Below are positions 1 to 64,000 of a DNA stretch of 64,000 nt, piece after piece. The notes under the pieces are model-generated. The model worked only from the letters and a program-made list of their open reading frames with translations, did no database searches and was not told the origin of the DNA. Source of the DNA: Neelides folsomi (taxonomy: Eukaryota; Arthropoda; Collembola; Neelipleona; Neelidae); contig JAQGBZ010000012.1 in the NCBI GenBank assembly GCA_034687125.1, positions 1 through 64,000 of the forward strand. The letters are read 5' to 3'. The stretch's first letter is position 1. Every line of letters begins with the position of its first letter. Both the position numbers and the translations under genes were made by a program.

Positions 1-621
1 ATCGAATGTCATGTCACCCGCAAATAATTTCTACAGGAAATAATATCGGTTTATTTGAATTTCTAATGACTTGTCAATTAACATGATTCAATTCTCAATA
101 ATCTTCTCAAATGGAATAGAGTATAATAAATATTCTTGATTCGAAAAATTTAATTATATATTTAAAAGTTATATAAAATAATGTGTAGATTGTACATTGT
201 ACATAATTTATATTTATTTAAGTATCTAAAAATTTATTTAAATATTAAAAAAATATTTTTTTAATTAAATGTATTATATACCAGCAATCCGCCAGTCTCC
301 CGACTGGTTCATAATTTATTAGCCACTTGAAACCCTTACAAATCCGCCTTTAACCTAACGCCGAATAGCCTAAAAAGCCAAGGGTAAAATTGAGTTTGAA
401 GGAAAAAAGAAACTATTCGTAAATAAAAGGCGTTTCTCTGCAAACAGATTTCAATTGAGAATTGTTTGGGTCATTTTAAAACATTGAATTGTGAAGCGTT
501 GAATTTATTTGCGGGAAATTTGATTAATTTTTTGGTTATTTGGCGTTAATTAATTAACGAAACATTTTTTTCAAAAGCCGAGCTGCCATTTATTGAACGG
601 GATAGAGGCGGATTTTTAAGT
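1..621. other. intergenic, no gene seen
   Basis: No coding exon is visible on either strand. The stretch is AT-rich. Its only structure is the left arm of an imperfect inverted repeat (about 301-349) that pairs with about 605-653. Confidence 0.6.
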
Positions 622-653
622 TTAGGTTTCAAGTGGCCAGAGTAGTGAACCCA
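301..653. repeat. imperfect inverted repeat around 255-base spacer
   Basis: Bases 301-349 and 605-653 are imperfect reverse complements. The best core is agccacttgaaaccc, then aatccgcct, matched by aggcggattt and ggtttcaagtggc on the other side. The outer parts (gactggttca against tgaacccagt) also match partly. The arrangement could be a decayed MITE or a local inverted duplication. The right arm contains most of the last exon of the neighbouring secreted-protein gene. Confidence 0.6.
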
Positions 654-2022
654 GTAGGTGCGACATGACAGACAAAGGCTGGAATTTTATTAAGGTTGAT
701 TTATCTATCTAAATAAATCTTAATGAAACTTACCAAAGGTAGTTGCGAGTAATCATGAGCAAAGAAATTGTTCGGGGGTGAAAATCTTTCCATGTCACTC
801 GAAGGACTAAATTTGACATCACTAATGTTTTCACAAATGTTTGTATTTGGATTGAAGATCTAAATCAATTTAAAAAATTAATTATATAGATTATTTTCAC
901 ATATTGTAATTAGTTGCATTTTTACATAAACAATAAAAAATCGGTTGACAAACCTCAGTTGGCTTCCCTTCATTTGAATTATTAAGCCCACATCTTGGAC
1001 TCCACTCACATTCCTTCTTTGTTTCATTGAAGTAATTTCTGTTTCCACTGTATTTAATTTCGCATATGACTCGGTCGCAATTGGGAGTCGCTTCATCTCT
1101 TGACTCACAATAATTGTAGTTCTCGTCCCATAATTGTAAATGTCTTTGAAAGAAATTTGACTCTAATTGACTTCCAATATTAAATTGAACGTCAAAATTT
1201 GTATCCTGAATGAATTTCTTTGTTGCACGGTTGAAATATTGGATCCTCAAATTGCATATTCCAGTTCGTCCAGATAAATACTATATTTAATTAAGAGAAC
1301 AATCGTGTTTTAGAAGTTAACACGTAAAGTATGACATATATAAAATAAAAATCTTGAAAAATATTAAATACCCTGTTAGTAAAGAACATTGTGAGATTGA
1401 CGTCTGAATTTGGATGAACCATTATTGCCAATCCAGAAAACAATGTCATGGACTATGTAAAAAATATTTAAAAATATATTATTATCCTCAATTAACTTTG
1501 CTTAATTTTTGATAAACAATAAAGTTAATTTAATGTAAATACTAATTAAAATAAAATTTCATGTAAAATACATTGCAATCTTGATTTCCATTTCCATAAT
1601 TAATGCAACATTTAAGCATTTCTAAATGAGCCTGCAGATTCTTTGAAACATTTCCCGTATGTCTTATAGTTCCAACTAAAATGTAAACTTTTAATAAATT
1701 ACTAGCCTCTATTCAAATTTATTCATCCTATTTTAATATATAATTTTATTACATTACATTAACTTACATTTTTAGTATTTATTACATTTAGAGTACTTAC
1801 GAGAATTTACTCTATATTTTTAAGAGTAGTTCTACTGATACTGACACGTTTTTATTTAGCTATATAATATAAATTATCAGCATTTAAAAATTATTTACGA
1901 AATAACTTACAAAACTTCAATGTGACTTTATGATAAGGAATAGCTCCAGAGTTGATTATTTTAAATTCATGTGAAATATTAAATACGCATATTATTAAAA
2001 ATATAGTAAAGAATTCATTCAT
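622..2022 (-). CDS. small secreted cysteine-containing protein, family unknown
   Basis: I do not recognise this family. Six exons on the minus strand (2022-1911, 1675-1572, 1452-1372, 1280-954, 859-734, 678-622) join through GT-AG sites into a 268-residue frame whose length divides by three. The N-terminus MNEFFTIFLIICVFNIS is a hydrophobic signal peptide without a second membrane segment, so the product should be secreted or luminal. The mature part has scattered cysteines (CCINYGNGNQDC, CESRDEATPNCDRVIC, CEWSPRC) and N-glycosylation sites (NVS, NLT, NET, NIS), which fits an extracellular disulfide-bonded protein. The last exon is weakly supported: it encodes only 18 residues and overlaps an inverted repeat. 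Exon 4 could instead run on to a stop near 897. Overall the exon chain is plausible but has no homology support. Confidence 0.5.
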
Positions 2023-3190
2023 TTCACAACATTCGTCTAAAAATCCTTTAAATTATATGAAGGCAATAAAGAATCAACATTTTCATTATCCATAAAATAC
2101 GAATCGACAAAAGGGATACAAATAGACTTATGAATCTATAGCATTTTTGTATTAAATATCTAAAAATCCAAGTGTCCTACCCTAAAGTAGGACCCAATGA
2201 CATGTTTACTATCTAATTATAGGTACTCTACATATATTTATTTTGTAGAAATTGTGATATACTGAAGGTCCATGAATTAATAGGTATATTTTGGTAGTAA
2301 GTATAGTATAGTGTTTATAGTGAGTGTGACCAGAATTTGGAAAGTTGATATTTTAAAGCTTGTCCAAAACATTTCTCTCCTCTCTCCTCAGAAGGAATCG
2401 TCCTTCTTTATTCAAAATATTTTATAGTAATTTTTAAACTTAATACTTATACGATATTATTTTTAACTTTTAAAACGAACAAAATTGGAGGTAGTTTAAT
2501 ATACACAATTCAAGTAAACAGATATTCAAATATGTCGTAAGTATTAATAATATTACCTAAGATTCCCGAAATATAAGACACTATAAATATGGATATTATC
2601 ATTAATGAATCATTTTTCCATTAAACTTTCCGTTGCTTTTATTTATATTTTAGAATTAGAAGAAGTTTCAAAGAGACTCAACCCAGAAACAGAGCCAGAA
2701 GGACCAGGACCAGAAGGACCAGAACCTTGTTCATCAAATACTCCTTCGACGTCGACGTCCAAATAAATACATATTTTTATATAAATCCTATATTTTCCAT
2801 TTGTGGCACTTAGTACGGCTAAAATAAGACAATTGATAGATAAAAGCCTAAAGATATCAAATATTTGAAATTCCTGCCAAACTACCATTTTGTCTTTTCC
2901 TTGTTTTCCCTATTTCCCTTCGTCATTCTCATTCATTCTCCTTTCACGTTCACTCTCATTGTGAGATAAATTCATTTCAATCGCTTTTATTCTGTGAGAA
3001 ATAAACAATTAATTGTTTAAAGACCCTGTTTTCAGTGGTCAGTTGATCAGTGTAGCGGTGTAGTCCATCTTTTTACAAATCCAGGATCGTATCTTGGTGA
3101 GCAGACAAGTTGTCGACTTGAGGTCAAATTTTGAAATTTGCAAAAAATTTAACCATCAGTGAAGGAGTCCTATTTTACTCACTGATTAAA
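2023..3190. other. intergenic between divergent genes
   Basis: Upstream region of both the secreted-protein gene and Rpt6. It contains one doubtful short ORF (2643-2888, minus), listed separately. Nothing else is recognisable. Confidence 0.5.
2643..2888 (-). CDS. doubtful 81-residue ORF with signal-like start
   Basis: The ORF begins with a hydrophobic stretch (FRLLSINCLILAVLSA) resembling a signal peptide and ends in a Gly/Ser/Pro-rich tail (GSGPSGPGPSGSVSG). It has no recognisable homology and lies about 300 bases upstream of Rpt6 on the opposite strand. It may be chance, or one exon of a small secreted peptide gene. Confidence 0.2.
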   Translation of the reverse strand: MVVWQEFQIFDIFRLLSINCLILAVLSATNGKYRIYIKICIYLDVDVEGVFDEQGSGPSGPGPSGSVSGLSLFETSSNSKI

Positions 3191-5016
<1,826 letters not shown>

Positions 5017-7711
5017 GTTTACTGTAATAGATTAATACGTACGAAAATCCTCGGTCACTTTATTATTAAATTAAATAATTCTACTACTGTTCTTAAAATC
5101 TTCAAGTGTGATAGCTCCCCTTTATAAATGAATGTATTCCATCTCTGAACTATGTATATTTACACAAAAATACCCTGTATATGTATGATGATTTTTGAGT
5201 AACACTATTGCCTAATTAAAACTTTGGAATATATCGTTATTCTACTATTGATAATTAATTTTAGTGATTAATATTAATTAAGTACTTTAATTATATAAAA
5301 TTAATGTCTAATTTATTCTAATAAATATAATGTTTTATATTAACAACATTCATTGCTAATTTAACATCTCATATGATTTATTCTCTAATGGTTAATAGAA
5401 AACGATTTGTAATGTAATTTATTTTGTCGTATTGCTATATTATAAGTATAATATCTATCTGTTATGCTTCGTCGACTAATAATTTAAACTCTAATCAATT
5501 ACTATCAATTCTCACTGCGAGAAAATAAAGGGTGTCAAAAACCAAATTTAGTACTTTATTACAGAAATGAACTAAAACTTTCTAACATTCAATACTTCAA
5601 TACTATACGTTCATAGATATTACTTTTACCTATATACTACTATATATACTAGTATGTGATTCATTTGTAATTTTTATTTTCCATTCGAGATTACAAAAAT
5701 CATTTGATTACAAAGCAATAAATTATAATATTCATCTTCGCCACCGCAGTTAAAATATTAAAAATCTGTTTTAATTTCAATTGTAATATTCATGCATGAA
5801 ATTATGATTCAAATGAATGATGAACTCGCACGTATTTAGAATATTAAATAGATTCAAATCTTGCAATTCATTTAAAAGCTTTTTATCATTCTCCACCTCT
5901 TCATCATCCATCCATTGAAGTGTCTTAAAATTGGACGAGATTATTTATTATTTTACTGATAATGATAAGTAAGCATAATCATCTTTGAGCACACAACGCC
6001 CATTCTTCCTAACCTCTCTCTACTATATTCTTAATCACGATCACCCTCAGTCAGAGTTTACATTTATCTTTATTGCCTTCCTTGAATGTATTCTCGGAAT
6101 ACAAAACCCAAATTTTTCTATCCATCTAGTAGCGTCCTAGCCTTTACAAACAAATTATTATTTTAAACGAAGCCGAGAAATTCATCCACGTAAAGTTTAA
6201 CACACGTCATAAAGAAAATTGCTATTTAAGGTCCATTTTTGATAAATAATAATATACGTTTATATTATTTAGATATATACATAATTTCCTATTTTTGTAA
6301 AGTGTGATTATGTTCAAAGAAGTACCATATACATGATTTGATTTTATTTAAATTAATCTAGAATTTGATAATTTACTTATCCCGTAAATTCCTGATCAAC
6401 TCTATATACAAAATTATATTACATATTATTTATTGAGTAGTAGAGTATTACGTATTGTCGATTGTGCAATTTACTAACTTTGCCTATCGTGCGTTAAATA
6501 ATACTATCAACATATTATTAAAAATAACTTGCCAACTCCTGAATTTTTCAAACTGTTGGATCTGCAATTTCCCACGATTTATTTAATTTAACCATTATGC
6601 AAGTATTAGACAAATCTTGCAAAATGACGGTTGCTGGATATTCATAATTTAGGATATTTTTGCATGTAGAGACGTAATTATGTATGTAGTTATTTAATAT
6701 ATAAATACATGTATTATGTAGATGTATTAAACTAATCTACTTAATAGGAAGTTAATACTTACATTTAATGTTAGTATAATGTATACAGACACACAGTGTT
6801 CATTACATACTTCATACATACATTTAATTTAGGTACATACATAGTTTACTCCTTTAGTTTATTTCTGCGAAGTGCGAATGCGAATGCTTTTCGTTACAAG
6901 TAAGTAAACGGCCGAAGGCTAAAACACCCAAAAATGTTTAGTGCTTTCCTTACATTTGCCAATTAATTTATATGGAAAACACATTGTTGTGATAAGACGT
7001 GAAAAGCTATAGAACTCAAAATTCAACGTCTTATCGTTAGTAGGAGTTCTCATTGATTTTCTTGGGTTTCTTTACCTTCGTGTCAGCTCATCTCTGTGGA
7101 TAATACACGGATTTTCTATTATTGTTAGTTAGCTTATTACAATTACGAAGTTATAAGGGATAAAATATACAAACAAACATTTAAATATTACACAATTCTG
7201 TCTACTTCTATAAGTTTTTTCTACCATAATCGTTCAATAATTACATACTTTGATTTTTTTAGCCTGACATTAAAAAGCATATAAATGTGGTGGTTAACCA
7301 AATGTCTTTATCATTCAAGATAAATAAAAGCAAACATATAAATATATTTTACACTCTTGGCAGAATAAGGGAGTTGCGTGATTTGCAAAAGTTCTTACTG
7401 CGCCGTTCCGTCACCGATTTTCGGATTTATTCTTGACTATCATTGAAGATTTTAATTTCAACTCTAGCAAGAGATTCCAAGAATTAAAAGTAAGTTCTAT
7501 AAATTATTCATTATTATCTACATAATTGAAGCATGAATGTATTGAGTTAGTTTAATTAAAATTCTTAAAAGTTTGTAATCTCATAAGTATGAAATTAATT
7601 TATCATTAAAAGTCTGATTAATTCTGATTAATTCATTTATGGTTAATAATCTGTTAGTGAGTAATTTGAAGCTCACAGTTTATAATAGAACGTATTTATC
7701 CTCATTTATAG
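5017..7711. other. long gene-poor AT-rich interval
   Basis: About 2.7 kb without a convincing coding exon on either strand. The right end probably holds an untranslated first exon for the micropeptide gene: a good donor (aaaag/gtaagt) lies at about 7490, and an acceptor (ttatag) sits directly before the ATG at 7712. Confidence 0.5.
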
Positions 7712-7900
7712 ATGAATTTTACAACAACCTTGGAAGAAATTATGGATTCGGATTCGACCAATTCATCTGGGAGATTTCTTTCTGGCCCCATTGAACCCGA
7801 TTTTAACTTTTACGATTTTCCAATTTTCATTCTTCTGGCTCTTTACTTCTCTTTCACATTCATTGGGTTCTTCATTGACAGAAGAATTAAGTTGGAATAG
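7712..7900 (+). CDS. candidate single-pass membrane micropeptide
   Basis: A 62-residue ORF of unknown family. The N-terminal half is acidic and Ser/Thr-rich with a possible N-glycosylation site (NFTTT). It is followed by one hydrophobic segment (FPIFILLALYFSFTFIGFF, about residues 37-55) and a short basic tail, IDRRIKLE. With no signal peptide, the acidic N-terminus and basic C-terminus suggest a type III single-pass protein, N-terminus outside. An AG acceptor adjoins the ATG and a consensus donor lies about 220 bases upstream, which suits a non-coding first exon. Codon choice is not distinctive enough to prove coding. It could be chance, but length, topology and splice context make it more likely real than most short ORFs in the window. 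Confidence 0.45.
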   Translation: MNFTTTLEEIMDSDSTNSSGRFLSGPIEPDFNFYDFPIFILLALYFSFTFIGFFIDRRIKLE

Positions 7901-8799
7901 CGAAGAATGAGATTGTAGATTGGTTATTTGGCTAGATATGCGACTTAATATAACCCAGGTTTATAGTGTAAGGTTTTCACACGTGTTAAGTACCATATAT
8001 GACAATAAATGATAATATTTTAAAGAAAATATATTTACATAATGTAAATTCTATGTAATTAAAAGATATATACATCAATTGTTGATCATTGTTAAGATGT
8101 ATTATATGAAGATGTATCTAATATGGAAATAAACAAACTAACAAGACAAGTGTACCTAATATAATGTTTAGTATAATATTTAATTTCCATTAATCGTGTC
8201 GTGGTTCTTTTATTCTCCTTATTATCTGTACTTACCATTAATATAATATTGTAATGTTAAATAATATAATTTGCATCTCTTTATTTTTATTAATTTGTCA
8301 TTTTAATCATTTTTGGTTACATTCTACATGTTTTATGGTATTATTAAATTTTGATTTCACAAATAATATTTTTGATTCTTTACTTAATATTATAAGTTTG
8401 TAGTATTAATAGTAATTGTGATTTCTTGTTTGAAATAAACTATTATTCTGTTTACCGTTTAATACATATTTTGTTGCAATGATTATAAATGGATGAGTAG
8501 TTTTAAAAGCTCATATAGATCACATTATAATTAGCTTAAACTTAAAGAGTTAATTAAGAATATAAAAATTGAGTAGGCTTAATTGATTTTAAATTTTTTT
8601 AATAACAAGAATAGTAATACACAGACTATATTCTACAAAAAATTGGCTTTAAAATATGTATGTTAGTTAGAATTTACAGAATTTAATGCTTATCTTGTAT
8701 TTCAATAAATTATATCAAAGTATTTGTATATCAAGAATTTTGTCTTCATAATTTATAAAGTATAACGTCGTATAATGGATGGAGAAAATCAATTTCTCA
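7901..8799. other. intergenic, convergent 3' ends
   Basis: AT-rich 3' flank between the micropeptide gene (plus) and an unknown gene (minus). Several AATAAA or TTTATT motifs are present. No further gene is seen. Confidence 0.5.
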
Positions 8800-10804
8800 T
8801 CATTTTGGCAGTTGTTTTTGAATATCCACAGATTCTGATTCTATTTCATCCTCACATTCTGTTTGATCCAAACGGCATTTCAGATAGAGATCCGAAGAAA
8901 GTTCTTCGTCGTCTTTAACAAACCTACCAGAAACTATCAATTAGTGCTTGTTAATTTACTCTATATAAAATATATTATATAACACATACATACACTCATA
9001 CAATGTACTATATATAAGACAAGTTTGTAACATATTATTGGTTAATTGTAACAAAGTACAATTAACCAATAATGGTCAAAAACTCAATTTCTTACAAGAA
9101 TTCTAAATCCGTTTCTGGAATGTCCAATCTTAATTTTAAGTCTTCTTCATAGAGTTTCTCAAATTCATTAAAAATGTCCTCAAAGTTCCTTTCTTTAAAA
9201 AACTGATCGATTTTTTCCTCCCAACCTCTCCTGTTCAAAAACTTGTAAATCTTCAAGGACTTGTCTTGCTTTAATGACTTCACAGTCCCATCAAGATGCC
9301 CAAGTGACTTTATCCATGGAGGAATCCACTCAACACATAGCCTAACAATTGAATCCAAACTAATGAGGGCTTCTCTGTCATGGCCAATCATTTCTTGATA
9401 AACAATCTGCGCCTCTTTTAATTGGGAATCGACGAGATTCAATGCTTCTTTTAATTCCAAAGAGCAAACATTTCCTCGGAATTTCTCGATTCTTCTCATC
9501 CACTTCAAACTCCTCTTCAAACGCTTTACATAAGTAGTAAAGAGTTTTTCCGAGCTTTTCAACATATTAGAATCCTTCTCAACAGCTTCGCCACTTTTGC
9601 CCAAATTGCTCTTCAATTCTTTAATGACAGACAACATCAAGTAATATTTCTTAGAATATGAAATCTTGTCAATGGTGATTGAATTGTAAGATCCGGTCAG
9701 ATCTCTTACAATTACTTTCTTCCTGATCGGAACGAGCTCAATAGTCTTCTTATGGCCCTCTCTCGGGTATGTGAAAAACGGAGAAAATTTAGAATCTTCC
9801 AATCTGACCCCCACGATTGACCGATGCCTCGAGAATTCTCGCTGGAGGGGAGAAACGAGCTTTTGGAATTTTTTCAAACTCTTCAAGTTAATTTGAAGGT
9901 TTTTATGAACCAAAGAGGCGAGGGAAGAAATTCCTTCGTGAACTGAGACGTAAAAGTTTTTTGCGACGGATTCTGGAGGATTTAACTCTTGTATTAATTT
10001 CCCTATGAACCAATATGTGGATTGGTAATAGGCAACTTGAAGTCCTTTACGATCTGTGGTGAAAAGGATGACAAAAGACCAAGCGAGTCGTTGAAGGGAA
10101 AGAGACACTTGGAGGAAGGAATTGATGTGAGAACACAAATTGAGACAAATCTTCTGACTTTGTGGGATAAAGATGAAGGAATTCTCTCGCACTTTCTTCA
10201 ACGTTTGAGAAACTGTTCGGTCTTGGAGAGAAATTTCGTCCAAGATTTCCGCAACCCCGTATTTTTCCTCGTAACTTACCCGGGTTTCTTTTCCTAAAGC
10301 AAATGGGATGTATTTTTGCATTTTTTATCACTAGCCATGAGGGGTAATTGATTTTGAATAAATGGATAAATAACTATTAAAAATTTTATAAATTTTTTTG
10401 TTTTTAGTTTTGTTTAAAAAAATGGTTATTTGATGATCCAAATTCCCTTTGATACAATTTTATGTCGATTGGTGTTTGGAGTGGTGACTGAACTGAAAAC
10501 TGAATGTGTAAAGAGAGAAGTTATAAATCTTACTTGGAGTTTCTGAATCAGAGCTCAAAGTATCTTGAGCATTTGATTCATTTCCACTGTTCAAAGGATT
10601 TAACTTTAAGGTTGACTTCACTTTGGTTGCTGAGCGAATTTCTTCATTTACATCTTTCTGGAATTCTCTGTCAATTAGATCTCTTGTGGTGTTTGACTGA
10701 TAATTACCAAGATTCGATTGGTCATTTTGATCAAATTGGAATTCATTTGATTTCTCGTCAGTTTCACTCCTTTTCTTTACTTCAACCCTTGAATTAAAAC
10801 TCAT
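8800..10804 (-). CDS. unknown 530-residue helical/basic protein (tandem gene A)
   Basis: I do not recognise this protein. Three exons (10804-10534, 10293-9096, 8923-8800) join in consistent phase into 530 residues. The N-terminal 90 residues are hydrophilic and low-complexity (Asn, Ser, Lys, Glu) and look disordered. The long second exon is predicted to be mostly helical, with basic stretches (FTTYVKRLKRSLKWMRRIEK) and Trp-rich segments (VEWIPPWIKSLGHL). The last exon is acidic (KDDEELSSDL). No signal peptide or clear membrane segment is visible. It lies 115 bases behind unknown gene B on the same strand. An alternative is a shorter protein starting at the in-frame ATG at 10321, but stop codons directly precede that ATG and the spliced model fits better. 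Confidence 0.6.
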
Positions 10805-10833
10805 AGCTGAAGTGGAATTTTTAAGCCTTTATT
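10805..10833 (-). promoter_or_regulatory. poly(A) signal and splice-acceptor-like site between genes B and A
   Basis: Read on the minus strand, an AATAAA (10833-10828) lies in the 115-base gap after the stop of gene B. It is followed within about 20 bases by a pyrimidine-containing acceptor (ttccacttcag) ending three bases before the ATG of gene A. This arrangement resembles the intercistronic region of trans-spliced operons. It could equally be a leader intron acceptor or chance in AT-rich DNA. Confidence 0.3.
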
Positions 10834-10919
10834 AACAAAAAACTGTCATGTAGAGTTTGTTGAAAGTTTCATAAATTGTCATAAATTCATAAAAAATTTA
10901 AATGTCATTTAAATAGATT

Positions 10920-12056
10920 TTAATACTTTATGGAGAGTATCAAACTCCCAAGAAAAATTTGTTCCTTATCGAGCAAGATTGGACCATATTTAAGAGAAGC
11001 TATGCGGAATTCTTGTCGGATTTTGTCTTTTCTTTTATTTCGTTTGAAGATTCTCAGCAGTTTTTTTCTCCGCTTGACCTTTTCAATATGAATCGGCCAT
11101 TTCTCATGGACGTGAACGTAGTTGAAGGAAGTTTTGATTGATTCTTCAATCTCATCGAAATAATGTTTTAAATAAAATTTGGATTCCAAATCTAATGAGA
11201 TTTTCTTCACTTCCTCAGTCAACATTTTCGCTTTCTTTAGATCTTTAGGATTCTTCATGAGGCTTGGAATTGATTTCTCTAGATCCGGAATAACGTAATT
11301 TCTAATCATCTTGCCCTTTTGGGTCAATACTGCAAAATGTTCAGAAATCTCTTTTAATTTGACTTCACAGAATTTGTTGATCCTGAGCAATTTGTCTAGT
11401 TTTTCTTCCTTTGGTAGTAAATCAAGGGAAATGAGCTTTTGGTCTGGAGAAGATTCACTGACAAAGATTTCATAAGGGGACCATTCAATAATTGACATTT
11501 CTCCTCCTTCATCGTTTTTCTTGTCTTCTGGGACTTTGACTCCTCTTATGAAATAATTCTTGGTTGCAAATGGGAGAGTTTTAAAAAGGGACTTCAAAGA
11601 GTCGCGAAAAGAATCAATGGTCACATGAGATATTTCAAACAGATTTGTTGAGTTAACTTTAATTGATTCGAGGGTTGAAATGAGTTCAGTGAAAGCTTGA
11701 GATTCCACAAATGAATTATTCATGTATTTGCTCTTTAACTTCATTTTGCTGGCTTCGTATGTCGTTAACCAAACGCAAAAGCCGACAAGGGTTGTAAACC
11801 CAGGTTGATCTAATGGTAAGAGGAACTTTGAATGGATAGCGTCCAGAATTTGTCCTGACTCAATTAAAAGCTTTTCGGCATGGTGGAGAAAGTCGATCGC
11901 TTCGACTCCCTCAGTATCCTTTAATATTTATCACTTTTATTTATAATATTGACTAATCGCATTTAAAGAACATTTGTTTAGATTAAAGATAATGTGAATC
12001 TCATCTACTACCTCAATCTCAATATCATCATTCGTTTTATCCTTTGTTTTTGGCAT
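10920..12056 (-). CDS. unknown 347-residue protein with basic C-terminus (tandem gene B)
   Basis: Not recognised. A 45-base first exon (12056-12012; MPKTKDKTNDDIEIE) joins in phase 0 to a long exon (11918-10920), giving 347 residues. The protein appears largely alpha-helical: FLHHAEKLLIESGQILDAI near the N-terminus, several amphipathic Leu/Lys/Glu segments in the middle, and a strongly basic patch (VKRRKKLLRIFKRNKRKDK) near residue 300. There is no signal peptide. It lies directly upstream of gene A on the same strand with similar helical, lysine-rich composition, so the two may be diverged tandem duplicates, but I could not align them convincingly. Confidence 0.6.
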
Positions 12057-13053
12057 TGGTCTGGTTCAATTACATCAGAGTGGAACGTCAATACTTATTA
12101 TGAAGAAATAATAATCGAAGAAATAATTGAAGATTAATTAAAATTACATCTATTTATAAAGAAATAAAGTAAAAAATATTATTAATTTTTTGGAGACTAA
12201 ATCCATTTTATGTGCTTTATTTATTACAAAATTTACAACTATTGAGAACTATTGGAAAGTGATAATAAAGAATAGTGATATCCGAATGGTTTTATATTAT
12301 GCAAAATAAATAAACATTTCTATGAAAAACACAAATTATGTATTTGTAAATGTTTGATTTTAGGTTTATTTTTGAATCTTTAAAGATAATCATTTGAATA
12401 GACATTTGGAATGAATATTAATTACTATTTAAAATCTTGTCAAATTAAATTAAACATCCATCCAGAATCCAATATTGGCAAAATGACAAACGTATCGAAA
12501 GCATTATCATAGTGTGCAAAATTATTATAGAAAATTGTTTAGAAAGCTCTTGAATGCATGCGTGGTTATATAAATTTTTTAAACATTATCTCTAATCCAT
12601 ATTTACTGCATACTTACAGGGTGTAAATAAGTATTATAGGTAAAGTTGTGTAATTATATGTATAGAGTTTAAAGCATATTTGCATATTGCTGAATTATAA
12701 AAAAATCATTTTTGGTAAGCAATTGTGTTTTACAAGAATCTAAATGATTATGAAACTTTTATGACAGGGTTTTTCTAATAAATTAGAATTACCTTATCTT
12801 ACTTTAAATAACCTTTCTTATCTTAACAGAAGATAGATATTTGTAAATCCAACGTGCAATAATACATCTGCACATTTCGTTTCAACAAGTCGTAAAAATT
12901 TACCTCAGTAATATAGTATTTACTTCATAATTTTATTGGTGTGATTCTTATAATTTATTTTTATATATGATATTTAAAACAATCTCATTTCAAGTTTGAG
13001 ATTCTTACTGGAATAACATTTAGGGTTTTAAATAAAGCAGCCTGGGATAAATA
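12057..13053. other. intergenic, nothing recognised
   Basis: About 1 kb of AT-rich sequence between the 5' end of gene B and the 3' end of the OCRL gene. No coding or structural signal was seen. Confidence 0.5.
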
Positions 13054-16000
13054 TCATAAGTTGTCTTCTGTATCATCATTTACAAGAAATTGGTATATGA
13101 AAGTTGCTTTTTTCCTATCTGTTTTTTGGTTTGGCTTCATGTGAAAATTCTGATCACGTAACATCACTTTTCCAAAGAGAGAAGCTAAACATTAAAAATT
13201 AAGATTAATTACATTTGAAAATAAGATAACTTAGTTTTATTCGATTTTTATCGATATTTTAAATAATTCTCACCTAATACATTCGCATCAAGGTTGTTTT
13301 TCTCTGAATGTTTTACAAGCTCTCGGAGAAAAGCACAAAGGTAAACAAATACATTTCGGTGTGCAATTGGAAGTTGCTTCACAAGCTAAAACATTTTTAT
13401 TAGATTAATCGCCAAAATTGATACAAAAATAGTCAAATGAATTTACAATAATAATTACTATTTGGTATTTATACAACATACCTGTTTGCATAAAGCATAA
13501 TTTGAAGACGAATCTAAACATTTCAAATGTAAATGAAATGGTATGACTGGTTCTGGAAATGACTCAAGTAGGAGTAATAATGTTTCGGCAATAGAATCAG
13601 TGTTTCCAGCTATAATATTTTAAATTGATTAAATGCAAAGTGACATTTCTTTAAGATTTTCTCATAAAAATTGTCAAATTTTATCATCCTTTAAAATTAT
13701 TTTTCAATTTTTCAATGATTACTTACGAACAGGACTACTAGGAATGTCGTCAAGCCAATCTCGAATTTGCAGAATTTCTTCAACAAGTCCAGATTGGGAA
13801 AATAAATATTCTTTTTCCATTCCAAATTTATAAAGATGATCAACTAAAAACCAAAGTTCTTTTGGAATGTCATACGTGTTGACTGGCACTCGACCTTTCT
13901 CCTTTAAAATCATAATAAGAAATTATTACTTGGAATTTTATACTCTTTTATGAGTTTTGTGTTATAGGTAATTTAAACAAATGTCCTTACAAGTTCAATT
14001 AGTTTTCCTGGAGTTACATTCTTAATTGGTTCTTTCATATTAACAAGAGCTGTTATGGAACAACCAAAAATGCTTCGTTCAAAGTCGGCTGCCACTGTGA
14101 TAAAAATATCTTTCCCGTTTTCAAGATGAAGGACCAGAATGTCATATAAATTATCTTTTCCGACATTCAAATTTCCAGCGCATCTCTTATCGACCAGAAT
14201 TTCCAATTCTATCTCACAAGAATCTCCTGCAAAAAGGAAAGGTATTTTTGATGGTAGTTGGTAGTACATTGAATATTCATTATTCAATAGATTTGTACTT
14301 CTATTGAGTAGTCAGTACAGTACTCTTTATTGTACTTTACAACATATGTATAATAAACAATACGAACATTTACCTGGAAAAATTGTACTTGTTATAGGCG
14401 CTATTCTCAACCAATCTTTACAAATGTAGCTGTCATTCAGTTTTTTAATAAATTCTAAATGGACAGGCACCTAGAAATTATCAAATAGCAAAATTGAGTA
14501 AAGACAATTTCAAATCTTAATTTTGACTATATTTTTCATTTTTCAAATAATGAAAACAAACAGTGTCACTCACTTGTCCAGTATTTGCCACAGTAAATAA
14601 TTTTTTCACAGGTTCCATGAATTTAACATTTCCAAAATGAATTTCGTTTCTATTAGAATGCGGAGCCAAAGCTGTTCCTGGAATGTCAACTGTCACATGC
14701 GGTAAATACTCGTTTTCTAGTCTGTCAAGCTGTTTTAGCGTGTCTTCATACGACCTTCGATATTTCAATTGATTTATCCTTTTAACCTGTGAAATTTAGT
14801 TAAAAGTCATATAATAATCAGAAATAAAATTATTATAAGAAAAATATAAATACATAAAATAAATACATTTTTTGCCACACTTATCTTCTTAAAGTAATGT
14901 TTGAAATTGCCCAATATTAAAATTATGAATAGGATATAAAAAAGTGAATATAAAAAGAATTCGTACCTTAGTATTGAAAATCGAAGATACTGGCTTATGA
15001 TCACTTAAAACATATCCCATTGTTGAAACATAATCAAGCTGCTGAGCAAGTTCTCCTTTCCACAGGATCCGATCACACCAAGCTGGACTTCGATTCTTCT
15101 CACTTGAATCCCAAGTGCTCGTCCCAGGATCGTATTTGTACGTTGGGCGGAAGTTAATTTGACCTTCTTGAAACTCGGCGAAAACGGCTCCTTTATTCAT
15201 TTGTTCTTTCAACTGATCATATTTAAGAATGTCATTATATTTCTCCTTTTCAATGAGCTTCTTCGCCTTTTCAACTTCCAAATAGGAATCAATCCGATAG
15301 TTCATATCACCAAACCAAAAGGTTATGCTGAAAATATTAAATGAGATTAATTTAACTGACAAACTTAACTGACTTTGTGATGATAAAAGGCTTAATGAGA
15401 CATGAATAAAATAAACACAGGCTTACTCATGATCTTTAATACATCTGCTTCCACCATCAGGAAGATAAAATACAAGCCTAGTTGATATTTGATTAAAATC
15501 CTGGTTCCGCCTTTGGTATTCTTCAACATGAGCTGCTAAATGACAATTTGTGAGGCAAAAAGAAGTTTCTTCTATTTCGAATCGAATTCCTACGCCGCCT
15601 TTATTTCCCTTCAAAAAAGATTACAAACAATTTGTTAAATAAACCATTTTCTGAACGTTTATCACTTGCATGTGAAACTCTTTCAACTTTTAAAATAATT
15701 CAATTAATTATATATTAAGTTTAAAATTAAATAGATTTATCACCATTTTCCCAAGAAGCCCAGTTCCAACATATTCGGCTACAACATTTTTGAGCAAATG
15801 ATGCAAATCTTCTTTAGCGAAGAAAATCAACATCATTCCGATTAATCTGACAAGTTTCACTTTCTTGTAGCGTCCACCCTTATGAAGTCCATTTTTGACA
15901 GCGTTGAGCCATTCGAGTTCTTTGGGAGAATCATTGAATAAAAATGCTTCTTTGCTCAAATCGAGTTCTTGGAAAGCGACAGCGTAGAAGTCGGGAGGTT

Positions 16001-18127
16001 CAGCCGTTCGTCCGAGCCAATCAGTCAGGCAAATACTTCCGGGACTCTGACCGTTCACATTCCACGTTCCAATGAGAAAAGTATAGGTAATTGTATCTGT
16101 ATATTGATCCTTCTTTGATCTTAAATAGGATTTAAGAGCAGAGTCCCTGGCTGTTGGAGAACTCATCCCGCCCTTCGCCAACGAGTCCCTAGAAACTCCA
16201 ACAAGTTCTTCCTCTTCACCATCCTATTGAAATATAAAAGTTAAATACATGTTAATTTCAATTTAAATACCTTCTTTTTATCTTTGGAACGGCAAAGCTC
16301 CCTACATGCCTTCTTCATTTCATACCTAATTCCTTCAATTAAATTAAAATGTACGTGGTTGAAATAGAAAGTTTCTATAGCTAAACGCACCCATTAACTC
16401 GAACTAAACTCTCAAACATAATCCACTCTTAGAGACGTTTCCTGTAGGCTCACTACCGAAACAAGCTCTCAAAAGTAATTTATAAAAGTAAATAATGATA
16501 TAAAAATGGCTTACACTTTGTTTATTTGACGCGAACTCGTCGTTGACGATTCTCTCATCCGCCTGATGATTCTGATCAATTAAAGTAAAAGCACTTTTGG
16601 ATTTTCTTTGGAGGTCTTCGTAGTAGCTAAGCCAAGGGAGGTCTCGAGCAGGCGTCTCATTCGCAACTGGAAGGAAAACAAAAGACCTTTTCAAAAAACC
16701 CAAATGGCAGAAGGGGGAAACTCCTAGTTTACAAATAACTAAAATAACGATCCAACAATTCTCGACTGACTCAGAAATGAAGAAGGGAAAGGGAGGAAAT
16801 GTGTGAAGAAGAGTTCCTTCACATTCCTCCCGTTTCACTCGCCCTCAAAACCCGGGCGTTTCACGAAGGGTAAATATAAGAGGAGATGGAAGGCTAATTA
16901 AATGAAAATGCTCATCCAAAACCTTAGGCTCAGCGCCAACAACTAGAACAAAGACCTTTATTGTAAAGAAGGTTAAAATCAATTCGTCTGTACAGGAAAT
17001 TTACCAAATGGAATAATACAAAATATTTCCTTAAATCAAGCACATTAACTACATTGAATTTACTCACAATTTCCTATTTACTTTGCTAAATAAAGGAGAT
17101 AAAAGAGATATCATAATGTACACACATTTGTACATATCGTAATCTCAAGGGAGAATTTTGTTATTTAACCTAATGCAACCAATGCTATTATTTATTGTTA
17201 ATGGCATTTCTTACTGTTGGCTATTAATCTTAAACACTTACCATACATATAGCTAATGTGTATAAAATATATAATACTTAAAGTATGATATTTGTACTCC
17301 AGGTTCTCACGTAAAGATAATTAAATAAGAATTCTAACTTGTAACGTTTGGCTTTGATTAATTGCTAATTAAGCTACGAATGAAGATAACTTAATATGTA
17401 GTATGTAATAAAGTGTATAATGATTTACTTTGAGCAGCTCTGAACACTTCGTCTAGAAAGTTTTGAGACCGATGACCACAAGCCATTTTGAGAGACACTT
17501 CTGGGTCGGTGAGACTTGAGCAAATTTTTACATTCAGTTCATTATTGCTTGACTCGACATCTAAAATTAAATATTTTAAGTATAAATATTTGAAACTTTA
17601 GGCGTAATGAGAAATGAATAAATGAAATGAAAAATTCTTCAATATTTGTTTTCTCAATATACCGAATAGACATGAGAATAAATTTCCAACAATGGGAATG
17701 ACTTGAGTAAGATCGAGGTCCTTGGGTTCAAGAATCGGCGCTCGTCCCTCTAATATCAATATGACAAATTCTCGAGATTCAGGTGAAATTTGGCCAATCT
17801 TTTGGAAATTGTTTTCCAGGTCCCAGTTTGGGTGTTCGACTAAACCTAAAATCCTAAATTCATCTTGCCAGCTGCATTCCACAGTGTAAAAATGAATTAA
17901 GGAAAAAATTAAATATTGCATATATTTAAGAAATTAGTTATTCTGGTTATTGTTACGATTAATTTATCTACTATACTCAAAACATGAACAATAAGGATTC
18001 AAAAATGACCAAAAGGCTATCTTAATATTATTTTAATTTAACATAGATAGTTTGTTGTTAAAAAGGATATCGAAGTGACGATGTCTCCTGGAGCCACAAA
18101 TGCTTGAACAATAGAATTCTGATCCAT
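13054..18127 (-). CDS. OCRL: inositol polyphosphate 5-phosphatase OCRL/INPP5B
   Basis: Removes the 5-phosphate from PI(4,5)P2 on endosomal and Golgi membranes. Fifteen exons (18127-18043, 17863-17663, 17560-17429, 16666-16517, 16332-16271, 16223-15744, 15608-15427, 15327-14967, 14786-14574, 14470-14374, 14226-13991, 13901-13727, 13609-13482, 13385-13274, 13184-13054) give 914 residues. The order is an N-terminal PH-like domain, the 5-phosphatase domain ([58 protein letters not shown]; about 235-555), an ASH domain (about 560-730) and a C-terminal RhoGAP-like domain ([15 protein letters not shown]). All catalytic motifs are intact. The N-terminus MDQNSIVQ resembles INPP5B, and many invertebrates have one gene for both. 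The first intron boundary is the least certain. Intron 3 is the largest (about 760 bases). Confidence 0.92.
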
Positions 18128-18590
18128 TGTTTAGAGTTTATCCAGTTTGGGTTATAGCCAGGCAGTTTTTACAATCATCCAAGACATCTTCGGAGGATAT
18201 TCAAAAGAAGAAACCATCAAGAATGCATCTGAAAACGATCAATAAAAACACCATATAAATGACTTGTGTTTAGAAACCTTATAGCTCGCAACGTTAAAAC
18301 ATGTGCGATTCGGATTCATGAGTTCATTAGCCGTTATAATAAGATTAGGTATTAAATACTCTTATGCATGTAGTAGAAACATATGTAATATGTAAGCAAT
18401 TCTTTGGAAAATACTCTTATCTACTACCTACTATGCACATATTAGAAATTGCATTACTTGCACTTGAATTAACGCTTGGTATTAATTCTTCATAGATATG
18501 GGATTGGTTGATAGGTCTTATATGGTAATCTCTTTCCTTTTCATTCATTATTCACATTTTACCGAAAAGGGAAGTAAAAAGAAAGTGGTA
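18128..18590. other. divergent upstream region
   Basis: About 460 bases between the starts of the OCRL gene (minus) and the carotenoid oxygenase (plus). It probably holds both promoters. No specific element is recognised. Confidence 0.4.
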
Positions 18591-20928
18591 ATGAATAAAG
18601 AATTTTATCCAAATAGTGATTTAACCGTCTGGTTGAGATCATGTAAAAAGGAAGTGGAGAAATCAATTGAAGGAGTTTTATATTTCGGTAATAAAATTAT
18701 AAAAGAATAAATACGAATTACAAGATTTGACGTCATTTTACATTCGAAATTAATAAAAAACTGAATTATTTATTAAAGGAAAAATTCCAAAATGCCTCAA
18801 CGGAATTCTCATTCAGAACGGCCCAGGAGGAATTGATTTATACGAAGATGATGAGGCATGCAATCATCTCTTCGATGGTCCAGGTCTTCTCCAAAAATTC
18901 AATTTCTTCAATGGGAGAGTGAATTATACAAATCGCTTTATTCGCTCACACTCATACAAATGTAATGTGAAAGCTCGGAGACTCGTTATAAGTGAATTTG
19001 GTACTATCGGTTCAATTCCTAGTGAATCCACACTTCAAAGGTTAAATTTATGTTAGATCTATTCACAATGTCTATATCAAAATTCCTATATAATACTGAT
19101 TTAATGATTATTTGGAAGATGGAATAGAATTTTCAGAAATGGGTTGAAGGAGCTAATGAGCGACAATGCAAATATCAGTATTACACCTTTTGGCTCAGAA
19201 ATCTACAGCCTAGCTGAAACTCCTTTTGCTCATAAAATCAACCTTACTAATCTTCATACAATCAAAACAGTATTAAAAATTAAATACAATAAATCAATAT
19301 GTAAATTAAATCAATAATATGACATCATTATAAATAATTAATACCAAACATACCATGTATTTAGAAATTAATTACATTGATGTAATAATTAGATTGACAT
19401 TTTAAATCAAATTGGACTTTTAAATCAAAGCTCACATCCTCATATAGAAGGGTCTACTGTTTACAACATTGGTCAGACATGGAGTCTCTTAAGTGGTCCT
19501 CAATATTTAATCATAGAGATGAAGGAGAATGAAAACCCCTGGGAGAGTGGAATTATCAGAGCAAAGGTTCCATGCAGGTGGCCTTTCCATTTCACCTATA
19601 GCCATTCCTTTTCCATCACTCCTAATTATTTCATTTTGATTGAACAACCCTTGACATTGCCAATCCGTTCAATGCTATTCAACTTCCTATTGTGGAAACA
19701 ACCCATCAAAAATTGCTTACAATTCTTTGAATCCGAAAACACTCTTATTCATTTAATAAGGAGGGATTCAAATGAAATTCGATCTTTCACTGCACCGCCT
19801 TTCTTCTTCTTCCATACGATCAATGCCTATGAAGAGGAAGAAAGGGTCATAGTGGATATTTGCACTTACAAGAATCCTCTCATGATCGACTGCATGCTCA
19901 TTGAAGCCTTGAAGGTGTGTGAAATCCATAAATCGATTTTTAAATTCAATTATTCAACGAGTCATATCCTTGAACTCGTTTGATCGCACCTTTAAGATAC
20001 GGAGCAACAAGATGTTGGAATGGTATAAATTTTTAAGTAGAATATTTAATTATTTAACAGGGAGCTCACTCAAACCCAAACTATGCTGACAATTTCCGAA
20101 GCAAGCCCATGCGGTTTATTTTAAATGTGGGGAATAAAAATGATAATTGGGCTGAAATGCATGAAATTGTCAATATTGGATGTGAAGTCCCAAGGACAAA
20201 CTATGAAAAATGGAACGGAAAACCTTACAAGTATTTCTATGCTATTTCGTCGGATGTTGATCTGAAGAATCCAGGAATAGTATTTAAATTGAAATATTTG
20301 AAATATTACTTAACTTCTTCTCTGAAAAATATAATTTATATTGGCACACCTCAACTCCTCTATTCAATGTTACAATTCTCATATTACTTTCCTCAAATTT
20401 AAATACAGAATTACCTATGAGCATTTTCCTTTTGGGATAAATTGCACTTTAGTTGTAAATCCATCTTGCACAATGTTAAAATATGAGGAATGCAATTATC
20501 GAGTGAATCTAAACTCACATGATGTTTATGCTTTGTAATAGCTGATAAAAGTTAACGTGAGAGAAAAGTCTTATAAATGTTGGTACGAAGCAAATGCTTA
20601 CCCAAGTGAACCAGTGGTGATTCCTTCGTTTAATTCCCACGTAAGTTGATTGGTATTTTCCAATTTCTTTTGAGTAGGTACAATTATTAAAAGGTATATT
20701 AAAATTGTAATTTATAAGAACGAAGACGACGCGTTGATTCTTTCGACACTTCTATTCGGCGGTGAGAGGACGAGCGGACCGAATAAATTCGCAGTGGTCA
20801 TATTGAATGCAAAAAATTTTGAGTGTATAGGGAAGGTAATGTTCGAGTCCGAGGGTGCTATACCCAAATGTCTTCATGGATCATTTATTCCAAAGAAGAA
20901 ATTAAAAAAAATAAAGAATAAAAAGTAA
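18591..20928 (+). CDS. carotenoid cleavage oxygenase (BCO/ninaB/RPE65 family)
   Basis: Non-haem iron oxygenase that cleaves or isomerises carotenoids, in insects making retinal for visual pigment. Seven exons (18591-18687, 18779-19040, 19119-19269, 19393-19914, 20061-20279, 20542-20640, 20719-20928) give 519 residues, normal for the family. Family motifs run in order: YPNSDLTVWLRSC, IPKCLNGILIQNGPG, HLFDGPGLL, SEIYSLAETP, PRTNYEKWNGKPYKY, YPSEPVVIPS. All four iron-binding histidine contexts are present: SSHPHIEG, YSHSFSIT, FFHTINAYE and CLHGSF. The C-terminus is lysine-rich (KKKLKKIKNKK). The start chosen is the ATG just before YPNSD, matching family N-termini; an upstream in-frame ATG at 18498 would add a non-conserved extension. 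The sequence does not settle whether it acts like BCO1, ninaB or an isomerase. Confidence 0.93.
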
Positions 20929-21415
20929 AAATGATTATAAAATGTTTGAATTGAATCTCTTTCGCGAAATTCCACCACACAATTCACAATTACAATTCTG
21001 GATCTTGACTCCAGATTCTGGAGTTGTGCCACTTTTTGCGGATTCAAACAAATTGGTATTTTTTAGGGGTCAAGCATGATTAATACTGAATACGTTGAAA
21101 TATAATAATTTGCAAATAGGATATTTTATAAATTAGCAATAATTAAGATTTTGGCATAAAAGAGAAAGAAGAACATTCTTTTCAAAGTTGGAAAAACCAT
21201 AAATTTTATTTGTTTCGAAACAAAGTCCCGCTGGGGCTGTGCCCTGTTTAATCCACTACGGACATTTGTCTCATTTGGCCCAAAAGAGAACTGGAGTTTA
21301 AAGACAACTTGCAACTTTTACATAGGAGCGGCTATCAAGTCTTCACTTTAATTCGGAGTTCGGACGGAGACGTAATCGGAAATCTTCAGGAGTTCGTCTA
21401 GGTCAATTTGTAACA
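20929..21415. other. intergenic between tandem genes
   Basis: Between the carotenoid oxygenase stop and the BLOC1S1 start. It should contain the BLOC1S1 promoter and leader. No other feature was seen. Confidence 0.4.
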
Positions 21416-22083
21416 ATGTTGAGTTCTTTAGTGAAAGAACATGAAGCCCGGACGGCCGAATTGAAGATTGAACAAGAACGGAAACGGAAAGAAGCACAGG
21501 CGGCCGCGAATTCTCTTACTCAGGCTATGGTTGATCATCTCAATGTGGGGTAATTACTCAAACCCTCACTATTTCAAAAACTTAATCCATGTGGTTCTAG
21601 CTTTATAGTTAACAAAATTAACTCCTTCAATTTTATTAAATAATTAACAAGAATAAACGATGATTGTTTTTAATATTCATAAACTGATTGATTGTTCAAC
21701 AGAGTTGCTCAAGCTTATTTAAACGAAAAGAAATTGGATTCAGAGATGAGGAGACTGACGACCAACGCTGGGCAATTTGCTAAACAAACCCAACAGTGGC
21801 TCTCGTTAATTGAAAATTTTAATACTGCTTTGAAGGAACTTGGACATGTTCAAAGTTGGGCAAGAGCAATTGATAATGATGTGAAAGTCATTGCATCTTC
21901 TCTTGAATATGTTTACAGATGTAAGAATATAAACTTCACCATCATTCTCATTCAAAACATTATTTTTTAATTATTTAATCCTTTGTACGCTTATATTATA
22001 ATTATAATAGTTGTTTTTTCTTGAATTTAGCCACACAAGAATCTCAAGCTGGGCAACCAACAACTTCAATTGCACCTAGTTAA
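21416..22083 (+). CDS. BLOC1S1: BLOC-1 subunit 1 (BLOC1S1/GCN5L1)
   Basis: Small coiled-coil subunit shared by the BLOC-1 and BORC complexes, which act in lysosome-related organelle biogenesis and lysosome positioning; the vertebrate protein is also linked to mitochondrial acetylation. Three exons (21416-21549, 21703-21920, 22031-22083) give 134 residues. The start MLSSLVKEHEARTAELK, the central NEKKLDSEMRRLTTNAGQFAK, and the ARAIDNDVKVIASSLEYVY segment near the C-terminus are highly characteristic. Length is close to the usual 125-150 residues. The final exon encodes only a short polar tail. Nothing is missing or broken. Confidence 0.96.
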
Positions 22084-23238
22084 AACACTGAAGTCTTTAT
22101 CTGTCCTGTTTAATTTTCTATGTTAATTTATTTCCATTGAACACGCTTATAAAGAAATGTGGGCTTAAATGTTAACTTATTGGAAGTACAATATTTAACT
22201 CAATTTATTGCTCATTCCAATACCATTCACCAATTTAATATACTTTATACGTTAATTGTGATATTGAGTTCATAGATCTAACCGGCGCAATTGATTAATT
22301 GCGTTTCATCACGTTATTAAAACTATTTTGAATCTTGCTTATTCTTATTTTCATTACATCACATACACGAAAGTAATCATTGACAAAAAGGAAGAATATA
22401 CTTTACCTATAGTGCATTCACGGGGAATTTAGGTCTGAGTTATAGGATGGCCCCTGCATCTGCATTATTTAAATTTTGTTACCAACTAATCTGATCATTT
22501 TTATTAATGCACATGATGGGCCAATGTATAACTCAGACCTAAATTCCCCGTGAATGCACTATAATTTTAAAGATATTCGTTAAAACGTTGAATAGTTTTT
22601 ATTATTTTATGCTTTACGAATATTCCGAGCATTCTGACAGCAAGCTAATAATCGGTGAATGTGAAGTAACATTTGTAGCGCCAAGAATAAAATTAACTAA
22701 ATTAACTGTGCCTCTTTAAAAAATAAGATTTTCAATTAAAAATTATTTTTCTATCCATCAAAGATGAATAAATGAAATAAGATTCACTTTTGTATAATTA
22801 ATTTGTCTATTTAGTGAGAATCATCGTGTTAAAATCTGTGCAAGAAAAATTTGTACACTAAAGCATAAGAATTTGCAAATTTAAATAAACACAATTAACT
22901 ACTTAATTAATAGGGGGAAATGCAGTATTTTATTAAATATCATTAGATCAATATTGTAGATTTAAAATAAAATTAACTTGCTATTAAGAATTATGTCTCT
23001 GTGTATATAATACGTAGTGTTTATGATATAAAGAAATGAGATGCCAATATTTAATAGGGTTTTTATTATTAAATATTTGTATTTAAAATGTTTTTATGCA
23101 CCTTATATGATTTGATTTATTTTATTTTAAAATGATTATTAAATCAAGTATTGGGCGTGTATTATTGCTTAATATATGATATAACAGAGAAATAAATTTT
23201 ATATATTAAAAATTTTGATTTAATATAAGATTTTATCT
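22084..23238. other. intergenic with MITE-like palindrome
   Basis: Convergent 3' flanks of BLOC1S1 and ebony. The only clear structure is the long palindrome at 22408-22563. The rest is unstructured AT-rich sequence. Confidence 0.5.
22408..22563. mobile_element. MITE-like palindrome with perfect 37-base arms
   Basis: Bases 22408-22444 are an exact reverse complement of 22527-22563 (tatagtgcattcacgggg ... at both ends). Homology continues imperfectly inward (tggccc and tgcatt shared) so that nearly the whole 156-base unit can fold back around a loop of about 35 bases. The ends are tatagtgcattc / gaatgcactata. This would fit insertion at TA with TIRs like the Tc1/mariner type (gtgcattc), although family assignment from so short a motif is tentative. 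There is no coding capacity, so it would be non-autonomous. Identical arms suggest recent insertion or maintained symmetry. Confidence 0.7.
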
Positions 23239-26200
23239 TCAGATTCCTTCTCGTATTTGCATAACATCTCGTTTTCCATCAAGTGCAAGCGGCTTCCAAC
23301 AACAAGAGGCAACTTGATTATTAGGGGCCAAACAAAAGGGCATTGTTCCATCGCTTGACACAAACTTGTTCACTTGAACGGTTTGCAGATCCACATATCC
23401 TTGAATGCTTTTCCCGATTTGCTAATTAGTAATTAAAAAATTAAATCAAAATAAATAAATATTAAATGTAAAGTAAACAATGGTATAATATTCTTACAAA
23501 TTAACAACCAATGAAATAATGCACAAATAGGTTCTTATAATTTGTTATGAGTTGTCATACTATTGTAAGTGGGCTTGTATTGACTGTGAAAATTCCTTTG
23601 AAGCCAAATTGTTTTGCCAATCGAACATTTTCGCTTTCCATGAACTCGACAAGTGTGACATTCTCGGACTGTTTCAATTCAGGCATTGTTCCCAACATAA
23701 AGGCGTGCATCAGTTCTCCAACATTTTTGTAAGGCAATCTTTCTCTATCAATTCAAAATACAAGCCATTTAATTATGATTATAATTTTAGCCTAATAGAC
23801 GAAATGATAATTTATAAATAATTTACAAAATAATTTACAAAATAATTTACCTTTGTGGTCCTTCAATCTGTTCTAAAAATTCTAGAGCGTATGCGATTCC
23901 TTTTGAAACAACCATCGACTGAGGTTCGTCGTAAACGTCAAAATTACAACAAGCCGCTACTATTTGTTGGTCGGCATTTCTTCTTATAACAAAACTGTTA
24001 ATAAGAATAATTAGTGAGAATTGTGTAAAATAAATGGCTATTACGGATTTACAAATATTTACAAAAGAATTTTTTGGACAAATCAAAAATTGAATAAACA
24101 GACCTAAATTTTTTCTCTACGAGTGGGTCCCAAATAGAAGAAATCATATCAGCAAATTCGTTGTAAGTGGCAGAAGTCCATTGTTCTAAATCTCCCTTTT
24201 TACTAAAACTGGACGCAATAACTCTAAAATTTTATAATAGAACAAAAATTAAAAACAATATTGCATGTATTTACATAATTGCTGTGATATAATTTTGGCA
24301 AGAATTACTTTATGACATCAGGTTTAAGGTCATCGTTGAGTGGCTCTGAGGAATATAATGAATTTCTTTGAGTAAATTGAATCTTTTCCTTGGGGTCCTT
24401 GATATATTCAAGCTTCATTATGATATCTTTCATAGATTTCATATTTACAAAATCACTGATCTCTGTAAAATACATAAAAATTAGACGCCATTATCGAATA
24501 TGAAATAACTGTACTTATTGTTAAATAGAAAAATCTATAGTCAAAGAAAAATTGTCTAGAAACTTACTAATGTAGAGATTTTTCTCTCTCAATTTCAAAA
24601 TGATTAATATTGAATTCAATGAATTCCCTCCAAACTCAAAGAATGATTCACTCAAGTTTTCAGAAATCAAAGCCATCTTGACCCCAGAAATCTCTGACAA
24701 AATTTTAATAAAGATCTTGGCTCGATCGATATATCTTTCAGGTAAATCCAATTTATGCCATTCTTCAAAAGGTTTTTCTGTAAAAAAACCTTGTATTATA
24801 GTTCATTTTTTAGCTTTATAATTTTATTATTTACTTTCATTATCTTACCAGTTTGGCGAAAAGAGGCATAGTTGGTCAATAACTTTTGCCTATCCACTTT
24901 TCCATTAACGAGATATGGAAGACTTTCCAATATAACGACTTCGGGGATTTCATACTGACGAAGTTTAAGCTTCATAAGAGCTTCGATCTTTCCTTTAACT
25001 TCTTTCAATTCATTCTTAGGCACAATGAGTTTGTTTGGAACAATGCTTGCAACGATAGTCTGAAAATTTTAATAAATGATGAATGAGATTGGTAAAAAAC
25101 AAAGAATAATAAGGACAGGCATGGTTAGCAATGGCTCGTCTCGTCTCTTTTTATTTTTACTGAGGAGGGCTCGTCTAGTCTCTTTTCATAGAGACGAGAC
25201 GAGCCCAAATGAGCCAGACTTTTGTGAGCCATTGCCGGTCCTTGCCGAATAGTAAAGGAAATAAAATTATGTGACCAATGATCTTTGACTTACTTGATCA
25301 ATTTCTCCAGGATGATAGCATAGAACCGAAACTTTATCAACCATATCAAATTTAATTATGACTTGATGAATTTCATTCAAGTCAATTCTTTGACCTCTCA
25401 CTTTGAGTTGCGAGTCAATGCGTCCATCGTAATACAACGCACGAGCTCCATTTTTTTGTATGCCAATATGACCAAAATCGCCAGTTTTGTACAATACGTT
25501 AAAACCTTAAAAAGTAAAAATTTAAAGAGATGAGTACATGAGTACAATAAAATAAATATATAAAATATAATATTATAAAATACCAGAACTGTCGGAAAAC
25601 GGATTGGCAATGAATTTATCCGAATTCTGAAGGCCAACATAACCTGAACAAAGGTTATATCCTGCAATGTAAATTTCTCCAGATTTTCCAGCAGGGACAA
25701 TTTCCAATGTAGGATGTAAGATGTAAATCACGTTGTTATACAATGGAAAGCCTATCAAATTATATTTTTTATGAAATATTAATCAACATTAACTTAATTA
25801 TTGTAGCTTAATAAAGTTATGTAGTGGTTATAATAAGTAACAATAAGTATGACAGTATTTTATTTATAAAAATACAAAATGAAATATACCAAGTGGCACA
25901 AGTTTATTTTCCAATTTCAAAGCGATTTCAGTGTCGTTTCTGAAAATGTCATATGAGATGTCTCCCATGATCTCAGTACTTCCATAATAGTTTGCAACCG
26001 CCGTTCCTTTGGGCATTTTTTCAAAAAACTCAATGAGCATTGGTTTCAAAAGTGCTTCCCCGCTGCTGATCCAATATAAAACGCTTTTGAGCATATTTCT
26101 CCCCTTGTCCATTCCAATGACTTCCATTGTTTGGAAAATGGCTTGAAGGAGCGAAGGAACGAGAATTATCCGTGTGACTTGATCCTCGTTGATTTTAATA

Positions 26201-28073
26201 ATAAAGTTGAGTGGATTCGCCACAGTGGCTTTGGTGTAAATGAAAGTTGAAAGTCCACGAAGAAGCGGAGCAAAAATCTCTGACATGGAGTCAATGAAGG
26301 TCAAGGCTGTTTTGAAACACAATTTTTCGTCTACTTGGTATGGAAATTCCTTCCATTGCCAAGATAATCGATTCATCACAGTTCTGAAATATATCTCATT
26401 AATCTCATTATAAAAATTAAAGTCAAATTGTTTTACATCAACCATTAACATTTAAAGGCAAGTTATGATAGTTATTAAATCTAATCTAATTAAGTTTTAT
26501 GAAATCTTACTGGTGTGAAAGACGAACTCCTTTAGGAGTTCCAGTACTTCCAGATGTAAACAGAATTGTTGCAATTCTCTCATTAAATGGAGTACTTGTT
26601 CTCAAAATGTCTAATTCTTTCAAACTATTCACATTTTTGGCCGCTTCTTCATAATTGTCCAAACTTGGGAAAAGCCTTCCAATGTCATGAATGTACGTAA
26701 GTTCTTTTGAAGCGTTAAATTTATCCAGAAGGGCTAATTCAGTAAATACGGCAATTGGTCTTGTTGTTTGGCAAATGTGAGTTACACGATCTTCAGGGAA
26801 TGTTGGGTCAAATGGCAAATAAGCAGCTCCAAGTTTCAAAATGGCAAATAATGAAACAATGAGTTTGGCTGAATGAGGGAGACAAATTCCGATGACAGCG
26901 TCTCCGTCCGGATTGTTGATTCGGAAATTCTTTTTGTCGAGTATTTCTTTAATTGCGAGGGCAAGCTCGGTCGAGGCCAAGTCAAGTTCTAAGAAATTCA
27001 TCGTTTGAGTTCCGTCGACAATGGCAGTTCGGCTGCTATCGAACGCCCCTCCATAAAGTCCCGCCTGAAAATATTCCATGAGAGACGCCTTCCCGGGAAA
27101 TGGGCTGAGTGGTCCCAGGAGAATGTTTGGTTTTTGACCTTGAAAGTGTAATCATTCAATTTTAACAATAATCTCAATTAAGTAAATCCATAGACCGAAT
27201 ATACTCTATGTTCTGTATGCGTAACGTGGAAATTATGTAATATTTAGCTCTAGCATTCATTCGTACATTCTCCTTTGCAAGTTTTATAACCCACATCTCC
27301 GATTTTGGATTTCTCTTTGAAAAGGTTGAGAGCCGTTTTATACATACCACCAATGATACCATTTTCATCCTTCCTACTACCTTTAATAACATTTTATCAA
27401 CTTTTATTTTTAATGTAAATACATTATTTTTTAGATGAAAAATATATGATATAAAAGTTATACAGAATATGTGATAATATCCCACAAACTACAAATGATT
27501 GACAAGTTAGGTTTTATGAATACCCTTCTTTTTAATATCCTTTGTGGCCATTTTTAGTTCCTATTATTTCTTAAACTTATAATTATTTTTAATTTACAAT
27601 TTTAACTATACATCCTAATTTAAAAATTTTATCGTTGAATTTCCTCTTGGTTTGATTAAAATTGTATAAATAAGTTTTTCTCATAGCTACTCTTTATCAT
27701 TCTCTCTATAAATGTTTGTTTATTGGTTTACTCTTATGAACCTCCTTAGCATAAGCGCTCTCAAGAGTGAAAAACGCAGATTTTTTGTCCCTTAATTTTT
27801 TTTAAATGTAAGATGCATTGGGTGTGTGTGAGTATTACGTATGAGTACTCGTATTTAGTATGAGCAAATATAGAAAATACCTTCATCTTTGAGTTTGTGT
27901 GTATTTGGCTGAAATTGGAATGAAGTGTGGAGCAGAGCCTTCCATGCAATTTCCTCTGGATCCATTGGTAAATGGAGACGAATTGAATTAGCAGTGAGAG
28001 AGCTGTTCGGTTCAGACCACTTCTCTCCTTCGACTGAAGAGTGACGAGTTAACCCTCTCAACCTCCTTGTCAT
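23239..28073 (-). CDS. ebony: ebony: beta-alanyl amine synthetase (NRPS-like), intact
   Basis: Activates beta-alanine as an adenylate, loads it on a carrier domain and joins it to dopamine, histamine or other amines; in insects it acts in cuticle tanning and photoreceptor transmitter recycling. Twelve exons (28073-27881, 27138-26511, 26383-25890, 25751-25584, 25505-25294, 25059-24849, 24777-24568, 24462-24309, 24223-24104, 23994-23851, 23744-23561, 23421-23239) give 966 residues. Adenylation motifs are intact: LFTSGSTGTPKG (about 255-270), ALTFIDS, YGSTEIMGD, YKTGDFG, DSQLKVRGQRIDL, NGKVDR with the catalytic Lys at about 619. The carrier domain has FGGNSLNSI (Ser about 688, the phosphopantetheine site). 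The C-terminal amine-selecting domain (DLEQWTSATYNEF, GIFTVNTSPLT, FVSSDGTMPF) clearly follows Drosophila ebony (879 residues). The extra length is mainly a basic N-terminal exon. A diverged paralogue lies 4.7 kb upstream, beyond PDSS2. Confidence 0.95.
25112..25246. repeat. fold-back repeat in ebony intron
   Basis: Within the intron between ebony exons 5 and 6, ggctcgtctcgtctct (25133-25148) is an exact reverse complement of 25190-25205. A second, direct near-copy (gggctcgtctagtctc) begins at 25168. The outer flanks also pair imperfectly (ggacaggcatggttagcaatggct with agccattgccggtccttgcc). Probably a small fold-back or MITE-type element. Confidence 0.6.
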
Positions 28074-29485
28074 TACACGTTATTGTTATATAACATCTCT
28101 TATATCGAATTCTTCTATTTGTTATAATGATCGATAGACGCACTCGAGGTTAAGGTTAATAAAGCGCTACCATACGCTGTAAAGCTTTATAAGGATATCT
28201 CATATTTAACAACAGTCATATAAAATGTCGAGCTCTTCTCTTTTTCACCCTCCCTACACCGAATAAGGAAAACCAATAAAGCTAATTAACTCGATTTCCG
28301 TCGCTCTCTCAAGTTGGACTTTTTGAGTTCCTCGAAGGATCTCTTTTTCCTTCTTTTTTATTACCTTTGGGTCATTCACTGACGGAATGATTGTTCATGG
28401 AGTGCGAAAATAAGAATAAGTAATACAATATAATAATAATATAAGGTATGAGCACTCTACTTAATACAAATAAATATTTGTTAAATACATACAACTATTT
28501 TACATTTCTTACTAAATTCATTCGTGACTTGGAAAACATGAAACCTCAAGGATAAATGTGATTTTTCATTGCTCATCATCGTTGAAAATACCGAATATTA
28601 TTTACTTAAATGTAAGGAATAATATACAAATTGTATACCTACTTACTATATTTATCAAAGTAAGTACTTTATACAGTATTGCTACACATATCAGTACACT
28701 TATTTATGTACTGATAATGAGTAAGCATTTGTTTTGTTATTAGATTAGTAGGAAGTTGGGTTAGTTTGTGAGTAATGACATGGGCTGATGTCAACAAATC
28801 ATTGTAGTAGGTAATATTGTATTATATGGACTTCAGTACATGTATGATTTTATGGGCACAATTTACTGATGGTTGTCTCTAAAATTTTAAATATGGGAAA
28901 TCTACTATGTAGTACATGGAGTGGACAATAAAGACATATTAATATCTGCTTAACGTTCGAGCTAATCTTTTGAAGGTCTCCTTTCATGTTTCGCAGATTG
29001 GCAATTTAATACTCGTATGAAGATAAGAAGTTTATATAAACAACTCGTTGATTTATAAATTACATATACCTAATAAAATTATTGAATTATTGCTTTTACT
29101 GGATGTTCCGCTGCGCATATGCCACCGTCAATCGAAAGTATTATTTTGATTACTTATTTAATGTAGTGTAAAATCGTTAAATGATAATTATAAATTACCA
29201 TTAAAGTTTTTGAGTCTTGTAAATACATATCATTTATCATTGATAACTCGACTAGTTGAGAATAAACATTTTATGACTTTAACAAAGGCAAGCTTAAAAT
29301 TATTATACAAAATAAAATCTTTTTGTAAATCATTAAGCATTTAAATCGCAGGCACGCGAGTTAAAAATTCCTCTTCACGCCTACCTATCTATCATAAAAA
29401 GGTAAAAGGGGAAATGATATCAGTTCGTATTTAAAATTAAAATGGTAATAAACCTATGAATAATAAAAAGTATAAAAAAGTAGCT
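28074..29485. other. upstream region of ebony, no gene seen
   Basis: About 1.4 kb between the ebony start and the PDSS2 stop, both on the minus strand. No coding exon is recognised. It is expected to hold the ebony promoter and leader, but I see no specific element. Confidence 0.45.
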
Positions 29486-31262
29486 TTATTCAATTTTTAA
29501 AGAATTGACAAAATCTTTAAGAATTTCTTTGGCTTTTTCATCTCCATCAACTTTCAATTTGGAAAGATAGTCCAATGTGTCATCCTGAGTTTTATGGAAT
29601 ATGGTTAATGATTTATTCATAACTTCTGTGTCTTCTTTCACTTTCGTAAATATCTGTAGATAAACAATAAAATAAGACATAACTCATGCATGAAAAATGA
29701 ACATGTTAATACTTAATAATAAGTAAATGTTAACATGTTCATTTTTTCATGCATCTTGAGAAATCTGTTACAGCTCCTTAATATGGTGAGTTTTCATAAA
29801 ATAAACGTTTAAAATATCAATATTCACCTTTGGAAAAGGATCATTCAAAATAATTGGTTCTTTTTCACATTTAAGAACAACAGGAAGAAGGTTGAGATTG
29901 AGCCAACCGGGTTCTTTCAATTCATCTTTTTCAAAAAACTTTAAATCCCCATAAGCCTATTTAAATTACAAAAGCACAATTAACAAAATTAACCAATTCT
30001 AGCCTAAAGAAAAGGTGTTTAGTTATTATATTAACAAATAATAACCTGCAATAAATATCCAAACATGGTTCCAATCTTCGAAGCTTCATTCACTTTTTTA
30101 TCTCCAAACCCACTGAAGTGCAAGTTGAGGTAAATCATGTTCCTCAACAGAGTTGAAATTCCAAGTTGTGTTCTCAACATCCATTGGTCATATGAAAATT
30201 TCATTTTAAGAGGTTCTTCAATTCCAAGAGTAAATTCTCCTTCGCAATAATCGGCAAGAGTGGAACAAATGACATCCGTGGCGACGGAACTTTTCAACGC
30301 TGCCATTTGGACGCATTTCTGTGTAAGGAGCAAATCTCCAACAAGTGTCGTCGCTTTGTTCGCTCTGTGAAGATCAGCCAGGAGCTCTTTAATGCTTTTA
30401 GTGCTTGTTGCGTCAAGTGGAAGGCCGTGCGGAAGGACACGGTGAGTATCCGAAATGTTGATCACACGGGAGTGAATTAATTGAGTCACGTAAGCAATTT
30501 CAGCAATCAACGACACCCGTTTATGCCTAATAAACGATTTCATTTGAATATGAATTAAGAGTTATTTAATAATTATACAAGTATTACTGATACTTTATTT
30601 GTAGTTAAAGGACATAATGGAAATTTATGAACCTTTCAAGCATAAAATCAAAGGTTTCGGATGAAACGTTCTTCATTTCCTTTGAAATCCCAAACATGTC
30701 TGTTGCGAGCATTACAACCATTGATCTCCATAATGGAAACAAAGGAAGAACTTCTTCAATATTTCCTTTATGAGTTTCAGCTTCAACAACTCTAAAATGA
30801 ATAAAAATACGAAATGAATGCAATTAAACCTTAACGCAACAAGTCAATTTAATGAATCAAAAGAGAGTATGCAGATACGCATAATATATTTAGGTATACA
30901 GGTAGGTTTAAATTTTGGGTAAATAAAATTAAATCATACTTTGTTAAATGAAGAACAGGATGATCAATATGATTAACTTTAAGTAAAAACAAACTTATAA
31001 TTTCTCTAAATCTTCCAAATGTCTCAGACAGTCCATTTTTTCGAGAAAATCTATTCGGTCCGAGAAACTCCTCCGCTTCAATTAAAACTTGATACGGGGT
31101 TTTGGCAATTTCTGATCCTTTCACACTCCTTCGATTCCTCACAGCACTCAACGGCGGAACATTTACTGTTGAATACAACCGTTGTTGAAACCGTCCTGTA
31201 ATGATTTGAGGGAGTTTCAAACTATTTTGAACGGATCTGAAGACACTCCCTAAATTCCACAT
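29486..31262 (-). CDS. PDSS2: decaprenyl diphosphate synthase subunit 2 (PDSS2)
   Basis: Regulatory subunit that pairs with PDSS1 to make the long isoprenoid tail of ubiquinone in mitochondria. Five exons (31262-30940, 30791-30633, 30526-30046, 29956-29828, 29653-29486) give 419 residues, near the usual size. The first 35 residues are Arg-rich without acidic residues (FRSVQNSLKLPQIITGRFQQ), a mitochondrial targeting signal. Polyprenyl-synthase helices follow: HPVLHLTK, LAEIAYVTQLIHSRV, LVGDLLLTQKCVQMAAL, ASKIGTMFGYLLQAYGDLK. The aspartate-rich DDxxD catalytic motifs of the active subunit are absent, as expected for PDSS2. The poly(A) signal AATAAA overlaps the stop codon (GAA TAA A). It lies between two ebony-type genes on the same strand with no known functional link. 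Confidence 0.88.
29686..29754. repeat. near-perfect hairpin in last PDSS2 intron
   Basis: Bases 29686-29709 and 29730-29754 are reverse complements except for one extra T (atgcatgaaaaatgaacatg against catgttcattttttcatgcat). The 20-base loop contains a further small palindrome (tacttaataataagta). The stem would be about 24 base pairs. It could be a tiny fold-back element or a small hairpin RNA in the intron. Confidence 0.65.
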
Positions 31263-32802
31263 TTTCTGGACAAAATTTTAAGAAGAATTAAAAAGAGCTG
31301 AGGCAGAGTGTGGGTGTCTGGAAGAACGAACCGGTTCCTTTTTTCACTTCTGTACCTTCCTCTCCTCTTCTGCATCTCTCCCCATTATCAAATATTCTCC
31401 TGAAGATGGTTTCGCTTTGGGCGGATTTGCCTCCTCAAACAGGCCAAAGCCACAGGTAAATGAAGTTCAGGTGCTCTCTTGGTGCATTCTCTGATTCAGC
31501 TCTTATATCCGTTCTTCACAGCATCATAGCATTTTTTTTCATTTTTATTATACACACACAACTACCTTTAAGGTCGCAATGGTGTGTGTATAATAATAGA
31601 GAATTAGAGAATGAGTCTTGGGATATGTATATGTTAGTATTATATCGAGTTGCATCGGGGTATCATAATGCTATGGTAGAATAATTGACCGAAGCGGTGT
31701 GTTGAGCATTGGCAATGTTATGTGAGAGATGCAAAGTCTGGAGATCCAATCTCTCCCTATGTTTTGTGTAATAAAAAGAAGGAGTTCTCCTCCGGTCCGT
31801 CTCCTTCATATCATTTTGTTGTTGAATCTCCTGAGGAAGAGATGGATTATCATTATAATGCATGAAGGCAAAAGAAAAAAGTTCCCCTTCGATGGCCAAG
31901 GCCTTTATTTATCATTATTCATTTGATTATGAAGCAGAAATCTTTTTATAGCACGGAAGAATATATCCTCGGGCATATTTTTATATCACGGGCTCAAGAA
32001 TGAAGTGGATAATAAACGCACGTTGGGAACGATCCGCTTGTTAGACAAATCCTCTTGATTATATGCTATGATTCGTGTCAAATTAAACTCATTGTCGAAA
32101 GTGGAAATGTGAAGGATTGTTAAGAAAATGAAAAATGCTCTGTTTTACTACTTTTTAGTATTTCAAACTTCTTACATGATGAAAAATATGTAACAAGTAA
32201 TAATGCAGAAGGGCATTTTTTTAAATTTAGTGCCATACATTTTAAAAGGTTAAATCAATTAAAAATTGATTGATTTCAAGATGCCATATCCTTTTTAAAG
32301 ACAATTAATTCTAATTTAATATAAATCTATCAGCGACATTGTTACCAAGTTTGGATATAAAAAAATTTCATTGTGATTCGATGTCATGAGTTATGAAGAA
32401 AAGACTCAAAACTTAGAAGTTTCTAATAGTACAAATATATTATAAGGTGTGGTGATCTCATAAACTTCGTAAAATGCGATTGAGTAAAATAACTACCTGT
32501 CATTATAATATGAAATGAATGCAAATGTAATTATGTTATGCATATTTGAGAAATTAAAGAAATTGCAAATGAAATACAAATAATGAATATTTAAAATTCT
32601 TCATTATAATGGGGATGAAATCTTTCAATTATCACAAGGGAGCGAAATGAATGCTTTTTCACACAATCCATTCACCCTGGAAATTCCGCAATTTTATTGT
32701 TGGAATATGAAATACGTACATAAATATCATAAAGCTAAAATAATAAGTACGAGTATTTAATAACAAAATTGATCACGGGGAAAACGACCCATTTAGGCTA
32801 CA
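31263..32802. other. intergenic, no gene seen
   Basis: About 1.5 kb between PDSS2 and the ebony paralogue, both on the minus strand. Short ORFs occur (for example 31460-31684 plus) but have no family resemblance or splice context. Probably contains the PDSS2 promoter at its left end. Confidence 0.45.
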
Positions 32803-35800
32803 CTATTTAAATAAAGAAGTTAATCTTGAACGCTTTACGTTGAGAATGCATGCGGAGATAGTGAGCGAATCAGGAGCCAAATGGAAGGGTTGAAATGAAT
32901 TTTCTGGCATTCCTGCACTGAACTGATTCAATTGATATTCGTCGAAAAGTTCAAATCCATGTTCATTCAAACAGAGATGCTGAAATTAAATGAGTTTAAT
33001 TTTGCATTGAGTATTTAAATATGAGAATATTGATGGAAAAATAAAGAAAGCATTTTATTATAAAAATACCCGTAATAATAGATTTGAAGTCATTGTAAAG
33101 ATTTTTTTGAATCCATGAATCTTTGCCAATTTAATTGTTTCAGAAAGAAGAGTGGCAACGGCAGTGACATTTTCGCTTGGGGCCATTTCCGCTGTTGTGC
33201 CCAGCCATGCAATGACAAGAGTTTCTTTGGCATAACTGGAATTGCTAATTCTAAATTAAAAAGATTTGATTAATATTTTGGTCATTAGTAATTTGGAGTA
33301 GAGAATTTGATTTGAAATGTTTAATTTAAACTTTGAATTTTTTTCTATCTCTTGTTGAATTTGGTAAATCCATCTTGATTTAGGAATGAAAGGTTGTTGA
33401 AAAATGTCATAATTGAAAATTGCAGCGGCACATTTCCCGTCTTTTCGCACGACAAATGACAAATTGTGATCAAGGAGGAATTTAAAGTTCTGGGAAAACA
33501 TCTCTTTGTACGTTTCCTTTGTAGTGATATGAAATTTCTGCACTGTGCCTTTTGTACAGTAAGCCTCGCTCATTAACCTGAAAAAAGAACATTAAAAGCC
33601 ATTATTATATTGACATATTGTCTTAATAAAAATAATTTTATAATACTCAATTGCATCCTTTCTGTCTTTGTTATCCAAAGGCTCTACTGTGTATTGAGTC
33701 ACGTAATCAAATAAGAGAGAGACGTCGATATGCTTGTTCATTTTGTTCATTTTGTTCAAAATCGCCATCATTGAACCCGCATTTAAGAAATCACTCATTG
33801 CTACATGATAAAAATAAAAAAAGGATTAGATGAAAAAATTTCAATTCATTTTGTTGATAATAATGAATAACTATAATATGATATTTAAAAATGTAGTCTA
33901 TTTAAAAGGATTTCGATTTACTTATCAAGAATCGTTTTTTGTTAAGGTACAAAACAATATTAATGCAATTAAGAGATGTTCCTCCAAGCTCGTAATAACT
34001 CAAGTGCATGAATTTTTGTGCAGAAGATATTGGGATTCCCACATATTTATACATTGCATCAAGAAGGATTCGACGAGCTTCGGTTTTTTCAGGAAGAGCC
34101 TCTTGATTTTCCCCAGTCTCTTCTTGGTACGTAACTAAAAGATCAATTACATTTATGACAGCTAAAAGTCTTAAAAGTATGTTAAAGAAATTATTAGAAA
34201 AGAAGTGAATAAATTTACGATCAATTCGATCTTCTTCGTAAATAGCAATCAAATCTTGAGGAATGACATGGCCATTTGGAAGTTTGGGAAACTCTTCAAG
34301 AACGACAACTTCAGGAATCCACAATGGAGGTAATTTATCTTGAAGCATTATCAAAACATCATAATTTTTCAAGCTCTTCATACGATCTTTGTTCGGAAGG
34401 ATGAAAACGACAACAGTCTTAACAAGGAAAATAAATTACTTGTAAGTACCAACTAAATTTTTAAGTCTATTTAAATAATTTGTGTGACAGTTTCAAACAC
34501 GTAAATAATGTTTTTGCTTATTACTTCGTCGATTTTCCCTTGATTGTAAGGATAAATTTGAATTTCTTCAGCAACGTCAAATTCCTTAATGATCGCCCTT
34601 AAATCCGAGACAACGATGGGAATTCCTTTAATTTTAATTTCTCCTGGTCGTCCTTCAATAAGCAATCTCAGTCTTCCATTGTGTTTCACAAAACGGCCAA
34701 AATCTCCAGTCCTCACAAGTATTTGGAAATCTATTCAAAAGAAAAATTAACGAGTCTTTCTAACAGAACATGCAGTGCAACCAGTAATTATCTTATAGCC
34801 ATGAATAAATTCATACTTGATGTTTGATCCGTTAAAGCATAAGGATTAACAACAAAAGTCGGATTTTTGACAAACAAAGGGTGATCTGCTTTGCTCTTTG
34901 ATGCAGCATTTACATAACCAAGTGAAGTGGGAATGCCCGTAATGCAAATTTCTCCCAAAACTCCAACATCTTCCCTTTCCAAGTATGGGCCAAGGATGTA
35001 AACTTTTGAATTATAAATCGTATTTGCTAAAAACAAAATAATTAAATCTTGTCAAATAAATATAATATATAAACAATAACAATACCATTAAAGTTTAATT
35101 AATGTAGAACTTTGTATTTGATTTTTTAAGAGTATTTTTGCTAAATTACCTAACAGAGTTCTTCCGTATAAATTTGAATTAAAGAATGATCGTGTCGAAT
35201 TAAATTTCTCCATAAAAACATCTCCAGTTAGCTCGGGCCAACCGTAAAAATTGTAAAAAGTCTTTTTGTCTCCAAAATACTCAAAGAACCATTCAACGTG
35301 TTCTCTTGGAACGATTCCTCCAATACAAACCACGTCTTTGAGATTCTTCAACAGCGCTTTCACTTCTCTCTTATCGAATGCCTCCACAGCATCAAGAAAT
35401 TTCCACAAGTAGTCTGAAGCAAAGTGAACCATTTCAATTTTCTCATCTCCTAAACTATTGATGAATTTCTCAGCATCTTTCATGTCGTCTAATCTGTAAA
35501 GTCGAACTTCCGTTCCGTTCAAAAGAGGAGCAAAGATTTGGGCCAAAGAATCAACACGAAAAATGGAAGCGATTAAAGCTCTCGGTGCGGATGTTTTAGA
35601 TGTCAAATGATTCCAATTGTAATGAAGGGAGTTAAGAATTGAAACATGGGAGATTCGAATGAGGACTGGATCAAGTGCTCCGCGAGCATGGAAAATTACT
35701 GCTGGTCTTTGAACTGGAGGTGTTGGAATTGGAGTCACTAATAATAAAACGCCAATTAATGATTAATTTTAACAAAATTTAATTTAATAAATTAATAACG

Positions 35801-36671
35801 GTAAAACTTTTTATAAGGATTAACGATATTAAATTTACCCATGATTTCTGGTTTTCCCATTGTCCGTTTCCAACTTTCTTCTCCAACTTCAATAACAGGG
35901 GCCAAGTCCAGCATCACTTTTTCCAGAGTTACAATTTTTGCTATGTTGCTGAACGCTTCAGTGTTGAATTTCTTAATCAATTGTCTAAAAGTTCAAAGAT
36001 ATTTTTTTTAAAAATATTAACAAATAAAGATAAAAAATAATTATTAAAGTTCTGTAGCTTCTGCAGTAATATCTTTTAGTATAACATTAAGTTAAATGAT
36101 GGTTAGGTGTGTAAATGATCTTACGAATTTTCTTCAGTAATGATAAGAATTGGTTTAACTTCAGAGAGTATTTTGAATGCTAAAGATTGAGGGAATTTGG
36201 GGTTGATTGGAATATACGCAGCTCCCATTTTCATCACGGCAAAGATGAGTAAAATGAATTTATCTGACATTGGCAAATAAATGGCCACGACGAGTTCTCC
36301 ATCAGGATTCTTTGTCCCAACTACTCCAATTTGATCCTGTAGAATGAGAGAGATTGCGGTGGATAAGAAATGGAGCTGGCCAAATGTGATCTTCGTTTTT
36401 TCGAATTTAAACGCGACTTTCTCTTTGATGTTCGGATTTGATTCGAGTAATCTTTCAAGCATATTTGGAAGAGTAATCAAGTCCTTTTGCTTCAATTTGT
36501 GCGTTTTTCCACTCAAACAATTTGATTCGCTTGCTAAAATTTATTAAAATTAATGCTAATAATTTTTATAATAATATTATATTTATTTACTTAAATTCAA
36601 AAGGCCAAGTTATTAATTAAATGATTCTTACACCACTGAGAAAAATCGAGGCATCCTTTGAAGCAAGCCAT
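32803..36671 (-). CDS. ebony paralogue with degraded adenylation motifs
   Basis: Same layout as ebony (adenylation, carrier and C-terminal domains), but key adenylation residues are changed. Twelve exons (36671-36632, 36533-36125, 35984-35839, 35737-35150, 35026-34817, 34730-34525, 34417-34219, 34134-33922, 33800-33647, 33577-33332, 33250-33070, 32979-32803) give 922 residues with no stop or frameshift. The ATP-binding loop TSGSTGxPKG is replaced by FHARGALDPVLIRISH (about 213-228). YGSTE is YGWPELTGD, and the A8 region reads EGRPGEIKIKGIPIVV. The catalytic lysine of NGKVD is lost (NGHVIP, His about 583). The ribose-binding RTGDFG and the carrier serine (YYELGGTSLNCI, Ser about 653) are kept. 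The C-terminal domain is recognisable but diverged (TMTSNLLLRHL where ebony has TNTSPLT). Intact frame over twelve exons argues for a functional, possibly non-adenylating protein rather than a pseudogene. Confidence 0.88.
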
Positions 36672-37086
36672 TTGTTGTAAAACTGTAATTGTGGCTTTGA
36701 ACCCCTTTATTGTAATCGTCTTTCACTCTTTGAATGAAGAATGAATAAATGAAACGAAAATGTTTATTTATTGTCAAATATTTGATTCACCCTATGACAA
36801 TTTGTCTTTACTTTTACTCTCTATTAGTGGAAAGTGGAAATTGAGAAATTGTGGTAAAAACATTTGGTATTTTTCTACATAATATGCTGACTTTGACCCT
36901 TTGGCTGACTATAATAATAATAATAATATGAATTGAATAATTAAATTAAATGCAAAGACACGATTTAATTAAAGAAAATTGGTAATTTTTTGTCATTCAC
37001 TTTGCATTTATGTATTTATTGACTCTTTTAAATATAAGTCTTGTTAAAACATTGAGTTTTGGCTCATTTGTAACATATTTTTTAAT
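36672..37086. other. short intergenic region
   Basis: Between the ebony paralogue start and the tektin stop, both minus strand. Presumed promoter of the paralogue. Nothing specific was seen. Confidence 0.4.
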
Positions 37087-38941
37087 TTAATATTCTTGGA
37101 CATCAATTTGACGTCTCAGTGGCATGACTTGAGCATCATCAATTGAAATCGCTTGCATCTTCACATTGATCGCCTCTTCAAGCTCAATTTGATTCCTTTG
37201 AAGATTCCGAAGAATGATTCTTGATTCAAGAATTTTTTTATTCAGCCTGGCTTGAGCTTCATGAAGTTCTTGGAGCTCCAGAGCTAAGCGCCGTTGAACA
37301 GCGTCACTGAAAACAAATTTTATGAATTGTTTAAAACAACATTTTAATTATAAAGAGCTAAAATTTAGGTAATTTATAGTTAATATTTTGAAAAATGTTT
37401 CAAATTATTACTTGACATTTTCTAATCCTGGGCGTTTTTTCCGTAACTCAAATCGCGTTTCAGCAAGAGCGACATTCCCAAATTTTTCTTCAAAAGACTG
37501 ATTAAGAAGACAAATGGTTTCTTGTATCTCCCGAACTTTAACTGTTGTCTAAATAATTTAAATAAAATGTCGAAATACTCTAAGTTTGGTAAATAATCTT
37601 ATTAGATTTTACTGGTGATTTATTGTTTATTTATTTTGCAGTGAAATATGATTTTAAAATATTTACCCCTGAATGTTGATTTTGGAGCTTATCTTTGGCT
37701 TGAACAATTTCTCTGATTCGTTTTTCAAGAGCAACATTAGTTTTGCAAACTTGAGCTTTGAGATCTTCGCAGATTTGTCTAAGAATGCTGTCAGTGTATG
37801 AACGTAGTTGAAGCGAAGCGTTAATTTCCTTTTCAGCATTTAGCATTCTTTTTCTCGTCTCATCTTCATAGCCAGCCTCATCCACATTACTAATCATTTA
37901 AGATATTTAATTATGAGTAATATAATTAATAATTTATTACAATGATTTTTAACCTATTTCTCACAAAACAAAGATGAGTTTTATTCTTAAACTAAACAAT
38001 AGTGAAAAAATGAAACAAACCTTTCATCGAAAACACAGACACAACAGCTTCTCAACACATCTTCTCGGTGAATATTGAGCCCATAGGCTTTCTTGTCAAT
38101 GTCAACTGCAATGTCTTTCTCCACTAAACCCCTATTCAAGTTGAACTTTGCTTTTCTGAGTAATCGGAGAGTTTCGGTGATTTGCTCAATCGTCCGTTTC
38201 AGGATCATGTCAATACCATCAATGACTTTCATCTCATGAATGAGTTCCTTCTGAGCTACATCATGAGTTAAATCAATTCCACAACGGCAATCTCTATAAA
38301 ATTAAATCATAAGAAATTAATTACTTATAATTATTTATATAGTAATTAATTAGACATTAATTGCGGAATAATGAGTTATTTACATTAAATAAAAATTTTG
38401 AATTAGAAATTATTTTGAACCTTAGAGCAATAACTTCCGAGTTGACTTGAAGTGTTGCACACAAAGAGGATTGAGCGTGTTCAACTCGTCGGCGGTAAAT
38501 GAGCCCAGCGTCAATTTCATTATTCAGATCAGCGAATTTTCTTTCTTGTTCATCTCTCCAATGTTGGGTATTTGAGATTCTCTCTTGGAGTCCAAATAAA
38601 ACATCTTCCTCGGCTTTCTGAATCGATTCAAATGTTTCGTCTGCAAGTCGAGCAGCTTGGGTTTGACAGTATTCAGAAGTTTGTCGTTCCCCTTCGACGG
38701 CATTTTCCATGCGTTTGAGATGAAGGAGCCATTCTTCATTTGTGAATTTCGGCGGTGGATTGGAGAATTTTGCTTTTCTATAAATCACACAGATTAATCA
38801 AGTTTTAGTTATTTTATCATTTTAAATTTAACAAGATAATATCTGATTTTGATTTAAATTATTTTACCTCGAAACCCACTCGCCTTCCAAAGTACGACCA
38901 TCGTTGGCGTACGGAAGGACACACTTCATTTGTTCAGCCAT
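37087..38941 (-). CDS. TEKT1: tektin-1 family axonemal protein
   Basis: Coiled-coil filament protein lying inside the A-tubule of ciliary and sperm-flagellar doublet microtubules. Six exons (38941-38868, 38777-38421, 38293-38021, 37889-37667, 37548-37412, 37306-37087) give 427 residues, the usual length. It is almost wholly coiled coil. PPPKFTNEEWLLH near the start, RCGIDLTHDVAQKELIHEM in the middle, AKFNLNRGL, and IDDAQVMPLRRQI near the end all match tektin-1 best among tektins. The conserved loop RPNVELCRD of the family is altered to RPGLENVKN, with flanking heptads kept. Expression is expected in ciliated sensory neurons or sperm. Confidence 0.85.
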
Positions 38942-39811
38942 TTTTGATTTTCCTATTTCGGTTATTACTTCAATTTGGAGTTAAAATTATAGATGATTTC
39001 GCTTCCCCTATTGTTTCCTAAGAATCTTAGTTCATGCATATATGCCATTGAACATAATAAATATTATGCTCACTGGCATAATAAATATTGTTCACTATTG
39101 ATATGATTTAAAATCATCGATACTCAAGACGTATGGGATATACCGATGTATGGTACATTAATAAGAGAGAAAGACTTTCTTTTTTAAACGGAGAAAACCG
39201 ATGGGGTATGCTGAGAAGAATATTCAGGGTTGAATGAGAAGTCTCCAACAACGGGGTTGAATGAGAACTCCATTTTTACTCCCAAAATAATACGAGACTT
39301 ATGAGAGCTAATGTTATCTGTATGGTGTGACATGTATGAATTTTCTCAATATAAGCACGTTGACTGTAAAATGGGTTTAAAAGGAGGAATGTGTGTATTG
39401 AGTATGAGAGTTGGTCGGGGTCTTTCAGGTGGTTTCTCAGGTAGAGTTGCCCGAGGGAAGAAGAAGCAGAACAGGTCAATTCTCTTCACACCGTTATTTA
39501 CCCTCGCCTTCTTCACCCCTCTTCTTCCCTCACACGGAATATTTTTACCACTTCGACATTCTTCCGCAACAATTTTGACATATTCCCTTTCTACGATTCA
39601 AAGGAAAAAATTGGAAACGAGAAGAGTCAGTCCTCACTCTCGTTCACACCCAAACAAGTCAACTATTAAATAACATTATACCGAGTTAAGTGACAATTAA
39701 ATAGGATATTTATTTAAACTTCAAATAATAAAGATTCTGAAAGTGACATGATTTTACAAGAATGATGATGATGTGAACCCAATTGTTCTAAAGATCAAAA
39801 ATATTTAAGAA
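38942..39811. other. divergent upstream region
   Basis: About 870 bases between the tektin (minus) and cadherin (plus) starts. It has short AT palindromes (cataataaatattatg near 39053) and non-coding ORFs, but no recognised gene. Confidence 0.45.
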
Positions 39812-42800
39812 ATGACATCCCTCAGTGGAAGCAAGTCAGTTGGTAAATTATTCAATAGACTTTTAATTTTCCCATTACTTTATGTGTTTATACTTGAATG
39901 TGTGAGCGGACAAAATGGGAATAAATCTCCGAGTTTCTTGACCGGTGGAGATTTGTACAAGTTTTCTATTTATGAAGATACACCTGTTGGTTCTGTTATT
40001 TACAGGTGAGTTTCTTTTTTAATCACACTTTAAATTACAGTTAATTAATCATTTCCATTTTATATACTAATTATTTTTAAAAGATTTGTAAAATTAATAT
40101 ACATGTTTATTCAATTACAGGCTTAAGGGGTTGGATCCGGAAGGTGGGGTTTTAACTTACAGTATCAGCGGTGAATATTTTCGGGTAAACAAGAAAACTG
40201 GAGATTTGACTCTCATTAAAGAATTGGACCGAGAGACGGAGAGTTCAATCGATGTCATCATAAGTTTAACAGGTCAAAATGAATATTGGAAAAAAACTTT
40301 AAAAAATTCTCATGAACTCAATTACTCCACTTTCTTATTCCCACACTATTTATTCAATTATTCTGTTTCATGTTCAAAATCACATATCTTTATCATTACA
40401 ATCTATTTATTCTAACTACACACACTTTTAAGTTAATATCACTTTTCATAATAACAATAATACCACGTATACTTATAGTACTAATGTACCATATAAATTG
40501 TATGTGTAATTTATTTCTAAATTCCCACTTGCATGAACTCTAATAATTTCTCTTTCATTTTTCTTTCCATGACCTATAGACGACGGGGGTGGATCCGAAC
40601 CACTCACTTTCTCCCTAAGACGTGAATTGACCATTCTTGATAGAAACGACAATCCGCCTGTGTTCCACCGCCGTCCTTATTCAATTAAAATATCTGAAAG
40701 AACCGCCGTTGGGTCGACAGTCTTCTCCGACCTCACAATCACGGATGCTGATGAAAGCTCCAATAGCGAAGTGACCCTCACTTGTGCAGAAGATGAAACT
40801 CCATTAGGATGTTCAACATTTAGCATTTCTGTTGAAAAAGTAGGAGATGGGAAATATATCGGGATCATTACGTTGGCATCTCCGCTGGATTTCGAACAAC
40901 ATTCCTCTTTTTCTTTAACTCTGAGGGCGACGGATGGAAAAAATGAAGCCAAGGCTCTGGTCGCTATTACAATTTTAGACGTTCAGGATCAAGCTCCTAA
41001 ATTTTTAGGAGGCGAATATGTTTTTAAAGTCAAGGAAAACTCTCCACCTGGAACCCGCGTGGGGGAAATTTCCGTTCAAGATGGCGATACTGGAAATCCA
41101 CGGGATTTACAAATTCGTCTTATTGACGACTCTGGAGCAAATTGTTTCAGATTGACTGCCGTAAGAAGAGATCCATTCAATGGAGCTTTTTCGGCTGTTG
41201 TTGAAACCACAGAAAATATACTTGATGCTGAAGATGAGCTGATTCGGGAAAACTTGGGAGTTTATGAATTGACATTAGAAGCTCGGGAATTTCCCTTGGG
41301 CCCAGAAGACGGTGAACCGACGTTGGTCACACGGACGAGTTTGGCCATTGTTGTTGAAGATTTGGATGATCATATCCCAATGTTTAGTCCCTCAAGCTTC
41401 TCAAGAGTTTTTTCAGTTCCTTTTACACCAAATGAGTCTTACACATTCCCGGACTTTGCTGTGAGCGTCGAAGATGGAGATGTTGAGCGGATTCATTCAA
41501 AATTCTCTTTACAATTTGAATGGAGTTTGGTGGATTCACCAATCGACCCAAATGACATCTTTTCTTTTGTCACTCCACAAAATGATGTTCCAACTATTCA
41601 GTCCAAAGGAATGATTACAATGGAAATTGGGAATGTTTCAATGCTCCAACCTGGATTAACATTTGACCTTTATATTGTAGCTATTCAAAACGATCATCAT
41701 ATTGTGAACAAATTGAATGTTCCTATTGAAGTTGCCCGAGGACCGAAAATCCTCCCAACCTTTAATTCTACAGTGATGAGAGTCACAGTTTCTGAGAGCT
41801 TGAAAGAAGGAGATGTGATTGCCAAAATAGCTGCCAAAAATCATGATCAAATCCCGTCAGTTAAATATTCATTGATTGGAGTTGGAGCTGAGAAATTCAA
41901 TGTTGAGGAGAAAACTGGGAATATTTTATGCGCAAGGAAAAATTGCCTAGATTTTGAAGAAGAGAAGAGTCATTTTTTCTTAGTGAGAGCTAAAGCAGGA
42001 AGCGGAGTTGAAGACGAAGCGTTTGCTCTCTTTTATTTGGACGTTGAAGAGGCCAATGACAACACTCCGGAATTTGTTCCTTGGCCAGGAACTGGAAAAA
42101 AGAATAGCGAACTTCGACGATCTGTTCAAGATGGAACTTTAGTTTTTGATCCACCATTTATTGTTAAAGCTAAGGATTCGGATCTCAATGATCGGATAAC
42201 TTACACTGTGGTCGATAACACTGCCAATAACTCAGGAATCACAATTGATTCTGAAACTGGCGAGCTTTTGCTTCAAAGGCCACTCAGGTAAATTAAAATT
42301 CTTAATAATAAAGTAAAAATACTTTAATTTATTAGATCACTTCACAAGATCAGCTTATTCATTGCCTAATTGATTACATTTTGGATTTTTCATCGAATGA
42401 TTAATTTTTAATTATTAGATGGGCTGAATCAGGTGAACATAAATTGGTGGTTACAGCGACTGACAAAACTGGGAAAGCTTCAATCCAACAAGTTCATTTA
42501 GTTGTTCAAGCCGTCTCAAATCTTCCTCCAAAGTTCTCGTTCAAAACCCATCGGATTGAAGTACCTGAGACAAAACCATTGGGCAGTGTGATTTTCAAGG
42601 CGGCGGCTCATGACCCAGATGGACAAGATTCCGAGATGAGATATGAAATCCAATGGCAGCCCGAACCAGATCTTTTCATTGTAGAGGAAAAATCGGGAAT
42701 TGTGCGAATCAATGGGAAATTGGACTATGAAGACAAATTGAGTCAATATGAGTTGAAATTGCGAGTGACGGATGTTGGGAAACCGCCTGAGTCCGCCGTG

Positions 42801-45282
42801 GCTTCTTTGATTGTGGCAATTGTGGATGAAAACGATGAGCTTCCAGAATTTTCAAAGAAGAATTATTTAGCTGAAATGAGCGAATCTTCAATGCCTGAGA
42901 AATCCGTGTTGAAAGTAGAGGCAAGAGATAAAGACGAAGGAGCTGAGCTTGAGTTTTCATTATCTTGTCCATGCCAAGTTTGGGACGCATCCGGGTCAAT
43001 GGGATCTTACGAAGATGCAAATACTGCCTTTAATAACTTTAGAATTGACAAAGATTCTGGGCAAGTTATTTTATTAAACTCGATGGAACATAAGAAAACT
43101 TCAGTAGTGGAATTTAATGCAATTGTGAAAGACAACAATGGAATCTCACCACAAAATGATACAGGTGATTAAAGCCTACTGAAACCATTATCCTTGTACC
43201 ATTCTCACAATAACGTTTAACCTCATTTTAATTTTTTAATATTAATTATATTAATGATTAAGTTAGATTCTATTATAATAGATAATTAAATGTGGTACTG
43301 TGTTATAGCCATCATATCAATTTACATCTTGGCTGCTGAGAAGAATAAACCGATTTTCGGTCATCCATGGACCACAGGAAATCCTTGGATTAATTTGACA
43401 ATTCCTGAAAATATCGAGCCCGGGAGTACCGTTGTCACCCTAAATGCTTGGGATTATATCGCCGGTATTTTATATATTATTTACATGTTTGAATTTATTA
43501 AAGATAGTTTATTCATCACTTATAGTGTGGTTTTTTAAATATGTATATGAAAGTATATGTTACTAAAAATACATTTCTACATTCACAGATATTCCGATTT
43601 CTACCTTCTTATTGGAAAAGGGAGATGACATCAAACAATTTACACTTGAAAATAATGAACTTAAAGTTTCTACCCCTCTTGACTTTGAAGCACAAAAAAT
43701 CTTCATTTTAGCAGTCAACGCTGAAGATTCTCGTGGTGGGGAATCTACAGCTAACTTGGCTATTACTGTTTCTGACCACAATGACAACTCTCCTGTATTT
43801 TCTAAAAGAGTAAGATTATTAAACACATGATATCATCTTTCAATATAATTCTCTATTATGTAATAATATGCTAAAAATTTAAAATGTGGATTATATAGGA
43901 ATACAAAGGAAAAATTGTAGAAAACTCTGAATATCCAACGCCGATTTTAACAGTTGAAGCAAGCGATCGTGATGATCCTGAAAACTACGGCGCTGTCCGT
44001 TATCGTCTCACTGGCCCAAACAGTCATTTATTTACAATTGACGAATTGGCCGGAGTTGTTCAAGTAGCTCCTGGTGCTTTAATCGATCGTGAGAAAGACA
44101 CCCAACATTTATTGACAGTCATTGCTTCAGACACTCCCCAAGGCGGACCATTCCAACTCCAATCAACGGCCACTATCAACATAACCGTAACAGATGTGAA
44201 CGACAATGAACCTTCATGCACCATCGGAGAAGAACTCCTCGTTGGAGAAAGCGAAGTTGTTGGAAAACAATTCGGGAACATTTCCTGCATTGATCTGGAT
44301 GAAAACCCCAAATTGACATTCACAATTAAAGATTCCAACGGTTTGTTTGGAATTGAATCCACCACTGGGAAGTTATTTGTTGCAAAGTCGCTCCGAGGTC
44401 GTGGAAGGTCAACGCCCTACACCCTCGACATCTTAATTGAAGATGGCAAGGAAAGAACAAGCCTTTTGTCAATTCCAGTCAAAGTCACAAATTTAATTCC
44501 GAATGATGGAAGGCCATATTTTAAAAATGATAATTTAACTGCCTTCATTTCTGAATCTGCTCCAAGAGGATCGCCAGTCCTTTTGCTCAAAGCTGAAGAC
44601 AGTGATTCGTACGATAATGGAGAAGGGCGTTTGATATTTAAAATGTTAAAGCAAATCTATCCATGTCAGAGTAAGGTCGGAAGCAGAGCGGACATGCGAG
44701 ACGTTGACATTTTCAGATTAGATGAGCAAACTGGTTTATTAAGCACAAGAGAGAGCATCGATAGGGAGAAAATGGATTGCTTTTCTTTGTTGGTCTCCGT
44801 TGAGGATTTTGGAACTCCGCCGCAGAGCCAGAGCCAATGGTTTGAAATCATCGTGTCTGACATCGACGACCAGTTGCCCAAAACTCCCAAGATATTGAGA
44901 ACGACCCAAGTGGCCATCAATGAGAGTTCTCCGATCGGAACTCCGATATTGAACATCACATCTGAAGATGAAGACATTTATCCAAACAATCAAGTTACCT
45001 TTGAAATATCCGGAGGTGGGAGCGATTTTGTTAAAATTGTTCAAGATAACTATCAGAATGCAACTCTTATATTGGATGGAGATTTAAGGAAATTATCTCA
45101 TGATTCGCTAACTGTGGTAAGCAGTAAAACAAAGTTAATTTATCAATGCATTCGTTAAGTATTTTATAATACAAGTATTTTTAAATCTCTCAAATGAATC
45201 TCGTTTTTAGGTGATCAAATGCTATCCCAAGGATAAAAAAATTTCACTGCCTGAATGCGTCTCAAAGGTAAACTCAACTTTT

Positions 45283-45323
<41 letters not shown>

Positions 45324-46492
45324 GATTTTCCCATGAAGGATTTTAATTGAATCTTCGTTTATAGGTGACAATTAGGGTGGTTAGAACTGAAGAAAATATT
45401 GGGAAAATGGAAGAACTTGTTCTTGGAGTGGCAAGTGGCAGTGGCGTTGGAAGTTTAATTGGAAACGCTGGAATGCCAAAAGTTTTCTCTTCATCTGCTC
45501 AAATGTTCCATCCAAACTCTGTTAATCAAAGCCCAAGAAACGTTACTGAAATTTTCAAGATTGACCCAATAACTGGTGACATTTTCGTGTGGGACAATTT
45601 GGATTTTTATAAGGATGGACATGTTCGTGTTGAGATGGCCGACACCGATGGAGGCTCAATGAAAAAACAACTCAAGGTAATGATTAATGTTAAGTAATGA
45701 TAAGATTAAAAGAAAGGAGTGAAATTGCTTGTGAACTACAACCAAATAAGATGAATGTTAATCATATGTTTAAAAAATATTAAGGTATTCGTCGTTCCAA
45801 ATGAACAACTTTTGTCGGCTGACACTGCCGAATATTCCAAATTGCAAAAATGGGTCGCAGAAACTGGAGATATGCTCAATGCTCCCACAACTAAAATTAA
45901 CAGGGGATGGTTCAGACTTCTCACATTTGATCATACAAATGCTGCAGATGGAAAAACAAAGTAATTTCAATTATACATAACTAAATACAATAGTGAATAA
46001 TGAAAACAATAATCTTTAATGTACTTATTTATATATAAAAATTTTAATGTTATTAATAAAGAGTAATATTTTATATAGGATTTGCTTCCAATTACTCGAA
46101 AATGAAAATATGATGAATCAAGAAAAAGCCCTGCAATTATTAGAAAACGATGACATTCAAGATGTGTTTTTAAAATATAGCTTCGATCAAACTTACAAAG
46201 TATGACAAAATGTCAATTATGATTTATAATTTATTATCTAACAAATATTTATAACAAATCAAGTTAGATTAAAAAAAATGGGAATTTCCATAAACTTTTG
46301 TTATATTTATACCTTGCTATCTTTCAGGGATGTCCACAAAAAGCAAGAACAGCAGCGAGACTCACATTTGGCGGAACGGGAGGAAGATTTTGGGTTGAGC
46401 GTTCACTCGTAGGAATTGCATCTGTTGTCGCAATCGCCACAATCAGCGCCATTCTCATCTTATGCCTTGTCAACAGATCTCGTCGAGACTAA
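39812..46492 (+). CDS. large cadherin with minimal cytoplasmic tail
   Basis: Calcium-dependent adhesion receptor. Twelve exons (39812-40005, 40121-40272, 40580-42287, 42419-43164, 43309-43464, 43589-43809, 43899-45116, 45211-45267, 45365-45676, 45785-45960, 46079-46199, 46328-46492) give 1741 residues. A signal peptide (LLIFPLLYVFILECVSG) precedes roughly a dozen EC repeats. Their linker motifs include DRNDNPPVF, DVQDQAPKF, DLDDHIPMF, EANDNTPEF, DENDELPEF, DHNDNSPVF, DVNDNEPSC and DIDDQLPKT. A membrane-proximal region without EC motifs (LLSADTAEYSKLQKWV) follows, then one transmembrane helix (SLVGIASVVAIATISAILIL). Only about six residues (NRSRRD) remain inside the cell, so there is no room for catenin binding. 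The layout suggests an arthropod Cad87A/Cad88C-type nonclassical cadherin, but that assignment is not secure. An unseen alternative last exon with a longer tail cannot be excluded. Confidence 0.9.
45284..45326 (+). repeat. (TTA)n microsatellite in cadherin intron
   Basis: About 14 uninterrupted TTA/ATT triplets in the intron between cadherin exons 8 and 9, shortly before the next acceptor. Confidence 0.9.
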
Positions 46493-47225
46493 AATACTCA
46501 AAAAACAATTAACCCCCTAACTCCCACAGAACACTTTAAAAATATAATCAACTTGCTCGAGAACGACAAATACTTATTTGTAAAGCCGCAAAAGACATGT
46601 ACCTATAATATAAGATCGAAAATATATTTTTCATTTTAAATGCTATTTTTACCACGAATGAATTAAATAATTAAATGATTAATGATTAGTGTAAAGTTTA
46701 GCTTTAACTATTCAAATCGACTGACCGAATCAACTTATTTATTATGAAAATAAACGAATGAATAAATTTTCAGTTTTTTATTTAAATAAACATCAGGCGT
46801 AATTATTTCAATCAATAACAATATTAAAGTTTGAAAATTATACATAAATAGTCTTCATTATGTAAAGAGTAATTAATCATAAAGAAAAAAAGACAATTAC
46901 ATGTAATATAAGTCATTTATGAAATAACAAAATGTAATATTATAAGAATTTGAAGTCAAAAAAGGTTCAAATAAAATAAAAGCACAAAGTGGCTTAAAGA
47001 CAGCATCTAAAAATCTAGCTACATAATAATAATTATTAACTTTATAGATTTATAATCTACCCGTGGAAGTGGAAAACAATAAGAAAGTAAAAGGGAGAAC
47101 AGAAATATTAAATCAGAAGCGTTCAAGTCGATCCATAAAATATACTTCATATATCAATTTTTTAATTATATAATATAGGAAACATGTTATGTACACTCAA
47201 TACTGTACAAGAACATGTTCATTAT
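46493..47225. other. intergenic, convergent 3' ends
   Basis: AT-rich 3' flanks of the cadherin (plus) and Nopp140 (minus). No gene was seen. Confidence 0.5.
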
Positions 47226-50200
47226 TTATTCGTCGAACTTAATAGAGTTAACTTGAACGGAGATGTTTCCACCTCGATACGAACCGCGCTTCTTCTTTGT
47301 TTTCTCATGCCGGAAAGATTTGCCTCTTGTATTTTTAAGATCGCTGTTCGCCTTCTCTCCCCATGATCCCCTCGCTCCTCTCTACAAACATAATTCCATT
47401 TAAGTAACAAATATCGTTCCAATCTCAATAATTACACTACAAAAGAGAAAATAAAACAAACCGGCAAGATTTTTCACTTACAATCTATAATATAATCTAA
47501 TCGAAAGAAATCTTCTTATTTTGCAGAGGTGCACTGCTATCAAATCCTCCGGTCTTAGCAAAGCTTCCCCTAGGAGCTCCAAAGCCTCTTCCACCTCCTC
47601 GGTCTCCCCCTCGTCCCCCACGGAATCCTCCGCCTCGACCTCCACCGCGATCTCCAAATCCTCCTCGACCTCCACGGTCACCAAATCCTCCTCGACCTCC
47701 ACGATCTCCGAACCCTCCTCGTCCTCCGCTGTCACGTCGCTCAAATCCCCCTCGTCCGCCTCCACGATCGCCAAAACCGCCACGTCCTCCTCGGTCGCCA
47801 AATCCTCCACCTCGCCCACGACCGAATCCTCCGCGACCTCCACTGTCTCTTCTGTCGAACCCACCGCGACCACCGGAATCTCTTCCAAATCCTCGACCAC
47901 CTCGGAATCCTCCACGTCCTCCAAAGCCGCCTTCACCTTCCTCTCCTTCTCCATTCTCTTCGCCTTCTCCGTCCTGCAATTGACAGAGAACTCAGCCTCA
48001 AACGAATTGCATTTTTATAATTCCCAAACCATTTCAAATCAATTTCAATTTAGACTTATTTTTAAAGAATTTCTTCGAATGAGAAATGAGCTTTGCAAAT
48101 TGCAGGACGGATCTCTTTTACAATTTCTTTTACCAATCAACTAATTTTCAACTAACTACAAAATCTTTCCAAAAAAATATTGCCGGTTTGTTTTTTGATA
48201 GAGAAAACGTCTTCCATTTTACAAAACTCACTTTAGCTTCGAAGGAATTGTCTTTGAGTCGTTGGTCAATTTCCACTTCCTCTGCTTTGACACGTCGGAA
48301 GGGCGTAGCCCCTGAACGTTTCTCATTCTCCAAACTCAGATTCATACTCTAATTTGTTATAGAATAAGTGAGTAGAATTGAATTATACAAGTCATAATTT
48401 GAATTGATTTGCAATGAAATGATTGAATTGATTCCCATAAATCATAATATTTTGTCAAAAATGAATGTTTCAAAATATTAAAAAAAATGTACTCACATTA
48501 TTAGTAGAATGAAATCCGTTAGTTGCTGGTTTCTTAATGACCATTTCCTCCTCTTCGGACTCTTCCTCATCATCGGAACCCTTTTTAGCCTTCTTTGCTG
48601 GTGGTTGTTTCAAAGCTGGTTTCGCATCTTCTTCAGAATCGGTAGAATCTGAAGATTCGTCTTTCTTGACAACTTTATTGTTCGCTACAACCGCAGGTTT
48701 CGCCGGTGCTTTTTTAGGCTCATCATCTTCAGAATCTTCAGAATCGGACGATTCGTCTTTCTTTACAACTTTATTATTCGCAACAACCGCAGGCTTCGCA
48801 GGTGCTACTTTTTTCGGCTTATCTTCTTCAGAAGAAGAATCCGAGTCAGAAGAGTCCTTTTTCTTAGCAGGTGCTTTGAGTGGTGATTGTTTTACAGGTA
48901 GAGCTTTCTTTGAAGCCGGTGGCTCATCATCGGAAGAATCATCATCAGATGAATCTTCTGCGGCTTTCTTTGCTGGTGGTTTCCCTGCTGGTGGTTTTGC
49001 TACTGCTACTGGTTGTTTCGCAGCTGGTTTAACTTCTTCTTCAGAATCAGATGAATCCGAAGATTCGGCTTTCTTTGCAACTTTATTATTCACCACAGGA
49101 GCAGGTTTCGCCGGTGCTGCTTTTTTGGGCTCGTCATCAGAGGAAGAATCCGAGTCAGAAGAGTCCTTTTTCTTAGCCGGGGCTTTGATTGGTGATTGTT
49201 TTACAGGTTGGACCGGTGCAGCTTTCTTTGGAGCCGGTGGCTCATCATCGGAAGAATCATCAGAAGAATCTTCTTCAGCTTTCTTTGCTGGGACCGCGGC
49301 CTTTGCGACAACTGGAGATTTAGCGGGCACGGCCTTAGGAGCCGGCTTCTCGTCTTCAGAAGAATCAGAGTCATCGGATGACTCAGCCTTCTTCGGCGCT
49401 GCTTTAACGACTGGCTTCGTGGCCGCAGGAGTCGGAGTAGGAGCGGCCTTCTTTGCCGGCTTTTCATCTTCTGAAGAGTCAGAGGAATCAGAAGATTCCG
49501 CTTTCTTTGCTGGAGCCTTCACAGCTGCCTTTGGAGGAGCTGGAGCTGGTGTAGTTTTAGCCTTAGGTGCTGGTGCTTCATCTTCCGAAGAGTCGGATGA
49601 GTCTGATGATTCCTTTTTAGCCTTTTTCGATGGTGTTTCAGTAGGAAAAGAAATGCGTCTCTTCATCGGCGCAGAACTAACAAAAGGATTATAACGGTCA
49701 GAGATATTTTTAAGATAATATATGCGTTATCCGATAATCGGCTATTCAATATAATGTAATTTTATGAAATTAAGATGATGTTATAAAGTAAATGTATTAT
49801 AAAATTATCAATTTTAAAATTAAGACTCATACGATTGGTATTGATTAAAAACATCTTGAAGCGAAGGTGACCCTTTCGGCAAGGCGGCCTAAAAATTAAA
49901 ATACTCATTAATATCGAACATTAATCATTGCATATACTAATCCCGATATATTTCTCCACAATTAAAAGAAAGTTGAAAAAAATCCTTCAATATCAACGAA
50001 GAATTTGTGAAATCGCATCGGGTCCCACGCCGCATTGGTCCCATCATGGCTCCATTGTAGGGCCATGCCATGTGCCATGCTCGATCCCCAAATACGCATT
50101 TAAGGTCAAATGATGCGTGTTCCTTGACACATTGGGGTTATTACTTACAGGGTTGGCCTTAGCCTTGAAGAGGTCAGCGGCATTTGAAGCGGTCTTCTTG

Positions 50201-50244
50201 AGATAATCGTACACGAGAGCGGCGACACCACGATCCGCTTCCAT
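47226..50244 (-). CDS. Nopp140: Nopp140 (NOLC1), 'True' isoform with SRP40 C-terminus
   Basis: Nucleolar and Cajal-body chaperone for snoRNPs and RNA polymerase I. Exons 50244-50149, 49888-49833, 49676-48497, 48348-48232 and 47381-47226 give 534 residues. The N-terminus has a LisH-type helix ([17 protein letters not shown]). Exon 3 carries about eleven acidic serine clusters ([12 protein letters not shown] type, CK2 targets) alternating with Lys/Pro/Ala-rich basic spacers, the hallmark of Nopp140. The conserved SRP40 domain is split over the last two exons: [20 protein letters not shown], then [30 protein letters not shown] and the end [10 protein letters not shown]. An alternative final exon (47973-47497) gives the RGG isoform. 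The gene is head-to-head with EDEM2. Confidence 0.93.
47497..50244 (-). CDS. Nopp140: Nopp140, alternative 'RGG' isoform
   Basis: Shares exons 50244-50149, 49888-49833, 49676-48497 and 48348-48232 with the True form, then uses exon 47973-47497 (phase 0, acceptor ttgcag), giving 641 residues. The private exon begins acidic ([16 protein letters not shown]) and continues as about 130 residues of RGG/FGDRGG repeats, ending [23 protein letters not shown] domains bind RNA and are usually methylated on arginine; similar tails occur in fibrillarin, Gar1 and nucleolin. Drosophila is known to make Nopp140-True and Nopp140-RGG by alternative 3' splicing, and this gene has the same two options. The two exons share donor and phase. 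I cannot tell from sequence which form predominates. Confidence 0.85.
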
Positions 50245-50650
50245 CTTCGCAGCGAGGTGAGGAGAGAATGCGGGATTCCGAAACTACACGAGGTGAGTTC
50301 TCCCTCCACACGTGATGGCGCCTGAAGGAAAAGAGAGGGAAGGATTAAATTCATCCATCACATGACATCCACGTGAACCACATATGAAGGAATTAAAAGA
50401 ATGAGAAGAATGCGAACATGAGTTGGAATATAGCTCATGTCATTTATTTATATTTACAGTTTCACTCGACAGATTTTCACATTTTCTAAACCTATTTAGT
50501 TTAATTGTAATTCAGTTTTATAAGTTATAGGTAGAAAGAGTTTAAAGATTATAACTATTACTCGTTAAAGCAGCATCACGATATCACAATTGATGGCTCG
50601 GCCATTCAATAGAATATCATTTTCTAAAACATTTTAATGATGGAAGTATA
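50245..50650. promoter_or_regulatory. shared Nopp140/EDEM2 upstream region
   Basis: Only 406 bases separate the Nopp140 (minus) and EDEM2 (plus) start codons, so promoters and leaders of both lie here. No TATA box or defined factor site could be assigned with confidence. Confidence 0.45.
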
Positions 50651-53600
50651 ATGAAGCTGTTAAATCCTGGAGAGCTGTTAAAAATGTTATCGACCTTGTT
50701 CAATTTCAAAATACCCGTCTTGGTCTCTAAATTATTAGGATTTTTTATTATAAGTGCTATTTATTTTGAGCAAATTAATACGAGCAGAACATACGATGAA
50801 GCTCGGCTCAGTAAACTCAGGTATGTTACAAAATTAAAAATCAATCAACTTTTTAATTATAAGATTATAACATATTGTGTTCAAAAATCATATACTTGTG
50901 CCATCTTCAATACTGATTTTATCTTTGTAGGGATGAAGTTAAGTCAATGTTTTATCATGCTTACGACTCCTACATTTTCCATGCTTATCCTTATGATGAA
51001 TTGAGACCTTTAAGTTGTGACGGAGTTGATACATGGGGAAGGTAATTAGAATTAACTTTAACTCTTTTAATATTTTGTATGCCATAGATAGGTGATCTTA
51101 TAGAGATGTTGAAAGCGGTTAATTTTAAGCTGTATGTTTTTAATTTCAGTTATTCTCTGACGCTCATTGACAGTTTGGATACATTAGCTGTGATGGGGAA
51201 TTACTCGGAGTTTCGAAGAGTTGCTCAGCTTATCATTAACAATGCTCATTTTGATCTCAATATAAATGTTTCTGTATTTGAAACAAACATTCGTATAATC
51301 GGTGGCTTGCTTAGTGCTCACCTCCTCAGTCAAAAGTAACATTTAACTTTTTATTATAACTATCTTTTTATTAGAAGTTAACATAATGTTATTTTATAGA
51401 GCCGGTATGGAGTTATGGCCAGGATATCCATGTAATGGTCCATTGCTTCGTTTAGCCGAAAAAGTTGCAAGGAAGCTACTGCCAGCTTTTGACACAAACA
51501 CTGGAATGCCTTACGGAACTGTGAATCTTCGATTTGGAGTTCCTCCGTAAGAACATTAATTAATACCATTGATAAAAACAATAATAAGCGTTTTTGTAGT
51601 TGATATTTGACTATTATTGATCAATTTTTATTTAGGAATGAAACTCCAGTGACTTGTACTGCAGGTGTTGGAACATTTATTGTAGAATTTGGCACTTTGA
51701 GTCGTTTAACTGGAGATCCACTTTATGAAAAAGTTGCCCTACGAGCTTTACACTCCCTTTACTCAAGGAGATCTTCATTGGACCTTGTTGGAAATCATAT
51801 CGATACAGAAACAGGAAGATGGACTGCGATCGACTCTGGAATTGGAGCAGGTTGGAAAAGAATAATTTTTCGATTTGTTTAGCAAGCATAATAACAAAAG
51901 TAATGAAATCTAAATAAACGAGGATGATTTTTTTATAGGCGTGGATTCGTACTTCGAGTATTTAGTTAAAGGTGCTATACTTCTCCAGCGTCCAGAATTG
52001 GCTCACATGTTCCACGTATCTTATGAAGCCATTGAGAAGCATTTAGCTAAAGGTGGATGGTACGTCTGGGCCACAATGACCCATGGCCACGTTTCATCAA
52101 CAACTTTTCAAAGGTATTCTTTATTCCATAAAATTTTAACAGTTTTTCAATGTTTACTTAATACTTAATAGGTACTTCAAAGGTTCAAACCTCAAACAGT
52201 TTTATCTTATATCTATTATTGAACTTTATCCATTTTCAGTTTAGAAGCTTACTGGCCAGGTTTATTATCATTACTAGGAGAATTTAAACCAGCATTAAAG
52301 GCAATCACAAATTATCATCGAATTTGGAAACAATACGGAGGACTTCCTGAACTCTACAATATTTTACAAGTAGAACATTTACATTTTAATAGTTTAACAT
52401 GTTTTCTTATTACAAATGATTCAATTCAATCAAAGATACTGAGATGAAATAATTTAATTATTTATAGGGAAAAGCGAGTCATCAAAGAGAGGGCTATCCA
52501 TTAAGGCCTGAACTCGTAGAGTCTGCAATGTACCTTTACAGAGCGACGTCCGATCCGTATCTTTTAGAGATTGGTGAAGACATTCTTCATTCAATCATCC
52601 ATTCTTCTCGCACAGAATGCGGATTCGCCACCGTGAGTCGTTTAAAATAAAATAAAATACCAATTAAATTGTTTTCCTACTAAACTAACTTTAGATGCAC
52701 TTGTTCTCGGTCTCTTATTTTGTCTCTTGTTATTCTAGATAAGAGACGTCACATCATTAACTTTAGAAGATAGAATGGAATCATTTTTCCTATCAGAAAC
52801 GGCAAAATACCTGTATTTACTTTTCGATCCTACAAACTTCATCCACGGCGATGGAGAAGAAGCTGTGAGTATCGACCACCCATTGGGTCAATGTACGCTC
52901 TATGCTGGTGGTTACATTTTCAACACAGAAGCTCATCCAATTGACCCATCAGCCCTGGCTTGTTGTTCTGGCCCGACACATAAAGACCTTCACGATGAAA
53001 TCACTCTAATTGATGAATTCATGTTAGGGGAAAAAATTCAGAGTAAAAAGACTGGAAAAAAATCGAGGAAAGATGGAAAGAAAAAGGTCCCAATAGTGAC
53101 GAAAGTAATTGCAGGGAGTGAACCCGAATTTCTCAAAGGGCACTCATTACCTAAATTACTTCCACCACCAAATACAAATCCATTGTTAAAATTTAATAAA
53201 AGTCCAGGAGTTTGCGAAAAGCCCGAGAAAAAGGAAATCAAGCCGTATATGGACTATACAAAGAGTGATTATGATTATATGCTCAATAAAGAGGATTCGA
53301 TTCTTGAAAAGCTCCTCAATAAACTCTTTGAAGAAGAGAAAAATAGAGCAGAAGGATCAAAGATTCCGGGCATTGGTGAGGCAAGGACAATGAAGGAATC
53401 GGATATCATTAGATCTTCTGTGGGACTTAACGCTCAGCTTGAGAGTTTGAGCAAAAATAGCAAAGGCGTTGCAAGAAAGTTAGAAAAACCCGAATTTATA
53501 GAATCAAAGAAAATTGAGCTTCTAGTTGAGAAATTTGAAATGAAAAATGAGAAAGTGGAAGTGATGGAAAAGCCTGTCGAAATTGGACGTGTGCGATGGC

Positions 53601-53896
53601 AAAATCGAGAAGTTCCCGATTTTGATTTGATTTTTGGGAGTGGACGAAGTTTAAGTTTTTCCTTCGCTCTTAAATGGCTTAGAAGTTTCCCTGATTTAAT
53701 TAAACAACTCATTCCATCTGAGCGGTTCGACATTCAAAATTTCTATTCGAGAATGAATGAGGAATTTTCTCAGGAGAATTTCTCTAAAATTTTCAATTTA
53801 TCCTTGGAGTGGACGAAGGATTTTAAAGTTTTGAAATGTCAGAGTCCTTCTTTAGCAGATAGATTTTTGTTCCTTCGGTCGACTATTGAGGAATGA
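50651..53896 (+). CDS. EDEM2: ER degradation-enhancing alpha-mannosidase-like EDEM2
   Basis: Glycoside hydrolase family 47 protein of the ER that trims mannose from misfolded glycoproteins and commits them to ERAD. Nine exons (50651-50820, 50931-51041, 51150-51335, 51400-51546, 51636-51850, 51939-52113, 52240-52369, 52468-52632, 52739-53896) give 818 residues. A signal/anchor segment ([16 protein letters not shown]) precedes the GH47 domain: [107 protein letters not shown]. The order and wording match EDEM2 rather than EDEM1 or EDEM3. After the domain, at about residue 520, comes a Lys/Glu-rich extension of nearly 300 residues, much longer than in the 578-residue human protein, with no recognised domain. 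It ends with a helical, Trp-containing part ([19 protein letters not shown]). The gene shares its upstream region with Nopp140. Confidence 0.94.
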
Positions 53897-54547
53897 ATTT
53901 GAGTCTGGTGATTGTTATTTAGAGGCATTGAGTAGAAAATAATTTTATAATATAAACTATTATATTTAATAATTTAATATCATAATTAAAAGATATTATG
54001 AACGTTAAGACAGTGTGATAATAATTCTAATTAAAGAGTTTCCAATTTTATATGCGAGACATGTTGAGTGTAAATAAGCATTTCAATTAATTTCTGAGGA
54101 TCTTCTAATTTAATTTCGGCAAATCAATTTATACATAATTTTTTGAATCATTATAAAGTTCACAATTGTTGATTTAAACAAATATTGTTAAATGAAATAC
54201 AAAATACAATTCTATAAGTAAGATAAATTAATATTTTTTAATTAGGTAATTCAAAATTGAAATCCCTTATACCGTACAATTACATAGAACACTTTGCTAC
54301 CATTCGTGAACATTGAGGTTCAATGCAGTATAAAAGGAAAGTGAAAATTTGATTAACAACGATTGTTTACACAAGTTTTCATTATATTACAAGTTATTTT
54401 AAATGGTAAATATAAAAAAGGTCAAATGAATATTTATTATTATTGAAAAAGACTAACCAATAAGTTTAATTTGCAAAATAATTATTAAATAATAAAGTAA
54501 AAATTACAATAAGATTACAAATTGTTAAAAAAAGAAAATGTCGTTCC
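53897..54547. other. intergenic, convergent 3' ends
   Basis: AT-rich region between the EDEM2 and INCENP stop codons. No gene was seen. Confidence 0.5.
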
Positions 54548-57500
54548 CTATACACGATCACGAGGGAAAAGGCGACCCATATTACTACGAGGAAAGACTT
54601 GGAATGCCACCTTATTGAGAAGCAAAGGCTGCTGCAAGAACAATTCTCGGTTCAATTTTTCGGCTAAACAAAAAACATGTTACATTATTGTTTTAAATCA
54701 TAAATTAAATTGTGAATTGTGAAGAAATAAAATCTTACAATCAGAAGCCCATTTGGGAATTTTCTTTGATTCTCTGTGATTCATATCTTCATCATATTCC
54801 TCAAGAGTAGTAATATTGTAATTGTCAACAGATCCTGTAGAATTGAGCAGACTTCCATCCAAATCCTCATCTTGATCCATATGAGATGCACCAGGAGAAT
54901 CAGCCCAGAGTGGGTTTGGCACTGTGGTCTGTTTTGAAGATCCAAAATCATTCCATTGTGGATTTGTAAAATGTAAAGGCTTCGTCTGTCCTGGTTCATT
55001 CGAAGGTGCGAAGGGTTTCGAATGATCCTGTTTTACAGTTGGTGGTTTCATCTTAGCCATAATCGTAGCTAGTTTGAATTGCGGTTGAGCTGACACAAGT
55101 TTAATTTTCTAAATAAAAATTAAAGATTTAATATTTTGTTAAAACTGATTAATTATTATATTAACTATTAATAAAATGAGATTTATTACTGGGACTGGAG
55201 GTTGAGGTTGTACAAAGCGATCTGGTAAAACTTTAATCGGATTGACGATCCTTGGAGGTTGAATTGGTTTAGTCGTCGAAGCCACTTTTTTCTCCTCGTT
55301 CAATTTGTCAAAGGCTTTGAGTGCTTTCTTGTTATCTTCTGCTTTTTTAATTTCTACTTCTTTTTGAGCCAAAGTCTTTTGCTGCCATTGAGCGTTTTTC
55401 CTTCATAAATAAAAAATATTATTAAATTAAGGTCAAAACCATTGAACCAATTATTGCATATTCTTGCAAGCCTTCAACATACAATCTCTCTAATAATATC
55501 TCCAGTGTAAAATTAAAGATTGTTGTAACATTTAAAAAAAATTGTCTTACATTTGTATTTTCGCTTTGGTAAGATCAAGCTGCTCCTGTCGTCTTTTAGA
55601 AGCTTCCTCTTCTTTCTTCTTCAACTCTTCTATCTTATGATCTGCAATGTCGAGTTTGGCTTGTGAGGAAGGAACAATTCTTAATGTAGAAGGAACTTTA
55701 AATGCAGAACCTAATCAAACAAAATTATTGTAATAATGTAATGACTAATGATAGATTATAATGTAGCACTTTATCAAGATTTGAAATAATGCTTATGAGT
55801 TATGAATATTAATTTTTACCAGTTTTCGATCCTGCTGAGCTCATAGACGAAATCGAGGTGGTAGAGGAACTGCTGGCCTTATTAATATTTTTCCCTGATG
55901 AACTCGGTGGTTGAGGCTTCGCTGGTTGGACAAATCCAGGATGCTTATTCTGCATTTTTCCAATTGGGGAGTCTTCATCGTCCGTTAATTCAAATAGAAG
56001 TTCTTCTTTCCCTGCGTCAACCACTGCATTTTCCTCGACTTTAGCAGAAGGTTTAATGAAAGTGTTCCCGAAGGGATTCGGTAGATCATCAGGTTCATGA
56101 GACTCAGTAGAGTCAATTTGAAATGTTGTGCCAAAATCCATTTGATTTTTTCCGACTACAAATGTTGAATTGGACGCATTCGTAACTACGAATGTTGAAT
56201 TGGAATTGATTTCAGTTTCCACTTCTCGTTCCCTTTCTCTTTGCTGTTCCAACTCAACTTGCTCTTTAGAATTTCCAAGTACCTCTTTCGATTTTTCTTG
56301 ATCTTTCGATTTATCTTCCTCAGCCTTTTCGTTCTTATTTTCTTTAACTAACGTTGCATTTACTTCTACAGTTTCGGGGAAAATGATCCGCGATGGACAT
56401 TGATCCTTCTTTACAACAGTTATTGGTTCAGTGCCTCGTTTTGAAGCATCATTGATGTCAGGAGAAAGCGTTTCAATTGATGACAACGAATGAAGAGATT
56501 TGCTCCTTTTCTTCTCTTTTACAATTGGAATACATTCCGGAGTCTCTTCATCTTCTGTAATGTCAAATAGATCTGGATCTTCTTCAAACACTTCGTTTTC
56601 ATCGTCCTTTTTCTCTTCTGATTGTGGAGGCGGAACTTCAGGTTTTTTCTCTTCGCTCTTCTTTTTATTTCCCTCTTTCACTTCAACTGGTTTAACCTCG
56701 ACTGTCCTTTCTAACGCTTTTGCTTTGGGAGCCTGAGGTTTCTCCACTTCAATTTTCTTTTTTGGAACTTCATTTGTTTCTGACTCGATTGTTAAAAGCT
56801 TTCGTTTAGCTTCATCGAATTCCTCAACAGCAGGTTTAGAGAGCATCAATTTCTTGTGAGCTTGTTTAGGTTCACTTGGTGGACGGAAGTTGAGATCCAG
56901 AGTCTTGGGGACTTGGTATGGGAATCCATCTGGATCATTATTCTCATACTGGATGGAATCATTTGCTTCTTTACTTACAAACTTCCTCTTCTTTTCTGCT
57001 TTCTTGGCAGCCTTCTTTGCGTCTCCTTTGCTCGTATGGAGTTTTGGTGTCAAGGGTTGATCGTCCGTGGCAGTCGAAGTCGCATCGCTTTCGGTTCCAC
57101 ATTCTGACTCCTTATCAGACTTTGCTGCTTTCTTTAAGTTCAATTTCTTAGGCTTTGGCACCTTCTTTTTCGGCTCTGGCAATTCCTCGTTGGATTCCAG
57201 TGTTATTGGCATCTCGTTTGTAGTTTTCTTTACCTTAGACCGAGTTCTGATGGGACTCTTATAGTACGAAGGTTTAGCGATAACACGAATCGGCTTTGGA
57301 GTCTTTATCGATTTAGCACTGCTGACAGGCGAGACTGGTGAATTCTTCTTCCTGAATCTTGTAGCCAATTTCTTCTTTCGCCACATTGGAGTTTTGCATA
57401 AAGCGGCAGATGGATTTTTCTTTCCTTCTTCGTTGTAAAGTTTATACGCCTCAGTGCCCTTTGTTAGCAATTCCTCTCGCTGGTTCTATGAAAAAATAGT

Positions 57501-57893
57501 GAATGAAAAAAATAGATTAGTAAAATCTTATGATTTGTTGATTTTTGATATTATTTCATTGTATTAAATATAATATTTTACTTCAATCTTCTCGCAGAGC
57601 GCCATTCCTTTATCGATTTGCTGCTTAAGATTTGAACGAGAATCCCTGAACAAGTTGGCAAACTTGAGAAACTCTCGTTTGAACTTCTTTTTGTTGTCCT
57701 CAATGACAGAGTCTTCAATGTTGAACGTCTCCTCGTAAATTGACTCTTCTTTGGGCGGTGGAGGTTTTGGCTTAACAGGTATAATCTTCTTATTTCGAAC
57801 CGTTGAAGTCCCATTATCAGAGTTTGGAGCTTCAGCTGGTACTAATCGGGATACTGGAGCCCCTCTCGACATCGATCTTGTAGCGATTGGCAT
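54548..57893 (-). CDS. INCENP: inner centromere protein INCENP
   Basis: Scaffold of the chromosomal passenger complex; its N-terminus binds survivin and borealin and its C-terminal IN-box binds and activates Aurora B. Six exons (57893-57582, 57485-55820, 55710-55551, 55400-55190, 55108-54739, 54663-54548) give 944 residues. The N-terminal helical part (FANLFRDSRSNLKQQIDKGM) is followed by a long disordered Lys/Glu/Ser/Pro-rich exon of about 555 residues. Next comes a short charged helix (IEELKKKEEEASKRRQEQL; about 675-720), much shorter than the single-helix region of vertebrate INCENP. The IN-box core KKIPKWASDSEKLNRELFLQQ is clear near residue 905. The protein ends with MGRLFPRDRV soon after the IN-box, before where the Aurora-phosphorylated TSS motif is normally found. 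FARSA starts 1.1 kb upstream in the opposite direction. Confidence 0.85.
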
Positions 57894-58991
57894 TTTGAAG
57901 ACTCGTTGTAGTTCTGTAATTAAATTCAAATAAATTAATGTGCTTTCAAATTTTTCGTATAACCTCATAAAACTTAAACCCTCATTTAAATAATATTCTA
58001 TTCGACCTTGTGTACCTAATTTAAATATGAAATACAACGTAAGAAATTAAAAGGAATATAGAGTATTGTAGTATTGTATATTATACTCACATTAAAAATT
58101 TTGTTCCCGTTCACGTTTCACTCTTTGTAAGAAATTTAATACTTAAAAGCTTAATACTTTAAATGTATTTTGTTAACAATAATTATAAATTAAGCATTAT
58201 AAAATGAAAACGTCGAGTCGAATTTGGTCCGTTCCAGCTCCAGTCGCTCGCCACCTCCACTTGTATTCGGATTCGGATTCGGACTGACACTGACAGGATT
58301 CAACAAAGAAAAGTCGTTGTGGAACTCGCGCTACAAAACCTTGCACAATATTTATACACGGTTTTAAAGGGGCGGAAGAAGAAAGGGAGTTTGTAGGGAG
58401 TAAATAAAATTCAAATTGAACCACACAACCGCCTTGTCTTATCATTAGATAAAATTTTGTATAACATGTAATGTTTTCGATACTGTCTTTCTACAATGAA
58501 CCTAATGGCTTAATATTGTAACACGTTAAATACACTTTGACAGACTTTAGGCTACTCAAGATTTTTCATACTGCAGCAAATTCGGTAATTTGCATCACTC
58601 TTTTTGCAATATTTTACACACCTGGCAATCTCAAAATAATGCAATAGAGGCAATAGATAGATAATTATATTAATTATAAGTCTTTTTTGAAAAGGATATA
58701 AGATAGGAAGAATATTTTCTACAACCTTTTTATATCTTTTTAACAATAAAGTCTTGAGATTTAATTTGGGGACATCAAACCTGGTTGGCTTCTAACAGGA
58801 GCACGGAGCACCGGTGAATTCTAATTTGGAAAAAACGTAATAAAAGCTTAAAATCATTAATGTTTTTATCATTTTTTAAAAGAATTTTAGAATTTAATTA
58901 ATTGATTACGGTTAAATTGTCAAATTAAATGGTAATCCTTAGTGTTCTTTATATTGCATGTGCAGCAAGGGTTGGATTATATCGCTTGACA
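57894..58991. other. divergent upstream region
   Basis: About 1.1 kb between the INCENP and FARSA starts. It contains an acceptor-like site just before the INCENP ATG (ttaattacag), suggesting a non-coding first exon near 58085-58110. ORFs here (58197-58445, 58552-58746 minus) show no family resemblance. Confidence 0.4.
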
Positions 58992-60906
58992 ATGGAATTG
59001 CAAGAAAAAATTCTGAATTTCCTATCGCATACGAAAGAAGCCGAATCATTGAGTTTAGCGAAGGAGTTCGCAGAAGATCATCAAAAAATAGTCGGAGCCA
59101 TCAAAAGTCTACAAAGCCTAGGAAATGTCATCAACGCTGAGCAAAAGACGAGTACTAAATGGCAATTAACATCTGAAGGTATTTCAATTTGAGTATACTA
59201 TATTCTAAGAAAATTATTATTTATCCCAATTTCATTTTGTATCTTATAGGAGAGTTCATTGCATCTAATGGAAGTCATGAGGCGATCGTGTTTTCAAAAG
59301 TTCCTTCGGGCGACGATGGGATTTCTAAAGAAGCTCTCATGAAAGCATCTGGTCAAAGTGGTAAAATTGGAATGAGCAAAGCTCTTCAAGCTGGATGGAT
59401 AAAAATTAAGAAAGACGAGAAAAGTTCTTCTATCGTCAGATCCGTTGAAACCATAAATGACAAGGTATAAAATTAATAAATACAAATTATGAGTACAGTA
59501 TATTATATAATTAATACAAATTATGAGTACAGTATATTATATAATTAATACAAATTATGAGTACAGTATGTTATATAATTAATACATCTTATAAATTGGA
59601 TAATGTATTTCATAAATATCCTTTGTTTGATTATCGTAGGTTCAAGAGAACTTAAAATCTCTTTCGTCTGGAATAGGAGAATCTGAGATAGAATTAGCAA
59701 CAATTAATGAATACAAGAAGAGAAAGCTCTTACAACAGATTTCAATTACAAGTTACTTCCTTACTCGTGGACCGGATTTCAGTACCAGCATTGAAAAAGC
59801 TGAGACCGATTTGACACCTGAAATGATTGCCAGCGGGGATTGGAAGAAGAAGAAATTCAAGGCGTATAACTTCGAAGCATTGGGTTTACCACCTCCTTCG
59901 GGACATTTGCATCCGCTTTTAAAAGTATAATTACCTAAAATAAAAATTACATTATCTTTTAGCGATATGCACTGAAAAAATTTCAAAACTTAAATATTTT
60001 GTTTTTGATTATTAAGGTTCGCTCAGAATTCAGACAAATTTTCCTTGAAATGGGATTTTCGGAAATGCCAACGAACAAATTCGTTGAGAGTTCATTTTGG
60101 AACTTCGATGCGCTTTTCCAGCCACAACAGCATCCTGCAAGAGATGCACATGATACGTTTTTCTTAAATACGCCCGAGAATTCCGGTTCTTTTCCTCCAG
60201 AATACATGGAAAAGGTGAAGAAAGTTCACTCAGAAGGAGGTCACGGATCAATTGGATATCACTATGACTGGAAAGAAGAAGAAGCCAAGAAAAATGTATT
60301 GAGAACTCATACGACTGCAGTTTCAGCTCGAATGCTTTACGCTTTAGGTAATGAGAGCAATTTTTTATCCATGCTATTATAAATAGGAGTCATCAAAATA
60401 CTTATATCAATGTTTTTTTAATTTTAGGCCAGAAAAAAGAATTCGAACCAACTAAGCTTTTCTCAATTGATCGAGTATTCCGAAATGAAACTCTCGACGC
60501 AACTCATTTAGCCGAATTCCACCAAGTTGAAGGAGTAATTGCTGATAGAGGAATCACACTTGGGCATTTGATCGGAACAATGAAAGAATTCTTCAAGCGT
60601 CTTGGAATGGATCAACTTCGCTTTAAACCTGCTTATAATCCGTATACGGAACCATCCATGGAAGTATTCGCGTATCATCCTGGGCTCAAACGATGGGTGG
60701 AAATTGGGAATTCTGGGATGTTTCGCCCTGAGATGCTTCTTCCTATGGGGCTCCCTCCTGATGTCCGGGTTATTGCTTGGGGACTCTCGCTCGAAAGACC
60801 TACCATGATCCGATACGGAATTGACAATATCAGAGATCTTGTTGGACCGCGTGTGGATCTTAATATGGTTTATCAATCTCCAATTTGCCGAATTGATACT
60901 AATTAA
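58992..60906 (+). CDS. FARSA: cytosolic phenylalanyl-tRNA synthetase alpha subunit (FARSA)
   Basis: Catalytic subunit of the cytosolic alpha2beta2 enzyme that charges tRNA-Phe. Five exons (58992-59178, 59250-59464, 59640-59924, 60017-60347, 60428-60906) give 498 residues, the family length. The N-terminal winged-helix domains ([39 protein letters not shown]) precede a class II core: [36 protein letters not shown], motif 2 [53 protein letters not shown] and motif 3 [16 protein letters not shown]. All catalytic motifs look intact. I chose the ATG at 58992 (MELQEKIL), where homology begins; an in-frame ATG at 58929 would add a hydrophobic, non-conserved stretch. Intron 2 contains a 34-base tandem repeat. 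Confidence 0.97.
59482..59583 (+). repeat. 34-base tandem repeat, three copies, in FARSA intron
   Basis: Three adjacent copies of a 34-base unit (acaaattatgagtacagtat...), at 59482-59515, 59516-59549 and 59550-59583. The third differs from the others at one base (tatatt to tatgtt). Confidence 0.95.
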
Positions 60907-61270
60907 TTATTTGGATAATAAATTAATTACAGAAATGAAAGCAATTTATAATTAACTTATTTAGTATAGCATAATTTAATTTTTTAACATTCAGGTAAAC
61001 CATAAAGATCATATATGATCGAAATGATCATTACAAGATGCACATTGCACATGCACAAACTCGTATGCTGCATTTGTATATCATAGCATAGCATTGGGCA
61101 ATATCGAAAGTTTCAATGCGGCACCAAGAAGGTAAATAAAGCCAAGAAAGCGGATAAACTGAATATTTTTTACTTCAAATTCTTTTTATTGCTCATATTC
61201 AATTGTTAGAATTGACTGTCATTGGGATATTTGCTAATTGTGTTGATGTAATTAGTATGCTTTTATAGGA
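60907..61270. other. intergenic between tandem genes
   Basis: 364 bases between the FARSA stop and the chosen WDR81 start. It contains short palindromes such as gatcatatatgatc near 61008. No gene was seen. Confidence 0.4.
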
Positions 61271-64000
61271 ATGAACCCAAGCAATTATTTAAATGGAATT
61301 AATCCTAAATATATTTTCTCATTACCATCCCTGTCGGCTGAAGAAACGACCTATGTCATTCCAACACAAATTTCTTGGCTAAGGTAAACATTTTTAATTG
61401 TAAACAATCTTAATTGTATTTATATTTCTCTACATAATATTTATTAACGTTATTGATTCATATTTCATTTACATAAATATTTGTTCTATAGAGAGTTAAT
61501 ATCTTCAAAGAGAGTTCCTGCTCATTTTCCTCGACATGACAAATTGACTGATGATGAAGTTTTTGCATTTTTAAGTCAAGGAAAATGCGATGCATTGGGT
61601 GCCAAATGGATATTTATCCACTTAACAGTAAATTACATAAATTATAAACATGTTATAAGATAAAACACATTTTGAAACTTGTATTATTTTAATGTTTTTA
61701 ATAGATTCTACAAACAAGTTCAATACGGAACAAATACAAAGAACTTCATCTTTCAACAGAGTCAAAAACGACGAATACTGCAAATATTTTAGATTTTATT
61801 GGAAAATCCAATTATGAACTTGTCTTTGAATCTCCATACATTAGCTTATTACCAGGTACGTTATTAAAATTCTTCCATGAAGAGATTTTTTGATACATCT
61901 GTCATTAAAACGACTATTTGGATTTCAGATAATGAGACAGATGTAAAGAACTGTGAAAATTTCATTGAGTGTGAAGAACGCGAATATGCATCCAAATTAT
62001 TTCAATTTTTATTTCCCAAAGAGGAAGAAAGTGGTGATACAAATGAAAGAATTTTAGTATCTAATTTGGCAGAGTGTCTAACATGTATCCCATTTATCTG
62101 CGAATCAATGACAACTTTTTTAATCTTTCGTCCCTTCGTTCCACACACACTTCTGGACTTGACAAGTTTTTCTCCAAAGAAATTGAGCTCCAATTCTCGA
62201 CAACTTTTCATTCTTTACCAAATTCTGAAATTCCTTAATGATATGGAACTCCGAGGAATTCATCCGGGATCCCTCCGATTGATTGACTTCACTGTCGATG
62301 AAGGACTTTATGTCTCTGCGTATCCGAGCTTCACTCAGATTCTCAAGGGTTTGCTCATTCCATGTAAAGAAAAAAGAAAAGAAGATGAGAGAATTAGTTT
62401 TTTACTAAATGGGATTAGAGAAAAAGTGCGAGGTCGTGGAGTACCAATTACAATTGATGTTGCAGAGACTGAGTTAATCATTCGTCATTGGGTCGAAGGG
62501 TTTATTTCTAATTATGATTACATCCTCTTTCTCAATTTCCTCGTTGGAAGATTCTCAGAAGGGAATCCAAATTATCAACCTGTTTTCCCTTGGGTCACTG
62601 ACTTTTCTCAAAACGGAGGAGGTTGGAGAGATTTGTCAAAATCTAAATTCCGAATAAACAAAGGAGAGAGGCAACTTGACATGACATTCGAAGATTCTTC
62701 AATTAGAAACGTAAAGTTGTAAATATTTATTTGAATTTTATCAATTCGCAATTCGCAATTCTCTTATCAAATTGAATCTTTTTATGGTTTAAAGGTTCCT
62801 CATCATATTACTGACATTCTATCCGAAATTACATTTTATGTGTACAAAGCACGAAGAACTCCAAAAGAAGTTCTTTGCAAATTCGTGAGGCCAAAATGGG
62901 TTCCAGCGGAATATCCTGTGTCAATTCAAAGAATGCAAGAATGGACCCCAGATGAATGCATACCTGAATTTTATGATGATGAATCTATTTTTAAAGTAAC
63001 ACATACCATATACCCTATAAATATATCATACATTAAAATATTTAAACTTTATCATGTTTTTAAAAGTAATTTATTTGAGTAGTCTATTCATGAAGACTTA
63101 CCTGACCTTCAAACCCCTTCATTTACAAAAGATCCAACCGAATTCATCAAATATCATCGTGAAACCCTTGAGAGCGATTTGATTTCATCTCGACTTCATC
63201 ACTGGATCGACATAGTTTTCGGATATAAGTTGAGCGGCAATGCGGCAGTCAAAGCAAAGAATGTTTATTTGTGCCAAGTGGATGGGCATACGAAACTTGA
63301 GAAAAACGGGATTGTCCAAGTGTTTCAAACGCCACATCCACCAAAGAAGTCTGCATTGAGAAATAAGAAAAATATTGTTACATATGAAGAACTTAAAGGT
63401 AGAAGACATTTCTAATTAATTACAAAGTAAATATTAAATTTTATCAATTAATTTTATAGAGCTTCGAGAAACAGAAAAATATGAAATCGACTCGGCAAAT
63501 CAACATTTAACTCTTCCGAAACACTATGAGCCACTTGGATTTTTAAACGATTTCGAAGTTTGTTTTAATTTTTTCCGAACTCATTTTCCACAATGTCGTG
63601 ATACGGACGATGGAGGTGTGAAACTCAAAGGATTAAAGGCCAAAAATGACATGTCGACACAAGTAAAACTCTTTTCTTGTCTTCTCCTTGAACTCATTCA
63701 AGGATCAAAATCTCGTCATATTTCTTCAATTAGCACTTTAGAAGAAAGATTTCTATTCCATTCGAGGAATTTGAACTTTTCTGAATTACCACTTTACGCC
63801 AAACGTCTCCTTCAAGTGACATTCACTCCGGAGAAGCTTGAATTTTCGATACCAATTGAAATGAGTTTGAGTTTTTTATTGGGAGGCGGCAAATTGTCCC
63901 CGCTTCCATTTCCTTCCTCATTTGAACAAATTTATAAAATTGTGAAAACTCTCCGCGGCCTTGACCTGGTCATTGAGAGCATGTCTGTTGAGGATGATGA
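61271..64000 (+). CDS. WDR81: WDR81, N-terminal part (BEACH domain), cut by window edge
   Basis: WDR81 works with WDR91 to restrain endosomal PI3-kinase and help early-to-late endosome conversion and autophagy. Seven exons are seen (61271-61383, 61492-61627, 61705-61855, 61929-62710, 62795-62995, 63083-63398, 63460 onward), open at base 64000. The BEACH domain is clear: [76 protein letters not shown]. Upstream is a kinase-like region with [12 protein letters not shown], also typical of WDR81. The WD repeats are expected beyond the window. The start is the first in-frame ATG after an acceptor-like tag, so a further upstream exon is possible. Confidence 0.88.

Follow-up and report, generated by a model that had tools for sequence, protein, structure and literature searches.

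Gene B, one of two ebony-type genes in the window analysed here (a stretch of 64,000 nucleotides from Neelides folsomi), is read with moderate confidence as a doubly inactive pseudo-Ebony that has been kept by selection, perhaps as a partner, in a carrier or binding role, for the Ebony encoded by neighbouring gene A. Ebony conjugates dopamine and histamine to β-alanine in arthropods, and in the Drosophila melanogaster enzyme (beta-alanyl amine synthetase) the domains are arranged in the order adenylation, carrier and amine domain. Gene B is of the full-length Ebony type, with adenylation, carrier and amine-condensing parts. Judged from its sequence, the product by itself most likely performs neither adenylation nor condensation; both this inactivity and the partnership with Ebony A are what we infer. 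If the reading is correct, gene B would represent a natural experiment on an NRPS scaffold without catalysis, and its product would be a candidate for regulating an enzyme that clears neurotransmitters.

The window is located on contig C12 of the assembly (75.1 Mb, 840 contigs). For an arginine kinase exon, a two-domain taurocyamine kinase ranked first by E value with its score spread over two stretches, followed by single-domain arginine kinases with up to 187 bits in a single stretch (4bg4 is from shrimp), which makes an arthropod source probable. Splicing of gene B from the window yielded 12 exons on the minus strand (36671-32803) comprising 922 codons plus a stop codon, and reproduced the 12-exon paralogue with an open 922-residue frame that had been described in the initial annotation. 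Its eleven introns are of the GT-AG type and 69 to 140 bases long. With a GTAAG donor at exon 1 a clean reading frame was obtained, and the donor of exon 10, GTTTAAAT, is the least typical among the eleven. Splice sites were chosen by hand with gene A in view. The spliced translation also contained the four motifs singled out before, namely the substituted ATP loop and A10 as well as the retained GGTSLN and RTGDFG. As the changed ATP loop and A10 are both situated in mid-exon, they are not artefacts of the splice model. All features are listed in the table.

Features of genes A and B in the window, with the basis on which each was placed
Feature	Position	Strand	Basis
Gene A, intact Ebony, 11 exons, 882 residues, canonical adenylation motifs	23239..27079	-	splicing
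Gene B exon 1 (start codon)	36632..36671	-	splicing, GTAAG donor
Gene B exon 2 (adenylation domain, A1/A2)	36125..36533	-	splicing
Gene B exon 3	35839..35984	-	splicing
Gene B exon 4, 588 bases (altered ATP loop, A4 pocket, A5)	35150..35737	-	splicing
Gene B exon 5 (A6)	34817..35026	-	splicing
Gene B exon 6 (RTGDFG kept; A8/hinge altered)	34525..34730	-	splicing, motif columns
Gene B exon 7 (A9, A10)	34219..34417	-	splicing
Gene B exon 8 (carrier domain)	33922..34134	-	splicing
Gene B exon 9	33647..33800	-	splicing
Gene B exon 10 (amine domain; TVQKF in place of DLEQW)	33332..33577	-	splicing, alignment
Gene B exon 11 (TSNLLL for NTSPLT, about 33073-33090)	33070..33250	-	splicing, alignment
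Gene B exon 12 with stop codon	32803..32979	-	splicing
Altered ATP loop, residues 214-224 (FHARGALDPVL)	35661..35693	-	2 of 10 invariant columns kept; positions hand-counted
Retained pocket pair Val260-Asp261, beta-alanine type	35550..35555	-	motif columns; positions hand-counted
Altered A10, residues 581-585 (NGHVI, Lys to His)	34262..34276	-	splicing, motif columns
Carrier motif ELGGTSLN, residues 648-655	33968..33991	-	best-kept 8-residue window; positions hand-counted

The adenylation domain of gene B is recognized by PF00501 (AMP-binding; residues 50-432, E 1.8e-28). In its ATP loop, which lies inside exon 4 between aligned flanks, FHARGALDPV is found where gene A has FTSGSTGTPK, and NGKVD of A10 in gene A is replaced by NGHVI. 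The ATP loop (A3), the A8/hinge block and the A10 lysine are adenylation motifs with established roles. Gene B keeps 45 of the 76 columns that are invariant in A, fly Ebony (partly verified sequence) and five bacterial domains, with 2 of 10 kept in A3, 4 of 9 in A8/hinge and 2 of 4 in A10. Taken together, A3, A8 and A10 retain 8 of 23 invariant columns compared with 37 of 53 for the remaining columns (Fisher p 0.006; A3 alone, p 0.013); A3 and A10 had been named in the initial annotation while A8 was added to the group in this analysis, and damage to the A8/hinge block extends the earlier list. In the A5 motif, the Ser-Thr of gene A is Trp-Pro in gene B; B retains all four A5 columns that are invariant, along with the TGD of A7. 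Because both the ATP loop and the lysine of A10 are lost, the product of gene B would very probably be unable to form an adenylate, in line with the earlier proposal that it cannot activate β-alanine itself.

Comparison of the amine domain of gene B with PDB returned Drosophila Ebony (6dym; E 1.3e-5) as the sole match under 0.05, the next being at 0.074; for gene A the match to 6dym had an E value of 1.6e-43. In this domain B keeps 30 of the 82 columns common to A and the fly sequence. The motifs DLEQW and NTSPLT, present in A and fly, read TVQKF and TSNLLL in B, with E686 of A replaced by Q, and T821 (in NTSPLT) by L. Both belong to nine listed windows in which A and fly agree but B differs; the list also contains VFKTALTF, VDKAIVLC and other stretches without known catalytic role. 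The claim that the C-terminal amine domain remains was thus borne out for the sequence of the domain, but not for the DLEQW Glu and the NTSPLT segment. The insect arylalkylamine N-acetyltransferase Dat is of the same fold class as the C-terminal domain of Ebony. In a tentative mapping, we take Glu47 of Dat to correspond to the DLEQW Glu, and Ser182 and Ser186 to the two Thr of NTSPLT; at these three places B has Gln, Ser and Leu, whereas A and fly have Thr at both serine places. Glu47, Ser182 and Ser186 are proposed as the catalytic triad of insect Dat in PMC7427786. On this analogy, a catalytic role may tentatively be assigned to E686 and the NTSPLT residues of Ebony, and the changed residues of B are probably located at the active site of the amine domain.

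The exon structure of gene B resembles that of gene A. For eight of the ten introns in gene A, gene B has a counterpart that agrees in phase and lies at most three alignment columns away, six of them at the exact place, and none of 20,000 random placements was as good (best random score 4). Gene A was consulted when the splice sites were set by hand, which makes this agreement partly dependent on the model. Identity to A amounts to 28% over the whole of B and to 23-35% across its four parts. Compared with the partly verified sequence of fly Ebony (24.9% identity over 811 columns), B shares the domain order, the amine domain match of 1.3e-5 and seven of nine pocket residues, but differs in the ATP loop, A8/hinge, A10 lysine, DLEQW and NTSPLT.

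A tree was calculated from eight rows consisting of A, B, fly Ebony and five plasmid-borne adenylation domains of bacteria. Verification of the fly sequence covered 207 of its 879 residues, which were checked against a PDB chain. In this tree, A, B and fly grouped with a support of 100/100, and A and B with 94/93. The end branch of B is about four times longer than that of A (3.4 vs 0.83). Forcing A together with fly and B outside costs 7.3 log units (p-AU 0.047), and an older origin of gene B with this topology is only marginally rejected. The grouping of A with B and the cost of joining A with fly indicate that gene B, a long branch, probably arose by duplication of ebony in this animal's lineage. 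Protein searches of the assembly for a third ebony copy returned exons of genes A and B and otherwise weak matches, i.e., on C227 with B as query (0.055), and on C75 (1.9e-5) and C278 (3.3e-5) with A as query; the latter two are AMP-binding matches as well. Four scans of viral and genome contigs, with either A or an alignment of A and B as query, confirmed no relatives among 69, 21, 209 and 188 pattern matches, and plasmids gave no match to the amine domain of gene B at E values up to 0.01. A cyanobacterial adenylation domain from a Gloeocapsopsis dulcis plasmid (L048; pocket V D W V I S L A D) scored highest in bits against Ebony A among the 12 listed plasmid matches, and is a possible bacterial relative of the adenylation domain of Ebony.

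Neutral decay was simulated from the coding sequence of A with an assumed AT-rich equilibrium and transition bias (n = 60 per level). The frame stayed free of stops in 11 replicates at 0.01 changes per site and in 6 at 0.02, but in none at 0.05, 0.1, 0.2, 0.5 and 0.8; at 0.5 changes per site, sequences had a mean of 41 stops and were 36% identical to the start. Gene B is 28% identical to A, and its 922 codons include no stop. By codon position, A and B have an identity of 0.43, 0.55 and 0.35, and the GC content of gene B by codon position (0.45, 0.32, 0.35) is similar to that of A, with a value of 0.20 in the B introns. A pairwise codon model rejected omega = 1 (2dlnL of 115 with 857 codons and of 91 with the 502 reliable codons). 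The omega estimate is close to saturation, combines the two branches and is biased downward by an alignment that favours identity, so the case for selection rests on the stop argument. The suggestion that the uninterrupted 922-residue frame reflects selection is therefore supported, both by the absence of stop-free replicates at 0.05 or more changes per site and by the rejection of omega = 1.

Ser653 in the carrier motif ELGGTSLN is presumably the phosphopantetheine site of gene B. Six of the eight motif residues are identical in A, B and fly, and seven are identical to A or fly. Within the carrier domain the motif is enriched in such residues (7 of 8 vs 25 of 77 columns like A or fly, p 0.001); on the scale of the whole protein, 293 of 2,000 shuffles reached a window of 6 of 8 or more. 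Overall, 18 of 77 carrier columns are identical to A, and PF00550, the carrier family of Pfam, matched one of the two proteins but not B at E values up to 1, a setting at which HMMER filters drop most weak matches. A phosphopantetheinyl transferase domain was found in the genome. Regarding the substrate pocket, we take Val260-Asp261 to be positions 235/236 in gramicidin synthetase numbering. At the nine pocket positions B agrees with fly Ebony seven times (background 98 of 378, p 0.0015), including Asp at 236 and 331, with A three times (p 0.47), and with A or fly seven times (p 0.017). The hydrolase Tan of the Ebony pathway, presumably PF03417, was not found in the genome by an exon-by-exon search, which may miss it.

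A scenario compatible with these data would start with a duplication of ebony, after which gene B would have become a pseudoenzyme. From established enzymology, B alone would neither activate β-alanine nor condense it with amines. Its carrier serine might still be phosphopantetheinylated and its pocket might still bind a small β-amino acid, although both steps are less sure. Most likely, B would function non-catalytically as a carrier or binding partner, either modulating the adjoining Ebony A or being loaded by it. Such a partner role is favoured by the carrier arm site, which is the best-kept site, and by the transferase domain in the genome; the motif alone would mildly favour loading in trans or partnership with Ebony A. 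Four observations count against this reading: (i) the four parts of B diverged to a similar extent, as expected if the whole protein were relaxed; (ii) the carrier motif is not exceptional as best window in the shuffles; (iii) the pocket of B resembles that of A at only three of nine positions; and (iv) B is not matched by PF00550, and Tan was not found.

We offer tentatively that the two genes form a pseudo-NRPS, in which a catalytic Ebony is accompanied by a dead Ebony that has a loaded carrier arm, binds β-alanine and acts in trans as carrier or regulator of amine conjugation. The most specific version of the partner role, according to which A loads β-alanine onto the Ser653 arm of B and the amine domain of A then uses it, is likewise possible but doubtful. 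It would be consistent with the canonical motifs of A, the transferase domain and the rank of ELGGTSLN as best-kept 8-residue window of B, but has to contend with the poor conservation of the remaining carrier domain, which Pfam does not recognise. That B is instead an enzyme with new chemistry, using another activated donor or working without ATP, while a substrate pocket and an amine-type domain persist, is unlikely. While a long selected frame on a fast branch, pocket residues like those of fly Ebony, and the kept A5 columns and A7 TGD would suit such an enzyme, both probable active sites of B have lost residues that A and fly have in common, and Trp-Pro occupies the A5 Ser-Thr place.

It is also quite unlikely that B is a pseudogene, silenced so recently that no stop codon has arisen so far. 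Damage to both active sites agrees with this possibility, and in the simulation a short neutral phase (0.01 or 0.02 changes per site) left some frames intact; yet most of the divergence from A must have accumulated under constraint, and coding composition and all eleven pairs of splice sites are intact. Finally, the model of gene B could be wrong at the motifs, with the canonical ATP loop or A10 residing unseen in a different exon or frame. This would be conceivable with hand-chosen splice sites, but is very improbable. Both motifs lie in uninterrupted exons with aligned flanks, and a splice artefact there is ruled out by their mid-exon position and by the introns common to gene A. Inspection of the three minus-strand frames by eye revealed neither a canonical loop nor compensating frameshifts masking one, and a DNA search of the assembly for a second copy, allele or haplotig of gene B returned only the window itself. 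A doubly inactive pseudo-Ebony kept by selection is the preferred reading.

With pseudoenzymes in general, gene B shares a kept fold and frame, the loss of catalytic residues and an active paralogue in the same genome. No Ebony pseudoenzyme was found in the literature by title or start of abstract, a scope that excludes most subscription papers. A survey of NRPSs in animals (PMC10531068) places platyhelminth Ebony-like NRPSs in a cluster with Ebony; passages of it describe no inactive paralogue, and its main text contains 'inactive' and 'duplicat' 0 times. The phrase 'two ebony' has four hits in PMC10184908.

The coding regions of gene A (start at 27079) and gene B (end at 32803) are 5.7 kb apart and not 4.7 kb as stated in the initial annotation. 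Between them lies another minus-strand gene (about 29486-31277) whose N-terminus looks mitochondrial by eye; of two exon peptides scanned against Pfam, one matched polyprenyl synthetase weakly, with 16.9 bits against a cut-off of 27. Upstream of the first ATG of gene A, an open frame with a possible splice acceptor, as seen by eye, extends over 27080-27151, and a further 5' exon may exist; the 24-residue stretch encoded there had no Pfam match. Hairpin-like inverted repeats noted by eye 3' of gene A (22400-22600) and in its intron 4 (25130-25240) are possibly small mobile elements. A tektin gene is located upstream of gene B on the minus strand (37087-38797; Pfam matches in 37987-38301 and 38357-38797, remainder by eye), and there is a cadherin-repeat gene on the plus strand (40573-45158; Pfam match in 40573-42291, remainder by eye). 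In region 47478-49726, three frames were scanned without a Pfam match; several frames are open on both strands, and tandem repeats of 27 and 96 bases are present, the units of which suggest a low-complexity RGG and acidic-serine protein.
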